A stretch of DNA of 64,000 nt from an uncultured SAR92 cluster bacterium (GCA_902527245.1 CABZOI010000007.1:1-64000), one strand, 5' to 3'. Positions 1 to 64,000 are shown, numbered from the stretch's first letter. Numbers and translations are program-made. The notes: generated by a model not told the origin, from the sequence alone.

Positions 1-3000
1 GGACCTATGACGGAACGGGACCAACGGTGGTAATTACTAGCCCAACAGTGAGTAGTGGAGATACATCTAATGATACATCGATTTCATTAACCTTTACTTT
101 TAGTGAAGCAACAATAAGATTTACTGAGGAGGACATAACCGTCAGTGGTGGGTCTGTGAGTAATTTTTCTGCAACAAGTTCAACTGTTTATACCGCAACT
201 TTTGCTCCAACTAGTGATGGGGCAACTACAATTTATGTGGAACCAGGTAGGGTTACGGATGCCTATGGCAACAATAGCTCCGCCGCTTCACAATTTAATT
301 GGACTTATGATTCGAGCGCTCCAACGCTCGCTGTTGTGACTGCTGTTGCGACGCCTGGCAATGATACAACACCAAGTTTTGTGTTTAGCAGTGATGAAGC
401 AGGGACAATTACCTCTAATGTAAATGAAGGTTTTTCAACCTCAACTTCCGCTTCTTATGGGTATAACACCATCACATTCAATACTTTAGATGATGGCACT
501 TACTCAGGGAAAACTATTACCGTGACCGATGCGGCCGGCAATGCAAATTCATTAACAATTCCTGATTTTGTAATAGAGACAGTCGCGCCCACGATGACAA
601 TTTCAAGTGCTACTGTGACCAGCGGAGACACAAGTAATGATGATTCAATCTCACTGACATTTACATCCAGTGAGGCGACTGCAAATTTTGTAGTAGGTGA
701 TGTAACGGTATCAGGCGGTTCATTAAGTAATTTTGCTGCATCTAGCACATCTGTATACACAGCAACTTTCACACCAAGCTCTGCTGGAGGGACCTCTATT
801 GATGTTGGAGCAGGTGTATTCACAGATGCGGCAGGAAACGGAAATACCGCCGCAAGTCAGTTCACTTGGACATATGATAATTCATCAGCAGAGCTGAGCA
901 ACGTAATAATATCGTCAAATAATGCGACTAGCACGTTGGCTAAAGTCGATGATGTTGTTACCTTAGCGTTCTCTGCCAATGAAACTATCAACACGCCAAC
1001 CATCTCATTTGCGTCTGGTGGTGTCTCAATTGGGGCTAATAGAGTTTCGGTATCTAATACCGCGGGAAATAATTGGTCTGCGTCGTTTACGCTTGCGTCA
1101 AGCGATACAGAGGGTGCAGTGACTTACAGCATTGCTTACTCTGACAGTAGTGGAAATGAGGGAGCTGCAGTAACAAGTGGTTCTGGAAGTGTAACCTTCG
1201 ATAAAACACGACCCGTATCCTCTATCTCTAATACTCAGGTAGGAAACGGTGGAGCTATTAACGTCGCATCCATTGCCTTTGCATTTGGATTGAGCGATTC
1301 AACGACAGAATTTAGTGCGTCAGATATTTCAGTCTCTGGAGGCACGCTAAGTAACTTCTCCGGAAGTGGAAAAGATTACTCAGCAACATTTACCTCAGAC
1401 GGTGATGGCACTAAGACGATTCAGATTGTTAGAGCTGCCTATACGGACGCTGCGGGCAATGTGAGCTGGGCAACTGGCGAGTTCAGTTTCACCTATGATG
1501 GGACGTTCCCAACGATAGATGTATCGAATATGTATTCCAAGATTATCGATGGAATGACTGATCTGGGAACGGCAACTGCCGACGAAGACGTTACTTGGTC
1601 AATATCTGGAACAGGCGTCTCTATTAGTAGCTCAGGGACTGTCACACTTGACTCTCCTGCTGATCATCTGGTTGCCGAATCTCATACATTTACGATTTCT
1701 GCTTCCGACAGTGTAGGCAATAATCGTCATGTAACCATGACGGTGGAGGTTGGCGATGTGACCGCGCCGACCATAGACTACAGTAACTTAGTTCACACAA
1801 TAGACGAAGGTGAGACTGCCTTAGGTTATGTCACCTCCTCAGAGACCGTAACTTGGTCAATTGAGGGGGCTGGGGTATCCATAAGTAGTGATGGTGTGGT
1901 GACATTAGATTCGCCAGCTAGTTATGCCGAGGCTAGCACTCACTCTTATCGTGTAACAGCAACTGATGAAGAGGGAATCTTTAGAGAAGGCTTCTTATTC
2001 ACTGTCTTTGTCAATGATACGACTGCGCCGGTGATAACACTTGTGGGTTCCGCTTCGGTCGAAAGTGAACTTGGCTATACTTACACTGATGAAGGTGCAA
2101 CAGCGGTTGATAACAAAGATGGCACAATTACCTCTGAGATAACCACGGTCAACTCAGTAGATGTAGACAATGAGGGTACCTATACCGTCACCTATGATGT
2201 TACAGATGCAGCTGGAAATGTGGCAACACAAGTTGTTCGAACTGTTACAGTCACGCCAGATGCCACGTTGCCCGTGATTTCGCTCTCTGGCGATTCTTCG
2301 GTAACTGTCGAGGCTGCAACAAGCTACACAGACGATGGAGCCTCGGCTACAGATAATATTGATGGCGATGTTTCGGCGAGTATAACCACCGTTAATAATG
2401 TTGATATCAATGTTCCAGGCACTTACGCTGTGACCTACAACGTGAGTGACTCAGCTGGGAACGCTGCGACAGAAGTAGTTAGAACCGTTAATGTTGTTGA
2501 TACGACAGCTCCTGTTATAACGCTATCTGGAGGCTCGGAGGGCACAACTGCTGAAACTCCATATTCCACTAATGATCCGGTAGGTAATGGGCCTGATGGT
2601 GAGTTAAATACTGCTGATGATGTTGTCATTAAAGATCTTTTCGCAGTGGAGGGATTAACTTTTGTAAGACCCCCTCTTGGTGGAGAAGCAGCGGCAGGCA
2701 CCTGGGGCACAGCTGCAGGTCGTGATTTAAACCGTGTGGGTACTAACCGCTACTTTAGAAAGTTTACATGGGAAAAAGCACGTGATTGGTGTGTCAGCAT
2801 TAATGCTCGATTGGCAACTGGTGCAGAGATTACATCACATATTATTCCTGTGGTAGGCCCAAGCTCCGATGGTACGTGGGAGTCTGAGCTTAATTGGCCG
2901 CAACAGGCTTCGCATTATTGGACCGGCAGCATTGCAGGCGATGATGATGGATCAGAGTCGCGTCATAAGGCCTTCATTACTTACAATACGAATAACGGCA

Positions 3001-5969
3001 ACTCAGTGCATCAGGTTCAAGGGCGAGCCAATACGACTAAGCTTTGGCCGCTCTGCGTCATAGAAACAGAAACGGCATCAGAGGGAAGTGCTTCAATAAC
3101 TCATGAGCAAGGCACAACCTATACAGATGCTGGTGCAACAGCACTAGACTCAGTCGATGGTGTCGTTGAAGTAGAAACAACCGGATCCGTGGATGATGGA
3201 ACTGCAGGAACGTACGTCCTTACATACACTGCCACGGATAATGCGGGTAATAGTGCAACCAGAGACAGAACTGTCACCGTGGCAGATACCGTTAGTCCGG
3301 TAATAACTCTAATCGGTGATGCAGCGTTAAGCTTTGAAGTCGCCCCAAGTGGAACGGTGTATGAAGATGCCGGAGCGACTGCAACTGATGGTGCTGATGG
3401 GGATATTTCAGCGAATATCACAGTCACAGGTAGTGTCGATCTCACAACAGTCGGTACTTATACTTTAACCTATTCGCTAACTGACGCCGCTGGTAACGAG
3501 GCAACTAGCGTCACACGAACCATTACGGTTACGCCAGATGTTACTGTTCCAACGATAACATTACTGGGTGATTCGGCACAGAGCTATGAGATGGGCACGG
3601 CTTATGTAGATGCTGGCGCAACTGCAGCTGACAATATAGACGGGGATATTACCTCCCAGATAGTGCTCACTATAAGTAATTCATCTGGAGCAACACTTTC
3701 ATCAGTTGATATTCTTACACCAGATACATATACCCTAACGTATTCAGTTGAGGATGCGACAGGCAATGCAGCAGTGTCTGTAATTAGAATCGTTGAAATT
3801 ACACCTGATGTGACGATACCTGTCATTACACTGGTCGGAGAGAGCCCGATAACACTGGAGCGTTACACTCCATATGTGGATGCTGGAGCGACTGCAACCG
3901 ATAACATTGACGGAGACATTACGTCGAGTATTGTGACGATCAATACAGTCGACACAACCAAAGTTGGGACATATGTTATTACTTATAACGTGAGTGATGG
4001 CTACGGAAATCCGGCAGCTGAGGTTTCTAGAACGGTTACAATTATCCCAATTGCAATTTCCTTATCGGCGCCTTCAGATATCACTGTCAACGCAACTGGT
4101 CATCTGACATATGTGGATATAGGAAGTGCTTCAGTATCAGCGGGAGAGGGTGAGGTTACAGTTTCTCCGAGTCAAATGGGTCCGTTTGAATCAGGAATGT
4201 ACGAGATAACCTGGACCGCAGAGGATAGTGTTGGAACGACAGCCGTGGCATTACAGAAGGTGAAAGTAATACCCATGGTTAACCTTGGACCAGCAATGAC
4301 AGTTACTGAGGGTAATAGTATCCAGATACCTGTCTCATTAAGTGGACATTTGGCCGATGCCTCGATGTCAGTAAATTACTCAATTACTGGCACAGCAGTT
4401 GAGACAGAGGATTATGTGAGCGCTGGTACAGCAGTGATGATTGAAGGATCTGATATGGCAGCGATGATAAATATTGATATTGTCGCAGATACTGTTGCCG
4501 AATCAGATGAAACATTGACGATCACGTTAATACCTGAATCACTCACCGGTGCCGGACCAGGCTCAACAATGGAGCAAACGATTACAATTAGCGAGCAAGA
4601 TTTGCCACCAAAAGTATCTATGCATGCGAGTCAAGCTTCAGTAATGCCAATAACTACTGTTGCAAAGGATTCCGGAATGGTTGATGTTGTTGCAAGCGCG
4701 TCTGATCCAAACTCAGGCTCTAGCTTCACTTATACATGGGGTGGTGCTTACAACACGTTACCCGGTGTTATCGACAATGGTAATACCTTGTCTTTCGATC
4801 CTTCGACTATGGATTCTGGTGTGATAAGCGTATCCGTGGAGGTCAGCGATGGAGTAAACACCACTATGGCCTCAATATTGCTTAATATTGTCACAAGTAT
4901 GCCTACGTTATCAGCTGACAATGATTCAGATGGTGATGGTGTTGATGATTTAACAGAGGGTGTTGGCGATGACGATATGGATGGAGTGCCAAATTATTTG
5001 GACAGCATAACATCCTCAAATGTCATACCGACTGCATCATCAGTAGCTCAATCTGAAGCCGGAACGTCGATATCTCTGGGCACAATTGCGCTCGGTAATG
5101 GTGATCATGATGTGTCAGTATCTGAGGCTGATGTGGCTGCGATTGATACCGCCGATGTTGGCTTTGATTACATCGAATTGAGTGATTTTGTTATCTCGGG
5201 AGCGCAGCCTGGACACTCTTATATGGTGACCATACCGTTATCGGTACCCTCAAGCTCAACCGCGACATACCGTAAGTATGTAAATGAAAATATAGGTTGG
5301 CAAATGTTTGCCGAGGATGCGAGCAACATGATTATGTCGGCTGATTCTTCAAATGGAGTTTGTCCAGCTGCAGGTAGCGATGAGTATGGGCCTGGTTGGT
5401 ACATCGGTGATGATTGTCTCCAGTTAATGATTGAAGACGGTGGGCCTAACGATGCTGATGGAGTGGCAAATGGTGTCGTGATTGATCCAAGTGGCGTTGC
5501 AGAGAAATTCATTGGAACGCCAAGCAGTAACTCATCCGCTGTGCTTGGAACGAATACTCTCGATGCAAATGGAACAGACAGCACCTCTTTGACTGTTACG
5601 GTTTTGGATGGCTCAGGCAATCCGCTGGAACATATGAGCGTTTCCGGCAGTATTGGTATATCTGGAGCAACTGTGAGTGCATTCTATGAAGAGGGTGAGG
5701 GTGTGTATTCGGCAACTGTAACAGCTGGGACTGTTGCGGGCTCTGAATCGGTGTCAATAGATATAAGTAATGGTCAGACAAGTGTAACAATTAGCTCAGA
5801 TCAGCTTACATTGAACGACGTTACTCCTGTAACTCCCGAGGAGCCTGCTACTGGCGGCGGTGGTGGCTGTTCGGTAAGCACCGACACCTCTAGTGATAAC
5901 ACTCTGATAATGATGTTATTGGCTGCAGCCTTATTGTTAATCAGGCGTCGGTATTATCAGAATCAATAG
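1..5969 (+). CDS. Giant multi-Ig-domain surface protein, 5' end outside window
   Basis: The reading frame is open from base 3 and enters from outside the window, so the N-terminus and secretion signal are not visible. About 1,988 residues are seen. Module order by base: Big_12-like Ig repeats with a VSGGxxSNF core (27-316, 590-880, 1210-1510) alternating with looser Ig domains; two cadherin-like repeats (1510-2030); DUF5011-like repeats with the core TYxDxGATAxD (2031-4045), one interrupted by a C-type-lectin-like insert (about 2620-3075); an HYR-like domain (to 4270); a Calx-beta domain (4275-4600); an Asp-rich type-3 repeat (4915-5010); a choice-of-anchor U domain (5010-5480); an invasin-like Big_1 domain (5540-5815). 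It ends in a Gly5-Cys stretch, a hydrophobic helix and RRR, a C-terminal sorting tag resembling JDVT-CTERM. Likely a surface adhesin; the ligand is unknown. The stop lies inside the convergent HMG-CoA lyase gene. Confidence 0.85.
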   Translation, partial: TYDGTGPTVVITSPTVSSGDTSNDTSISLTFTFSEATIRFTEEDITVSGGSVSNFSATSSTVYTATFAPTSDGATTIYVEPGRVTDAYGNNSSAASQFNWTYDSSAPTLAVVTAVATPGNDTTPSFVFSSDEAGTITSNVNEGFSTSTSASYGYNTITFNTLDDGTYSGKTITVTDAAGNANSLTIPDFVIETVAPTMTISSATVTSGDTSNDDSISLTFTSSEATANFVVGDVTVSGGSLSNFAASSTSVYTATFTPSSAGGTSIDVGAGVFTDAAGNGNTAASQFTWTYDNSSAELSNVIISSNNATSTLAKVDDVVTLAFSANETINTPTISFASGGVSIGANRVSVSNTAGNNWSASFTLASSDTEGAVTYSIAYSDSSGNEGAAVTSGSGSVTFDKTRPVSSISNTQVGNGGAINVASIAFAFGLSDSTTEFSASDISVSGGTLSNFSGSGKDYSATFTSDGDGTKTIQIVRAAYTDAAGNVSWATGEFSFTYDGTFPTIDVSNMYSKIIDGMTDLGTATADEDVTWSISGTGVSISSSGTVTLDSPADHLVAESHTFTISASDSVGNNRHVTMTVEVGDVTAPTIDYSNLVHTIDEGETALGYVTSSETVTWSIEGAGVSISSDGVVTLDSPASYAEASTHSYRVTATDEEGIFREGFLFTVFVNDTTAPVITLVGSASVESELGYTYTDEGATAVDNKDGTITSEITTVNSVDVDNEGTYTVTYDVTDAAGNVATQVVRTVTVTPDATLPVISLSGDSSVTVEAATSYTDDGASATDNIDGDVSASITTVNNVDINVPGTYAVTYNVSDSAGNAATEVVRTVNVVDTTAPVITLSGGSEGTTAETPYSTNDPVGNGPDGELNTADDVVIKDLFAVEGLTFVRPPLGGEAAAGTWGTAAGRDLNRVGTNRYFRKFTWEKARDWCVSINARLATGAEITSHIIPVVGPSSDGTWESELNWPQQASHYWTGSIAGDDDGSESRHKAFITYNTNNGNSVHQVQGRANTTKLWPLCVIETETASEGSASITHEQGTTYTDAGATALDSVDGVVEVETTGSVDDGTAGTYVLTYTATDNAGNSATRDRTVTVADTVSPVITLIGDAALSFEVAPSGTVYEDAGATATDGADGDISANITVTGSVDLTTVGTYTLTYSLTDAAGNEATSVTRTITVTPDVTVPTITLLGDSAQSYEMGTAYVDAGATAADNIDGDITSQIVLTISNSSGATLSSVDILTPDTYTLTYSVEDATGNAAVSVIRIVEITPDVTIPVITLVGESPITLERYTPYVDAGATATDNIDGDITSSIVTINTVDTTKVGTYVITYNVSDGYGNPAAEVSRTVTIIPIAISLSAPSDITVNATGHLTYVDIGSASVSAGEGEVTVSPSQMGPFESGMYEITWTAEDSVGTTAVALQKVKVIPMVNLGPAMTVTEGNSIQIPVSLSGHLADASMSVNYSITGTAVETEDYVSAGTAVMIEGSDMAAMINIDIVADTVAESDETLTITLIPESLTGAGPGSTMEQTITISEQDLPPKVSMHASQASVMPITTVAKDSGMVDVVASASDPNSGSSFTYTWGGAYNTLPGVIDNGNTLSFDPSTMDSGVISVSVEVSDGVNTTMASILLNIVTSMPTLSADNDSDGDGVDDLTEGVGDDDMDGVPNYLDSITSSNVIPTASSVAQSEAGTSISLGTIALGNGDHDVSVSEADVAAIDTADVGFDYIELSDFVISGAQPGHSYMVTIPLSVPSSSTATYRKYVNENIGWQMFAEDASNMIMSADSSNGVCPAAGSDEYGPGWYIGDDCLQLMIEDGGPNDADGVANGVVIDPSGVAEKFIGTPSSNSSAVLGTNTLDANGTDSTSLTVTVLDGSGNPLEHMSVSGSIGISGATVSAFYEEGEGVYSATVTAGTVAGSESVSIDISNGQTSVTISSDQLTLNDVTPVTPEEPATGGGGGCSVSTDTSSDNTLIMMLLAAALLLIRRRYYQNQ

Positions 5970-6894
5970 GTAATAGCCCCTGAAAAGGGGCTTTTGCTTG
6001 CTGAAGGATATTTGCAGAGTTCTTGCGTTTTAGAATTTTGGAAATGAGATTACCTGTAGATATTAATTTCTGTAAATTAATCCCATGCTCTATACCCAAG
6101 TCATTTAGAAGGTTTACTACGTCTTCAGTCGCGACATTACCGGAGGATCCGGGCGCATATGGGCATCCACCTAATCCAGCTACGGAAGCATCAATAGAGG
6201 AGATGCCGTATGAGAGTGCTATCTGAATATTTTCAATAGCTCTCCCGCGAGTGTCGTGCATGTGCATTGCTATTTTATCGATGGGAAGAGATTCACTAAG
6301 TTCTTCGATTATTAACTTTGTTTGCTCAGGTGTTCCGACACCATTAGTATCCGAAATAGCAACTTCATAGCATCCCAGCTGCAATAGCTTTTCACATACA
6401 AACACAACATTCTTAATATTAATTTCTCCCTCATATGGACAACCGAATGCGCAGGATACATATCCTCTTATCTGCAAATTATGCTGTTGTGCCTCCAAAA
6501 CAACTTCAGTAAATCGATCTAAACTTTCCTCAATTGAGCAATTAATATTTTTTTTACTGAAGGTTTCCGACGCAGATGCAAATATGGCGATTCTGGGAAC
6601 TCTTGATTTTACTGCAGAAGCGAGTCCTTTGAGATTGGGAACTAAGGCACTAAACGTTACGTCATTATCGTTATGTAATTTAAGAGCATGGATCAATTCA
6701 AGACTATCTGCCATTTGGGGAACCCATTTCGGACTCACGAAGCTGCCAGCCTCAATGCTTTTTAATCCTGATTTCACTAGAAGATTAACAAGGTTTATCT
6801 TATCTTCCAGCGTGATAGTTTGATCTTCATTCTGTAACCCATCTCTGGGTCCAACTTCATTTATGATAACTTTTTGAGGATATTTAATAGTCAT
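5941..6894 (-). CDS. mvaB: Hydroxymethylglutaryl-CoA lyase
   Basis: 317 residues, close to the usual length of the family. It cleaves HMG-CoA to acetoacetate and acetyl-CoA, the last step of leucine catabolism, using a divalent metal in a TIM barrel. Visible family marks are EVGPRDGLQNE near the N-terminus, the metal-binding HMHDTRG segment, and the GLGGCPYAPGSSGN loop that carries the catalytic cysteine. The ATG at 6894 has no clear ribosome-binding site. The gene follows the flavin reductase by 44 bases on the same strand and may be cotranscribed. Its last 29 bases overlap the convergent surface-protein gene. The other leucine-degradation genes are not in the window, so pathway membership is inferred from the family. 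Confidence 0.93.
   Translation of the reverse strand: MTIKYPQKVIINEVGPRDGLQNEDQTITLEDKINLVNLLVKSGLKSIEAGSFVSPKWVPQMADSLELIHALKLHNDNDVTFSALVPNLKGLASAVKSRVPRIAIFASASETFSKKNINCSIEESLDRFTEVVLEAQQHNLQIRGYVSCAFGCPYEGEINIKNVVFVCEKLLQLGCYEVAISDTNGVGTPEQTKLIIEELSESLPIDKIAMHMHDTRGRAIENIQIALSYGISSIDASVAGLGGCPYAPGSSGNVATEDVVNLLNDLGIEHGINLQKLISTGNLISKILKRKNSANILQQAKAPFQGLLPIDSDNTDA
5975..5995 (+). terminator. Candidate intrinsic terminator of the surface-protein gene
   Basis: A 6-bp perfect stem (AGCCCC 5975-5980, GGGGCT 5987-5992) with a TGAAAA loop is followed by TTT, six bases after the surface-protein stop codon. It lies inside the 3' coding end of the opposing HMG-CoA lyase gene. The T tract is short, so efficiency is uncertain. 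Confidence 0.5.
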
Positions 6895-6938
6895 AAATAA
6901 AGTATAATTTACATTTAAATAATCTAATAAAATATTGA

Positions 6939-7442
6939 TTATAAAGCCAAATAATTGCCTTTATAAAAAATTAATGGCTCTTGATCCTTGTTCTCAATAG
7001 TCTCAACCTGTCCCACAATTATCACATGGTCTCCGCCATCATATAAATTTCTGGTGGTACACTGAAAACATACGCTAAAATCTGAAAGAATTGGAATTCC
7101 GTTCAGACCAGTATTACAAACAATGTCCTCGAATTTATCAACACCCGTTTGTGCAAACTTATCGGATAAGGCGGCTTGATTTTTCGTTAGGACATGAACG
7201 GCAAATGATTGTGCATCCATAAATGTGTCAAAGCAGTTAGAATCTCTCCCAATGCTCCAGAGAATAAGTGGAGGATCTAGAGATACAGAGTTAAAACTGT
7301 TCACGGTCATACCGACTTTTTCATTGTTAGCGGATGATGTTGTCACAATCGTCACTCCCGTAACAAATGCACTAAGACTCTCTCTGAATTGTCTTGAGTC
7401 GAATTTAGAATTGAGATTCTTGTCGTTCATATTACCTATCAT
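6939..7442 (-). CDS. Flavin reductase domain protein (FMN-binding)
   Basis: 167 residues covering the whole flavin reductase-like split-barrel domain. The segment FVTGVTIVTT, the NSFNSVSLDPPLILWS strand-loop and the C-terminal HVIIVGQVE match the family of NAD(P)H:flavin oxidoreductases that feed reduced flavin to a partner monooxygenase, and some relatives are oxygenase components' small subunits. The partner is not adjacent. The closest candidate in the window is the distant flavin monooxygenase at the right end, which belongs to a class that does not need a separate reductase. The ATG at 7442 has GAGGA just upstream; a second in-frame ATG four codons in is less well placed. Substrate unknown. 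Confidence 0.85.
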   Translation of the reverse strand: MIGNMNDKNLNSKFDSRQFRESLSAFVTGVTIVTTSSANNEKVGMTVNSFNSVSLDPPLILWSIGRDSNCFDTFMDAQSFAVHVLTKNQAALSDKFAQTGVDKFEDIVCNTGLNGIPILSDFSVCFQCTTRNLYDGGDHVIIVGQVETIENKDQEPLIFYKGNYLAL

Positions 7443-7593
7443 TTGTCCTCTAGAATCTTATCGGCAAGCGAATCATCGCGGTTGTTGTTGATATATGCAA
7501 GTTTAATTTGGTTGGTAACAACTCAGGAGCTTTGATTAAGCAAATCTTTCATGTGAGATTTTTGGCGTACTGAGTTTGATCTTATTTCTTGCA

Positions 7594-7623
7594 TTGCAAT
7601 GAAGCCATGACATTAAATATAAA
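7594..7623 (+). promoter_or_regulatory. Candidate promoter for tRNA-Leu(UAG) and tig
   Basis: TTGCAA (7594-7599), an 18-base spacer and TATAAA (7618-7623) form a sigma70-like promoter about 95 bases before the tRNA. Nothing else recognisable was seen in 7443-7719. Confidence 0.4.
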
Positions 7624-7719
7624 TAGTTGCTGATTTTAAGGTGCTATGGCAAAATTCCGCACTTTCTTTGTGCGTAATTAGCTCAGATTCATAGCAAAAA
7701 TTGTGATGACTAGCATCGT

Positions 7720-7804
<85 letters not shown>

Positions 7805-7825
7805 TTTTTAATCAAAAGGATTTTT

Positions 7826-9259
7826 ATGAAGGTATCAATCGAATCTACCCAAGGGTTGGAAACGACACTAAAAATAGTGATTCCGTCCTCCAATATTGAA
7901 GCAAAAGTCTCCGAGAGATTACAAAAGGCGGCGAAGACAGTTGCGCTTAAGGGTTTTAGAAAAGGGAAAGTACCTGTTAGGGTAGTCCAACAGCACTTTG
8001 GACGTGGTATACGCCAAGAAATAGTTGGTGAGGCTATTAACACCGGCTTTACCGATGCGATATCAAAAGAAAAACTAAATCCAGTGGGACAACCAAAAGT
8101 AGATATTCTTGAAGATAAAAAAGGCAGTGATCTAGAATTTACTGCGACATTTGAAGTGTTGCCAGACCTGAAGTTGTGTGATTTGAAGAAAATCAAAGTT
8201 GCTCGTCCGGTTGCTGATATCAAGGCGAAAGACATCAAAAATATGATAGAACAACTTCGCGATCAGCAATCTAAATTCATCATCTCTAAAAAGAAAGCGA
8301 TTGATGGCGACAAAGTGAACTTAAATTACTCTGGCACCAAAGGTGGTAAAGAGTTTGAGGGTGGTCAGGGCCTAGATCAAGACTTGGTGCTGGGATCAAA
8401 CACTATGATCCCTGGATTCGAAGACGGGATCATTGGAATGACCGCTGGAGAAAGCAAAGTATTAGATTTGAAGTTCCCTAAAGATTATCACGCCGAAGAT
8501 TTAAAAGGTGCGAAAGTAAAATTTAAGGTTGAAGTTAACTCTGTTTCTTCCAAGACACGTCCCAAGTTAGACGATGAATTCTTCAAACTATTTGGAGTCA
8601 CTGAGGGTGGTGAGAAAAAATTCAAAGAAGAAGTTGAATCTAATATGGAAAGAGAGCTGAACAATGCAGTCAGAACGAAACTCAAAAACAGGGTTATGAA
8701 TCAGCTTTATGATTTAAATCCTGTCGATGTTCCTAAAACCTTACTAACGAGTGAGATAAATCAGCTAAAACAACAAACAATCCAACAATTCGGGGGTGGT
8801 CAGAAAATAGATATGGACATGCTGCCTGATGATATGTTTCAGGATCGTGCGCACAGAAGGGCAGCTCTAGGTATAATTGTCTCAGAGTTGGTAAAGCAAG
8901 AAAATATTAGTGCTGATGCTGATCGAGTAAAAGCACGTGTTGAAGAAATCGCATCAACTTATGAAAAACCCTCCGAGGTGGTTGAGTATTATTATAGCAA
9001 GCCTGAGGTCCTAAATTCAGTTGAAGCTATGGTTCTGGAAGATCAAGTAACAGAGCTGGTTCTGTCCAAGGCAGTTGTAAAAGAAGAAAATATCTCGTAC
9101 GAAAAGGCGGTGCAGCCTGATCCTGAGCCCTCACCAAAGGAAAAAAAGAAGCCAAAAACAAAGGCGCAAACAAAAGCAAAAGCAAAGACGAGTAAAAAGC
9201 CAAAAGTTAAAGCAAAAGCAAAGGCAAAAACGAAGACTGTAAAAAAGAGTGGCGATTAG
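7826..9259 (+). CDS. tig: Trigger factor, ribosome-associated chaperone and prolyl isomerase
   Basis: 477 residues. The N-terminal ribosome-binding signature GFRKGKVP is at residues 43-50. A central FKBP-type PPIase domain (about residues 150-245, with KVNLNYSG and GFEDGIIGM) and a helical C-terminal chaperone domain follow. The start at 7826 is chosen because AAAAGGA lies six bases upstream; translating further upstream would run through tRNA-Leu. The last 45 or so residues form a lysine/alanine/threonine-rich tail not present in the E. coli protein, encoded by near-repetitive DNA. Neighbours clpP, clpX and lon follow in the order common in gammaproteobacteria. Confidence 0.97.
   Translation: MKVSIESTQGLETTLKIVIPSSNIEAKVSERLQKAAKTVALKGFRKGKVPVRVVQQHFGRGIRQEIVGEAINTGFTDAISKEKLNPVGQPKVDILEDKKGSDLEFTATFEVLPDLKLCDLKKIKVARPVADIKAKDIKNMIEQLRDQQSKFIISKKKAIDGDKVNLNYSGTKGGKEFEGGQGLDQDLVLGSNTMIPGFEDGIIGMTAGESKVLDLKFPKDYHAEDLKGAKVKFKVEVNSVSSKTRPKLDDEFFKLFGVTEGGEKKFKEEVESNMERELNNAVRTKLKNRVMNQLYDLNPVDVPKTLLTSEINQLKQQTIQQFGGGQKIDMDMLPDDMFQDRAHRRAALGIIVSELVKQENISADADRVKARVEEIASTYEKPSEVVEYYYSKPEVLNSVEAMVLEDQVTELVLSKAVVKEENISYEKAVQPDPEPSPKEKKKPKTKAQTKAKAKTSKKPKVKAKAKAKTKTVKKSGD
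9130..9245 (+). repeat. Low-complexity A-rich repeat encoding the trigger factor tail
   Basis: Reiterated units of the type AAAGCAAAAGC and AAAAAG encode alternating Lys-Ala, Lys-Pro and Lys-Thr pairs at the 3' end of tig. Such DNA is prone to length change by slippage. Confidence 0.7.
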
Positions 9260-9317
9260 TTTCAATCCGCTGTAATGAGATACTCGTAATTTAAATTGAT
9301 TTGAAGTGGTGTAATGT

Positions 9318-9941
9318 ATGCCTGTAATAAAAAATGAGAAGCATGATGTTCTAGCGAGTGGTTTAGTGCCAATGGTGGTTGAGCAAACTTCCCGAGGAGA
9401 GCGTGCGTTCGACATATACTCTAGGCTCTTGAAGGAGCGTGTTATTTTCCTAGTGGGTCAAGTTGAAGACCATATGGCCAATCTAATTGTAGCGCAGATG
9501 TTGTTTTTAGAATCGGAGAATCCAGAGAAAGACATTCATCTGTATATTAACTCTCCTGGAGGGTCGGTAACTGCTGGATTATCGGTTTACGATACAATGC
9601 AATTCATAAAGCCTGATGTCAGCACAATGTGTATAGGTCAAGCTTCGTCGATGGGGGCTTTCCTTCTCGCGGCAGGCGCAAAAAGTAAGAGATTTTGTTT
9701 ACCCAACGCAAGAACAATGATCCATCAGCCAAGTGGTGGTGCTCAAGGGCAAGCAACAGACATACACATACAATCGCAAGAGATTCTAAAAATGAAACGT
9801 AAACTTAATGAGCTGCTAGCTCATCATACTGGGCAAAGTGTCGATAAGATAACTGAAGACACTGAGCGCGATAACTTCATGGACGCAGAGGAATCAAAGG
9901 TCTACGGATTAATCGATGAGGTTCTAGACAAAAGGAAATAG
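9318..9941 (+). CDS. clpP: ATP-dependent Clp protease proteolytic subunit
   Basis: 207 residues, the same length as E. coli ClpP, and the catalytic triad falls at the same numbers: Ser111 in GQASSMGAF, His136 in MIHQPSGG and Asp185 in ERDNFMD. It forms the double-ring tetradecameric serine protease that works with ClpX encoded 54 bases downstream. The N-terminal 10-15 residues before the conserved LVPMVVEQT would be the processed propeptide by analogy with E. coli. The ribosome-binding site is weak. Confidence 0.98.
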
Positions 9942-9995
9942 AAATATTAACCTGATTGTCTTGACGATGTGGGCGTCCAAAGATAAGGAGTATTC

Positions 9996-11300
9996 ATGAC
10001 AGATAAAGGTGGACTTAGCGATTCCGGAAAACTATTGTTTTGCTCATTCTGTGGGAAGAATCAAAATGAGGTCAGACGCCTTATAGCGGGACCATCAGTC
10101 TATATTTGTGACGAGTGCGTCGACCTCTGTAATGACATAATCTCTGAGGAAGCTCAAACTAATGAATCAGAGTCGAGCAGTGATAAACTTCCGGTGCCTT
10201 TGGAAATAAAGAGTATTCTGGATGATTACGTGATTGGCCAAGAAAAAGCCAAAAGAATCCTGAGTGTTGCCGTGTATAACCATTATAAGAGACTTCAAAG
10301 CTCTGCCTCTGCAAATCCTGTCAAAGAGCAGATTGAGCTCGGAAAGAGTAATATTTTACTTATTGGGCCAACGGGTTGTGGGAAAACGTTACTTGCAGAA
10401 ACGCTTGCTAGGCTGCTTGATGTTCCCTTTACAATTGCAGATGCGACCACACTCACTGAAGCTGGTTATGTGGGTGAAGATGTAGAAAACATAATTCAAA
10501 AGTTACTCCAAAAATGTGACTATGATGTTGATAAAGCTCAACGTGGCATTGTCTACATTGACGAAATTGATAAGATATCTCGTAAGTCAGATAATCCCTC
10601 GATTACCAGAGATGTCTCAGGCGAGGGTGTCCAACAAGCTTTATTAAAGCTGATAGAGGGTACCATAGCCTCGGTTCCACCCCAAGGAGGGAGAAAACAT
10701 CCCCAGCAAGAGTTTCTTCAGGTGGATACATCAAATATATTATTTGTATGCGGTGGGGCTTTTGCGGGTCTTGAAAAAGTAATTAGAGACCGATCAGCTA
10801 AGGGCGGCATTGGATTTAGTGCGGAGGTAATGAGTAAAGACTCGCAGAAGTCGATTGGTGAAACGCTCCTTGAAGTCGAACCGGAAGATCTGATTGGATA
10901 TGGATTAATACCAGAATTTATTGGAAGATTGCCTGTGGTAGCTACCCTTCAGGAATTAGACGAAGATGCGCTCGTTAGTATCTTGGTCAAACCAAAGAAT
11001 GCTCTCACTAAGCAATACCAGGCAATGTTCGAAATGGAAAATGTAGATCTAGATTTGAGAGAAGACGCACTAAAGGCAATAGCGAAAAAGGCGATAGAGC
11101 GTAAGACGGGTGCTCGAGGTTTGAGATCCATCATTGAAGCGACTTTGTTAGATACGATGTACAAGGTGCCATCTGAATCAGGAGTCATAAAGGTCGTCGT
11201 CGATAAGACAGTGATTGATGGAGAAAGCTCTCCAAAACTTGTGTATGAAAAGACAGAATCAGATGCGTCTTTAAGCGAAAGCGAACTGCAAAGCGGGTAA
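9996..11300 (+). CDS. clpX: Clp protease ATP-binding unfoldase ClpX
   Basis: 434 residues. The N-terminal C4 zinc-binding domain has Cys16, Cys19, Cys38 and Cys41. The AAA+ module has Walker A GPTGCGKT (124-131), the pore loop GYVGED, Walker B with Asp189-Glu190 in YIDEIDK, and the GGRKHP loop used in substrate engagement. It unfolds tagged substrates and feeds them to ClpP. AAGGAG lies just upstream of the ATG. The C-terminal extension is short and Ser/Glu-rich. Confidence 0.98.
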
Positions 11301-11322
11301 TACCTAAAATATTCAAAAACTC

Positions 11323-11349
11323 CTTGTTTTCTTATTTTTTGCCCCTACT
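11323..11349 (+). promoter_or_regulatory. Candidate heat-shock (sigma32-like) promoter of lon
   Basis: CTTGTT (11323-11328), a 13-base spacer and CCCCTACT (11342-11349) resemble the sigma32 consensus CTTGAA-N13-17-CCCCAT. It lies in the 86-base clpX-lon gap, 37 bases before the lon start. lon is a known sigma32 target in E. coli. Confidence 0.45.
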
Positions 11350-11386
11350 TATTTAGTATGGGTATATTTTTATAAAAGGAATCATT

Positions 11387-13798
11387 ATGACTGAAGATTT
11401 AAAACGAGAGATCTTTGCGTTGCCGGTTTTGAGCTTGAGAGATGTAATCGTTTACCCCCACATGGTTATACCCCTCTTTGTGGGGAGAAAAGCCTCCATA
11501 GTAGCCCTAGAAAGAGCAATGGAAAGTGATAAAAGAATCGTTCTAGTGGCACAAAAAGACCCTTCGGTTGACAATCCAAAAGAAAATGATATCTACAAGG
11601 TTGGGACTGTAGCGACCGTTCTGCAGATGCTCAAATTGCCTGATGGAACCCTTAAGGTTTTGGTTGAAGGTCAAAATCGCTGCAAGTTACTAGAGGTAAA
11701 AGATGACGGAAACTTCATTGAGTCGTCAGTTGAAGCACTAGCGTGTCCTAAGGATGTTAGTGAGGAAACTGGCGTTTTGGTGAGGTCAACAAAGGCACTC
11801 TTTGAGCAATATGTTAACTTAAATAAAAAGATCCCTGTAGAGGTTGTTTCCACTTTATCGGATATCGATGATGCAGATCGTTTAGCCGACACCGTTGTGT
11901 CACATATGACTCTGCCCCTCGACCAAAAACAAATGATTTTAGAATTGGATGTTATCTCTGAGCGTTTAAAAAAATTAATCAGTTTCATTGACTCGGAACT
12001 TGATCTTCTAAAAGTTGAAGAGAAAATCAGAGGTCGAGTAAAAAAACAAATGGAGAAAAGTCAGAAGGAATACTACCTAAATGAGCAGATGAAGGCTATT
12101 CAAAAAGAGCTTGGAGATCAAGAGGGAAATGCCACAGAGGCTGATATTTTAAGAGAGAAGATTGAAAACTCAGGTATGCCTAAAAGTGCTAATGAAAAGG
12201 CTTTTTCTGAATTGAATAAACTAAAAATGATGTCACCAATGTCGGCGGAAGCATCAGTTATAAGAAACTATCTAGATTGGATGGTGAAAATACCATGGAA
12301 AAAGCGCACTAAAATAAAGAATGATCTCAACGTTGCTGATAAAGTTTTGAATGCTGATCACCATGGTTTAGAAGAAGTCAAAGAAAGGATTTTAGAGTTC
12401 TTGGCGGTCCAAAAAAGAGTTAAAAAGCTAAAGGGCCCTATTTTATGTTTGGTTGGTCCTCCGGGTGTTGGGAAAACCTCGCTGGGTGAATCGATAGCGA
12501 AGGCAACCGGGAGAAAATTTGGTCGAATGAGTCTCGGAGGTGTCAGAGATGAGGCTGAGATAAGAGGACATAGACGCACATATATTGGGTCATTGCCGGG
12601 CAAATTAATTCAAAAACTATCTAAGATTGGTACCAAAAATCCCCTATTTTTACTTGATGAGATTGATAAAATGGGTATGGATTACAGAGGTGATCCTGCC
12701 TCTGCTTTGTTAGAGGTTCTTGATCCTGAGCAAAATCATTCATTCAATGATCATTATTTAGAAATTGATTACGACTTGTCAGAGATAATGTTCATCTGTA
12801 CTGCAAACTCATTGAATATACCAGGCCCTTTGCTAGACAGAATGGAGATCATAAGAATACCTGGATATACAGAGGATGAGAAAGTTGAAATAGCCGATAA
12901 GTATCTGATTCCAAAGCAAATAAAGGCAAACGGTCTCAAAGAATCCGAAATTGAGATAGAGCGAGAAGCCTTGAAAGATACCATCCGATTCTACACGAAA
13001 GAAGCGGGTGTTAGAGGGTTAGAAAAAGCAATTGCGAAAATCTGCAGAAAAATCGCTACAAAGCATGTTAAATCGGGGCTGGTTATTAAAGATATGGTCC
13101 AGAGTAAATATTTGGAGGAGCTGTTAGGTGTCAGAAAATTTGATTTTGGGAGAGCTGATAGCAAAAACCAGATTGGTCAAGTAACGGGACTCGCCTGGAC
13201 ACAAGTAGGTGGAGAACTTTTAAATATTGAAACCTCAGCTATACCAGGTAGTGGGAAGGTAATAAAAACAGGATCGCTGGGCGATGTGATGCAAGAATCA
13301 ATTCAGGCAGCGCTCACAGTTGTAAGAAATCGTGCTCAGTCCTTGGGTATTTATAGAAATTTTTATAATGAAAAAGACTTACACATTCATGTCCCAGAAG
13401 GGGCAACACCAAAAGATGGGCCTTCAGCAGGGATAGGTATGTGTACATCCATTGTTTCTGTATTGACTGGAATCCCTGTTCGATCCGACACTGCAATGAC
13501 CGGAGAGATAACGCTGCATGGACAGGTTTTGAAAATCGGGGGGCTTAAGGAAAAGCTTCTTGCAGCTCATCGAGGTGGCATTAAAAATGTAATCATTCCT
13601 CAAGAAAATGCAGGTGATCTGAAAGAGGTACCGAAAAATATTACCCAAGACTTGAATATTAAGCCAGTCAGTTGGATTGATGAGGTCTTGCAAATCGCAC
13701 TGGAATCAAAAACAAAACCCTTGAGTGAGGCCGATTTTATGGGTGAAAACGCAAAAAAATCCCATAGTCGGGAGGATAATAGGCCAAGCACTCACTAG
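11387..13798 (+). CDS. lon: ATP-dependent protease La (Lon)
   Basis: 803 residues. The order is an N-terminal LON substrate-binding domain ([15 protein letters not shown]), a coiled-coil middle region, an AAA+ domain with Walker A GPPGVGKT (357-364), and a protease domain with Ser680 in [11 protein letters not shown] and Lys723 in GLKEKLLAA. These match E. coli Ser679 and Lys722 with a one-residue offset. It degrades misfolded and regulatory proteins in the cytoplasm. AAAAGGA precedes the ATG. The last 25 residues are a polar tail of low conservation. Confidence 0.98.
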
Positions 13799-13833
13799 AA
13801 CGCCTACAAAATGAAGTTTTTTCTTAAGACCGC

Positions 13834-13863
13834 TTGACCCACCTGGGTTCATATTGGTATAAA
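13834..13863 (+). promoter_or_regulatory. Promoter of hupB
   Basis: TTGACC (13834-13839), an 18-base spacer and TATAAA (13858-13863) form a good sigma70 promoter. The predicted leader of about 85 bases contains an AGCCCC/GGGGCT hairpin (13897-13902 with 13916-13921) just before the ribosome-binding site. Confidence 0.6.
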
Positions 13864-13956
13864 GTATGTCAGCGGCGATAAATGCGCTCAAAAGTGAGCC
13901 CCCTTATTAACAATTGGGGCTACCCAAGAAAATTTAACTAAAAAAAGGGGAATATT

Positions 13957-14229
13957 GTGAATAAATCTGAATTAATTGATGCAATTGCATCTGGTGCAGA
14001 CGTATCTAAAGCTTCTGCTGGAAGAGCTCTTGATTCTGCTATCGGTGCAATTACAGGTGCTTTAAAAAGCGGAGACTCTGTTTCATTAGTTGGCTTCGGT
14101 ACTTTTTCTGTGAAGCACCGAGCTGCGAGAGCAGGAAGGAATCCTCAGACTGGAGCAGAAATTCAAATAGCCGCGGCAAACGTTCCAAGCTTCAAAGCTG
14201 GAAAAGCACTGAAAGATGCGGTGAACTGA
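13957..14229 (+). CDS. hupB: DNA-binding protein HU-beta
   Basis: 90 residues, the standard HU length. The N-terminal dimerisation helices start [11 protein letters not shown], the core has GFGTFSV, and the DNA-intercalating arm includes [12 protein letters not shown] with its conserved proline. It begins with GTG at 13957; AAAAGGGG seven bases upstream supports that start. HU bends and compacts DNA. It sits between lon and ppiD as in E. coli and has its own promoter and a strong terminator. Confidence 0.97.
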
Positions 14230-14255
14230 TAGAATCAAATTTGTAATTATGTTTC

Positions 14256-14282
14256 AAAGGCGCATTTTAATGCGCCTTTTTT
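14256..14282 (+). terminator. Intrinsic terminator of hupB
   Basis: A perfect 10-bp stem (AAAGGCGCAT 14256-14265 and ATGCGCCTTT 14270-14279) with a TTTA loop ends in a run of six T. It lies 27 bases after the hupB stop and 12 bases before the ppiD start codon. Confidence 0.9.
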
Positions 14283-14294
14283 AATGGTTGAGTC

Positions 14295-16148
14295 ATGTTA
14301 GAAAGTTTTAGATCAAATATGAAGGGAGTCGCATTAGGAATTACTATTCTTATAGCGGTGGTATTTATTTTTTCTGGCACAGGGACAGTTTTTCTTGCCA
14401 ATTCTTCTGACGGTGCTGTTGCTTCGGTTGGAGAAGCAGAGATAAGTGAGTTTGATTTATTGCGATCAATAAGTAACCAGAAACAGCAGATTTTGGAACA
14501 GAACCCTGATCTTGATACATCATTGATAAGCGATGATATTCTTAGGCCTGCCGCACTTGAAAGATTAATAAGACGCGAGGTGCTTGTGCAAACAGCACAA
14601 AAAAACGGACTCAGTATGTCTGAAAGTTCTATTAACTCTGAAATATTAAATGTCGAAGGATTCAAGACAGACGGAAAGTTTGATCAAGATAGGTACAAAT
14701 TTGTACTTCAAAATCAAGGTTACACGCATGCTTCATTTAAGCAAATGCTTAATAATGATCTCGTTGTCCAGCAACTTATCAGTGGTGTTTCGGAGACGGC
14801 TTTTGTCACTGAATTTGAAAATCAATCGCTTGCATCTATATCTGAACAGTCAAGAACATATTATTATTTAACGATCCCAGTGAATAAGTACAGCTCAGAG
14901 GTCTCAGTCTCAGACAATGAAATCTCTGATTTTTATCAAAATAATCCAAATGACTTCATGACAGAGGAACAATTAAAGATAGATTACATAGAATTAAAAC
15001 CAGAAATGTTGGCCGACAAAAATGCGATATCCGAAGAAATGGTACAAACGCGTTTTGAAGCCGAGCTTGCAGATCTTGATTTTACTGAGTCCAGAAGAGT
15101 GTCGCACATTTTAATTACTGAAAACAACGATACCTTGATTGATGAGATAAATGCCAAGATTGCAGCGAATGCTTCATTTGAATCCTTGGTGTCTGAATAT
15201 TCAGAGGATTTTGGTTCAGCATCTGTGGGTGGTGATTTAGGTTTTACCTCTGGTGAAACATTTCCAGATTCGTTTGAAGAGGCAGTTATGGAGTTAAACA
15301 TAGGAGAGGTCTCAGGCCCTGTTCAGACTGAATCAGGAATACACTTTATAAAGTTAACTGAAATTCAAAAAGACGAGTATGTTTATGAGGATGAGAAAGC
15401 ACGTATCATGGAGGATCTTGCCAATGAAGCAGTTTCTGAAATTTTTGTGGAGAAGTTGGAAATTTTAAGGGAGCTCAGCTTTAATGCTGAGTCACTTTCG
15501 GAAGTCGCAGAGGACGCAGGCTTGTTAGTAAAGACGACTGACTATTTTCCACGCTCTGGAGGAAAGGGAGTCGCGTCAAACAACGTGGTTATCAATGCAG
15601 CTTTTTCTGATGAGGTGTTAGTAGAAGGTTATGCTAGCGAGGTTTTAGAATTGGGAGATGACTATTTTACAGTAATAAAGTTAAATGAGTTCAAAGATGA
15701 GGAGCTTAGACCTCTTACTGAAGTTAAAGATAGTATTAATGAGAAACTAGCTGATGAAAAATTAGAGATTTTGATGAAAGAAGAGTCAGAAAAGCTTTTG
15801 GTTGAATTACGTGATGGAGAAACGATTGAGGCGTTAGCTAAAGAAAATAATCTTGATTGGCAAGTTGTTTTATCAGCAAGCAGGCGAGTTACAGAGCAAA
15901 ATCCTGAAATAAATGCGGAGGTATTTAAATTAAATACGCCAAATGGCAGTCCGACTTATGATTATTTTATCATGAAAAACGGTGATTTTGTGGTGGCCTC
16001 TCTTGAGTCCGTATCCAGCGGGGACTACTCTTCCGCTGAAGAATCAGTGCAAAATGGAATAATTACGGCAAATTTATCTATCAATCAAAGTACCGAGTTA
16101 CAAGGTTTTGAAGAAGCATCGAGAGAAAAACTAACAATCGTTCAATGA
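14295..16148 (+). CDS. ppiD: PpiD-type periplasmic folding chaperone, inner-membrane anchored
   Basis: 617 residues. A short cytoplasmic start is followed by one membrane helix (about residues 12-34, GVALGITILIAVVFIFSG), a SurA/PpiD-like chaperone region, and a parvulin domain at about residues 265-355 (SRRVSHILI, GGDLGF, GIHFIKL). It helps newly exported proteins fold at the SecYEG exit. Parvulin residues look reasonably kept, although PpiD of E. coli has little isomerase activity. It follows HU, its usual neighbour, and its stop is only six bases from the convergent mltD stop. Confidence 0.93.
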   Translation: MLESFRSNMKGVALGITILIAVVFIFSGTGTVFLANSSDGAVASVGEAEISEFDLLRSISNQKQQILEQNPDLDTSLISDDILRPAALERLIRREVLVQTAQKNGLSMSESSINSEILNVEGFKTDGKFDQDRYKFVLQNQGYTHASFKQMLNNDLVVQQLISGVSETAFVTEFENQSLASISEQSRTYYYLTIPVNKYSSEVSVSDNEISDFYQNNPNDFMTEEQLKIDYIELKPEMLADKNAISEEMVQTRFEAELADLDFTESRRVSHILITENNDTLIDEINAKIAANASFESLVSEYSEDFGSASVGGDLGFTSGETFPDSFEEAVMELNIGEVSGPVQTESGIHFIKLTEIQKDEYVYEDEKARIMEDLANEAVSEIFVEKLEILRELSFNAESLSEVAEDAGLLVKTTDYFPRSGGKGVASNNVVINAAFSDEVLVEGYASEVLELGDDYFTVIKLNEFKDEELRPLTEVKDSINEKLADEKLEILMKEESEKLLVELRDGETIEALAKENNLDWQVVLSASRRVTEQNPEINAEVFKLNTPNGSPTYDYFIMKNGDFVVASLESVSSGDYSSAEESVQNGIITANLSINQSTELQGFEEASREKLTIVQ

Positions 16149-16154
16149 GAGTAA

Positions 16155-17762
16155 TTAGATACGCATTGCGTCAACAACGAGAACAAGCGTTTGTCCTGGA
16201 TGAATATATTTAGCATTTGCAACTGAATTCATTTGTTTAATTTGTTTCACAGATATTGAGAATCTTTCAGCGATTAGATACAAGGAATCGCCAGGCTTGA
16301 CTTTATAAAAGATTCTTCTCTCATGACGTTGTTCGACTTTACTTGTTTGAATCTGGATTTGAAGAAGTTCACCTGCCTTAATATTTGCTGAAACAAGACC
16401 ATTTTGGAGCATAATATTCTTAACCGACGTTTTATAAATTTCTGCAATCTCCGAAAGAGTGTCTCCGGGGAGAATTTCATGAGACACGATTTGAGTTGAC
16501 ATTAGACGTTTGCTCGTAATTGGCGTGCCTCGATTGTGAGGAATTTGCAATATTTTGCCTATTTTGAGAATTTCGCTTTGCAGATTATTTCTGGCTTTTA
16601 TTAACGCAATGGAGGAGTCATGATCAGCAGCAATCCTCGATAAAGTGTCTCCGCGCTCTATTTGATATTCTGAGAAGGGTAGCCAATTATTTGTATCTTC
16701 AAGACTAATAAACTCTTGAAAAAGTTTTGCAGCATGTGCGGGGAGAAGAATATTTGAGGTTCGATTAGGTGGGGTAACAGATCTACGATAACCGGGGTTA
16801 AATTTTGTGAAAGTGTTATATTGTATGCCCGCAGTTTCAATAATAGTCGAAATTTCAATTTGTTGATTAAGTTCAATTATTTTAAAAACAGGCTTATTTG
16901 GTATTGATGGTAAATTGAGTCCTAGTTTATCTTTATTTTTAATTACATATGCTAGCGCTAAAAGCTTAGGCACATAATTTTCGGTCTCAGTTGGAAGTTC
17001 TAATCCCCAAAACTGTGTGTTTTTTGAATTTTGTTTATTCTTTTGAATAGCTTTTGATAGGGTACCCTCTCCTCCATTATATGCAGCAAGAGTTAAAAGC
17101 CAGTCATTTGAAAATCTTTGGTTGAGGTATTTTAGATAATCTATTGCCACGTTCGTAGATTCGACGACGTCTCGCCTCGCATCAAACCAAAGACTCCTTT
17201 CCAAACCCAAATACTTCGCAGTTGAAGGAATAAATTGCCAAAGACCTGAAGCATGACTTTGACTATAGGCAAGTGGATCATAAGCACTTTCAATCACTGG
17301 AAGTAATGTAAGCTCCGATGGAAAGTCATTTTGTTTAATTTTTTTATGAATGTAATGGATATATGGCTCAGACTTTTGCAGTACGTTTTTTAGATACACA
17401 GGATTGCTTAATAGCCAATCTATCTGATATTTGACCGCTGGCTCTTTCTCGTGGTGATTGAGATTTAATTCGTATGAGATTAAATCCAAGATATCTTCAT
17501 TAAGGGGTGTTTTATCACTTTGTTGGTTTTGCGAGTGATCATTTAGCTTGTCAGGTTCCACATCAATTATTTGGGTCTTTTCTTGTAACTCTAATTGGTC
17601 GGGAAATTCTGAATTTTTAAATTCTGAATCGCTCTCGTTTTGGTCCATCGATGTTATGGTGCATCCGTTACTAAAAATTAAAACACAAAGCAAAAATAAA
17701 CCAAGAAAACTTCTCGATGCTTTTATATGGAAAGTTTTACAGGTAAATTTTGATTGCTTCAT
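16155..17762 (-). CDS. mltD: Membrane-bound lytic murein transglycosylase D with LysM repeats
   Basis: 535 residues from the preferred start. A signal peptide ends in a lipobox-like FSNGC about 34 residues in, predicting an outer-membrane lipoprotein. The SLT domain has the catalytic glutamate in PVIESAYDP and the family segments SGLWQFIPSTAKYLGL and LAAYNGGEG. Three LysM repeats follow (IERGDTLSRIA, ILPGDTLSEIA, VKPGDSLYLIA) for peptidoglycan binding. An ATG seven codons upstream (17783) lacks a ribosome-binding site, whereas GAG is spaced nine bases before 17762. It cleaves peptidoglycan to anhydromuropeptides. It is divergent from the yafS-like/rnhA operon; in E. coli gloB lies in this position but is absent here. 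Confidence 0.93.
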   Translation of the reverse strand: MKQSKFTCKTFHIKASRSFLGLFLLCVLIFSNGCTITSMDQNESDSEFKNSEFPDQLELQEKTQIIDVEPDKLNDHSQNQQSDKTPLNEDILDLISYELNLNHHEKEPAVKYQIDWLLSNPVYLKNVLQKSEPYIHYIHKKIKQNDFPSELTLLPVIESAYDPLAYSQSHASGLWQFIPSTAKYLGLERSLWFDARRDVVESTNVAIDYLKYLNQRFSNDWLLTLAAYNGGEGTLSKAIQKNKQNSKNTQFWGLELPTETENYVPKLLALAYVIKNKDKLGLNLPSIPNKPVFKIIELNQQIEISTIIETAGIQYNTFTKFNPGYRRSVTPPNRTSNILLPAHAAKLFQEFISLEDTNNWLPFSEYQIERGDTLSRIAADHDSSIALIKARNNLQSEILKIGKILQIPHNRGTPITSKRLMSTQIVSHEILPGDTLSEIAEIYKTSVKNIMLQNGLVSANIKAGELLQIQIQTSKVEQRHERRIFYKVKPGDSLYLIAERFSISVKQIKQMNSVANAKYIHPGQTLVLVVDAMRI

Positions 17763-17870
17763 CAAGATATGCTCTACTTTCATTTATGTCACTATTTTAA
17801 GAGATAGCCAGGGGTTGGATTTTTTCTTATCGATGGTCGGATTTATTTGGATACTACTTGTTATACGGTG

Positions 17871-18653
17871 ATGAATAATAATAGAAATTGGCTAAATAAT
17901 CACGCTTCGGTATCTAAAAATATCCTGGAGCAAGAGTATTTGCTCGCAAAAAATATTATATCTAAATTTACCGGTTATCGATTTATGAGCCTCGGAACCA
18001 ATGCAGATGAAAGGCTCATAAAGTGTTTTGATCACAGTCATAAGTTTTGTTTTAACTCCTCTATCTCTAATAAAAAATTTAATTCAGTGGCGTCTTTTTC
18101 ACATTTGCCTCTTCCATCAGAGTCAGTTGACTGCATCCTTCTGCAGCATGTGCTGGAGTTTTCTTGTAATCCTCAGTCTATTATCTCCGAAATTTCACGA
18201 ATTATAGTCTCCGGAGGAAATTTACTAATTTTTATCATAAATCCTCTGAGCCCATTGGGTTTAAATAAATATTTGGTAAACAAATACTCCAAACGTAATG
18301 ATATTTCTTATTCCCCGCTACGAGTGAAGCGAATCATGGATTGGTTAACGCTTCTAAATTTCGATGTAGATGTCGTAATAAAAGAAAACAGTAATTGTGA
18401 TTCGACGAATTCGTCAGATACGTACGGAAAAGGTATTGATTATAAATCTTTGCCAATGAAGACTTTCAAGAAATATAGTGAACGTTTGTTTTACAATACA
18501 TACCTAATTCATGGTGTTAAAAGGCGAAATGCAGGTATTCGAGTTCCGAAAACTGAATGGAAGTTATCAACCCAAAATAAAGTGAACCTGACTGAAACAC
18601 TGAAGTTAAAGCCTAAAATTAAGACTTGGGATGAACTTAGTGGACTGATATGA
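17871..18653 (+). CDS. YafS-like SAM-methyltransferase-fold protein
   Basis: 260 residues. The segment [20 protein letters not shown], followed by an [16 protein letters not shown] strand-helix and [11 protein letters not shown], matches the Methyltransf_11 fold and E. coli YafS in particular. The SAM-binding motif I is degenerate: the expected Gly-rich loop reads [12 protein letters not shown]. Catalysis is therefore not assured. The ATG at 17871 is preferred over in-frame TTG and GTG codons just upstream. Its stop overlaps the rnhA start (ATGA), so the two are translationally coupled, as expected from the yafS-rnhA neighbourhood. Substrate unknown. Confidence 0.8.
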
Positions 18654-19084
18654 AACATGCTGTAGAAATATACACTGATGGTGCTTGTAGAGGAAATCCT
18701 GGACCTGGCGGTTGGGGTGCTCTTTTGAGATATGGAGACGTTGATAAACAGCTATATGGCGGAGAGCATCTTACAACAAATAATCGTATGGAATTGAAAG
18801 CTGTGATCGAGGCATTATCGGCGCTTAGTAAACCATGTAAAGTTACTTTGACCTCCGATTCAACATACGTATTGAAGGGTATTAGTGAGTGGTTACCAAA
18901 TTGGAAAAAGAGGGGTTGGCGAACAGCAGGGAAAAAACCTGTAAAAAATGGAGATTTATGGAAAACTCTTGATGATTTGGCAGAAATGCACGAAATAGAG
19001 TGGCACTGGGTAAAGGGTCATAGCGGTCATATCGAGAATGAGTTAGTCGATCAATTAGCGAATCGTGGGATTGATGAACTTTAA
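18650..19084 (+). CDS. rnhA: Ribonuclease HI
   Basis: 144 residues. The catalytic residues fall at the E. coli numbers: Asp10 ([15 protein letters not shown]), Glu48 (NNRMELKAV), Asp70 (TSDSTYV), His124 (KGHSGH) and Asp134. The basic handle region around [12 protein letters not shown]-like residues 81-95 is present. It degrades RNA in RNA-DNA hybrids, removing R-loops and helping mature Okazaki fragments. It starts inside the stop of the upstream gene and is followed by dnaQ after 18 bases. Confidence 0.98.
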
Positions 19085-19102
19085 TTAACGGGTTATTAAA
19101 TA

Positions 19103-19822
19103 ATGAGGCAAGTAGTTTTAGATACAGAAACGACAGGACTTGAGGTTTCAGATAATCATAGAGTAATTGAAATTGGTGCAGTAGAGATTGTTAATCGAAA
19201 ATTAACAGGTCAGCATTTTCATTATTACTTGAATCCTGAACGCGAAGTTGATCAAGGTGCTTTTGATGTGCATGGCATAGCAACGGATTTCTTAAAAGAT
19301 AAACCGCTTTTTAAGTCAATAAGCGAAGAACTACTAAAGTTCCTTAACAATGACGCTATAGTGATACATAACGCACCATTCGATTTAGCTTTTCTTAACA
19401 ACGAGTTTTTATTGGCAGGGATTGATATAGAAAATCTCGAAAAAACACATGAGATTGTGGATACCTTAAGTCTTGCACGAGAAAAGCATCCTGGACAAAA
19501 AAATAATCTTGATGCTCTTTGCAAAAGATATGAAGTAGATAATTCATCCAGAACATTGCACGGAGCCTTATTAGATTCAGAAATTCTTGCAGATGTCTAT
19601 TTAATGATGACAGGTGGACAAGTAAAAATGAATATTGATCAGGATATTTCGGATTTCGATGATCAACATTTAGAGTCTTCCATGAGTAAAGATACAAAAA
19701 AAGAGCGACAACCTACGAAGATTGTATATGCCACAGAAAAAGAGATGATTGCACATGAAAAATATCTTCGGGAAATTAATGATACTGCGGGCATATGTAT
19801 TTGGAACGAATCATTTAAGTGA
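19103..19822 (+). CDS. dnaQ: DNA polymerase III epsilon subunit, 3'-5' proofreading exonuclease
   Basis: 239 residues. The DEDDh exonuclease motifs are Asp7-Thr-Glu9 (LDTETTG), Asp94 in HNAPFDLAFLNNE, and His153/Asp158 in LHGALLDSEILADVY. The C-terminal 65 residues are variable and lysine/glutamate-rich, as expected for the linker and tail that bind the alpha subunit. In E. coli rnhA and dnaQ are divergent and overlap at their promoters, whereas here they are codirectional. The hrpA ATG follows its stop with no gap. Confidence 0.95.
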   Translation: MRQVVLDTETTGLEVSDNHRVIEIGAVEIVNRKLTGQHFHYYLNPEREVDQGAFDVHGIATDFLKDKPLFKSISEELLKFLNNDAIVIHNAPFDLAFLNNEFLLAGIDIENLEKTHEIVDTLSLAREKHPGQKNNLDALCKRYEVDNSSRTLHGALLDSEILADVYLMMTGGQVKMNIDQDISDFDDQHLESSMSKDTKKERQPTKIVYATEKEMIAHEKYLREINDTAGICIWNESFK

Positions 19823-22800
19823 ATGCGTAACATTAATCAATTTGATCTCTCCTCAAAAAGCTACCCTAATGACGATCAAGTAAAACTGATCCCGGCTTTT
19901 CTAAATAAATTTGCAAGATCGAGAGATGTTAATCATCTCTTTAAATTTGCTAATAAAATATCAAAAGCATCCTCGATATCTGAAAAAAATAAAAAATGGA
20001 TGGAATGGTACTCAGAGTATCAAAAATCATGTGATTTTGTTAAAAAAAATCAAAACAACAATCTCCCACGAATTTCTTACCCAAACCTCCCAATCTGTGA
20101 TTCGGTTGAGGAAATTAAACTGTTAATAAGAAACAATCAATTTCTTATTATTGAAGGTGAAACTGGGTCGGGGAAAACAACGCAACTTCCTAAGATTTGT
20201 GTTCAGATGGGACTTACCTCACAAGGTCTTGTTGGAGTCACTCAGCCCCGAAGAATCGCTGCGCGCTCTGTTGCCGAGCGAATTGCCTCAGAAATGAATT
20301 CAAAGGTAGGTGATTTTGTAGGTTGGCAGATTCGTTTTGATAAAAAAATCTCTCAAAAAACTGCTTTAAAAGTGATGACCGACGGGTTATTGCTATCAGA
20401 GATTAACAGAGATCGACTTTTAAGTGATTACAAAGTTTTAATAATAGATGAGGCTCACGAGCGAAGTTTAAACATTGATTTTTTGTTGGGTTATCTGTGG
20501 AAGTTAAAAGAAAAGAGACCTGATTTGAAGGTAATTCTCTCATCTGCCACGGTTGATGCAACGAAGTTTTCTAATTTTTTAAGAGGGGCACCTGTTTTTA
20601 AAGTATCAGGAAGAACTTTTCCCGTAGAAATTGAATACTTGAATGATAACGAACTTGATGAAGATATGGAGGCATTGGTTGTTAAATCAGTTTTAAAAAT
20701 CATCAAATGTTATGGGAACAAAGATATCCTGATTTTTTTTAGTACTGAACGTGAGATAAAAGAAGCTCAAGTGGCGTTAAAAAAATTGAAGTTGAACCAA
20801 TGTGAGATTTTGCCTTTATTTTCTCGATTAAGTATTAATGAGCAAAATCAGATTTTTAAGAAAAGCAATAAAAGACGGATCATTTTGTCAACTAATATCG
20901 CAGAGACATCAATTACGGTGCCAAATATTGGTTTTGTAATTGATACTGGCAAAGTAAGGCTTTCAAGGTATAGTTTTAGAAATAAAGTTCAACGTTTACC
21001 CATAGAATCAATTTCGCAAGCAAGCGCAAATCAGCGAGCAGGCAGATGTGGTCGAATTGCAGCTGGAACTTGTTTTAGGTTGTATACCAAGGCAGATTAT
21101 GAGTCTTTTTCAGATTTTACTGATCCGGAAATTTTAAGAACAAGTCTCGCTTCAGTTATTTTAAAAATGCTGGATTTACGACTTGGTAAAATTGAGGAAT
21201 TTTCTTTTGTTGATCGACCTGACTCAAGATTAATCAGTGATGGATATCAATTGCTACACGAGTTAAGAGCGATTAATTCGAGTAAAAAACTCACCAGGGT
21301 AGGTCGCTCTATTGTGAGATTTCCAATCGAACCTCGTCTGGCGATCATGCTTCTTGAAGCATCAAGGTTGAAGGTGCTTAATGAGGTCTTGATAATCGTT
21401 GCGGGCCTGAGTATTCAAAATCCTATTATTTTCCAAAAAAATCAAGAAAGCGATTTGAGCTTTATTAATCAATGCAGACATTGGAGATCTGATTTTATAT
21501 CTGTTTTAAATTTGTGGAACGCACTTACTCGTCAAATTGAGGTAAATTCGAGATCAAAATTTGTAAAACTCTGCAAACGAAATAATATTTCTTATGTTCG
21601 TTTTATTGAATGGCGCGATCTTATATCACAATTAAAAGACGCACTTGTTTCCATGGGTTATAGTTTAGAAAAATATCAAAATAACGAAGAGAAGATACAC
21701 CGAGCGATATTATCTGGTTTGGTAACGCAAATTGGATTTTTGGATAGTCAATCAGAGTATAAAGGCACTAGAAATAGAGTATTTTCGATATTTCCTGGCT
21801 CAGGTCTGAGCAAAAAACCACCGAAATGGATAATGGCAGGTTCATTTTTCGAAACTAGTAAACAGTATGCTCTTAACGTAGCCAAAATCGATAATCGATG
21901 GATAGAGCAATATGCTGAGCATTTAACAAAAAAACAATATGGAGAGCCTTTTTATCACAAGAAATCAGGAACTATTTTAGTAAAGGAAACCCAATTACTT
22001 TTCGGATTACCCATAATAAAAGACAAACTCATCTCATATGAGGGTATGAACACGAGTCTTTGTAGAGAGATTTTTATTCGGGATGCATTGGTTAATGCGC
22101 TTTATTCTGGTGGTGGTGAATTCTTGCAAAAAAATACAGAGCTTGTCAGGGATCTAGAGGAAAAAGAGAATAGATTGCGTTCTAGAGATATATTTCTTGG
22201 CGAAAAGGCATTGTATGATTTTTATGATAAAAGAGTGCCTGAAACTGTTATCAACTTAAAAAGTTTTGAGCGTTGGCGAAAAAAAATTGAAATTAGTGAT
22301 CCGAAATTCTTATTTGCAACTTCTAAATTAATTGCTAATGTGCTTCCGTCGATTGAGACAGAAGCGCAATTCCCAAAATATATTGACTATGAAAATATTA
22401 GATATTTTTTGGAATATAAGTTTGAGCCAGGTCACAGCGATGACGGATTATCAATAAAAATACCGCTTGCTGCACTTCATCAGACTCCAAAGTATCTCTT
22501 TGATTGGCTAGTCCCTGGAATGCTCGTGGATAAATGTATTGAAATGATTAAGTCATTACCTAAAAGCACACGAAAACAATTTGTTCCAATACCTGAATCT
22601 GTAAAATCAATCGCACACCTGCTGAAAGCGGAAAATAAGCCGCTTGGACAGCAACTTGGAAAGTATCTGTTTGCCTTATCAGGAGAAAAAGTACATGAAG
22701 ATTTATGGGACATTAAAAAGATCAATCCATGGTATCGGGCCAGTTTTAAATTGATGGATGAAAATAATCAGATTATCGAGGTATCTAAAGACTTGATTGA

Positions 22801-23737
22801 ACTAAAGGATAAATATAGAGAAACCTTTAAAAACAATCTTGCGAGTGAAAAGGTACAACGTATTGAGAGAGACAGTTTGTATTCCTGGGATTTCGATGAC
22901 TTGCCTGAGGTTTTTTTATTCAAGAAAAATACTCTCTTGTTAAAAGCCTGGCCCGCATTAGTAGACAAAGGAACTCACGTTGCAATTGAACTATTCGATC
23001 ATCCAATTGAAGCAGATAATAAGGGTAAGCTTGGACAAATTCGTCTTGCCTGGTTGCAAAGCAGAGGTCGATTCAAAAAAGTGTTAGAGAAATTATTTAG
23101 AGAGGATGATCTTAAAATAAACGCGGCAGGGTTGAATTCAAAAAAAGAACTTATTGAATCAATAGTTTTCGCAAGTTTTTACTCTGTTATTTTTAAAAGC
23201 AATGGAATTGTCAGATACAAACTTCAGTTTGAGGAGCTTTTAGACAAGCATTCGTCTGAAGTTATCCGAAATATCTTAGATATGGAAATTTGGTTGAAAT
23301 CACTATTTTCACTTATCCATCAGTGCAGGATTGAATTACAAAAGCTACCTGATCAGTTTCAGCTCAGTAAATTAGATATTTGTAATCAACTTAACGCAAT
23401 GTTCAACAAACATACCCTAATGCATGCACAAGAGGTGGATCTTCAACAGTATCCAAAATATCTTAAAGCGATAATGATTAGAATCGAAAAAATGCCTCGC
23501 AAACAAAATGATGATGTCAAATTTATGGATCAAATAAATCATTTAATCGGTTGTATAAGCTCTGTTACAGAGGATGTAAATGAACCAGTTTTAGATGAAC
23601 TTCAGAGAATAAGATGGCTTATCGAGGAATTAAGAGTTTCATTATTTGCTCAGCAGCTTAAAACGAGACAACCAGTTTCTTACAAGAGGCTCATTAAACT
23701 GTGGGATAACCTTCAAGAGAAATTAAATACAGTTTGA
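19823..23737 (+). CDS. hrpA: ATP-dependent RNA helicase HrpA (DEAH box)
   Basis: 1,304 residues, close to the 1,300 of E. coli HrpA. Walker A GETGSGKTTQ is near residue 112, the DEAH box is at 209-212 (IIDEAHERS), motif III is LSSATVDATKF, and motif VI is QRAGRCGR. The helicase-associated and OB-fold regions and the long DUF3418 C-terminal half of HrpA follow. HrpA helps resolve stalled or collided ribosomes and processes some mRNAs. The start codon immediately follows the dnaQ stop with no spacer, suggesting coupled translation. No ribosome-binding site of its own is obvious. Confidence 0.95.
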   Translation: MRNINQFDLSSKSYPNDDQVKLIPAFLNKFARSRDVNHLFKFANKISKASSISEKNKKWMEWYSEYQKSCDFVKKNQNNNLPRISYPNLPICDSVEEIKLLIRNNQFLIIEGETGSGKTTQLPKICVQMGLTSQGLVGVTQPRRIAARSVAERIASEMNSKVGDFVGWQIRFDKKISQKTALKVMTDGLLLSEINRDRLLSDYKVLIIDEAHERSLNIDFLLGYLWKLKEKRPDLKVILSSATVDATKFSNFLRGAPVFKVSGRTFPVEIEYLNDNELDEDMEALVVKSVLKIIKCYGNKDILIFFSTEREIKEAQVALKKLKLNQCEILPLFSRLSINEQNQIFKKSNKRRIILSTNIAETSITVPNIGFVIDTGKVRLSRYSFRNKVQRLPIESISQASANQRAGRCGRIAAGTCFRLYTKADYESFSDFTDPEILRTSLASVILKMLDLRLGKIEEFSFVDRPDSRLISDGYQLLHELRAINSSKKLTRVGRSIVRFPIEPRLAIMLLEASRLKVLNEVLIIVAGLSIQNPIIFQKNQESDLSFINQCRHWRSDFISVLNLWNALTRQIEVNSRSKFVKLCKRNNISYVRFIEWRDLISQLKDALVSMGYSLEKYQNNEEKIHRAILSGLVTQIGFLDSQSEYKGTRNRVFSIFPGSGLSKKPPKWIMAGSFFETSKQYALNVAKIDNRWIEQYAEHLTKKQYGEPFYHKKSGTILVKETQLLFGLPIIKDKLISYEGMNTSLCREIFIRDALVNALYSGGGEFLQKNTELVRDLEEKENRLRSRDIFLGEKALYDFYDKRVPETVINLKSFERWRKKIEISDPKFLFATSKLIANVLPSIETEAQFPKYIDYENIRYFLEYKFEPGHSDDGLSIKIPLAALHQTPKYLFDWLVPGMLVDKCIEMIKSLPKSTRKQFVPIPESVKSIAHLLKAENKPLGQQLGKYLFALSGEKVHEDLWDIKKINPWYRASFKLMDENNQIIEVSKDLIELKDKYRETFKNNLASEKVQRIERDSLYSWDFDDLPEVFLFKKNTLLLKAWPALVDKGTHVAIELFDHPIEADNKGKLGQIRLAWLQSRGRFKKVLEKLFREDDLKINAAGLNSKKELIESIVFASFYSVIFKSNGIVRYKLQFEELLDKHSSEVIRNILDMEIWLKSLFSLIHQCRIELQKLPDQFQLSKLDICNQLNAMFNKHTLMHAQEVDLQQYPKYLKAIMIRIEKMPRKQNDDVKFMDQINHLIGCISSVTEDVNEPVLDELQRIRWLIEELRVSLFAQQLKTRQPVSYKRLIKLWDNLQEKLNTV

Positions 23738-23794
23738 GTAATTAGGATTGGAAGGATTCTAACTGTTATGCCCTGTTTTAATTAAAAGACTATA

Positions 23795-24550
23795 ATGATG
23801 AGAACCGAGAAGGGATTTTCTTTGAAATTTTACATTTTAATCTTTACATTAATTTTCTCATGCGCTGGATTCTCTGAAGATTCAGAATCAGTGGATCCAC
23901 TCGAGGATTTGAACAGAAAATTTTATATATTCAACTTTGAAGTCGTTGATCCATTAATGCTCGAACCTCTTGCGAGAAGCTATGAAAAATTGACACCTGA
24001 TTTTACCAAAAAATTAGTCAACAATTTTTTTAGTAATTTGGATGATATTCCAAGTGCTGCAAATCATTTGCTTCAAGGCAAAATATCGCGATCAGTCGAT
24101 CTTATGTTCAGATTTCTGATTAATAGTTCCCTTGGTATGGCGGGATTATTTGATGTTGCCACTAAGTTAAATGTAAAAGGGTATGAATCCGAGGATTTTG
24201 GCCAAACGTTAGCGGTATGGGGTGTCGATAGCGGTCCTTATTTAATGTTACCCCTTTACGGACCTTCAACTTTACGTGATGCACCTTCAAATTTTTTTGA
24301 TAGTCTTTTAGATCCGTTTACCTATAACAATAATTATGGTGCGAGAGTGGGCTTAAAAATGATTGACATCGTTGCAGTTCGTGCTGATTTGCTAGGAGTT
24401 GATGAGATGATGAGCGGCGATGGATATTTGTTTGTGAGAGATATCTACCTTCAAACCAGAGAGTACGAAATTAAAGATGGAAATCTAGATGATGCGTTTG
24501 ATGATTTTGGAGATTACGAGGATTTTGAAGAATACGATGACTACTATTGA
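23795..24550 (+). CDS. mlaA: MlaA/VacJ family outer-membrane lipoprotein
   Basis: 251 residues. The N-terminal hydrophobic segment ends in LIFSCAGF, a lipobox-like site. The VacJ signature DPLEDLNRKFYIFN and the GQTLAVWGVDSGPYLMLPLYGPSTLRD core are clear. MlaA removes misplaced phospholipid from the outer leaflet and passes it to MlaC. The partner mlaFEDCB genes are not in the window. The last 25 residues are strikingly acidic and aromatic (runs of D, E, F and Y). The stop is one base from the convergent TerB-like stop. Confidence 0.93.
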   Translation: MMRTEKGFSLKFYILIFTLIFSCAGFSEDSESVDPLEDLNRKFYIFNFEVVDPLMLEPLARSYEKLTPDFTKKLVNNFFSNLDDIPSAANHLLQGKISRSVDLMFRFLINSSLGMAGLFDVATKLNVKGYESEDFGQTLAVWGVDSGPYLMLPLYGPSTLRDAPSNFFDSLLDPFTYNNNYGARVGLKMIDIVAVRADLLGVDEMMSGDGYLFVRDIYLQTREYEIKDGNLDDAFDDFGDYEDFEEYDDYY

Positions 24551-24551
24551 T

Positions 24552-24992
24552 TTAATTCTTCGCATTAGCTTTACACTGAATGTATTCACTATGCCTTAAG
24601 TGGATTAGATCACTTATCTTTCTAATGATACTCTCCTCATACTTATCTAAATAGTCATCTGCAAGAGCTACCTGCCATAGTGCTGTCATGAGTTCTAATT
24701 TCTGATCCAGGTCAAAATGTGAATTAATTTCCTTTGTGAACTGATAAAGAGATGTTGCCTCTTCAACCTCTTCTTGCGATAGTTCAATCAACTCTTGAAT
24801 TTCTGAATCGCTGATATCCAATATCTCGCTCAGATTATTCTTAATAGATGCTATTTCATTTTTATCCATGTCGCCATCAATCGTCATCACCTCTATAAGA
24901 AGTGCTGCCGTTGCAATATTTACAACTGAATGAGAGCTCTCAAAGGACTCTTCGGTTTTTTTATTAAAAAAATCCTTAATTTTATTAATCAT
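24552..24992 (-). CDS. TerB-like helical protein
   Basis: 146 residues, mostly helical and acidic. The layout matches TerB-family domains: a hydrophobic helix with [20 protein letters not shown], then [20 protein letters not shown], in which the ID-G-D and A-D-x-x-L-D-x-x-E pairs are the conserved metal-binding acidic positions. Single TerB proteins of this kind are common near housekeeping genes, and tellurite resistance itself need not be involved. The start overlaps the talB stop (ATGA), so it is translated after transaldolase. Function unknown. Confidence 0.8.
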
Positions 24993-25951
24993 TTATAAGT
25001 TTCTTTTAACCAGTTTTTTAGTTTTTCTTGATCAGCGGCAAAACCTCGAATTCCTTGAGCAAGCTTCTCTGTTGCCATTTCATCGCTGTTAACTTCATAT
25101 CTAAAGTCACTCTCTCGACCGAGATTATAATTGATTTCAGCTCCAGTATTGTCTGGTTTTAATTTAGTTGATATGGATTCATAACTATTACTGAGTTCAT
25201 CGAGCAATTGAGGGCTAATCGTTAGCCGATCACAGCCAGCAAGTTCTCTTATTTCGCCTGTATTTCTGAAGCTAGCACCCATAACAATCGTTCCATATCC
25301 CGATTGTTTATAGTAATTATAGATTTTTGTAACTGATCGAACACCGGGATCATTAGCACCTGAAAAATCATTATCAGGATCTTTTGCTTTATACCAATCG
25401 AGTATCCTGCCGACAAAAGGTGAAATTAAGAAAGCACCTGCATCGGCGGCCGCGGCAGCTTGTGTGAAGTTAAAAAGAAGCGTTAAGTTACAGTTGATGT
25501 TCTCTTTTTCTAAGATCTCTGCTGCCCTTATACCCTCATAGGTTGATGCCATCTTAATGAGTATCCTATTTTTATTTATCCCAGCTTTCTCATACTGAGA
25601 GATAAGAGATCGTGCTTTATTAACTGAGCCGTGTGTATCAAATGATAATCGGGCATCAACTTCAGTTGATACTCGACCTGGGATGACTTGCAGTATTTTT
25701 TCACCAAATTTTACTGCGAGTTTATCCATGCAAAGTGACATTTGCTCTGAACTAGATAAATTAGCATCTACTGAGCTGATAACCTCATCAACCAGATATC
25801 GATACTCAGGCATTTGAGCTGCTTTTAGAATAAGAGAGGGATTGGTCGTCGCATCTTCTGGGGCAAATTGAGAAATTGCCTCAAAATCGCCGGTATCTGC
25901 AACCACAGTTGTTACTTTTTTTAATTGATCAAGCTGATTGACTGCACCCAT
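24989..25951 (-). CDS. talB: Transaldolase
   Basis: 320 residues, near the 317 of E. coli TalB. The Schiff-base lysine is Lys133 in RILIKMAST. The segments [10 protein letters not shown] and [30 protein letters not shown] are family signatures. It moves a dihydroxyacetone unit between sugar phosphates in the non-oxidative pentose phosphate pathway. It abuts dusA upstream (dusA ends one base away) and overlaps the TerB-like gene downstream, so the three form one operon. Confidence 0.97.
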
Positions 25952-26920
25952 TTATGTGGCTCCTTCAGTTTTTGACAGTGCTTTGTATAAAACGTCTATC
26001 GATGCGTTTGCACTGTATGCGTTCTCGCTTAAATAACGTCTAAACCGTTTAGCACCTTTGACTCCTCTGAATAAACCTAGCATGTGCCGAGTCATTGCAT
26101 GCAATTTTGTACCTTTACGCATCTCATTATCAATGTATATACAGAATTTTTCAGCAATTTCTTCTCTTTTAATAACGGGCTTGTCTAGGCCATATATTCT
26201 CTGATCCACTTCTGCCAAAAAATACGGATTAGTATAGGCCTCCCGGCCTACCATTACTCCATCAAGTACTTTTAGGTGATTAATTGAATCTTCAATCGAG
26301 CTGATCCCTCCATTAATAACGATTTCTAGATCAGGGAAATCATTCTTTAATTGATAAACCCGGTCATAATTAAGCTCAGGAATTTCTCTATTCTGCTTTG
26401 GACTTAAACCTTGCAGCCATGCTTTTCTCGCATGGATAATAAAGGTTTTGCATCCAACATCACTGACGGTTCCGATAAAATCGCATAAAAATTCATAGGA
26501 GTCAAAATCATCGACGCCAATCCGATGCTTCACGGTGATCGGCAGTTGAGATGAATTAAGTAAAGATGATACACACTCAGCAGTGAGTTTTGCATTTTTC
26601 ATCATTACCGCTCCAAACATGCCATTTTGGACGCGATCACTTGGACAGCCGCAGTTGAGGTTAATCTCACTGTAGTCATATTTATCAACGAGGTTTGAGC
26701 ATTTTGCTAATTCTTTAGGATCACTGCCGCCTAATTGGAGTGCAACTGGACTTTCATCCTCATCCATTTGTAGATGATAATCAGCATCGCCATAGAGTAG
26801 AGCACCTGAGGTTATCATCTCAGTGTAGAGAATAGCGGTGTCGCTAATTAGACGCATGAAAGATCTACAATGCCGATCTGTCCAATTCATCATGGGCGCT
26901 ACACAAAATTTTCTTGACAT
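25952..26920 (-). CDS. dusA: tRNA-dihydrouridine(20/20a) synthase DusA
   Basis: 322 residues. It is an FMN-dependent TIM barrel that reduces uridines 20/20a in tRNA D-loops. Marks: CVAPMMNWTDRHCR at the start, the catalytic cysteine in NLNCGCPSD, KHRIGVDD, and HARKAWLQGLSPKQNREIP, which is typical of DusA rather than DusB or DusC. The start at 26920 is chosen because GGA is spaced seven bases ahead; the ATG three codons upstream would abut that GGA. It heads the dusA-talB-terB-like operon. Confidence 0.96.
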   Translation of the reverse strand: MSRKFCVAPMMNWTDRHCRSFMRLISDTAILYTEMITSGALLYGDADYHLQMDEDESPVALQLGGSDPKELAKCSNLVDKYDYSEINLNCGCPSDRVQNGMFGAVMMKNAKLTAECVSSLLNSSQLPITVKHRIGVDDFDSYEFLCDFIGTVSDVGCKTFIIHARKAWLQGLSPKQNREIPELNYDRVYQLKNDFPDLEIVINGGISSIEDSINHLKVLDGVMVGREAYTNPYFLAEVDQRIYGLDKPVIKREEIAEKFCIYIDNEMRKGTKLHAMTRHMLGLFRGVKGAKRFRRYLSENAYSANASIDVLYKALSKTEGAT

Positions 26921-26982
26921 CACACGCATTCCAAGGGACCAGAGGTATCATTTACAAAAGGATTAGTTTATTTGAACTACGA

Positions 26983-27030
26983 ATTTGTTGTAAATAAAAT
27001 ATCAACAAATCGGTTATCCCAATTGTTGAT
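26983..27030. repeat. Three alternating TTGTTG/CAACAA half-sites
   Basis: ATTTGTTG (26983-26990), CAACAAAT (27003-27010) and TTGTTGAT (27023-27030) alternate in orientation and can form two mutually exclusive hairpins. They lie between the divergent dusA and the beta-propeller gene. An operator role is inferred. Confidence 0.4.
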
Positions 27031-27160
27031 AAGAATATCGACACTGATAAATACTTCTGCAACCTGAATGTTTTTGGATAATTATTAAAAACAAAAGCAT
27101 CAAGTTATAATTATGTAATTTAATGTTAATAGAAAGTTTACACTTGAAGGTGTTTTTGTC

Positions 27161-29581
27161 TTGAAAGGTTTAACGTCATTTTTTGTCATCGCTCTTGGAG
27201 TTATTTTTATCTCTGGCAATGTATTTGGACATGCAGATCATGACAAAGCGCGTTTCGTCTCGCCAGATGGTAGTGACATCGGAAAATGTGATGACGCAGA
27301 AAAGCCCTGTAAAACAGTTAGTTATGCGGGTTTAAAATCGAATAAAGGCGATAAGATATTGTTATCTGAGGGTAATTATGTCATTGATGATGTTGATACG
27401 CTTTTTTATTTGTTGAGCGATCTGGTCCCCGTAGAAGGATCCTTTAGTTTAGAGACTAAATTTAAAAAATCAGATAAAGCTTATATTACCCGATTGATTG
27501 GAGTGCCTTTAGAGTATGCCGACAAACTTGCTGAGAGGGGATTTACAGTAGTTGTTGATTCAAAGGCAATTGACCCGGATAAAACGAGACAAATTCAAGA
27601 GAAAATAGGTTTGTATGAGCGACTCTCGGAAAAGAAGGAAGCTGCTAATTGTGAGTTTGGCTTTGCAGGTGATCATCCGTGCGAAAACGTGGATTTATTG
27701 GCACATGTTCCGTTATCAGCGTTTTCTGTCAATCCGAGTGCAGCAAACGATATATGGGGATTTTATGACTTAAATGACAATCGAGAGTACGCCATTATTG
27801 GACTGCGTAATGGTGTAGGTGTCGTCGAAGTGACTGATCCAACCAACCCTCGAGTTGTAGGTTCAGTTGCTAGTCAGTCAACAGCATGGCGTGACTTAAA
27901 GGTCTATCAATATTTTGATCATGAGGATCATCGTTGGAAAAGCTACGCTTATGTGACAGCAGATAGTGCTTCTGTGGGCACCATGGTTGTTGATTTAAGA
28001 GAGTTGCCGGATAGCATTTCAGCGGGAATAACAAGTTCGAATGATATTTCTGCGCATAATGTTTACTTAAGCAATGTTGATTATGCCACTGGTGTTGCAT
28101 TGACAGGAATGACACCTTATTTGCATATAGCAGGATCAAATCAGCAAGGGGGTTCTTTTAATTCCTACGGATTAGATAATCCTCAGCAGCCTGATCCTGT
28201 CTATTTAAATGCATCAAGTTCTAGATCGAATTATAGTCATGATGTGAGTTCAATGATTGTTACTGATGATCGGAAAGACACTCAGTGTATTTTATCGCAA
28301 GCTTTCTGTGAGATTTTTTTCGATTTCAATGAGAATAATTTTCAAATCTGGGACAAGACCAACAATGTATTGCCTGCTCGTTTGAGCACTACCTCCTATC
28401 AAAATGTTTCTTATGTTCATTCAGGATGGTATACCGAGGATAAACAAGTTGTTCTTGTTCATGATGAGCTTGATGAGAGTAACTATGGTTTGAATACTAC
28501 AGTGAGGCTCTTTGAGCTTTCTGATTTTAGGGCACCCTCATTATTATCCATTTGGACGGGGCCAACCCGTGCAATCGATCATAATGGTTTTGTTCGAGGA
28601 AATCGTTATTACATGTCAAATTACACCCGAGGGATGACGGTTATAGATATATCCGATCGACAAGATCCAAGAGATGTAGGCTTCTTTGATACATTTCCAG
28701 TCTCTGACAATGGCTCATTCAATGGTGCCTGGGGTGTTTATCCCTATTTGCCAAGTGGAAATATTCTCATCAGCGACATAAGTAGTGGTCTATACATAGT
28801 TAGAGATAATACGAAAACTCCATCACAAGGTAACTTTTCGTTTGATTCTCTGACTCATTCAGTGGAGGAAGGCTCGACTCTATCTTTAACAGTAAATCGT
28901 GAGGGCGGAGCTCTGGAGCAGGTTAGTGTCTCATGGGAGGTAATCATGGGAGCACTTGATTCTAGCGACATTGTTTTATTGGAAGGAACACTCTCTTGGG
29001 ATGATGGTGACGCAGTTAGTAAATCAATAGAATTACAAATCTTGAGTGATACTGTTGAGGAGATAAATGAGAGCTTCATGGTTCGTTTGTATGACCCAAA
29101 GAATGGTGCTGCACTTGGTAAGCATAATATGGCGATGATTTCAGTCACCGATGAGGTAAACACTCAAATTGAGATTGATGCGGGCAGTGATCAAATAGTT
29201 AGTGCAGGTGAGATTGTTCGGCTACAGGGAGCCATTACTGGAGCGAGTAATACACAGGTTGATTTTGAGTGGGTGCAGAATTCAGGAAAAGCGGTTCAGC
29301 TCGCACAAGATGGTGATGGATCTGCTGAATTTATAGCGCCTTCTTCCCCTGGCAGTTTGCAGTTCACGCTGACAGCTAGTCTCCCAACCGGTGAACTGTA
29401 CTCAGATCAGACTACTGTCACCGTTATTGTTGATAATGTGACGGAGTCTTCAGGGGGCGGTGGATGTGTAATATCAACAAACTCCTCGAATCAATCTATT
29501 TTATTGCTATTAATGGTTATATTGTCGGCATTATTTCTTATTTCAAAAAAGTACGCTTATATTAGAATAGTTAAAAAGTAA
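27161..29581 (+). CDS. Choice-of-anchor B (LVIVD propeller) surface protein with Calx-beta domain and Gly-Cys C-terminal tag
   Basis: 806 residues. A signal peptide (about residues 1-23) precedes a short segment like the N-terminal cap of parallel beta-helix proteins (FVSPDGSDIGKC, GDKILLSEGNY). The choice-of-anchor B region (about residues 175-550) has LVIVD-type repeats such as GVGVVEVTDPTNPRVVGSV and MTVIDISDRQDPRDVGFF. A Calx-beta domain (about 565-665) and a PKD-like domain follow, then SGGGGC, a hydrophobic helix and Lys-rich end. It starts with TTG at 27161, with GAAGGTG ten bases upstream; no in-frame ATG fits. Likely exported and surface-anchored through the C-terminal tag; ligand unknown. 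Confidence 0.85.
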   Translation: MKGLTSFFVIALGVIFISGNVFGHADHDKARFVSPDGSDIGKCDDAEKPCKTVSYAGLKSNKGDKILLSEGNYVIDDVDTLFYLLSDLVPVEGSFSLETKFKKSDKAYITRLIGVPLEYADKLAERGFTVVVDSKAIDPDKTRQIQEKIGLYERLSEKKEAANCEFGFAGDHPCENVDLLAHVPLSAFSVNPSAANDIWGFYDLNDNREYAIIGLRNGVGVVEVTDPTNPRVVGSVASQSTAWRDLKVYQYFDHEDHRWKSYAYVTADSASVGTMVVDLRELPDSISAGITSSNDISAHNVYLSNVDYATGVALTGMTPYLHIAGSNQQGGSFNSYGLDNPQQPDPVYLNASSSRSNYSHDVSSMIVTDDRKDTQCILSQAFCEIFFDFNENNFQIWDKTNNVLPARLSTTSYQNVSYVHSGWYTEDKQVVLVHDELDESNYGLNTTVRLFELSDFRAPSLLSIWTGPTRAIDHNGFVRGNRYYMSNYTRGMTVIDISDRQDPRDVGFFDTFPVSDNGSFNGAWGVYPYLPSGNILISDISSGLYIVRDNTKTPSQGNFSFDSLTHSVEEGSTLSLTVNREGGALEQVSVSWEVIMGALDSSDIVLLEGTLSWDDGDAVSKSIELQILSDTVEEINESFMVRLYDPKNGAALGKHNMAMISVTDEVNTQIEIDAGSDQIVSAGEIVRLQGAITGASNTQVDFEWVQNSGKAVQLAQDGDGSAEFIAPSSPGSLQFTLTASLPTGELYSDQTTVTVIVDNVTESSGGGGCVISTNSSNQSILLLLMVILSALFLISKKYAYIRIVKK

Positions 29582-29613
29582 TCTAAATTAACAATATAAA
29601 CGCTACAAAATCT

Positions 29614-31434
29614 ATGGCATTTGCGTCTAAGAGCTTTATTGATTCGCTTACCCAGCGCGCAGGAACCTATCAAATGATGGATTCTGACGGGGCTGTGTTG
29701 TATGTCGGAAAAGCCAAAAACCTGAAGAAGCGAGTCAGTAGTTATTTCCGAAAAAGTGGAATTTCTGCAAAAACTCGTGCACTAGTTAAAAGAATTGAGG
29801 ATATTGACATAACCGTCACTGAAACTGAGACTGAAGCACTTATTCTGGAGCAAAACTTAATAAAGAAGCATCGGCCTGCTTTTAATATTTTGATGCGAGA
29901 TGATAAGAGTTATCCATACATTTTATTGACCGATAAAGATCAATGGCCGAGATTATCATTTCATAGGGGCCCTAAAAAACACAAGGGTACTTATTTTGGC
30001 CCATATCCAAGTGTAAATTCAGTTCGAGATAGCATGTCGTTGCTTCAAAGAGTCTTTAAAGTGCGTCAATGTGAGGATTCTTTTTTTAAAAATCGATCAA
30101 GACCTTGTCTCCAATATCAAATAAATCGATGTTCGGGTCCTTGCGTGGATTTAGCGACAGAGGAGGATTACAAAACGAGTGTGGAGTTAACGCGAAAGTA
30201 CTTAGAGGGTAAATCTGATGAGATCACTAAGCAACTTGAGCAACAGATGGACCGAGCTTCAGATGAAATGCAGTATGAGCGCGCTGCTGAAGTGCGCGAT
30301 CAAATTAAGGCACTGCGTCAGGTTCAAGCACAGCAAGTTATAGAAAAAGGCAGAGGGATTATTGATGTAATTGCAGCCTCGCTAGAGCGTGGTCAGGCAT
30401 GCATTCATATTCTCTATATAAGGCAAGGCAGAATACTAGGGAGCAGGAGCTTTTATCCAAAAATACAATTGAGTGAGACAGTCGAGGATCTTCTATCTGA
30501 GTTTTTACCCCAGATTTATTTAAATGGACATGGGCGATCTGATATTCCAAAAGAGATCATCACCTCTAATAGTTTTGAGGGAGCAGATGCGCTAACAAAA
30601 GCACTAGAGCACTTAATCAATCGTAGCGTTAAAATAAAACATTCAGTTCGAGGAGCACGAGCGAAATGGATGGAGCTTGCAGCAAGAACGGCTAACCTTA
30701 ATCTCCAAGCAAGACTATTAAGCACTCAAACGGTTAATCAAAGGTTTGAATCTCTTAAAGATACACTTGGATTTGAGAGCACGCCGGAGAGAATTGAATG
30801 CTTTGATGTGAGTCACAGCAGCGGGGAATCCACTGTTGCCTCCTGTGTTGTTTTTGACTCTAACGGTCCAGTAAAAAATGATTATAGAAAATTTAACATA
30901 AAAGGCGTAAAAGCAAATGATGATTATGCCGCTATGAAACAAGCATTAGAAAGACGGTACAAACGACTGGTAAATGGTGAAGGACAAATGCCCGATATTT
31001 TGTTAATAGATGGTGGAAAGGGGCAGTTGAGCGTTGCAAAGACTGCACTCGCCGAATTGGGTGTTGTGGGTGTCACTATAATTGGTGTTGCTAAGGGTAC
31101 GACGCGAAAAGCTGGTTTTGAAACGCTCATATTTGCGGAAACAAATCATGTTATAACAGATCCAGATCAAGCAGCTTTGCATTTAATTCAACAAATCAGA
31201 GATGAAGCGCATCGATTCGCAATTAGCGGCCATAAGCAACAAAGGGATAAAAAAAGGCGAATCTCTGCACTTGAGGGTATTCCGGGTGTCGGGCCGAAGA
31301 GAAGACGTGATCTATTAAAGCATTTCGGTGGTATCGTTGAGGTTAAAAAGGCGAGTGTGGCTGATCTTATGAAGGTTTCGAATATAAATAAACAAGTTGC
31401 TGAGTCAATATATGCTGAACTCTGTGAAGAATGA
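29614..31434 (+). CDS. uvrC: Excinuclease ABC subunit C
   Basis: 606 residues. The N-terminal GIY-YIG nuclease has AGTYQMMD and LYVGKAKNLKKR. A cysteine-containing segment (RPCLQYQINRCSGPC), the UVR motif, the RNase H-like 5' nuclease domain (ECFDVSHSSGE, LLIDGGKGQL) and two C-terminal helix-hairpin-helix motifs (ALEGIPGVGPKRRRDLLKHFG) follow. It makes both incisions in nucleotide excision repair with UvrB. pgsA follows after 41 bases, the conserved gammaproteobacterial uvrC-pgsA arrangement. Confidence 0.98.
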   Translation: MAFASKSFIDSLTQRAGTYQMMDSDGAVLYVGKAKNLKKRVSSYFRKSGISAKTRALVKRIEDIDITVTETETEALILEQNLIKKHRPAFNILMRDDKSYPYILLTDKDQWPRLSFHRGPKKHKGTYFGPYPSVNSVRDSMSLLQRVFKVRQCEDSFFKNRSRPCLQYQINRCSGPCVDLATEEDYKTSVELTRKYLEGKSDEITKQLEQQMDRASDEMQYERAAEVRDQIKALRQVQAQQVIEKGRGIIDVIAASLERGQACIHILYIRQGRILGSRSFYPKIQLSETVEDLLSEFLPQIYLNGHGRSDIPKEIITSNSFEGADALTKALEHLINRSVKIKHSVRGARAKWMELAARTANLNLQARLLSTQTVNQRFESLKDTLGFESTPERIECFDVSHSSGESTVASCVVFDSNGPVKNDYRKFNIKGVKANDDYAAMKQALERRYKRLVNGEGQMPDILLIDGGKGQLSVAKTALAELGVVGVTIIGVAKGTTRKAGFETLIFAETNHVITDPDQAALHLIQQIRDEAHRFAISGHKQQRDKKRRISALEGIPGVGPKRRRDLLKHFGGIVEVKKASVADLMKVSNINKQVAESIYAELCEE

Positions 31435-31475
31435 ACGTATATTAGATTATTAAATTCAATAGAAATAACCCTGAT

Positions 31476-32033
31476 ATGTGGAATTTGCCAAACAAAATAA
31501 CTCTAATAAGAATACTGATGATTCCCATTTTTATAATAGTGTATTACCTCCCATTAGAGTGGAATCATATTATCTCAGCAATAATTTTCGCAGTTGCTGC
31601 ATTGACTGACTGGGTAGATGGTTTTATTGCAAGAAAATATGACATGGTGACAAAATTTGGTGAATTTTTAGATCCGCTTGCAGATAAATTAATTGTTGTT
31701 GCAGCACTTGCACTTCTACTTGAGGTTTACGCGACTCCATGGTTTGCAATTCCTGCGATCTTAATTATTGGAAGAGAATTGGTGATCTCCGGTTTAAGGG
31801 AATGGATGGCGAAAATAGAATTATCGAGTAAGGTGAAAGTATCCATGATTGGAAAAGTTAAGACATGGGTGCAGATGATTGCTATTGCTGTGTTATTAAT
31901 TGCGTCAAATCAATATTTATTCTTCACATCTTTAGGTTTCATTCTAATTTATGCTGCAGCTTTTATGTCAGTATGGTCAATGATCCATTATTTAAAACAG
32001 GCTTGGCCTCAATTAATGGGTAACGGTGACTAA
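31476..32033 (+). CDS. pgsA: CDP-diacylglycerol-glycerol-3-phosphate 3-phosphatidyltransferase
   Basis: 185 residues with four or five membrane helices. The CDP-alcohol phosphotransferase motif D-G-x2-A-R-x8-G-x3-D-x3-D is seen as DGFIARKYDM through GEFLDPLADK. It makes phosphatidylglycerol-phosphate, the committed step to phosphatidylglycerol and cardiolipin. The opening MWNLPNKITLIRI is typical of PgsA. tRNA genes follow, as in E. coli. Confidence 0.97.
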   Translation: MWNLPNKITLIRILMIPIFIIVYYLPLEWNHIISAIIFAVAALTDWVDGFIARKYDMVTKFGEFLDPLADKLIVVAALALLLEVYATPWFAIPAILIIGRELVISGLREWMAKIELSSKVKVSMIGKVKTWVQMIAIAVLLIASNQYLFFTSLGFILIYAAAFMSVWSMIHYLKQAWPQLMGNGD

Positions 32034-32036
32034 GAG

Positions 32037-32064
32037 TTGATTATTTAAGTTTACCGCATACAAT
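32037..32064 (+). promoter_or_regulatory. Promoter of tRNA-Cys
   Basis: TTGATT (32037-32042), a 16-base spacer and TACAAT (32059-32064) lie 28 bases before the tRNA-Cys 5' end. Confidence 0.5.
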
Positions 32065-32092
32065 ACAGAGCCTTGCACAATGGCTCATTTAA

Positions 32093-32167
<75 letters not shown>

Positions 32168-32266
32168 ATATCTTCAATGATAAGTTATTAACATCAAATT
32201 TGATGGCTCAAAAAGTAAATCAATCATCATTGAAACTCATCCGTTAAAGTGGTTACTTTTTTTACT

Positions 32267-32296
32267 TTGAAGGGTATACTTCCGGGTCAATATTAA
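32267..32296 (+). promoter_or_regulatory. Candidate promoter of tRNA-Leu(UAA) and the subtilase gene
   Basis: TTGAAG (32267-32272), an 18-base spacer and TATTAA (32291-32296) lie 24 bases before the tRNA. The rest of the 153-base gap between the tRNAs shows only a T-rich tract. Confidence 0.4.
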
Positions 32297-32319
32297 TGGC
32301 TAGACAGATCCAATAATAT

Positions 32320-32406
32320 GCCCGGGTGGCGAAATTGGTAGACGCAAGGGACTTAAAATCCCTCGGTGGCAACACCGTGCCGGTTCAAGTCCGGCCCCGG
32401 GCACCA
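32320..32406 (+). tRNA. tRNA-Leu (anticodon UAA)
   Basis: 87 bases with encoded CCA (32404-32406). The acceptor stem pairs GCCCGGG with CCCGGGC, the anticodon loop is CTTAAAA, giving UAA, and a long variable arm is present. It corresponds to leuZ downstream of cysT in E. coli. The next coding region starts only nine bases after its CCA. Confidence 0.98.
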
Positions 32407-32415
32407 TCAAAGAAA

Positions 32416-34152
32416 ATGAAACAAGTACACTATTTAGTTTTATCTCTCTCTGTGTGTGTAATGATAAGTACATATGGTTCAGACCAGAGCTTGTCTCTCA
32501 GCGAGGTCTTTGACATCATCGCTCAGTCAAAAAAGATTGAAGAACCATTATTCGCAGAGATCTCTGATCTGAGAGACGACAGCAGATCTTCCGTTGATGA
32601 ATTAAGTTTTAATATTTTAATTGAGCCCAAGAAATATTTTGATGACTCAACTAAAAGAAAGTCGTTAGGCCAGAGTGATGAGCAGAAATTAAAATCACAG
32701 ATACTCGCAGTGATTGAAAAATCTGAAAATGTCCAGGTTGTGAGAACATTCAAATCGATTAATATGATTGCGGCAGTTTCGAATTTGAAAGGTATCAGTG
32801 AACTTTCCAAGTTAGAATCCACTGCATACATTGGTCAAGACGTTGGTGGAGAGGGTGGTTTGAATGAGGCATTACCTCAGATTAATGTTGATCAAGTTTA
32901 CTCGGAGTATGGTCTTACGGGTAAGGATATTCATATTGCTGTCTTGGACACTGGAATTGATACGGATCATGCTGACTTATCTGATTCTGTTGAGTCACAA
33001 GTCTGCTTTGCTGATTTTTGTCCAAATGGTGCGGATAATGCTGAGGATGACAACGGTCATGGAACTCATGTCTCGGGGATAATTAGTTCAGCAGGAATTT
33101 CATCTTCGGCAGGTGTAGCGCGTAATACCCGAATCCACGCTATTAAAGTCCTTGATAGCTCAAATGGTTTTAGTTCTTCATCCATAATTATCGAGGCACT
33201 TGATCATATCATTAATAATTTACCTCAAGTTAATCTCGTAAATATGAGTTTAGGTACTTTTGACAGATTCGAATCGTTTTGTGATCAACAAAATATATAC
33301 ACGCGAGCATTTGCAACTGCCATAAACACTTTGCGTGACAGGGGAACTTTAAGTTTTGTCGCATCGATGAATAATGCGTCATCCAATTCAATCTCAGCGC
33401 CGGCATGCATATCCAATGCCATCAGCGTTGGTGCGGTATGGGACAGTAACCCTTCATCATTCAGTGGCTCATGTTTTGAATCTAATCCTGTGGCTGATGA
33501 AATGGCGTGTTTCAGCAATTCGAGTGTTGCTCTTGACATTCTTGCTCCGGGAAGCCCCATTCGAGCAGCTCGAATGAACGGTGGATCAGTAAATTACTCA
33601 GGAACATCAATGGCAACTCCCATGGGTGTTGGCTGCGCAGCTTTGTTAATGGAGCGATCTAATAATTTAACGGCGAATCAGATTGAGTCCTTACTTAAAA
33701 ATAGCACAGAAGTGTATCGCTCAGATCCTCTGGGACGTGAATTTCCTAGAATCGATTGCCTAGCCTCAATTGAGGCAATTCCAAACCCAGCTGAACCGTT
33801 AACTAATCTAGATATAGATGGAAATAGTCGCTTCGATGCATTATCGGATGGACTGATTCTTCTCAGGTTAATGTTTGGTTTAACTGGTCAATCGTTGACT
33901 AACGGTGTTACAGCACCTGACGCAAACTTTGTCTATTCAGGTGATCTAATCCAGAGATTTGATTCAACTGGTTTACTTCTTGATATCGATGATGATAAGT
34001 CAATCGATGCGCTTACTGATGGCTTAATGATCCTTCGATATTTATTTGGTATTCGAGGAGAAAGCTTGAGTTCGAATGCATTATCCTCCAATGCCGAGAG
34101 GACAGCGACTAGTGAGTTGGAAGGATATTTACAAACCTTAATTAATCAGTAG
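32416..34152 (+). CDS. Secreted subtilisin-like (S8) protease with C-terminal dockerin-like pair
   Basis: 578 residues. A signal peptide (about residues 1-22) and an I9-like propeptide region precede the S8 catalytic domain. The triad is Asp178 (AVLDTGIDTDHADL), His215 (NGHGTHVSG) and Ser398 (SGTSMATPMG). From base 33805 the C-terminus carries two EF-hand-like repeats (LDIDGNSRFDALSDG, LDIDDDKSIDALTDG, each followed by an LxRxxFGxxG helix), spaced by about 30 residues. The start is taken at 32416; reading further upstream would translate tRNA-Leu. The leader would be only nine bases if the tRNA is excised. It probably degrades proteins outside the cell. Confidence 0.88.
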   Translation: MKQVHYLVLSLSVCVMISTYGSDQSLSLSEVFDIIAQSKKIEEPLFAEISDLRDDSRSSVDELSFNILIEPKKYFDDSTKRKSLGQSDEQKLKSQILAVIEKSENVQVVRTFKSINMIAAVSNLKGISELSKLESTAYIGQDVGGEGGLNEALPQINVDQVYSEYGLTGKDIHIAVLDTGIDTDHADLSDSVESQVCFADFCPNGADNAEDDNGHGTHVSGIISSAGISSSAGVARNTRIHAIKVLDSSNGFSSSSIIIEALDHIINNLPQVNLVNMSLGTFDRFESFCDQQNIYTRAFATAINTLRDRGTLSFVASMNNASSNSISAPACISNAISVGAVWDSNPSSFSGSCFESNPVADEMACFSNSSVALDILAPGSPIRAARMNGGSVNYSGTSMATPMGVGCAALLMERSNNLTANQIESLLKNSTEVYRSDPLGREFPRIDCLASIEAIPNPAEPLTNLDIDGNSRFDALSDGLILLRLMFGLTGQSLTNGVTAPDANFVYSGDLIQRFDSTGLLLDIDDDKSIDALTDGLMILRYLFGIRGESLSSNALSSNAERTATSELEGYLQTLINQ

Positions 34153-34163
34153 CTAGAGCAATT

Positions 34164-34751
34164 CTATTTTTTAATCGCTTCGACACCAATCCTGAGAGCA
34201 ACCTCCATTTTGAAGCCTAACCTTTTTGCATAGTCAACTCCAAAATCGTCTCTCATGATGTTTCCGTACGCGTCTGCGCCACAAACTTGCTTGAGTTTGA
34301 ATGGGTGAAGTCTACATTTGAATGACTTTATATCGAGATCAACAGGTTTAGTCACTCCGTGAAGTGTTAAGTTTCCTTTCACCTTGGTTGGCGCACCATC
34401 AATAAAGTCAGTGAGATTTCCTTTATATACTGCTTCTGGATATTTCTCTACGTCAAACATATCAGAGTTTTTGGCATGCTTGTTCATACCTTCATGCCCA
34501 AAATCTATTGTAGACATATCCATAATTACATTTACAGAACCAGTCTCTTTGTCTTTATCTAGAACAATTTCACCAGAAGTCGAGTTAATTTTTCCGCGCC
34601 AAAGTGATAATCCACCCATGTGATCTGCTTCGAAAGCTGGAAAGGTGTGGCTTGAATCAATTTCGTACGTTATTGGCTTAGCTTGAGTAAAAGAAATACA
34701 AAAGGGGCTAAGTAAAACCAATGAGATAAGTATAGAGAGATTCTTTTTCAT
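34164..34751 (-). CDS. YceI family periplasmic protein
   Basis: 195 residues. A Sec signal peptide (MKKNLSILISLVLLSPFCIS, cleavage near QAKP) precedes a YceI lipocalin-like barrel with the family segments YEIDSSHTFPAFEADHMGG, FDVEKYPEAVYKG and LTLHGVTKPVDL. Members bind isoprenoid or quinone-like lipids in the periplasm; the ligand here is unknown. It is convergent with the subtilase (11 bases between stops) and divergent from the dockerin-esterase. Confidence 0.9.
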   Translation of the reverse strand: MKKNLSILISLVLLSPFCISFTQAKPITYEIDSSHTFPAFEADHMGGLSLWRGKINSTSGEIVLDKDKETGSVNVIMDMSTIDFGHEGMNKHAKNSDMFDVEKYPEAVYKGNLTDFIDGAPTKVKGNLTLHGVTKPVDLDIKSFKCRLHPFKLKQVCGADAYGNIMRDDFGVDYAKRLGFKMEVALRIGVEAIKK

Positions 34752-34865
34752 GATATTTACCCGAAGAAATTTGCAATGTGTTTTAATACGGCATCAAGGT
34801 CAGAGTAGTTCTAACCTATAAAGTGCGATTTTCATTTTAACAATAATTAAATCTTAAAGTGTTAC

Positions 34866-36134
34866 ATGTTTATGAGAAATATCACGTTATTTCTTTTTTG
34901 GTGGTCTCTATTTTTTTCCATCTCAACCTCAAGCGCAGATAATGAAATCAATTTAGATATTGATGAAAATGGCGAGTATGACGCACTTTCCGATGGTCTA
35001 CTGATTATCAGATATTTATTTGGTCTCACGGGTGATGATTTAGTTTCAGGTATTCTAGGATCAAACTCATTAGTGGTTGAATCTATAGAGATAAAATCTA
35101 AACTTGATTCAATGCGATCCCATCTTGATGTTGATGAAAACGGATCAGTGGATGCATTGACTGATGGTCTTTTGATTCTCCGATATTTATTTGGTTTGCG
35201 CGGCGATTCTTTAGTGACACAAGTTATAGGCACAGGTGCCGCAAGAAATTCTTCAGAGAGTATTGAAGATTATGTAAAAAGCATAATGCCTAGCATTACT
35301 TTGATTGAGGGAAATCAAGGCTCTGGCGTATTCTCTTTCAGGAATTCTCAAGTGATAAATGGCCAAACAATTAATGTATTTTGTCACATTCCAGACAGTC
35401 TAAATTCATCAACGCCAATATTATTCGTGTTTCATGGAGGTGGTCGAAATGCATCAGATTATCGAAATGCTTTTGTCGAGGATGCTGATGAGAAAGGATT
35501 CATCGTAATCGCTCCTGAATTTTCTTCATCATTGTTTCCAGGAGGTGATGGATATAATTTAGGCAATGTTTTTGTCGATGGAGATAATCCAACCTCATCA
35601 TCTTTAAATGATGAATCAGAATGGCTTTTTTCTGTTATTGAGCCTCTTTATGATTTTGTAAAAGTAAGATTGGAAAATACAACGTCGAGTTATTCAATTT
35701 TTGGTTTTTCTGCTGGCGGTCAAGTAACCCATAGAATGTTATTTTTTAAACCCAATGCTCGCGTGGGCCATTATATTTCCTCTGGATCGGGTTGGTATAC
35801 GACAATGAACAGTGATTTATCTTTTCCATATGGATTTAAAAATAGTCCACTAGAAAATTCCAACTTTGAATCTCATTTAGGACAAAAGATGACAATTTTA
35901 ATCGGTGATCAAGATAATGATCCTAATGCAGCAAGTTTACGACGAAATAATATTGTTGATCAGCAAGGTCGAAATCGATTTGACAGGGCAGTGTATTTCT
36001 TTGAACAGGCACAAGACATAGCCGAGGAGCTTCAGTCAGAGTTTAATTGGAGTTTTGAGATTCTTGAGAATACAGCGCATGATTACGTTGCTGCCTCCAG
36101 GCGCGCTGCTGAAATCCTATTTACAGACGATTAA
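34866..36134 (+). CDS. Secreted esterase (alpha/beta hydrolase) with N-terminal dockerin-like pair
   Basis: 422 residues. A signal peptide ending near STSSA is followed directly by two EF-hand-like repeats (LDIDENGEYDALSDG and LDVDENGSVDALTDG) at about 34945-35285, the same pair as at the C-terminus of the subtilase. The alpha/beta hydrolase domain has an oxyanion strand LFVFHGGGRNASDY, nucleophile GFSAGG, and a candidate catalytic His in ENTAHDY. The fold resembles PHB-depolymerase/feruloyl-esterase (LpqC-like) proteins. The substrate cannot be read from sequence. Start could be the ATG at 34866 or the one two codons later; no ribosome-binding site decides. Confidence 0.82.
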   Translation: MFMRNITLFLFWWSLFFSISTSSADNEINLDIDENGEYDALSDGLLIIRYLFGLTGDDLVSGILGSNSLVVESIEIKSKLDSMRSHLDVDENGSVDALTDGLLILRYLFGLRGDSLVTQVIGTGAARNSSESIEDYVKSIMPSITLIEGNQGSGVFSFRNSQVINGQTINVFCHIPDSLNSSTPILFVFHGGGRNASDYRNAFVEDADEKGFIVIAPEFSSSLFPGGDGYNLGNVFVDGDNPTSSSLNDESEWLFSVIEPLYDFVKVRLENTTSSYSIFGFSAGGQVTHRMLFFKPNARVGHYISSGSGWYTTMNSDLSFPYGFKNSPLENSNFESHLGQKMTILIGDQDNDPNAASLRRNNIVDQQGRNRFDRAVYFFEQAQDIAEELQSEFNWSFEILENTAHDYVAASRRAAEILFTDD

Positions 36135-37102
36135 TCTTTACTCAGGAGCAGGGTCAACGGCATATCTAATCGTTTTCTCCACTCTTTAGGATAATGACCA
36201 GCACCCTCAATCTTTTTAGTGATCCAATCCTCTCCATAAGAGTATCCATGCAGTCTCATTACCTCATCCATATCATTTTGATAAGGCTCATAATTTTCAT
36301 CCATCCATCCCGTTCCAAAATCAAAATAGATTTTGTGCGACCCAGCTTTTGGCCAATTTTCTTTATACCAATCAATTTCAGCGCCTTTACCAATAGTCCA
36401 ATCTGTTGAGAGGCATGCGGCGCCACCGAATATCTCGGGATACTCAGAGATTGCGTATGACGAAATGAGTCCCCCCATACTCGAACCCATAATAAACGTA
36501 TTTTCTTGATCAGGTAATGTTTGGTAGTTCTCGTCAATATAGGGTTTTAATTCGTCGATAATAAATTTTAAATAATTATCAGAGATACTTTGTTCAGGGC
36601 TAAAGCCTGAATCCCCAATTTCTGAAATGTATTTATTTGAACCTGTTATTGGTTTTTTGGGCATAAGTTCAATTGCTCTCTTACCATAGGTAACCCATAT
36701 GGACACGAGAATGGCTGGCCGAATTTTATCCTCCGAGACTAGTTTGGATATGCTGGCATCTACATCCCAGAAGATACCTCCCCATAACCAGTCTAATGGT
36801 TTGTATGATATTTTTGCATGTGGTGAGGTCTTCTTGTTAAACATCATCTGTCCATCATGCAAATAAATTACTGGATATTTTTTGTCAGGATTTTCGTAGT
36901 AGCCTTCGGGAAGCCATACATCGACCGGCCGTGATGAAATATTTTTTGATACGAAATTTTCATAATGGACAAAACTGCCTGTTTTGTAATCAGAATTTTG
37001 ATAAATGTCGACATTTATGACATAGATGAACCAGGCGAGTAAAAGTATAAAAACAAAAAACAAGAATTTAAAAATTGTGTTTTTGTTAATTAAATTTATC
37101 AC
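36131..37102 (-). CDS. Membrane-anchored esterase (putative esterase D/Fes-like alpha/beta hydrolase)
   Basis: 323 residues. An N-terminal hydrophobic helix (about residues 10-28) predicts an inner-membrane anchor or uncleaved signal. The PF00756-type hydrolase core has VIYLHDGQMMF, nucleophile MGSSMGG and candidate His in EGAGHYPKEW. The GTG start overlaps the stop of the ADP-ribosylglycohydrolase gene (GTGA), so the two are translationally coupled. Its stop overlaps the dockerin-esterase stop by four bases on the other strand. Relatives hydrolyse siderophore esters, acyl esters or S-formylglutathione; nothing here fixes the substrate. Confidence 0.82.
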   Translation of the reverse strand: MINLINKNTIFKFLFFVFILLLAWFIYVINVDIYQNSDYKTGSFVHYENFVSKNISSRPVDVWLPEGYYENPDKKYPVIYLHDGQMMFNKKTSPHAKISYKPLDWLWGGIFWDVDASISKLVSEDKIRPAILVSIWVTYGKRAIELMPKKPITGSNKYISEIGDSGFSPEQSISDNYLKFIIDELKPYIDENYQTLPDQENTFIMGSSMGGLISSYAISEYPEIFGGAACLSTDWTIGKGAEIDWYKENWPKAGSHKIYFDFGTGWMDENYEPYQNDMDEVMRLHGYSYGEDWITKKIEGAGHYPKEWRKRLDMPLTLLLSKD

Positions 37103-38730
37103 TTGCTCTCTACTTTTACTGCCTTTACGGGAATCATTCCTGGACTATAGAATCCCTCAAGTGTGTTTCCGTCAATAGCACCCGTAAATTCAACAACAAA
37201 ATCCCATCCACCTTTATCAATGGCATAGGAAAATTTCACATGAGGATGGCTATACTCACTTGATCTGAGAGGCGTTGCTTTATCCTGAACACCTCTTAAT
37301 TCGTTTATAAAGTCAATTGTTCCATTCTCAAAATTAAGAACTTGCTTTCCCCATTTCCCATCAATACTCCAAATTCCACCTACACTACTATCCAAAACAT
37401 AGGTTTCAACTTGATTTGTGGGATGCAAAATCTTATTGGCAACTTGAAGCGTGCGTTTCGCTAAGTTTGATATCTTATTCTCACTATGACGAGCTACGGC
37501 AGATTTAAGAGTATCATTAAAAACACCAGTCCATTTTTTTGGTAACTTTGAGGCGCCAAAAATGGCGCCTAAAACCGAGCCTACAGATGCACCTGTGCAA
37601 TCAGTATCCCAGCCACCTCTGACAGTATTGACTATTCCCGCCTCAAAATCATTAACGCCAAACCAAATACCCATAACAACGAGTGCCGCATTATTTATTG
37701 TGTGAACACCATGATAATGACCATAATTTTTGTTTATTTTTTCCCACACCTCTATCCAACCATTATGTGTTTTGCACCATTCCAATGTGTCTTTCACAGC
37801 TCTCGCAAGACGGCAATTTTTAGGTATTTCTCCAAGACCCGCATTAATAATTTGTTCAGCATCATCCAGAACAAATGCTGAAGAAATCATTGCAGCCACA
37901 AACATCTCGCCATAGATCCCATTTTTATCATGAGAGATTGCACCATCATAAAAGGCGAGTTCAGCTGCTTTTTCTGGCCAACCAGGAGCCGCATATCCAA
38001 AAGCATCAGCTCTAATTTGAGCTCCAATCCACTCTCTAAATGGGTTTCTATAGATTCCTGATTCGGGAGGTAAAATATCGAGAGCGAAATTCCGATAGGC
38101 TGAATACTCCGCTGTGCAGGCCATACCAAAAGGAAAATTTTCCATCCAATTCAGGGCCATAAGTTTTGAATTTAATTTGTCACCATGTCGCTCTAAGGCC
38201 AGTAAACCAAGGATGGTGTAATCCATGTCGTCGTCTCTGTCCATGAACTGGATGTTACCTTGGGTTGAGAACTTTTGACTTTTCATGATCCATTTTTCAT
38301 TAAAAGGAAAATAATCTTTCAATGAATCTAAGTTAGTCTCTACCAAATACTTGTCAATTTGATCTTTGCTCCAACCCTCCACTGGTTTGCCAAGTGCACA
38401 GCCTGCTGTCCGTCCAAGCCATGCTCCATAGATACGGTCAAAGAGCTCAACATCATTATAATTCAATGTATATTTTCTTTTAGAAATAGGTCTAGTATGT
38501 TTAATTTCATCTAAAGAGGAGGGTTCTTCATACGGGAAACTTCTTGAAACCGGAAGTTCCATGAGCTCATTGTAAAGGCTGATGAGATCAGCGTCATTGT
38601 CACGACACTCTAAGGCGGCGCTAATCCGAGGAGAGATTTCTGCAACGTCACATCCTTCTTCTTTTCTTTGATTTATTTCAGCAGTAATGAATTGTCTCTC
38701 TAGAGTTCTACCAGCATAAAAAAAACTCAT
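37099..38730 (-). CDS. ADP-ribosylglycohydrolase family protein with extra C-terminal beta domain
   Basis: 543 residues, much longer than the typical 300-residue ARH/DraG catalytic domain. The family core runs from RIYGAWLGRTAGCALGKPVEG (about residues 100-120) through the metal-binding acidic cluster DRDDDMDYTILGL to GGWDTDCTGASVGS. About 95 N-terminal residues and a C-terminal beta-rich segment of about 100 residues (GGIWSIDGKWGKQVLNF onwards) are additional. The start is the ATG at 38730, with GGAG eight bases upstream; an in-frame TTG at 38745 would put that signal inside the gene. No signal peptide, so cytoplasmic. Some family members act in sugar or nucleoside catabolism rather than on ADP-ribosylated protein. 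Confidence 0.85.
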   Translation of the reverse strand: MSFFYAGRTLERQFITAEINQRKEEGCDVAEISPRISAALECRDNDADLISLYNELMELPVSRSFPYEEPSSLDEIKHTRPISKRKYTLNYNDVELFDRIYGAWLGRTAGCALGKPVEGWSKDQIDKYLVETNLDSLKDYFPFNEKWIMKSQKFSTQGNIQFMDRDDDMDYTILGLLALERHGDKLNSKLMALNWMENFPFGMACTAEYSAYRNFALDILPPESGIYRNPFREWIGAQIRADAFGYAAPGWPEKAAELAFYDGAISHDKNGIYGEMFVAAMISSAFVLDDAEQIINAGLGEIPKNCRLARAVKDTLEWCKTHNGWIEVWEKINKNYGHYHGVHTINNAALVVMGIWFGVNDFEAGIVNTVRGGWDTDCTGASVGSVLGAIFGASKLPKKWTGVFNDTLKSAVARHSENKISNLAKRTLQVANKILHPTNQVETYVLDSSVGGIWSIDGKWGKQVLNFENGTIDFINELRGVQDKATPLRSSEYSHPHVKFSYAIDKGGWDFVVEFTGAIDGNTLEGFYSPGMIPVKAVKVESK

Positions 38731-38847
38731 GTTTATGTTCTCCAATTTTATATTATCGGCAATTCTTCATGCCTGTTTATAGAATGTCATAGTAATGAAA
38801 AGTATACTAAAGATCATTGACCCGTATTATTAATCACCCTTTTTTTG

Positions 38848-40398
38848 ATGGAGCGTAGATTGTTTAAAAAATTGTCAATAATTTTGTTTTCACTGCTCTT
38901 GATAAATTGCGGTGGGGGAGGTGGTGGCGCTGACTCGCCAACTCCTGCTCCAGAGCCCACAACGGCACCCCAACCTGCACCACCTCCAAGTATGAATAGT
39001 GTGTCTTTTCTTAGTTCTAATAACAATAGTTTAGATAATGATGTTTCTTTAGTGATAGAGGAAGATCTCATTACAGGAAGAATAACTTCTAATGCAAGAG
39101 TAGATAACCTTATTGCGACATATGATTATGAGGGAGTTAGTGTAAAAATTGATGGTGTGACTCAGCAAAGTGGAATTTCTGAGAATGATTTTACTCAAGT
39201 AACTACACTTTTGGTTGAAAATGCTGATGGTGATACTCGTTCTTATCAACTTGATTTAACTAAATTTACGGGATTACCCATAGTTTATTTGACGACCGAA
39301 AACAATGTTGAAGTTGAATCAAAAGAGGACTATATCAATGGTACTGTTGAAATTGATGGTGGTCGTTTTTTTGATGATATGCCAGTTTCTGAGATCAGAA
39401 TTAGGGGTCGAGGTAACTCCACATGGTTTTTGCATCCAAAAAAACCCTACCAAATAAGGTTTGAAGAAAAAACTGAATTTTTAGGGATGATTGAGGATAA
39501 ACGGTGGTTGTTTCTTGCTGAATATTCCGATAAAACTCTTTTGAGAAACAAGACCGTTTTTGAGATGGGTTATATCTCAAACTTTGATTACACAACTCAA
39601 GGCGTTTATGCAGAGGTCTACCTTAATGGGCTGTACAACGGAACATACAATATAACTCAAAAAGTTGAAGAGAGTAATAATCGCGTTGCAGTGGGTGATG
39701 AGGGTTATCTTCTGGAAATCGATCAAGATTGGCGTCTTGATGATGATGATGTTTTCTTTTACACAGATCAGTTTTTGGTGAATGTGAAAGAGCCAGCGAT
39801 TGCTTACGATACGCCCGAATACGACTATATACGAGAATACATAAATCAATTTGAGGATGCTTTATTCGGCGAGTTATTTACAAGCGATAACTTTGGATAC
39901 AAAAACTACATCGATGTGCCAAGTTGGATAGATTGGTTTATTATCAACGAAATTGTGAAAAATGTTGATTCTCGAAATTTTGCAAGCATATTTTTCAGCG
40001 TTATTCCCGGTGAGAAAATTAAAAAAGGCCCATTGTGGGATTTTGATTTATCTTTCGGTAATACGGATTATGCGGATAGTCAATACTCTGACGGTTGGTG
40101 GGTCAAGTATAATCCATGGTATGAAAGGTTATTTGAAGATCCTGAATTTGTTCAGCTAGTTAAAGATAGATTCTCTTATTATAAGCAAAATCAGCAGTTT
40201 ATTCTGGATAAGGTGGATGACTTTGCCGCACATTTAGTTTGGGCTCAGGTGGAAAACAATAACAAGTGGCAGACGATGGGGCAGTATGTTTGGCCAAATG
40301 CAGTGGTGCTTGAAACATACGAGGAGGAGGTTATCCATCTCAAAAATTGGTACATCGAAAGAATGGATTGGTTAGAGACCGCCCTGGACGATCTCTAA
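38848..40398 (+). CDS. CotH-like (secreted kinase fold) lipoprotein
   Basis: 516 residues. The signal peptide ends at LLLINC, a lipobox, followed by a Gly6 run and a Pro/Ala/Thr linker. A small beta domain comes next, then the CotH domain (about residues 170-480): IRGRGNSTWFLHPKKPYQIRF, DKTLLRNKTVFEMG, GYLLEIDQD, and WDFDLSFGNTDY, whose DFD resembles the kinase metal-binding motif. CotH of Bacillus is an atypical protein kinase; bacterial lipoprotein members are common but poorly studied. Divergent from the ADP-ribosylglycohydrolase operon across 117 bases. Start is the ATG at 38848; a TTG immediately before it is less likely. Confidence 0.85.
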   Translation: MERRLFKKLSIILFSLLLINCGGGGGGADSPTPAPEPTTAPQPAPPPSMNSVSFLSSNNNSLDNDVSLVIEEDLITGRITSNARVDNLIATYDYEGVSVKIDGVTQQSGISENDFTQVTTLLVENADGDTRSYQLDLTKFTGLPIVYLTTENNVEVESKEDYINGTVEIDGGRFFDDMPVSEIRIRGRGNSTWFLHPKKPYQIRFEEKTEFLGMIEDKRWLFLAEYSDKTLLRNKTVFEMGYISNFDYTTQGVYAEVYLNGLYNGTYNITQKVEESNNRVAVGDEGYLLEIDQDWRLDDDDVFFYTDQFLVNVKEPAIAYDTPEYDYIREYINQFEDALFGELFTSDNFGYKNYIDVPSWIDWFIINEIVKNVDSRNFASIFFSVIPGEKIKKGPLWDFDLSFGNTDYADSQYSDGWWVKYNPWYERLFEDPEFVQLVKDRFSYYKQNQQFILDKVDDFAAHLVWAQVENNNKWQTMGQYVWPNAVVLETYEEEVIHLKNWYIERMDWLETALDDL

Positions 40399-40417
40399 TG
40401 ATTTAACTGGAAGAGTG

Positions 40418-41986
40418 CTAATTAATTTGTCGATCTTTATCTTGCCAATAAGGCTTTCTCAATTCTCGCTTAAGTAGCTTTCCTGTAGGATTACGCGGCA
40501 AAACGTCGGTAAAGTCGATGCTCTTAGGAATTTTATAGCCTGCAATTTTAGTTCTCGAATACGAGATGATTTCATCTTCAGTTGCCTCAGCACCAGGTTT
40601 TAGGACAACAACTGCCTTGACAGCTTCTCCCCATTTATCATCAGGTACCCCAATGACCGCAACATCGCCTATGGCGGGATGGTCAAACAATGCATTTTCA
40701 ACCTCTGCGGGATAAACATTCTCTCCACCTGAAACGATCATATCTTTTATTCTGTCATGAATATAAAGATATCCATCTGCATCAAGGTAGCCCGCATCAC
40801 CAGTTGAAAACCATCCAGAGGATATACTCTTTTTAGTTGCCTCCTCATTTTTCCAATAACCCTTCATCACACTTTTCGATCGATAGGTAATTTCGCCAAC
40901 TTCATTTGGACCTAGTGAATTTCCCTTGCTATCTACAATTTTTAACTCGGCTGTAGGAGCAACTTTTCCACATGAGCGCAATCTGCCAAGGCTTGGATCA
41001 TGGTCCTCAGGTTCTAGAATTGTCCCCGCACCGCAAGTTTCTGTTAGTCCATAAACTTGAATAAACTTGCATTTAAAAATATCTTTGGCAGTCAGTAATA
41101 CATCTTCAGAAATGGGACTTGCACCATAGAGAAGTACCTCTAAATTTGAAAAATCTCGCTCTCTAACTCCCGGTATTGAGTTAAGAAAAAGAATAACCGC
41201 GGGAACATAGAATGCATATCTTATTCTATATTTTTCCATTAAATCCAAGATCACTACGGGATCAACATCTTTGAGAATAATATTTTTTAACCCTTGTGCA
41301 AGGCCAATGATTCCAACATTGACACCGGCAACATGGAAGATGGGCATAGCAACAATACTGGCCTCACCTTCATCCCAGTCTCCCCAGCCGCCGTTTGCAG
41401 CTTGATCAAGCACATCAAGGTAGTTTCCATTAGTCAGTTGAACGCCTTTAGGATGGCCAGTGGTTCCACTTGTATATAATTGAACAACATCATCATCTGC
41501 TGAAATACTAATTTTTGGGTCATGGTTTTGCTGAGAATCTCTCCATGATGAATAGTCTTCCCAATCTTTATGCTTGCCATCAACTGCGATAACTTTTCTT
41601 ACAGCAGCGAGTTTCGGGCGCAGTTCTTCAATGATCTCATAGAATTCTGCACCCACGAATAGAATTTCAGCTTCAGCATTATTGAGCACATATTCAATCT
41701 CAGGACCTGCGAGACGCCAGTTAACACCAGCGATTACAACATTTGCTTTTGATGAACCTGCAAGAATTTCAAAATAATAATCACTATTTTTACCCAGAAA
41801 ACCAACTCTTGTGCCAGAGCCGCAATTATTGTTTAAAAGACCATTTGCAACTTTATTTGCAAACGTGTCTAACTCTTCGTACGTTGTCTCTCTACCCTCG
41901 AAAACTTGTGCAATACAGGAGCCATTTGTTTTGGACTGATATCGAAAAATGTCTGCTACACAACTAAAGTGCTCTAATGAAATCAT
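40418..41986 (-). CDS. Acyl-CoA synthetase (AMP-dependent ligase)
   Basis: 522 residues, standard for the family. The adenylate motif LYTSGTTGHPKGVQLT, the YGLTET motif, the GWFSTGDAGYLDADGYLYI hinge and the catalytic lysine in NPTGKLLKREL are all present. It activates a carboxylic acid to its CoA thioester. The acid is unknown: medium/long-chain fatty acids or 3-methylmercaptopropionate (DmdB-like) are both possible. AGGGG lies eight bases before the ATG. It is downstream of the sugar porter on the same strand after an 83-base gap and convergent with the CotH gene. Confidence 0.88.
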   Translation of the reverse strand: MISLEHFSCVADIFRYQSKTNGSCIAQVFEGRETTYEELDTFANKVANGLLNNNCGSGTRVGFLGKNSDYYFEILAGSSKANVVIAGVNWRLAGPEIEYVLNNAEAEILFVGAEFYEIIEELRPKLAAVRKVIAVDGKHKDWEDYSSWRDSQQNHDPKISISADDDVVQLYTSGTTGHPKGVQLTNGNYLDVLDQAANGGWGDWDEGEASIVAMPIFHVAGVNVGIIGLAQGLKNIILKDVDPVVILDLMEKYRIRYAFYVPAVILFLNSIPGVRERDFSNLEVLLYGASPISEDVLLTAKDIFKCKFIQVYGLTETCGAGTILEPEDHDPSLGRLRSCGKVAPTAELKIVDSKGNSLGPNEVGEITYRSKSVMKGYWKNEEATKKSISSGWFSTGDAGYLDADGYLYIHDRIKDMIVSGGENVYPAEVENALFDHPAIGDVAVIGVPDDKWGEAVKAVVVLKPGAEATEDEIISYSRTKIAGYKIPKSIDFTDVLPRNPTGKLLKRELRKPYWQDKDRQIN

Positions 41987-42069
41987 TATTTGTACCCCTA
42001 ACTTTTCTTTTTTGTTTTATTTTATTTTTATTTATTTGAGGTGTGTTATCAAGGTTGATCGTTTCGTTT

Positions 42070-43500
42070 TTATCCTTTCATGTCCTCCAGTTCTACACCT
42101 TTTGTTTCGTATACAAACTTTGCAACGAATACTGCTGATAATGCGGCGCTAAACGCATAGAATCCATAAGCTCCTGCGAGGCCAATACTCGTAAGGAGAA
42201 TCGGGAAAGTCATTGTAATCGCAAAATTAGAGCTCCATTGAAATAAGCCACTCACAGCAAGTCCTGATCCTCTGATCTGGTTTGGAAACATCTCTCCTAA
42301 CATAACCCACATGACGGGCCCCCAACTCATGTTAAAGAAAAAAACATAGGTGTTCGCAGATATAAGGGCCAGTGTTCCCCAGTCACCCATGGTTAAATTT
42401 CCATCAATATCTGTTGTTGAGTTAGAAAACGATATAACCATCAAAGAGAGGGTAATGGCCATTCCGATGGATCCCCACTTTAATAGAGGTTTTCTCCCTA
42501 TCTTATCGATAACTAAGATCGTCAAAATGCATGCCCCAATACTCACTGCTCCACTGATAATATTTATTAGCAGCGCATCAGACTCAGAAAAACCCACAGC
42601 TTGCCAGAGAACTGCACCGTAGTAAAAAACCACATTAATTCCAACTAATTGTTGAAATGTTGCCAGACCTATGCCGATCCATACGATTGATCTTACTTGC
42701 CCATTATCTGCAAGAAGATCAGAGAGTTTTGGCCCATCTGTATTCTCATCTAATGATTGTTTTATTTCGGATAATTTGTTTTCGGATTCTTGCTCACCAT
42801 ACAATCTTGTTAAAACACTTTTTGCGTGATCATATTGCCCTCTGACGACTAAATATCTTGGGCTTTCTGGAATGAACATTAGCATTACAAAAAATAATGT
42901 CGCAGGACCGATTTCGATCCAGAACATCCAACGCCAGGCTTCAAAATCAAGCCAAAATTTTTCTGTTGAAGCACCCGCAAAATTGGCTAATGTGTAATTA
43001 CTTACAAACGCCATAAACAGTCCAGTAATAATGGCTACTTGTTGGATTGTGGTAAGTGTGCCTCGGTATGAGGCAGGTGCTATTTCGCTTATGTATGCGG
43101 GTGCCATAACAGAGGCAGCTCCCACTGCTAGTCCACCGAGCATTCGGTAACATATAAATTCAATTGAGCTGTCAGCGATACCTGAACCCCAAGCACTTAC
43201 TAAGAAAAATATCGAGGATACTATTAACAAAGATCTTCGGCCATAGATATCTGCCAGGCGCCCAGCAAAAAATGCTCCTATGGCGCAACCCAACAGCATG
43301 CTGGCAACATTGAATCCTGTTCCTACGGAGTCTGATTGAAAAGCAATTTTCAGTCCATCAACGGTTCCATTTATAACGCCACTATCGAAACCAAATAAAA
43401 ATCCTCCTATTGTTGCTACAATACTTATGAAAACAATGAAGGTAGTTTGATTAGTCTGTGTGTTATTCAAAATAAGATATCTCTCATTAGTAAAGTTCAT
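42070..43500 (-). CDS. MFS sugar porter family transporter
   Basis: 476 residues with 12 predicted membrane helices. Sugar porter signatures are GGFLFGFDSGVINGT in helix 1, GRLADIYGRRS, PESPRYLVVRGQ at the end of helix 6, QQLVGINVVFYYG in helix 7 and DKIGRKPLL. It most likely imports a hexose or pentose with protons. A ROK sugar kinase is encoded about 2.6 kb away. An 18-base palindrome sits immediately upstream of its ribosome-binding site. Confidence 0.9.
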   Translation of the reverse strand: MNFTNERYLILNNTQTNQTTFIVFISIVATIGGFLFGFDSGVINGTVDGLKIAFQSDSVGTGFNVASMLLGCAIGAFFAGRLADIYGRRSLLIVSSIFFLVSAWGSGIADSSIEFICYRMLGGLAVGAASVMAPAYISEIAPASYRGTLTTIQQVAIITGLFMAFVSNYTLANFAGASTEKFWLDFEAWRWMFWIEIGPATLFFVMLMFIPESPRYLVVRGQYDHAKSVLTRLYGEQESENKLSEIKQSLDENTDGPKLSDLLADNGQVRSIVWIGIGLATFQQLVGINVVFYYGAVLWQAVGFSESDALLINIISGAVSIGACILTILVIDKIGRKPLLKWGSIGMAITLSLMVISFSNSTTDIDGNLTMGDWGTLALISANTYVFFFNMSWGPVMWVMLGEMFPNQIRGSGLAVSGLFQWSSNFAITMTFPILLTSIGLAGAYGFYAFSAALSAVFVAKFVYETKGVELEDMKG

Positions 43501-43507
43501 TCGACCT

Positions 43508-43525
43508 GATACAGGTAACTGTATC
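43508..43525. promoter_or_regulatory. Perfect palindrome at the sugar porter start: operator or leader hairpin
   Basis: GATACAG (43508-43514), GTAA, CTGTATC (43519-43525) is a 7-4-7 perfect inverted repeat eight bases upstream of the sugar porter start codon, touching its AGGTCG ribosome-binding site. It could be a repressor site or an mRNA hairpin limiting translation. Confidence 0.5.
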
Positions 43526-43641
43526 GCTTATTAAATGAAAACGCTAAAAATTTTGTATTTCGGACCATTGAGTCATAAGTTTGTATTTACAGTTAGATTG
43601 CAAAATAGCAGACTTTCTCTAGTTTTTTATGGATGATTTTA

Positions 43642-45420
43642 ATGTCAGCGTACAAAGCGCCTTTAAATGAATTTTATTTTCTATTGGAGCACCTCGTAGA
43701 TTACGATAAACACGCTAATCTCCCTGGTTATGAAGATGTGGGGATGGAGATGGTAGAGGCCATATTACCCGAGGCCGCGAAATTTTTTGAAAACATTGTC
43801 GCTCCAACAAATTTGGAAACTGATCAACAAGGCACAGAACTAAACAATGGTGAGGTGAATGTTGCACCTGCAATCAGGGGTTTAGGTGCACAGATGGCTG
43901 ACTCTGGGTGGACTGGGCTCGGTGGATCTCGGCAATATGAGGGTTCAGGTTTTCCAGGTGTGATTGATCTTGCGGTTCAAGAAATGCTGCAATCTGCAAA
44001 TATGAGTTTGAGTCTTCTGCCCTTGCTTACAAAAGGAGTAATTCATGCTCTGTCACTTTATGGTAGTGATGAGCAGAAAGCTCAATTTCTAACAAAGTTA
44101 ACTACAGGAAAGTGGTCAGGTACTATGAATCTTACTGAGCCACAGGCTGGCTCTGATTTATCAACTATTAAAACTAAGGCGACTCCGCATGGAGATCACT
44201 ATCTAATTTCAGGGCAAAAAATATACATTACATGGGGCGAGCATTCAGAGACCGAAAATATTATACATTTAGTTTTGGCTCGTCTTCCGGACGCACCAGA
44301 GGGAACTCAAGGTATATCAATGTTTCTTGTACCTAAGTACCTTGTGAATTCAGATGGCTCTATAGGGGATAAGAATGATGTCAAAGTGGGAGGAATAGAG
44401 AAGAAACTTGGCATTCATGGAAGTCCAACGTGCACAATGATATATGGTGATAATAGTGGTGCCATCGGTTATTTGGTTGGACCTGAAAATAAAGGTTTGA
44501 TGTGTATGTTTAGTATGATGAATAACGCACGATTATCCGTGGGCCATCAGGGTATAGCTCTGGGTGAACGAGCTTACCAACAAGCGGTGGCATTCGCGGA
44601 GCAAAGATTGCAGGGCCAATCAATATTTGTAAAAGGAAGATCGCCCATAATACATCACCCTGATGTGAAAAGAATGCTTCATCTCATGCGAGCCCTTACC
44701 GAGGGTGGCCGTGCACTATCTTTTTACACTATTGCCGCGGAAGATCGATCAAAACATGCAAATATTGATGACAGGTATTTGTATGATTCGCAGATTGTGG
44801 AGGTTATGACGCCACTTGTGAAAGGATGGAGCACCGAGGCAGCCATGGAAATTGCTTCCTTGGGGGTTCAAGTTCATGGTGGTATGGGGTTTGTAGAAGA
44901 AACAGGTGCGGCACAGTATATGAGAGATGCCCGTATCTTGCCGATTTACGAGGGCACTAACGGGATACAAGCCTTAGATTTTGTTGGAAGAAAATCGATA
45001 AAAGATGGTGGTAATACTCTATTTGGCCTTCTCAAAGAAATTAAGGTGGACTGTGAAAAGTTCTCTGGATTAAGCGAGGATATTGATTATTTACTGAAGT
45101 CTCTGAATACCGCATCTGATCAATGCGAAAATGCGTTGGATCATCTTTTGAATAACTCCGAAAAAGCGCCATATATTGCTTTCAATCAAATGATGCTTTT
45201 TGGTAATTCATTCGCATATTGGCTTTTAGTAAGGGCCATTGGTAATGCTAGAATCAAATTGGAAGAAGGCTCAGACAATAAATGTTTATCACAAAAAATA
45301 TCCACCACTAAATTTTTTGCATCTCAAGTTTTAACAAGAAATAGTGCCTATTTGGATGCGATTTTGAGCAAAACTGATTCTTTTGATGAATTTTCTTTTG
45401 AAGATTTTGCTAGAGGATAA
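43642..45420 (+). CDS. Acyl-CoA dehydrogenase, long (about 590-residue) class
   Basis: 592 residues. The long class with an extra C-terminal domain includes DmdC (3-methylmercaptopropionyl-CoA dehydrogenase) and related FadE-like enzymes. Visible are LTEPQAGSDLSTIKTKA, KIYITWGEH, the QVHGGMGFVEETGAAQ helix and the catalytic region LPIYEGTNGIQALDF. It oxidises an acyl-CoA to the 2-enoyl-CoA with FAD and electron-transfer flavoprotein. The start at 43642 is preferred over the ATG at 43633 because GGA lies eight bases upstream and MSAYKAPL is the usual family opening. Divergent from the sugar porter. Confidence 0.9.
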   Translation: MSAYKAPLNEFYFLLEHLVDYDKHANLPGYEDVGMEMVEAILPEAAKFFENIVAPTNLETDQQGTELNNGEVNVAPAIRGLGAQMADSGWTGLGGSRQYEGSGFPGVIDLAVQEMLQSANMSLSLLPLLTKGVIHALSLYGSDEQKAQFLTKLTTGKWSGTMNLTEPQAGSDLSTIKTKATPHGDHYLISGQKIYITWGEHSETENIIHLVLARLPDAPEGTQGISMFLVPKYLVNSDGSIGDKNDVKVGGIEKKLGIHGSPTCTMIYGDNSGAIGYLVGPENKGLMCMFSMMNNARLSVGHQGIALGERAYQQAVAFAEQRLQGQSIFVKGRSPIIHHPDVKRMLHLMRALTEGGRALSFYTIAAEDRSKHANIDDRYLYDSQIVEVMTPLVKGWSTEAAMEIASLGVQVHGGMGFVEETGAAQYMRDARILPIYEGTNGIQALDFVGRKSIKDGGNTLFGLLKEIKVDCEKFSGLSEDIDYLLKSLNTASDQCENALDHLLNNSEKAPYIAFNQMMLFGNSFAYWLLVRAIGNARIKLEEGSDNKCLSQKISTTKFFASQVLTRNSAYLDAILSKTDSFDEFSFEDFARG

Positions 45421-45524
45421 ATAAAGTCTTTAACGTGAGTGTTTAATTTGCCTATCTATTCAGTTTTCGATAATCTTTTTTCTGGTAAACTCGTAAATTT
45501 ACAGAATTAAAGGTGTCATAGATT

Positions 45525-46106
45525 ATGCTAAACGTAAAAATCACGGATTCTGCACAAGACTATCTTCATGGATTATTGGAGAAGCAGAACTGTGACGACA
45601 TTGGGATACGAATGTTTGTTTCAGACCCCGGTACACCTAAGGCTGAAACTTGTATCGCGTATAGTCGTCCGGGTGAGAGGATTGAAGAAGACGTGATCGT
45701 CGAATATGCGAAATTTAATGCGTATTACGAACAGAGAAGCATTCCTTTTCTTGAGGATGCGGTGGTTGACTATGCGGCTGATAAGTTTGGTGGTCAGTTG
45801 ACAATAAGAGCGCCAAATTCAAGACTCCCAAATGTCACTGACGATAGTCCTGTTGAAGATCGAGTCAACTACGTACTTTACAATGACATTAATCCAAGTC
45901 TAGCAGCACATGGTGGTGTTGTATCACTGTCTGAAATTGATGATGGCTTTGCTATTCTTGAATTTGGAGGCGGTTGTCAAGGCTGTTCAGCTGTAGATTT
46001 GACGCTAAAACAGGGCGTAGAAAAAACACTTATGGAGAAAATCCCAGAACTCTCCGGTGTCAAAGATGTAACAGATCATTCTGATACTTCTAACGCATAC
46101 ATGTAA
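45525..46106 (+). CDS. nfuA: Fe/S biogenesis protein NfuA
   Basis: 193 residues. A degenerate HesB/IscA-like N-terminal domain is followed by a NifU-like C-terminal domain whose Cys151 and Cys154 (GGGCQGCSAVD) hold the shared 4Fe-4S cluster. NfuA delivers clusters to apo-proteins such as aconitase and protects lipoyl synthase. Aconitase B and SdhB, both Fe-S proteins, lie downstream in this window. AAAGGTG precedes the ATG. The ROK kinase begins three bases after its stop. Confidence 0.95.
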   Translation: MLNVKITDSAQDYLHGLLEKQNCDDIGIRMFVSDPGTPKAETCIAYSRPGERIEEDVIVEYAKFNAYYEQRSIPFLEDAVVDYAADKFGGQLTIRAPNSRLPNVTDDSPVEDRVNYVLYNDINPSLAAHGGVVSLSEIDDGFAILEFGGGCQGCSAVDLTLKQGVEKTLMEKIPELSGVKDVTDHSDTSNAYM

Positions 46107-46109
46107 CTC

Positions 46110-47030
46110 ATGTTACTTGGCCCAGAATCCAAGAAATCAAAATTTTATGCAGGAATTGAAGGTGGTGGAACCACCTGGAAGTGTGTCTTTGCCGATCAAG
46201 ATTGCGAGATTATAAATTCTCATTCAATACCTACTGATACACCCGAGAAAACCCTTCAAAGAGTCGTACAATTTTATGAATCATGCCAAAAAGAGTTTGG
46301 AGAGATAAGTGGTATCGGAGTTGGTAGTTTTGGGCCTGCAAACATAGATATTAACTCCAGTAATTACGGTCAAATAACTTCTACGCCAAAATTAGGTTGG
46401 TCATATTTCAATGTGGTAAAGTCTTTAGAAAAAGTTTTCGCTGCTCCAGTACTTTTTGATACAGATGTTAATGTGGCTGCGAGAGCTGAGTATGAGTTTG
46501 GAAATGCATCGGGATTAAATAATTTTGCATATGTGACGGTTGGAACGGGAATTGGTGTGTCTGTCTATATGAATGGCAGTGTTGCTCAAGGTGATAGTCA
46601 TTTCGAGAGCGGTCATATGTTAGTTCCCAAGCATGATGCAGATACAAATTTTGATGGGGTATGTCAGTTTCATTCAGGATGTCTGGAGGGCTTGGCATCT
46701 GGCCCGAGTATTGAGAAACGTTGGAACCAAAACCCTAAAAACTTACCTGACGATCATATTGCCTGGGACATAGAATCATATTATCTAGGAATTTTATGCA
46801 TGAATTTATCCCTAGTCTACAGGCCTCGCCGAATAATACTGGGTGGTGGTGTGATGAATAGAAAGTGTTTATTTGAAAAGATTAGGGAACAATATTCACT
46901 CATGATGGCTTCTTATGTTGGACAGTGTGGACTTTTGCAAGATTACATCACCTCCGCCGGATTACCCGAAGATAGCGGAGTTAAAGGTGCTGTTTTGCTC
47001 GCACAAGATGCTTCACTACAAAAGAGTTAG
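46110..47030 (+). CDS. ROK family sugar kinase (fructokinase-like)
   Basis: 306 residues. The phosphate-binding GIEGGGTTWK near the N-terminus, DTDVNVAARAEYEFG and VTVGTGIGVSVYMNG are ROK signatures. GHMLVPKH, the C-Q-F-H-S-G-C zinc ligand set and LEGLASGPSIE match the ROK fructokinase branch. It would phosphorylate fructose or a related hexose at the 6-position. It begins three bases after nfuA, so cotranscription is likely, and ends five bases from the convergent acnB. The sugar porter nearby is a plausible supplier, by inference only. Confidence 0.85.
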   Translation: MLLGPESKKSKFYAGIEGGGTTWKCVFADQDCEIINSHSIPTDTPEKTLQRVVQFYESCQKEFGEISGIGVGSFGPANIDINSSNYGQITSTPKLGWSYFNVVKSLEKVFAAPVLFDTDVNVAARAEYEFGNASGLNNFAYVTVGTGIGVSVYMNGSVAQGDSHFESGHMLVPKHDADTNFDGVCQFHSGCLEGLASGPSIEKRWNQNPKNLPDDHIAWDIESYYLGILCMNLSLVYRPRRIILGGGVMNRKCLFEKIREQYSLMMASYVGQCGLLQDYITSAGLPEDSGVKGAVLLAQDASLQKS

Positions 47031-47035
47031 TGGAT

Positions 47036-49645
47036 CTAAACTAATTCAACGATCTCTTGACTAACAATCGTGTCTGCCTTTTTTGCCGCATCTTGGAAAG
47101 ATGCAATTTGATCAAAGTTCATGTATCTATATATTTCAGAGGCCATAGAGTCTATTTTTTTAGCATAAGAAAAATATTCATCTCTCGTTGGCAACCTTCC
47201 GAGAATACCTCCAACGGATGCTAGTTCTGCGGACGTTAGATAGACATTTGCACCATCTCCCAAACGATTAGGGAAATTTCTTGTAGAGGTCGATAAAACA
47301 GTTGCACTCGCTAATACACGAGCTTGATTTCCCATGCATAAAGAGCATCCAGGCATTTCAGTTCTGGCTCCAGCTTTACCGTAAATATTATAGTAACCTT
47401 CTTCCATGAGGGTATGTGCATCCATTCTGGTTGGTGGGCAGATCCAGAATCGAGTATTTATCTCATCAGCCTCGTCAAGAAGTTTTCCCGCCGCTCTGAA
47501 GTGACCAATATTCGTCATGCATGATCCAATAAACACATCATCCACTGTATCACCAGAGACTTCTGATAATAGTTTTGCATCGTCGGGATCATTTGGACAA
47601 CAGACTATTGGCTCACATATTTGATTAAGATCAATTTCAATCACTGCGGCATATTCAGCATCCGTGTCTGCCTTCATTAATGAGGGAGCTTTGAGCCAAT
47701 CTTTCATTTTTTGGATTCTTCGTTGAATGGTCCTCAGGTCTCCGTAACCCTCGGTTATCATCCATTGTAATAAGGTAATATTTGACTTTAAGTACTCACT
47801 GACGGACTGTTCACTCAGTGCTATGGTGCAACCGGCGGCGGATCGTTCAGCAGAAGCATCGGATAATTCGAAAGCTTGTTCCACCGTCAAGTCATCAAGG
47901 CCCTGTATCTCCAGAATTCGACCTGAAAAGATATTTTTCTTACCCTTCTTTTCAACGGTAAGTAAACCTTCTTTGATAGCATAATAGGGAATAGCATGCA
48001 CTAGATCCCTTAACGTAATACCTTGTTTCATTTTTCCTGTAAATTTTACAAGCACTGACTCAGGCATATCTAACGGCATTACACCTGTTGCTGCAGCAAA
48101 TGCTACTAATCCCGAGCCACCAGGAAAAGATATACCCATTGGAAAGCGAGTATGCGAGTCACCACCAGTACCAACGGTGTCGGGCAAAAGCATTCTATTT
48201 AACCAGCTATGTATTATTCCATCTCCCGGTCTTAAAGATACTCCTCCACGATTCATTATGAAGTCTGGAAGGCTATGTTGAGTTTCTATGTCCACCGGTT
48301 TTGGATAAGCTGCAGTGTGACAAAATGATTGCATCACAAGATCAGCAGAGAAACCAAGACATGCAAGGTCTTTAAGTTCATCGCGAGTCATTGGACCGGT
48401 GGTATCTTGAGAGCCAACGGTTGTCATTATTGGTTCACAATATGTGCCTGGCCTTACACCATTTTTACCACAGGCTTTGCCCACCATCTTTTGTGCTAGC
48501 GTGTATCCTTTTTGGGATTCGCCCTGCACGGTTGGTTCTCTGAAGGCTTCTGTTGCAGGTAAGTTGAGAAAGTCTCGTGCTCTTTGAGTTAAACCTCTTC
48601 CCACGATAAGGTTTATCCTTCCTCCTGCACGCACTTCGTCTAAAATTACATCTGACTTGTGAGAAAATGTGGTAATAATATTGCCTACTTCATCAACAAT
48701 CTTGCCGTCATATGGGAAGATCTCGACAATATCTCCATGACTTATGTCATCAACTGAGGCCTCAAAAACTAGTGCCCCAGCATCCTCCATCGTATTGAAA
48801 AAAATGGGTGCGACCTTCGTCCCAAAACAAATCCCGCCAGATCGTTTATTAGGTACTCCTGGAATATCGTCTCCAAAAAACCAAAGCACTGAGTTGGTCG
48901 CCGATTTTCGAGATGATCCAGTACCTAAGACATCGCCAATAAATGTTACCGGCAAATTATTCGATTTAATCTCTTCGATTTGGGTCATTGGACCGATCTC
49001 CCCGGGAATATCCGGAGTTAATCCATCTCTTTCCATTTTGAACATTGCCAACGCATGTAGAGGTATGTCAGGTCTTGACCATGCGTCTTGTGCGGGGGAA
49101 AGATCATCAGTGTTGGTTTCCCCGTTGGCTTTGAAAACAATTGTTTTGATACTTTTGGGTACTTCTTTATTCTTTAGAAACCACTCCGCATTTGCCCATG
49201 ATTCTATAACTGATTTTGCGAGATTATTGCCATCGGTTGCTTTTTCGGCAACGTCATGAAAAGCATCAAAAACAAGAATTGTTGATTTGAGTTGTTCAGC
49301 TGCACACTCCTGCATATCCTCATCATCAAGCAGCTCTACTAATGTTGCTACGTTATATCCGCCTAGCATTTGGCCTAACAACTTAACCGAAAGTTCTCTT
49401 GAAATAATTGGGGAATGGTCTTTTACTGTTGCTATTGCACTCAGAAAGCTCGCTTTGACGTAAGCAGCTTCATCAACTCCAGGAGGCACTCTGTTGGATA
49501 TCAGATCTAGTAAATAGTTTTCTTCACCTTTGGGAGGATTTTTTAATAATTTTACTAAATCAGATGTTTGATCAGCATTTAGAGGCTTCGGTGGAATATT
49601 CTGGCTTTTTCTTTTATTAACATGTTCTCTATATTCAACAAGCAT
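47036..49645 (-). CDS. acnB: Aconitate hydratase B (bifunctional with 2-methylisocitrate dehydratase)
   Basis: 869 residues; E. coli AcnB has 865. The AcnB-specific HEAT-like N-terminal domain (EYREHVNKR, PPGVDEAAYVKASFL) and swivel domain come first, then the 4Fe-4S domains. Cluster ligands lie in GSCMTNIGHFRAAG and GCSLCMGNQA. It isomerises citrate to isocitrate. GAGGAAAAG precedes the ATG. Divergent from miaE over 233 bases. Confidence 0.97.
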   Translation of the reverse strand: MLVEYREHVNKRKSQNIPPKPLNADQTSDLVKLLKNPPKGEENYLLDLISNRVPPGVDEAAYVKASFLSAIATVKDHSPIISRELSVKLLGQMLGGYNVATLVELLDDEDMQECAAEQLKSTILVFDAFHDVAEKATDGNNLAKSVIESWANAEWFLKNKEVPKSIKTIVFKANGETNTDDLSPAQDAWSRPDIPLHALAMFKMERDGLTPDIPGEIGPMTQIEEIKSNNLPVTFIGDVLGTGSSRKSATNSVLWFFGDDIPGVPNKRSGGICFGTKVAPIFFNTMEDAGALVFEASVDDISHGDIVEIFPYDGKIVDEVGNIITTFSHKSDVILDEVRAGGRINLIVGRGLTQRARDFLNLPATEAFREPTVQGESQKGYTLAQKMVGKACGKNGVRPGTYCEPIMTTVGSQDTTGPMTRDELKDLACLGFSADLVMQSFCHTAAYPKPVDIETQHSLPDFIMNRGGVSLRPGDGIIHSWLNRMLLPDTVGTGGDSHTRFPMGISFPGGSGLVAFAAATGVMPLDMPESVLVKFTGKMKQGITLRDLVHAIPYYAIKEGLLTVEKKGKKNIFSGRILEIQGLDDLTVEQAFELSDASAERSAAGCTIALSEQSVSEYLKSNITLLQWMITEGYGDLRTIQRRIQKMKDWLKAPSLMKADTDAEYAAVIEIDLNQICEPIVCCPNDPDDAKLLSEVSGDTVDDVFIGSCMTNIGHFRAAGKLLDEADEINTRFWICPPTRMDAHTLMEEGYYNIYGKAGARTEMPGCSLCMGNQARVLASATVLSTSTRNFPNRLGDGANVYLTSAELASVGGILGRLPTRDEYFSYAKKIDSMASEIYRYMNFDQIASFQDAAKKADTIVSQEIVELV

Positions 49646-49878
49646 CTTTTCCTCTTAAAATGACATTGAAATTTATTGCGCGTAGTATACTCTTTGAACC
49701 TTTGTAGTTGTAGTAACATCAGGACCTCAGAGAGAAAAATTTAATTATTTTGAATATTAGGCTGCAAATTCACCACACCTGCGGCGTTTTCGCGCGTGAT
49801 ACTGATATATGTGACGGTTATACTCATTATCATGTAGGTCACTCAGTTTGCATAATTCAAAGAAAATAGGGAAATTTT

Positions 49879-50496
49879 ATGCAAAGTTCAAAAACAGCAT
49901 TAGACGAAATTAAAGAATTTCTATTGTGTGAGACACCAGAGGAGTGGGTAAAGGCCGCTACTGAACATCAAGATATATTGCTCATAGATCACGCTAATTG
50001 TGAAAAAAAGGCAGCTAGCTCGGCGATGCAACTGATTCATCGATATTCAGAGAATTATAACCTGCTTCAAAAAATGTCACGGTTAGTCAGAGAGGAGATG
50101 AGACATTTTGAACAAGTAACGGCGATTATGAAGAAGAGAAAGATTAATTATATCTATGTATCAGCTTCGAGGTATGCCTCTGAATTGAGAAAGTTAGTTA
50201 GAAAAGGTGAAACGACTCAATTAGTTGATCTGTTGATTATTGGCGCTTTCATAGAGGCACGTTCATGTGAAAGATTCTCCAAGATCGCCCCATGGCTCGA
50301 TGAGGCGCTTGGGAACTTCTATCAAAAACTTTTAAGGTCTGAGGGGCGACACTATCAAGATTACTTGAAGTTAGCTTACGAAGCTGGCGAAACAAAAGAC
50401 GTTGAAGATAGGGTATTACTTATTGCTGAGGCAGAGAGAAAATTGATAGAAAGTCCAGACAGCGAATTTCGCTTTCACTCAGGATTGCCTTTTTAG
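49879..50496 (+). CDS. miaE: tRNA-(ms2io6A)-hydroxylase MiaE
   Basis: 205 residues forming a ferritin-like diiron helical bundle. Iron-ligand segments are LLIDHANCEKKAA, REEMRHFEQV, IEARSCERF and RSEGRHYQDY, giving the E/ExxH pairs expected for MiaE. It hydroxylates the isopentenyl group of ms2i6A37 in tRNAs reading UNN codons, using oxygen. AGGGAA precedes the ATG. It stands between acnB (divergent) and gltA (convergent, three bases between stops), which is notable given the known link between this modification and growth on TCA acids. Confidence 0.95.
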   Translation: MQSSKTALDEIKEFLLCETPEEWVKAATEHQDILLIDHANCEKKAASSAMQLIHRYSENYNLLQKMSRLVREEMRHFEQVTAIMKKRKINYIYVSASRYASELRKLVRKGETTQLVDLLIIGAFIEARSCERFSKIAPWLDEALGNFYQKLLRSEGRHYQDYLKLAYEAGETKDVEDRVLLIAEAERKLIESPDSEFRFHSGLPF

Positions 50497-50499
50497 TGC

Positions 50500-51786
50500 T
50501 CATCTTTTGTTAAGTGGTACAAACTTTCTCTTATCTTTACCGGTGTATAATTGTCTTGGCCGACCAATTCTGTAGGGATTTGTGATCATCTCGTTCCAAT
50601 GAGATATCCAGCCGACAGTTCTTCCCGTAGCAAAAATAACAGTAAACATTTCTGTAGGTATACCAAGCGCCTTTAATATAATTCCTGAGTAGAAATCCAC
50701 ATTTGGATAAAGCTTTTTTTCTACGAAGTAATCATCTTCTAATGCGATCTTTTCAAGTTTTTTTGCAAGTTTGAAAAGAGGATCATTTTCTAGGTGAAGT
50801 ACCTCAAGCACCTCATCACATGTTTTCCTCATAACTGTTGCGCGAGGATCATAGTTCTTATAAACCCGATGCCCAAAACCCATTAATCTGAAGGGATCGC
50901 TTTTGTCTTTGGCTTTCTTTATGTACTCGTTAATATTCTTTTCATCACCAATTTGATCGAGCATACTTAGAACTGCTTCATTCGCACCTCCATGAGCAGG
51001 TCCCCACAGAGCAGCAATTCCCGCTGCGATACATGCAAAAGGATTTGCGCCGGATGAGCCCGCCAATCTTACAGTTGAGGTAGAGGCATTTTGCTCATGA
51101 TCTGCATGTAATAAAAATATTCTATCCATTGCTTTGGCAAGTGCGGGGTGACATTCATATTTCTCGCAGGGCGTTCCAAACATCATATGTAAGAAATTTT
51201 CTGAATAAGACAGCGTGTTATCGGGATATATGTAAGGTTGGCCGATAAAATGCTTATAACACATGGCAGCTATCGTTGGCATTTTTGCGATTAAACGATG
51301 CGCTGATATTTTTCTATGTTCTTGATCGGTGATATCCAGGGAATCATGGTAGATTGAAGACATCGCTCCAACAACTCCACAAACCATGGCCATCGGATGT
51401 GCGTCCCATCTAAATCCACTAATAAATTGTTCGACTGATCTATTCACCATCGTGTGATATTTTATGTCGTGCTCAAACTTTTTCTTCTGCTTTTCATCAG
51501 GTAAGGCACCTTCAAGAAGCAAGTAGCACAATTCAATGTAATCTGATTGTTCAGCTAATTCTTCAATAGGATATCCTCGGTGTAGCAGAACTCCTTGATC
51601 TCCATCAATGTAAGTAATCTGCGATTCACAAGATGCGGTCGCCGTAAAGCTTGGGTCATAGGTGAAGTAACCATGGTTTCCTAGGGTACCCACATCAATT
51701 ACATCTTGCCCCAAAGTTCCTTTATGAATTGGAAGGTCTATTGGATTCTCACCATCAATTAATATGGTGGCTTTTCGATCAGTCAT
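50500..51786 (-). CDS. gltA: Citrate synthase, type II (hexameric)
   Basis: 428 residues; E. coli GltA has 427. Active-site regions are [20 protein letters not shown] and [15 protein letters not shown], with the C-terminal [20 protein letters not shown]. The N-terminal beta domain ([20 protein letters not shown]) is that of the NADH-sensitive gram-negative type. It condenses oxaloacetate and acetyl-CoA. GAGGAAACAT precedes the ATG. Divergent from the sdh operon across 282 bases. Confidence 0.97.
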
Positions 51787-51927
51787 ATGTTTCCTCGAAA
51801 CCCTAAGTAAAATTTGTTTGTGTGGATAAACAAACTAAACCCAACTATAGATGTTGTGTAAAAATTGTCAAATAAATGCATGTCGCTGGCTTAATTCTTT
51901 GTAGATTTTTTAATTGAGTGAATCCGA

Positions 51928-51956
51928 TTGAAATTATTGAGCCCTCTCTTTATACT
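51928..51956 (+). promoter_or_regulatory. Strong candidate promoter of the sdhCDAB-suc operon
   Basis: TTGAAA (51928-51933), a 17-base spacer and TATACT (51951-51956) give near-consensus sigma70 elements. The predicted leader is about 105 bases. No clear regulator palindrome was seen in the gltA-sdhC gap. Confidence 0.65.
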
Positions 51957-52068
51957 CGACGTCAATTATAAAGAGAGCATTAAAGGTCTGATTTAAATAG
52001 CTCCATAGCAGGGATTAAGATAAGGGTTTTTAGAAAAAGCTGACTAGACAAGACTGAGGAATCTGCTG

Positions 52069-52452
52069 TTGGTAAATAAAAATCGGCCTGTAAATCTTGA
52101 TATTGCAACGTTTAGGTTGCCCATCACGGCGTACGTCTCCATTCTGCATAGAGTTTCAGGTGTTGCAAACGTCTTCATATCCCTAGCGTTAATTTGGTTA
52201 CTAAGCCAGTCATTGGCGTCTGAAGATTCGTATGAATATGTAATTGAATTGACAAATCTAACGTTTGTAAAAGTTTTGCTATTTCTTATCTTGGCAAATC
52301 TCATCTATCACTCATGCGCAGGCATAAGACATCTCATTATGGACATGGGTGTAGGCGAAGATAGTTTTAAAAGTGGGAAAATAAGTGCGTTTGTCATGAT
52401 AGCTGTTGCAATGATTTTACTCACTCTTTCTTTCTTCTGGTTATTCTTGTGA
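52069..52452 (+). CDS. sdhC: Succinate dehydrogenase cytochrome b556 subunit
   Basis: 127 residues with three membrane helices. RPVNLDI, SILHRVSGV (quinone-site Ser and Arg) and YHSCAGIRHLIMD (heme b histidine) are family marks. It starts with TTG at 52069, supported by GAGGA eight bases upstream; no in-frame ATG precedes the conserved opening. The stop overlaps the sdhD start. Confidence 0.95.
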   Translation: MVNKNRPVNLDIATFRLPITAYVSILHRVSGVANVFISLALIWLLSQSLASEDSYEYVIELTNLTFVKVLLFLILANLIYHSCAGIRHLIMDMGVGEDSFKSGKISAFVMIAVAMILLTLSFFWLFL

Positions 52453-52817
52453 AATCCAGTTTTAACCTGTTAATAAATTCTGGTTCTGCACGCTGGATGG
52501 TTCAAAGAATTGGTGGAATAGTAATTTTCCTCTATGCGCTGTTCATTCTTTGGAATCTATTTGTAAATGAAAGTATGAGCTATTTTGAATGGAGACAGCT
52601 TTTTGAGTCTAAAATAGTGAAATTCTTTTCATGGGTTACAGTTTTTTCTTTAATCAGTCATGCGTGGATCGGCATACATTGTGTTATTTCAGACTATATT
52701 ACTGTCAGATTGATTGGCCCAAAGGCTTTGGTAATTCGTAAGATATTTATGAGTTTTTTGACGGTTATCTTGGTTGTTTATTTCCTTTGGAGTGCCTTGA
52801 TTTTATGGGGTTTATAG
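52449..52817 (+). CDS. sdhD: Succinate dehydrogenase membrane anchor subunit
   Basis: 122 residues with three membrane helices. ARWMVQRIGGI at the N-terminus and SHAWIGIHCVISDY (heme histidine and quinone-site Asp-Tyr) identify SdhD. It starts with GTG at 52449 inside the end of sdhC, and its stop is directly followed by the sdhA ATG. Confidence 0.94.
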   Translation: MKSSFNLLINSGSARWMVQRIGGIVIFLYALFILWNLFVNESMSYFEWRQLFESKIVKFFSWVTVFSLISHAWIGIHCVISDYITVRLIGPKALVIRKIFMSFLTVILVVYFLWSALILWGL

Positions 52818-54590
52818 ATGAGTAAAGTTAGAAAGATTGAATTTGATGCGGTCATAGTAGGTGGAGGTGGATCGGGAATGAGAGCAGCACTTCAACTCGC
52901 TCAGTCTGGATATAAAACTGCTGTGATTACCAAAGTCTTTCCAACTCGTTCGCACACTGTATCTGCACAGGGAGGCATTACGTGTGCGATTGCTAGTGAA
53001 GATCCGAATGATCAGTGGGAGTGGCACATGTATGACACCGTTAAAGGCTCTGATTACATAGGAGATCAAGAGGCGATCGAATATATGTGTCAAACGGGCC
53101 CTCAGGCTGTTTTTGAAGTTGAACACATGGGATTGCCATTTTCAAGAAATGAATCCGGCCGGATTTATCAAAGACCCTTCGGTGGACAGTCAAAAGATTT
53201 TGGTAATGGTGGGCAAGCAGCAAGAACTTGTGCCGCTGCCGATAGAACGGGGCACGCTCTTTTGCATACCCTTTATCAAGGCAATTTGAAAAACAAAACC
53301 GTATTTTTAACTGAGTGGTTTGCAGTTGATATAGTGAAAAGTGATGATGCTTCTGTTGCGGGTGTAATCGCTATAAACATAGAGTCGGGTGAGACAGTTT
53401 TTGTTGCATCTAAAGCAACTGTTTTTGCTACTGGTGGTGCAGGGAGAATTTATGCATCTACGACCAATGCGCACATATGTACAGGAGATGGAATTGGGAT
53501 GGCACTGCGAGCGGGTTATCCAGTTCAAGATATTGAGATGTGGCAATTTCATCCGACCGGCATACATGGCGCTGGTACACTCGTTACGGAAGGCTGTAGA
53601 GGAGAAGGGGGTTATCTCATCAATAAAGATGGTGAAAGATTTATGGAGAGATATGCTCCAAATGCCAAAGATTTAGCGGGCAGAGATGTTGTTGCAAGAT
53701 CTATGGTTTTAGAAATTCTTGAGGGAAGAGGCTGCGGAAAGGATGGTGATCATGTCTATTTGAAACTCGATCATCTGGGTGAGGAGACACTCAATGCCAA
53801 GCTTCCTGGGATATTAGAGTTATCACGAACTTTTGCTCATGCCGATCCAGTAAGAGAGCCAATTCCTGTTGTCCCCACTTGTCACTATATGATGGGAGGC
53901 ATACCCACCAATGTTGATGGTCAAGCACTCACTTTAGATTCCGAGGGCAATGATAAAGTCATAGATGGCTTTTTTGCTTGTGGCGAGGCAGCCTGCGTCT
54001 CGGTGCATGGTGCCAATCGTTTGGGTGGAAATTCTCTTTTAGATCTCATTGTATTTGGGCGAGCCTCTGGTCTTTTTATTGAAAATCAACTCAAAGAAGG
54101 TATCTCTCATAAGTCGGTTTCTAATGACGATATTGAGCAAGGCATGAACAGATTGAATAAAATAAATAATTCTAAATCGGGTGAGAAAGCACCAGTTTTA
54201 AGATCTGAGTTGCAGACAATAATGCAGAATTATTTTGGTGTATTTAGGCGGGGTGACTACATGAAAAAAGGCATTCACAAACTCAATGATCTTAAAGCAC
54301 GTGTAGAAAATGTTCATTTAGAGGATAAGTCATCAGCATTTAATACTGCTAGGATAGAAGCCCTTGAGCTTCAAAATTTGTTTGAAACAGCTTATGCAAC
54401 TGCCGTTGCAGCTGAGGGTAGAACAGAATCAAGGGGAGCTCATGCTAGAGAGGATTTTCAAGAAAGAGATGACGATAATTGGCTTTGTCATTCCATTTAC
54501 ATGCCCGGAAAGAGAGAAATTGGTAAGAGGGCGGTTAACATGACCTTGAAAACCATGAAACCATTCGAGCCTAAAGTAAGAACCTATTGA
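52818..54590 (+). CDS. sdhA: Succinate dehydrogenase flavoprotein subunit
   Basis: 590 residues; E. coli SdhA has 588. The FAD-binding GGGGSGM, the covalent flavin His46 in [10 protein letters not shown], the substrate-site [10 protein letters not shown] and the [14 protein letters not shown] segment are present. It oxidises succinate to fumarate on the cytoplasmic face. It starts with no gap after sdhD. Confidence 0.98.
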
Positions 54591-54604
54591 TAAGAGATTG
54601 AAAT

Positions 54605-55309
54605 ATGTTGACTGTGAGTGTTTATCGATACAATCCTGATATTGATTATGAGCCATACATGCAAGACTTCTCATTCGATGATGAGGGTAAAGACATGATG
54701 GTTCTTGATGTATTAGAAAAGCTAAAAGTAATAGATCCAACTCTGGTATTTAGGCGATCATGTAGAGAGGGTGTCTGTGGTTCAGACGGCGTGAATATAT
54801 CTGGAAAAAATGGGCTTGCATGCATTACACCTTTATCTGAAGCAGTTAGAGACAATAAGCTTGTTATTAGGCCGTTGCCTGGATTGCCAGTAGTACGTGA
54901 CCTAGTAATAGATATGACTCAGTTTTATGCGCAATACGAAAAAATAAAGCCTTACATGATGAATGACTCGGTTCCTCCAGAAAAGGAGAGACTGCAGTCA
55001 CAAGAAGACAGAGCAAAACTAGATGGTTTATACGAGTGCATACTGTGTGCTTGTTGCTCCACCGCATGTCCATCTTTCTGGTGGAATCCTGACAAGTTCA
55101 TTGGACCATCTGGACTTCTTCAAGCATATAGATTCTTGGCAGATAGCAGAGATACCGGAACGAAAGAGAGACTTACTGATCTTCAGGACCCGTTTAGCGT
55201 ATTTAGATGTCATGGTATAATGAACTGTGTTCAGGTGTGCCCAAAAGGGTTGAATCCCACTAAAGCGATTGGTCATATAAGAAGTATGCTGGTTAAAGAT
55301 TCCCTATAG
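54605..55309 (+). CDS. sdhB: Succinate dehydrogenase iron-sulfur subunit
   Basis: 234 residues. The 2Fe-2S ligands are Cys53, Cys58, Asp61 and Cys73, with Asp in place of the third Cys as in E. coli. The 4Fe-4S motif CILCACCSTACP and the 3Fe-4S motif CHGIMNCVQVCPKG follow. It carries electrons from FAD to quinone. Confidence 0.98.
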   Translation: MLTVSVYRYNPDIDYEPYMQDFSFDDEGKDMMVLDVLEKLKVIDPTLVFRRSCREGVCGSDGVNISGKNGLACITPLSEAVRDNKLVIRPLPGLPVVRDLVIDMTQFYAQYEKIKPYMMNDSVPPEKERLQSQEDRAKLDGLYECILCACCSTACPSFWWNPDKFIGPSGLLQAYRFLADSRDTGTKERLTDLQDPFSVFRCHGIMNCVQVCPKGLNPTKAIGHIRSMLVKDSL

Positions 55310-55424
55310 AAAGCCCAGTCAGAAATTACTGCATTTAGTAGCATTAAAAGTAAAATATAGCTAGCGTTGAAAGAGGCGTAGCTTTAAAATACTACTTTAA
55401 AAAAGCAATGAGGATGTCGCCAAA

Positions 55425-58259
55425 ATGCCCGAGGGCCTTATGGAACAGTTCATCCGCTCATCTCATTTTTCAGGAGGTAATGCGGTCTATATTGAAGGCT
55501 TATATGAGTCGTACCTTCATAGCCCAAACTCTGTCCCTGAAGAATGGCGTAAATTTTTTGATTCTCTACCCAGGGTGAATGGCTCAATAAAACCAGACGT
55601 CTCTCATGACACAGTAATTCAGCACTTTGAGCTTTTAGGCAAAAAAAAATCAAGACCAACACCAGCGCCTGGTTCAGGTGGTATTCACCTAGAACATGAA
55701 AGAAAACAAGTTAAAGTCGTCCAGCTTATCAGTTCATACAGGTTTCGGGGACATCAAAGAGCAAAACTTGATCCACTAGGTTTGATGATAAGAGAGAATG
55801 TACCCGATCTAAATATTCAGTTTCATGGTTTAACGCAGGCCGATACAGAGACAACTTTTCAAACAGGGCCGCTTTATATGGGTAAACAAGAAGCGACTTT
55901 GAAAGAGATTGTTGAAACCTTAGAGGAGACATATTGCGGTACTCTTGGTCCAGAATTTATGCATATTACGTCTTTTGCTGAAAAACAATGGCTTGCACAA
56001 CGATTCGAAAGTGTAAGATCAACTCCAACTTATGGAGATGATGCAAGGCTTGATGTGCTCAAGCGACTAACGGCTGCTGAGGGTTTGGAAAAGCACTTAG
56101 ATTCTAAGTATCCAGGTACTAAGCGCTTTGGATTAGAGGGAGGTGAAAGCTTAATACCACTCTTAGATTGTGTCATCAGGAGATCTGGAGAATATGGTGT
56201 AAAAGAGATTGTGATGGCTATGGCGCACCGCGGAAGGTTAAATGTTTTAGTTAACATCCTTGGTAAAAACCCTGCTGAAATGTTTGAAGAGTTCGAGGGG
56301 AAGAGACTAGTAAATACCTCTGGAGATGTGAAATATCATCAAGGCTTCTCCTCTAATGTAATGACTCCGGGTGGAGAGATTCACCTTGCGCTCGGATTTA
56401 ATCCTTCACACTTGGAGATTTCTTGTCCAGTAATGATTGGATCTGGCAGGGCGAGGCAAGACAGAAGAAATGACCCTTCTGGACAAAAGGTGCTCCCTAT
56501 TATGATACATGGTGATGCGGCCTTTTCCGGCCAGGGTGTCGTTATGGAGACCTTTCAATTATCACAAACGCGCGCATATCAGACTGGTGGCACTATACAC
56601 ATAGTGATTAATAATCAAATTGGTTTTACGACGAGTAGGCAAGATGATGCCCGCTCCACTGAATATTGCACTGATGTAGCAAAATTAGTCGGTGCGCCAA
56701 TTTTGCATGTTAATGGAGACGATCCAGATGCAGTTATGTTCGCTGCGATGCTTGCCACTGATTATCGGTATGAGTTTGGTAAAGATGTAGTGATAGATTT
56801 AGTCTGTTATCGAAGAAGAGGGCACAATGAGACCGATGAACCTTCGGCTACTCAACCTGAAATGTATGAGGCAATTAAGAAGCAAAAAACTACACGAGCA
56901 ATTTATGCAGAAAAACTTATTAAGGAGGGTGTTATTACTCAAGATAGTGCTCAAAATATGTCTCAAGATTATAGATCCTCGTTGGATAGTGGTGAGTTCG
57001 TTGTGCACAATTTGGTTCGAGAGCCAGACACGAGTTTGTTTGTTGACTGGAACCCATATCTCGGTCATGACTGGAGAAAAGCAGCTGATACTGGGGTGGA
57101 ATTAAAATCGCTCCAGAAAGTTGCAACTAAGATAACTCAGGTACCCGACGGAATCTCGGTGCAGAGGCAAGTTGCCAAAATATATGATGATCGTAGAAAA
57201 ATGGCCGGTGGAGCACTACCGTTGAATTGGGGTATGTCGGAGTTACTAGCCTATGGAACTCTTTTGCATGAAGGTTACCCCATTAGATTTACGGGACAGG
57301 ATTCCAGGCGAGGAACATTTTCGCATCGACATGCAGTAATTTTTGATCAAAAGGGTGGAGATGCATATCTTCCCTTGGCAAACCTTTATGAAAATCAGCC
57401 GAGATTTGATATTTATGATTCAATTTTGTCTGAGGAAGCAGTCTTGGCATTTGAGTACGGATATGCAACAACTGCACCTAAAGGGCTAATCATATGGGAA
57501 GCACAATTTGGAGATTTTGCTAATGGTGCGCAAGTTGTCATCGATCAGTTTATAGCGAGTGGTGAGCATAAATGGGCGCGTCTATCTGGTTTAATAATGA
57601 TGCTGCCTCACGGCTTTGAGGGACAAGGTCCCGAGCACTCTTCCGCACGTTTAGAAAGGTTTTTGCAACTCTGCGCTGAAAACAATATGCAAATATGCAT
57701 ACCGACTACGCCTTCTCAAATTTTTCATTTGTTACGCCGGCAAGCGATACGTCCAATGAGAAGACCATTGATAATAATGAGCCCAAAATGGATACTACGT
57801 CATAAATTGGCGACTTCGTCGCTAGAGGAGTTAGCTGAAGGCGGATTCGAGTCTGTTATAGACGACCCAATTAAGAATAAAAAGAAAGTTGTCAAAATTA
57901 TTTTATGCTCTGGTAAGGTGTATTATCACTTGTTAGAGGCAAGAGACGAAAAGAAAATCAAGAATATAGCAATAATTAGAATTGAGCAGTTATATCCTTT
58001 TCCAGATATAGAGATGGATAATATTTTGAAAAAATACTCACATGTGGAGAGTATAATCTGGTGTCAAGAAGAGCCACGGAATCAAGGAGCCTGGTATAAT
58101 AGCCAACATTTCTTGCGAGCTGCGGTGGGAAGACTTTCAGAGGACTTGTCATTAGATTATTGTGGGAGAGCGAGTTCTGCGGCACCAGCTAGTGGCTATA
58201 TGTCTGTTCATCTTGAAGAGCAGAGAAGGTTTATTAATGCGGCACTTGAAACAAAGTAA
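55425..58259 (+). CDS. sucA: 2-oxoglutarate dehydrogenase E1 component
   Basis: 944 residues; E. coli SucA has 933. The N-terminal peripheral-binding segment SGGNAVYIEGLYESYL is followed by thiamine-diphosphate domains with the GDAAFSGQGVV and INNQIGFTTS motifs and the HGFEGQGPEHSSARLERFLQ loop. It decarboxylates 2-oxoglutarate and passes the succinyl group to SucB. The ATG at 55425 fits the family N-terminus better than the ATG five codons in. It lies 115 bases after sdhB, with only a weak bulged hairpin (55359-55383) between them, so readthrough from the sdh promoter is likely. Confidence 0.97.
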   Translation: MPEGLMEQFIRSSHFSGGNAVYIEGLYESYLHSPNSVPEEWRKFFDSLPRVNGSIKPDVSHDTVIQHFELLGKKKSRPTPAPGSGGIHLEHERKQVKVVQLISSYRFRGHQRAKLDPLGLMIRENVPDLNIQFHGLTQADTETTFQTGPLYMGKQEATLKEIVETLEETYCGTLGPEFMHITSFAEKQWLAQRFESVRSTPTYGDDARLDVLKRLTAAEGLEKHLDSKYPGTKRFGLEGGESLIPLLDCVIRRSGEYGVKEIVMAMAHRGRLNVLVNILGKNPAEMFEEFEGKRLVNTSGDVKYHQGFSSNVMTPGGEIHLALGFNPSHLEISCPVMIGSGRARQDRRNDPSGQKVLPIMIHGDAAFSGQGVVMETFQLSQTRAYQTGGTIHIVINNQIGFTTSRQDDARSTEYCTDVAKLVGAPILHVNGDDPDAVMFAAMLATDYRYEFGKDVVIDLVCYRRRGHNETDEPSATQPEMYEAIKKQKTTRAIYAEKLIKEGVITQDSAQNMSQDYRSSLDSGEFVVHNLVREPDTSLFVDWNPYLGHDWRKAADTGVELKSLQKVATKITQVPDGISVQRQVAKIYDDRRKMAGGALPLNWGMSELLAYGTLLHEGYPIRFTGQDSRRGTFSHRHAVIFDQKGGDAYLPLANLYENQPRFDIYDSILSEEAVLAFEYGYATTAPKGLIIWEAQFGDFANGAQVVIDQFIASGEHKWARLSGLIMMLPHGFEGQGPEHSSARLERFLQLCAENNMQICIPTTPSQIFHLLRRQAIRPMRRPLIIMSPKWILRHKLATSSLEELAEGGFESVIDDPIKNKKKVVKIILCSGKVYYHLLEARDEKKIKNIAIIRIEQLYPFPDIEMDNILKKYSHVESIIWCQEEPRNQGAWYNSQHFLRAAVGRLSEDLSLDYCGRASSAAPASGYMSVHLEEQRRFINAALETK

Positions 58260-58273
58260 ATGGATAAAGTGAT

Positions 58274-59482
58274 ATGACTATCGAAATTAAGGCGCCTAGC
58301 TATCCAGAGTCTGTGCAGGAGGGAACTTTAGTTACTTGGCATAAAAAAACTGGTGACAGTGTTGAGAGAGATGAATTAATCGCCGATATAGAAACTGATA
58401 AAGTGGTTCTTGAAGTTCCATCGCCCGCCTCAGGTGTTTTAGTTGAGACATTAAAATCTGAAGGCGACATTATCCGGAGTGCAGAATTAATTGCGAAGTT
58501 AGATGAGACAATCGCGAAAAAGGACTCTGATGTTGAGCAAATAGAAAATAAAATAGAGTCTACACAAAATAGTAAAGAGGTTCCTGTTAATCCTGCGGCG
58601 CGGAAATTGGCGATAGAGAAAGGCTTGGACATTACGCAGATTTCTGGCTCAGGGAAAGATGGCAGAATAACAAAAGAGGATGTTGTTAAGTTTTCATTGT
58701 CAAATAATTCCGATAAAAGTGAAGTTTTGGAGACTGAAAGTTCAATAAAGTTAGAAAATATCTCTCAAGCCCCAGCTGAAAGACAAGACAGAAGAGTCCC
58801 AATGACTCGTATGCGAGCAAGAATCGCAGAACGATTGCTTAGTGTCACTCAATCAACTGCAATGCTTACGACATTTAATGAAGTGGATATGTCTGCACTT
58901 ATGAATCTTCGCAAAGAGTTTCAAGATGAATTTATGAAGACTCATAATGGAACTAAGCTTGGATTCATGGGAATGTTTGTAAAAGCTTCTGTTGAGGCGC
59001 TTAAACGGTTTCCTATAGTGAATGCATCAATCGATGGAACCGATATTGTTTATCACGGTTATCAAGATATAGGTGTCGCTGTTTCTACCGAGAGAGGCTT
59101 GGTTGTCCCAATACTAAGAGAAGCAGAGAATCTCAGTATTGCCGAGATGGAGATGGGAATTGCGAATCTCGCCTTAAAAGCTAGAGATAGTAAACTTTCC
59201 ATTGAAGAAATGTCTGGCGGAACCTTCACTATTACAAATGGAGGTATTTACGGATCTTTATTATCAACGCCAATTTTAAATCCACCACAGTCCGCCATTT
59301 TGGGAATGCACGCCATTCAAAAAAGACCAATAGTAATAGATGGAGAAGTCTCTGTAAGGCCTATGATGAATTTAGCATTGTCGTATGATCATAGATTAAT
59401 CGATGGTAAAGATGCTGTTCAATTCTTGGTTTGTATTAAGCAATTAATTGAAAATCCTTCCAAGATATTGCTTGAAATATAA
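58274..59482 (+). CDS. sucB: 2-oxoglutarate dehydrogenase E2, dihydrolipoyl succinyltransferase
   Basis: 402 residues. A single lipoyl domain with Lys43 in [13 protein letters not shown], a linker, the E3-binding domain ([27 protein letters not shown]), and the catalytic domain with His373 and Asp377 in SYDHRLIDG. It transfers the succinyl group to CoA and forms the core of the complex. Confidence 0.98.
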
Positions 59483-59493
59483 TTCTTAAATAA

Positions 59494-60945
<1,452 letters not shown>

Positions 60946-61003
60946 TTTGATTATTTGAGATGGTCGATATGGGTATACATTTTCATTCAACTAGGGATAT
61001 TCA

Positions 61004-62173
61004 ATGAATTTACATGAATTTCAGGGTAAGCAGCTTTTCAGAGAATATGGACTGCCTGTTTCTACGGGTTTTGCAGTTATAAGCGCTAGTGATGCAGTCA
61101 AGGCTGCAAAAAAAATTGGTGGGACTAAATGGGTTGTCAAAGCTCAAGTCCATGCTGGAGGAAGAGGAAAAGCCGGCGGAGTCAAATTGGTTGACACACT
61201 TGATGAAATCGAGAATTTCTCTAACCTTTGGTTAGGAAAAAATCTTGTCACATATCAAACTGACGAACATGGACAACTTGTCAGTAGTATTCTTGTTGAA
61301 GATTGCACGGATATAAAAGATGAGCTGTATTTGGGAGCCGTTATTGATAGGACTGCAAAACGAATAGTTTTTATGGCATCTACAGAGGGTGGCGTCGAAA
61401 TTGAAAAAGTTGCTGAGGAAACGCCCGATAAAATCATAAAAGTTGAAATCAATCCTCTAACTGGTGCGCAGCCATATCAAGGAAGAGAATTAGCTTTTTC
61501 ACTCGGGCTAAAGGGGGATCAGGTCAAGCAGTTTGTAAAGATTTTTGTTGGATTAGCGCGTTTGTTTAAAGAAAAGGATTTGGAATTAATCGAAATAAAT
61601 CCGTTAGTTATAAAAAGTGATGATAATCTGCACTGTCTCGATGCGAAAGTAGTTGTAGATAGTAATGCAGTATACAGACAGCCTATCCTTGCCGAAATGC
61701 GTGATGAATCGCAAGAGGATCCTAGAGAAGCTCATGCGGCATCTTGGGATCTAAATTATGTGGCACTTGATGGCAACATTGGCTGTATGGTCAATGGTGC
61801 AGGCTTGGCGATGGGCACCATGGATATTGTTAATCTATATGGTGGTGCACCAGCTAATTTTCTAGATGTTGGTGGTGGTGCAACTAAAGATAGGGTAGTA
61901 GAGGCATTTAAGATAATTCTCTCAGATAAGAACGTGAAAGCCGTACTTATAAATATATTTGGAGGTATTGTGCGTTGTGATTTAATCGCAGATGGCGTAA
62001 TCGGCGCTGTTGAAGAGGTTGGAGTAGACGTCCCGGTTGTTGTGCGACTTGAGGGGAATAACGCAGATTTAGGCCTCAAGAAGTTATCGGACTCTGGATT
62101 AGATATCCTATCTGCGAACAGTTTATCAGACGCGGCACAAAAGGTTGTGAATGCAGCGGGAGTAAAAGAATAA
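61004..62173 (+). CDS. sucC: Succinyl-CoA synthetase beta subunit (ADP-forming)
   Basis: 389 residues, one more than E. coli Suc[17 protein letters not shown] opens the ATP-grasp domain, with [17 protein letters not shown], and [16 protein letters not shown] lies in the C-terminal CoA-ligase domain. It forms the nucleotide site of the alpha2beta2 enzyme. Its stop shares one base with the sucD ATG. Confidence 0.98.
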
Positions 62174-63045
62174 TGTCAATCCTAATTAATAGAGATACTC
62201 GTGTAATATGCCAAGGATTTACAGGTGGTCAAGGGACTTTTCATTCAGAGCAAGCATTAGAATATGGAACAAAACTAATGGGGGGTGTAACTCCGGGAAA
62301 AGGCGGAACCCTGCATCTTGGATTACCTGTTTTTAACACGGTTGCGGAGGCTGTAAATAGGACAAATGCAACAGCCTCTGTCATATACGTACCAGCCGCA
62401 TTCTGTAAAGATTCAATTCTCGAGGCTGCTAACGCAAATTTGAAGTTAATAGTCTGTATTACTGAGGGTATTCCAACTCAAGATATGCTTGATTGCAAAG
62501 TCATATGTGACAATCTGGGTACAACTCTGATTGGACCAAATTGCCCGGGGGTAATTACACCTGATGAATGTAAAATTGGTATTATGCCTGGACACATTCA
62601 TCTATCGGGTAAAGTAGGAATAGTGTCTAGGTCTGGGACACTTACTTATGAGGCTGTCAAACAGACTACTGACTATGGATATGGTCAATCTACTTGTGTT
62701 GGAATCGGTGGGGACCCAATTCCGGGATCAAGTTTTATTGATATTTTGAGATTATTTGAACAAGATGCTGAAACAGAAGCGATTGTGATGATCGGAGAAA
62801 TCGGTGGTACAGCTGAGGAGGAAGCAGCAGCATATATTAAATCAAACGTGACCAAACCAGTTGTTGCCTACATCGCAGGAGTTACGGCGCCCTCAGGAAA
62901 GAGAATGGGGCACGCGGGTGCCATAGTATCTGGTGGAAAGGGAACTGCAGATGAGAAGTTTGCTGCTCTCGAAGATGCGGGCGTGAAAACAGTCAGAAGC
63001 CTAGCTGAGATTGGAGAAGGACTAAAAGAAATTACAGGTTGGTAA
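62173..63045 (+). CDS. sucD: Succinyl-CoA synthetase alpha subunit
   Basis: 290 residues. The CoA-binding [13 protein letters not shown] and the phosphohistidine His247 in [15 protein letters not shown] are present. It carries the phospho-intermediate for substrate-level ATP formation. It is the last gene of the operon and ends nine bases from the convergent monooxygenase stop. Confidence 0.98.
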
Positions 63046-63054
63046 ATTTCGTTA

Positions 63055-64000
63055 TTAATGAAATATCAGCGCCTTGTCATCCCTCAGCGCTTGATTGAAT
63101 AATTTTTTCTCCAATCTGTAATCCTGCGAGTTTATCCAAGGTTGACTTTTGGATTGTTTTGGGAAATTTTTCATTGCTCTTTTCATGTACCCAGACGAAA
63201 AATCATCTATCCAATCTTTTGGTTCGGGCCAGTTGACCGTGTCACTCGCGATTGGTGTTACAGATTTGGATCTCTCTTGATCCATGAAGTTTATCAGTTT
63301 ACAAACCCATTCGGATATTAGGTCAGCTCGTAATGTCCATGAAGCATTTATATACCCAAAGGTAGAGACCATATTCGGAATATCTGAAATCATAATCCCT
63401 TTGTAGGTCCAACATTTGCTCAGATCAACTTCTTCATTATCAATTTTTATTGTTGCGCCACCCATTATTTGAAGATTTAATCCCGTCGCTGTGATGATAA
63501 TGTCAGAATCGAGTTGTCGTCCGGATTTTAAACGAATACCGAACTCATTAAATTCTATTATCTCATCAGTGACAATTTCAGCTTTCTTATTTTTGAGAAC
63601 ATCATAAAGATTTCCGTCTGGTAACAGGCATAGTCTTTGATCCCAAGGATTATACTTGGGAGTCAAATGTTGATCTACGTTAACTGAGTCACCAACTTCT
63701 TTTCGGACCTCCCGTAATAATTTGTTTTTTAATTTTGTTGGATGTCGCCTAGATTTTTTATATATATACTCTTGAAAAAGAATGTTGCGGAAACGTGTAA
63801 TTGCATAGGCGAGTCGTGATGAAAATACTACTCTCATTAAATTAGCGAACCAATCCTCTGATGGTCTTGCAATTAAATAGGTTGGTGACCTTTGAAGCAT
63901 CACAACTTTGCGCGCTTTTTTTGCAAGCTCGGGTACAAGGGTGACTGCTGTGGCTCCAGAACCAATTACTGTTACAATTTTGTCGGTGTAGTTGGTACTC
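63055..64000 (-). CDS. Flavin-containing monooxygenase (EthA/Baeyer-Villiger-like), start outside window
   Basis: About 315 C-terminal residues are visible; the frame is open through the window edge, so the N-terminal FAD-binding domain is missing. The segment VTVIGSGATAVTLVPELAKK is the NADPH-binding GxGxxA Rossmann motif, followed by VMLQRSPTYLIARPSEDW, HLTPKYNPWDQRLCLLPDG and IIITATGLNLQIMGG, all characteristic of the EthA-like branch of class B flavoprotein monooxygenases. These insert oxygen into ketones or oxidise sulfides; the substrate is unknown. A GTG at 63903 is internal and not the true start. Confidence 0.85.
   Translation of the reverse strand, partial: STNYTDKIVTVIGSGATAVTLVPELAKKARKVVMLQRSPTYLIARPSEDWFANLMRVVFSSRLAYAITRFRNILFQEYIYKKSRRHPTKLKNKLLREVRKEVGDSVNVDQHLTPKYNPWDQRLCLLPDGNLYDVLKNKKAEIVTDEIIEFNEFGIRLKSGRQLDSDIIITATGLNLQIMGGATIKIDNEEVDLSKCWTYKGIMISDIPNMVSTFGYINASWTLRADLISEWVCKLINFMDQERSKSVTPIASDTVNWPEPKDWIDDFSSGYMKRAMKNFPKQSKSQPWINSQDYRLEKKLFNQALRDDKALIFH

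Follow-up and report, generated by a model that had tools for sequence, protein, structure and literature searches.

We lean towards the view that SAR92-type gammaproteobacteria run an undescribed cellulosome-like assembly. Its plug would be a 57-residue-repeat module borne by proteases, sulfatases, esterases and polysaccharide-active proteins, and its socket a divergent cohesin-like domain on Ig-array proteins that would be installed by the JDVT-CTERM/MrtJ system. The central step, in which secreted hydrolases dock via the module to cohesin-like surface anchors, is quite likely in our judgement, and we infer the binding itself. According to the initial annotation, the module may serve in non-cellulosomal docking or calcium folding and tether different hydrolases to one shared surface partner. 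The docking option is the best reading of the co-occurrence, the gene linkage, the cohesin-like domain of relatives and the homology of an open reading frame (ORF) in the window, although the assembly of this strain yielded no cohesin-like domain of its own.

Anatomy of the two-unit module

The window comprises the opening 64,000 nucleotides of contig C7 in the genome assembly G000 (1.9 Mb, 34 contigs, 94% complete). The features relevant to the module are as follows:

32320-32406: tRNA-Leu, overlapping the longest mechanical start of the subtilase ORF
32416-34152, + strand: subtilase (S8) with a signal peptide and the module at the extreme C-terminus (PF00082, E 1.7e-41)
33799-33969, + strand: unit R1 of the subtilase module, 57 aa (repeat alignment without gaps)
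33970-34140, + strand: unit R2 of the subtilase module, 57 aa, with the stop 3 residues on (repeat alignment without gaps)
34866-36134, + strand: secreted alpha/beta-hydrolase (PHB-depolymerase/esterase-like) with an N-terminal module (TIGR01840 and NF050058, both below cut-off)
34944-35114, + strand: unit R1 of the esterase module, 57 aa, with the signal peptide immediately before it (gap-free alignment; AF2 model)
35115-35285, + strand: unit R2 of the esterase module, 57 aa (gap-free alignment; AF2 model)

The subtilase was taken to start at about 32416. The alternative, longer ORF opens with a GTG at 32326, which falls within the tRNA-Leu gene and is therefore probably not the true start. 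Two EF-hand-like pairs, one in the subtilase C-terminus and one in the esterase N-terminus, had been described initially, and both were present, with the common motifs quoted correctly. The spacers and amphipathic tails, described initially as alike in the two proteins, were not separate parts; they formed one element of a 57-residue unit. The module is thus a tandem of such units, which aligned with each other without gaps. The AF2 model of the esterase module had a mean pLDDT of 95.6 and a pTM of 0.88. Each unit is predicted to consist of one 13-residue EF-hand-type Ca2+ loop followed by three helices, and both units are predicted to pack as one small domain.

Close to both module genes, the window also encodes a CotH-kinase lipoprotein (38845-40398, + strand). 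In other genomes, large cohesin-module proteins (L068, L074, L088 and L151) end in a CotH part to which the window protein was 56-60% identical, so that there the CotH part and the cohesin-module part are fused in one chain.

Distribution and conservation of the module

The module had been noted in two proteins. Both cases were confirmed, but the module was not confined to them, and a profile search located it at 11 places in the 1.9 Mb genome. Besides the window subtilase and esterase, the carriers in G000 included a sulfatase-YHYH protein, an FG-GAP protein, two reprolysin-type metalloproteases, a head-like-repeat protein with a single unit, two beta-helix/lectin-like proteins and one protein without a Pfam match. 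One carrier, at 167 aa, was scarcely more than a signal peptide and the module. The module was retained in the esterase ortholog of G011 (52% identity), where it was again N-terminal, and in a related subtilase in L051 (49% identity).

Across the collected loci of public genomes and the relatives, the profile search recovered 131 distinct carriers, and exactly two units were found in 123 of them. The register in these two-unit carriers was 57 residues in 89 cases and 56 residues in 25. By a simple test, the module lay at most 20 aa from the stop in 72/131 carriers and directly after the signal-peptide core in 33/131; other placements included modules set off from the signal peptide by a longer linker, and modules preceded by a TSP3 stretch or by a cohesin-like domain. 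A role as a C-terminal sorting signal was rejected, because N-terminal modules were common too. Secreted enzymes and other surface proteins bear the module mostly at a chain end, where a partner could reach it and leave the catalytic domain unperturbed. Gene clustering around the carriers, analysed before the cohesin profile existed, reflected mostly housekeeping synteny.

Within the 123 pairs, loop positions D1, D3, N/D5, D9 and D13, the following Gly and the Arg of the first helix varied little or not at all in either repeat. The Asp at position 13 was invariant in both repeats, and position 12 was Thr/Ser in about 95% or more. The earlier observation that the Ca loop is one residue longer than the dockerin I loop therefore holds family-wide. 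The predicted 13-residue loop would bind Ca2+.

The two repeats could be told apart: leave-one-out classification assigned 233/246 repeats (95%) to the correct R1 or R2 class. Several of the misclassified repeats came from outside SAR92, for example from a Prochloraceae cyanobacterium in which R1 and R2 were alike. The separability of the classes indicated that the module pair in SAR92 is inherited as an ordered unit, in agreement with the initial proposal that the unit moved as a whole pair.

Comparison with type I dockerins

Type I dockerins contain two 12-residue Ca loops in repeats of about 22 residues. The module resembled the type I dockerins of clostridial cellulosomes (PF00404) in its two repeats of a Ca loop plus helix, in its terminal position on secreted enzymes and in a sub-threshold sequence similarity. 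It differed in its 13-residue loop, compared with 12 in the dockerin, in its 57-residue repeat with two extra helices, and in the non-equivalence of its repeats. We give almost no credence to the reading of the module as an ordinary cellulosomal dockerin of type I. Sub-threshold Dockerin_1 similarity in 32/75 members and a dockerin as the top match of the PDB sequence search (E 0.02-0.06) pointed towards it. The window esterase, however, scored 19 and 17 bits against PF00404, under the gathering cut-off of 22.9 bits, the window modules as a whole stayed below that cut-off with a period of 57 residues, and no match above it was found anywhere in the G000 genome. The refuting outcome foreseen for the initial proposal, assignment to ordinary dockerin I, thus did not arise. 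The carriers (proteases, sulfatase, esterase and beta-helix proteins) likewise argued against a cellulosomal dockerin, and no Pfam cohesin was detected in the G000 assembly, in which the candidate anchor gene is cut off at a contig end.

The profile search of PDB sequences gave marginal dockerin and calmodulin matches only, and the fold search of the module alone against the PDB gave no meaningful match (best dockerin, E 6.5). The module is not a Pfam dockerin I, from which it departs in the lengths of its loop and repeat, in its Pfam score and in its fold match. It probably works like a dockerin.

A divergent cohesin-like domain in module-bearing genomes

No cohesin had been seen in the window. 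The custom cohesin-like profiles and Pfam likewise detected no cohesin-like domain in the whole G000 assembly (34 contigs, 94% complete), but profiles did reveal a divergent one in module-bearing relatives. With the Pfam profile PF00963 (gathering cut-off 24.1 bits), matches above cut-off were found in 3/33 module-bearing genomes (G428, G429 and G433). Cohesin-like proteins scored 30.4 and 24.7 bits, and other copies fell below the cut-off. Such matches lay directly N-terminal of the module in L149, L151, L154 and L155, and they also occurred in module-free lipoproteins in L149 (358 aa) and L150 (745 aa).

Custom profiles (A3 and A4) were built for this domain of about 145 residues. They detected it in 4/58 relatives, and all 4 were among the 8 module-positive ones. 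In the order sample, the domain was present in 4/10 module-positive and 1/382 module-negative genomes (both 4, module only 6, cohesin only 1, neither 381; Fisher 1.1e-6, a value that ignores shared ancestry and so overstates independence). In a wider set, which overlaps the order sample in one genome (G276), the domain was found in 19/39 module-positive genomes, among them those of a cyanobacterium and a Burkholderiales MAG; many of these 39 genomes fed sequences into the custom profile, and more weight therefore falls on the distant taxa. Some genomes contained 10-12 cohesin-like copies. In G444 (L222:2-8365), a 2788-aa protein carried four cohesin-like domains and no module, an arrangement that is scaffoldin-like. 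As a separate observation, the Prochloraceae cyanobacterium MAG (L033, L037, L226 and L227) contained both the module and the cohesin-like domain; its module repeats were nearly alike, and one of its cohesin-like proteins had RTX-type GGxGxD repeats.

For a tandem of cohesin-like domain and module that occurs naturally, the AF2 model had a pLDDT of 93.4 and a pTM of 0.78. When this model was compared with the PDB, the 18 best matches were all cohesin or cohesin-dockerin entries, with E down to 1.3e-8. The partner domain is thus predicted to adopt the cohesin jelly-roll fold, which, together with the scores above cut-off in several proteins, would place it with the cohesins (PF00963). It differs from them in its strong divergence (about 10-19% identical to the structures that matched best) and in often being present once per protein, at the N-terminus of Ig-array surface proteins.

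Profiles detected no cohesin-like domain in the near-complete module-positive genomes G011, G036, G376 and G378. An anchor gene cut off at a contig end was looked for in G036 and none was found. Such genomes would also be expected if the module bound another ligand, such as a surface polysaccharide or the module itself, and the cohesin-like domain had a different role on the same proteins; the difference between R1 and R2 would permit R1-R2 self-association. We regard this alternative as distinctly improbable, since the module and the cohesin-like domain co-occur and their genes are linked, and since, where these two folds are found together, the established case is a cohesin that binds a pair of EF-hand repeats. 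Docking to the cohesin-like domain is the reading followed below.

Probable anchoring of the cohesin-like proteins

Among module-free cohesin-like proteins with both ends visible, a common plan was a signal peptide, an N-terminal cohesin-like domain, an Ig/HYR-type array and a C-terminal sorting signal. We found that six cohesin-bearing proteins (L168, L170, L171, L172, L157 and L091) had JDVT-CTERM as this signal, with scores that reached or exceeded the NCBIfam cut-off (NF033191, 27 bits), and that the Burkholderiales cohesin-like protein ended in IPTL-CTERM, not JDVT-CTERM. Rhombosortase (TIGR03902) with GlyGly-CTERM was dropped as an explanation of the anchor, the signal being JDVT-CTERM; TIGR03902 gave sub-cut-off matches even in control genomes.

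The mrtJ gene adjoined the cohesin gene in L157, L170, L171, L091 and L099, and in all of these except L157 a module gene lay in the same cluster. A cohesin-JDVT-CTERM gene, mrtJ and a module gene stood together in L170, L171 and L091. MrtJ (NF033192, cut-off 75 bits) scored above cut-off in 8/9 module-positive and 0/8 module-negative genomes of the same family (Fisher 4e-4, with ancestry shared). In G000, MrtJ reached 100 bits (G000:C1:194375-194656); it was on a different contig from its JDVT-CTERM target, so the two-gene neighbourhood of MrtJ and target seen in L157, L170, L171 and L091 was not found in G000. The mrtJ match of G011 (G011:C50:4013-4285) contained an in-frame TGA, which suggests that the system may be decaying in that genome; G011 had three modules, and profiles found no cohesin-like domain in it.

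In the excerpts of PMC11980579, JDVT-CTERM and MrtJ form a two-gene neighbourhood that turns up sporadically among beta- and gammaproteobacteria and is akin to the myxosortase system, which sorts proteins to the cell surface. The present loci resembled those two-gene loci in combining a signal above cut-off with an adjacent MrtJ. They differed in the cohesin-like domain of the sorted protein and in the module gene that is often part of the locus, whereas cohesins are unmentioned in these excerpts.

The first ORF of the window is a candidate anchor of this type:

3-5969, + strand: Ig-array surface protein with the N-terminus cut by the contig end and a C-terminal JDVT-CTERM (NF033191, 42.2 bits; Pfam Ig-like arrays)
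5853-5954, + strand: JDVT-CTERM surface-sorting signal of this protein (NF033191, 42.2 bits, cut-off 27)

It was compared with a cohesin-bearing 2289-aa protein of G001, a genome of the same genus. The two proteins shared 71% identity over 179 aa and, near the C-terminus, 39% identity over 515 aa. The 71% block matched the G001 stretch just behind the cohesin-like domain, and in the first ORF the array extended for at least 844 residues ahead of this block, up to the contig end. Judging from this homology, the missing N-terminus may carry a cohesin-like domain in this strain.

The invariant Ca ligands, the mostly terminal position and the 11 module copies of G000 without a detected cohesin-like domain would also fit a module that acts as a Ca-dependent folding or stability cap for the ends of secreted proteins in seawater; it would need no partner, and the cohesin-like domain would be a common surface beta-sandwich. 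We consider this unlikely. The cohesin-like domain was almost confined to module-bearing genomes, its genes were linked to module genes and mrtJ, and its best fold matches were cohesins.

Proposed docking and its implications

In the docking model, the dockerin-like module would bind directly to the cohesin-like domain at the cell surface. The socket is a putative divergent cohesin-like beta-sandwich, clearest at the N-terminus of long Ig-array proteins ending in JDVT-CTERM; MrtJ, an intramembrane protease, would presumably assist in the lipidation of these proteins and in their sorting to the surface. Elsewhere the putative socket is found on lipoproteins or multi-cohesin proteins. The docking model explains the terminal placement, the varied carriers, the co-occurrence, the fold and the linkage together. 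Counted against it were the lack of a detected cohesin-like domain in G000 and in several near-complete module-positive genomes, and a module fold with no convincing match among solved dockerins. In addition, the cohesin-like domain directly adjoined the module in one chain in many carriers, where it could be a structural companion rather than an intermolecular partner.

A related case is Saccharophagus degradans, also a marine gammaproteobacterium with dockerin-like and cohesin-like ORFs. According to the excerpts of PMC2386152, it has two dockerin-like and six distant cohesin-like ORFs, with binding proposed as future work; compared by description only, those excerpts differ from the present case in describing no module family, anchor or gene linkage. 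No dockerin literature mentioning SAR92 was found in the open-licence literature, and the open-licence papers that combined dockerin, cohesin and CTERM concerned, judging by title and abstract, methane-oxidising archaea and monoderm secretomes. If the docking model holds, aerobic marine bacteria with a part in the turnover of algal organic matter keep degradative enzymes on the cell through a cohesin-dockerin-like system, so that the released products would stay near the producer. Such assemblies, familiar chiefly from anaerobic cellulose degraders, would then have a wider range. JDVT-CTERM proteins and MrtJ would gain a plausible function, and protein engineering would gain new plug-and-socket pairs.

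Stand-alone and single-unit module proteins

Two minor groups of module proteins were also observed. A stand-alone protein consisting only of a signal peptide and a module with a degenerate first repeat was encoded at G000:C2 132750-133085 (L023:5589-6089). The same protein was conserved in G002:C46 (L224:6351-6812), and its gene neighbourhoods in G000 and G002 were similar. Proteins with a single N-terminal unit formed a subfamily, with members in L171, L172, L099 and at 14.6 kb of G000:C8. Single-unit proteins adjoined the cohesin gene in G012, G029 and L099, and mrtJ sat between the single-unit gene and the cohesin gene in L171 and L099.
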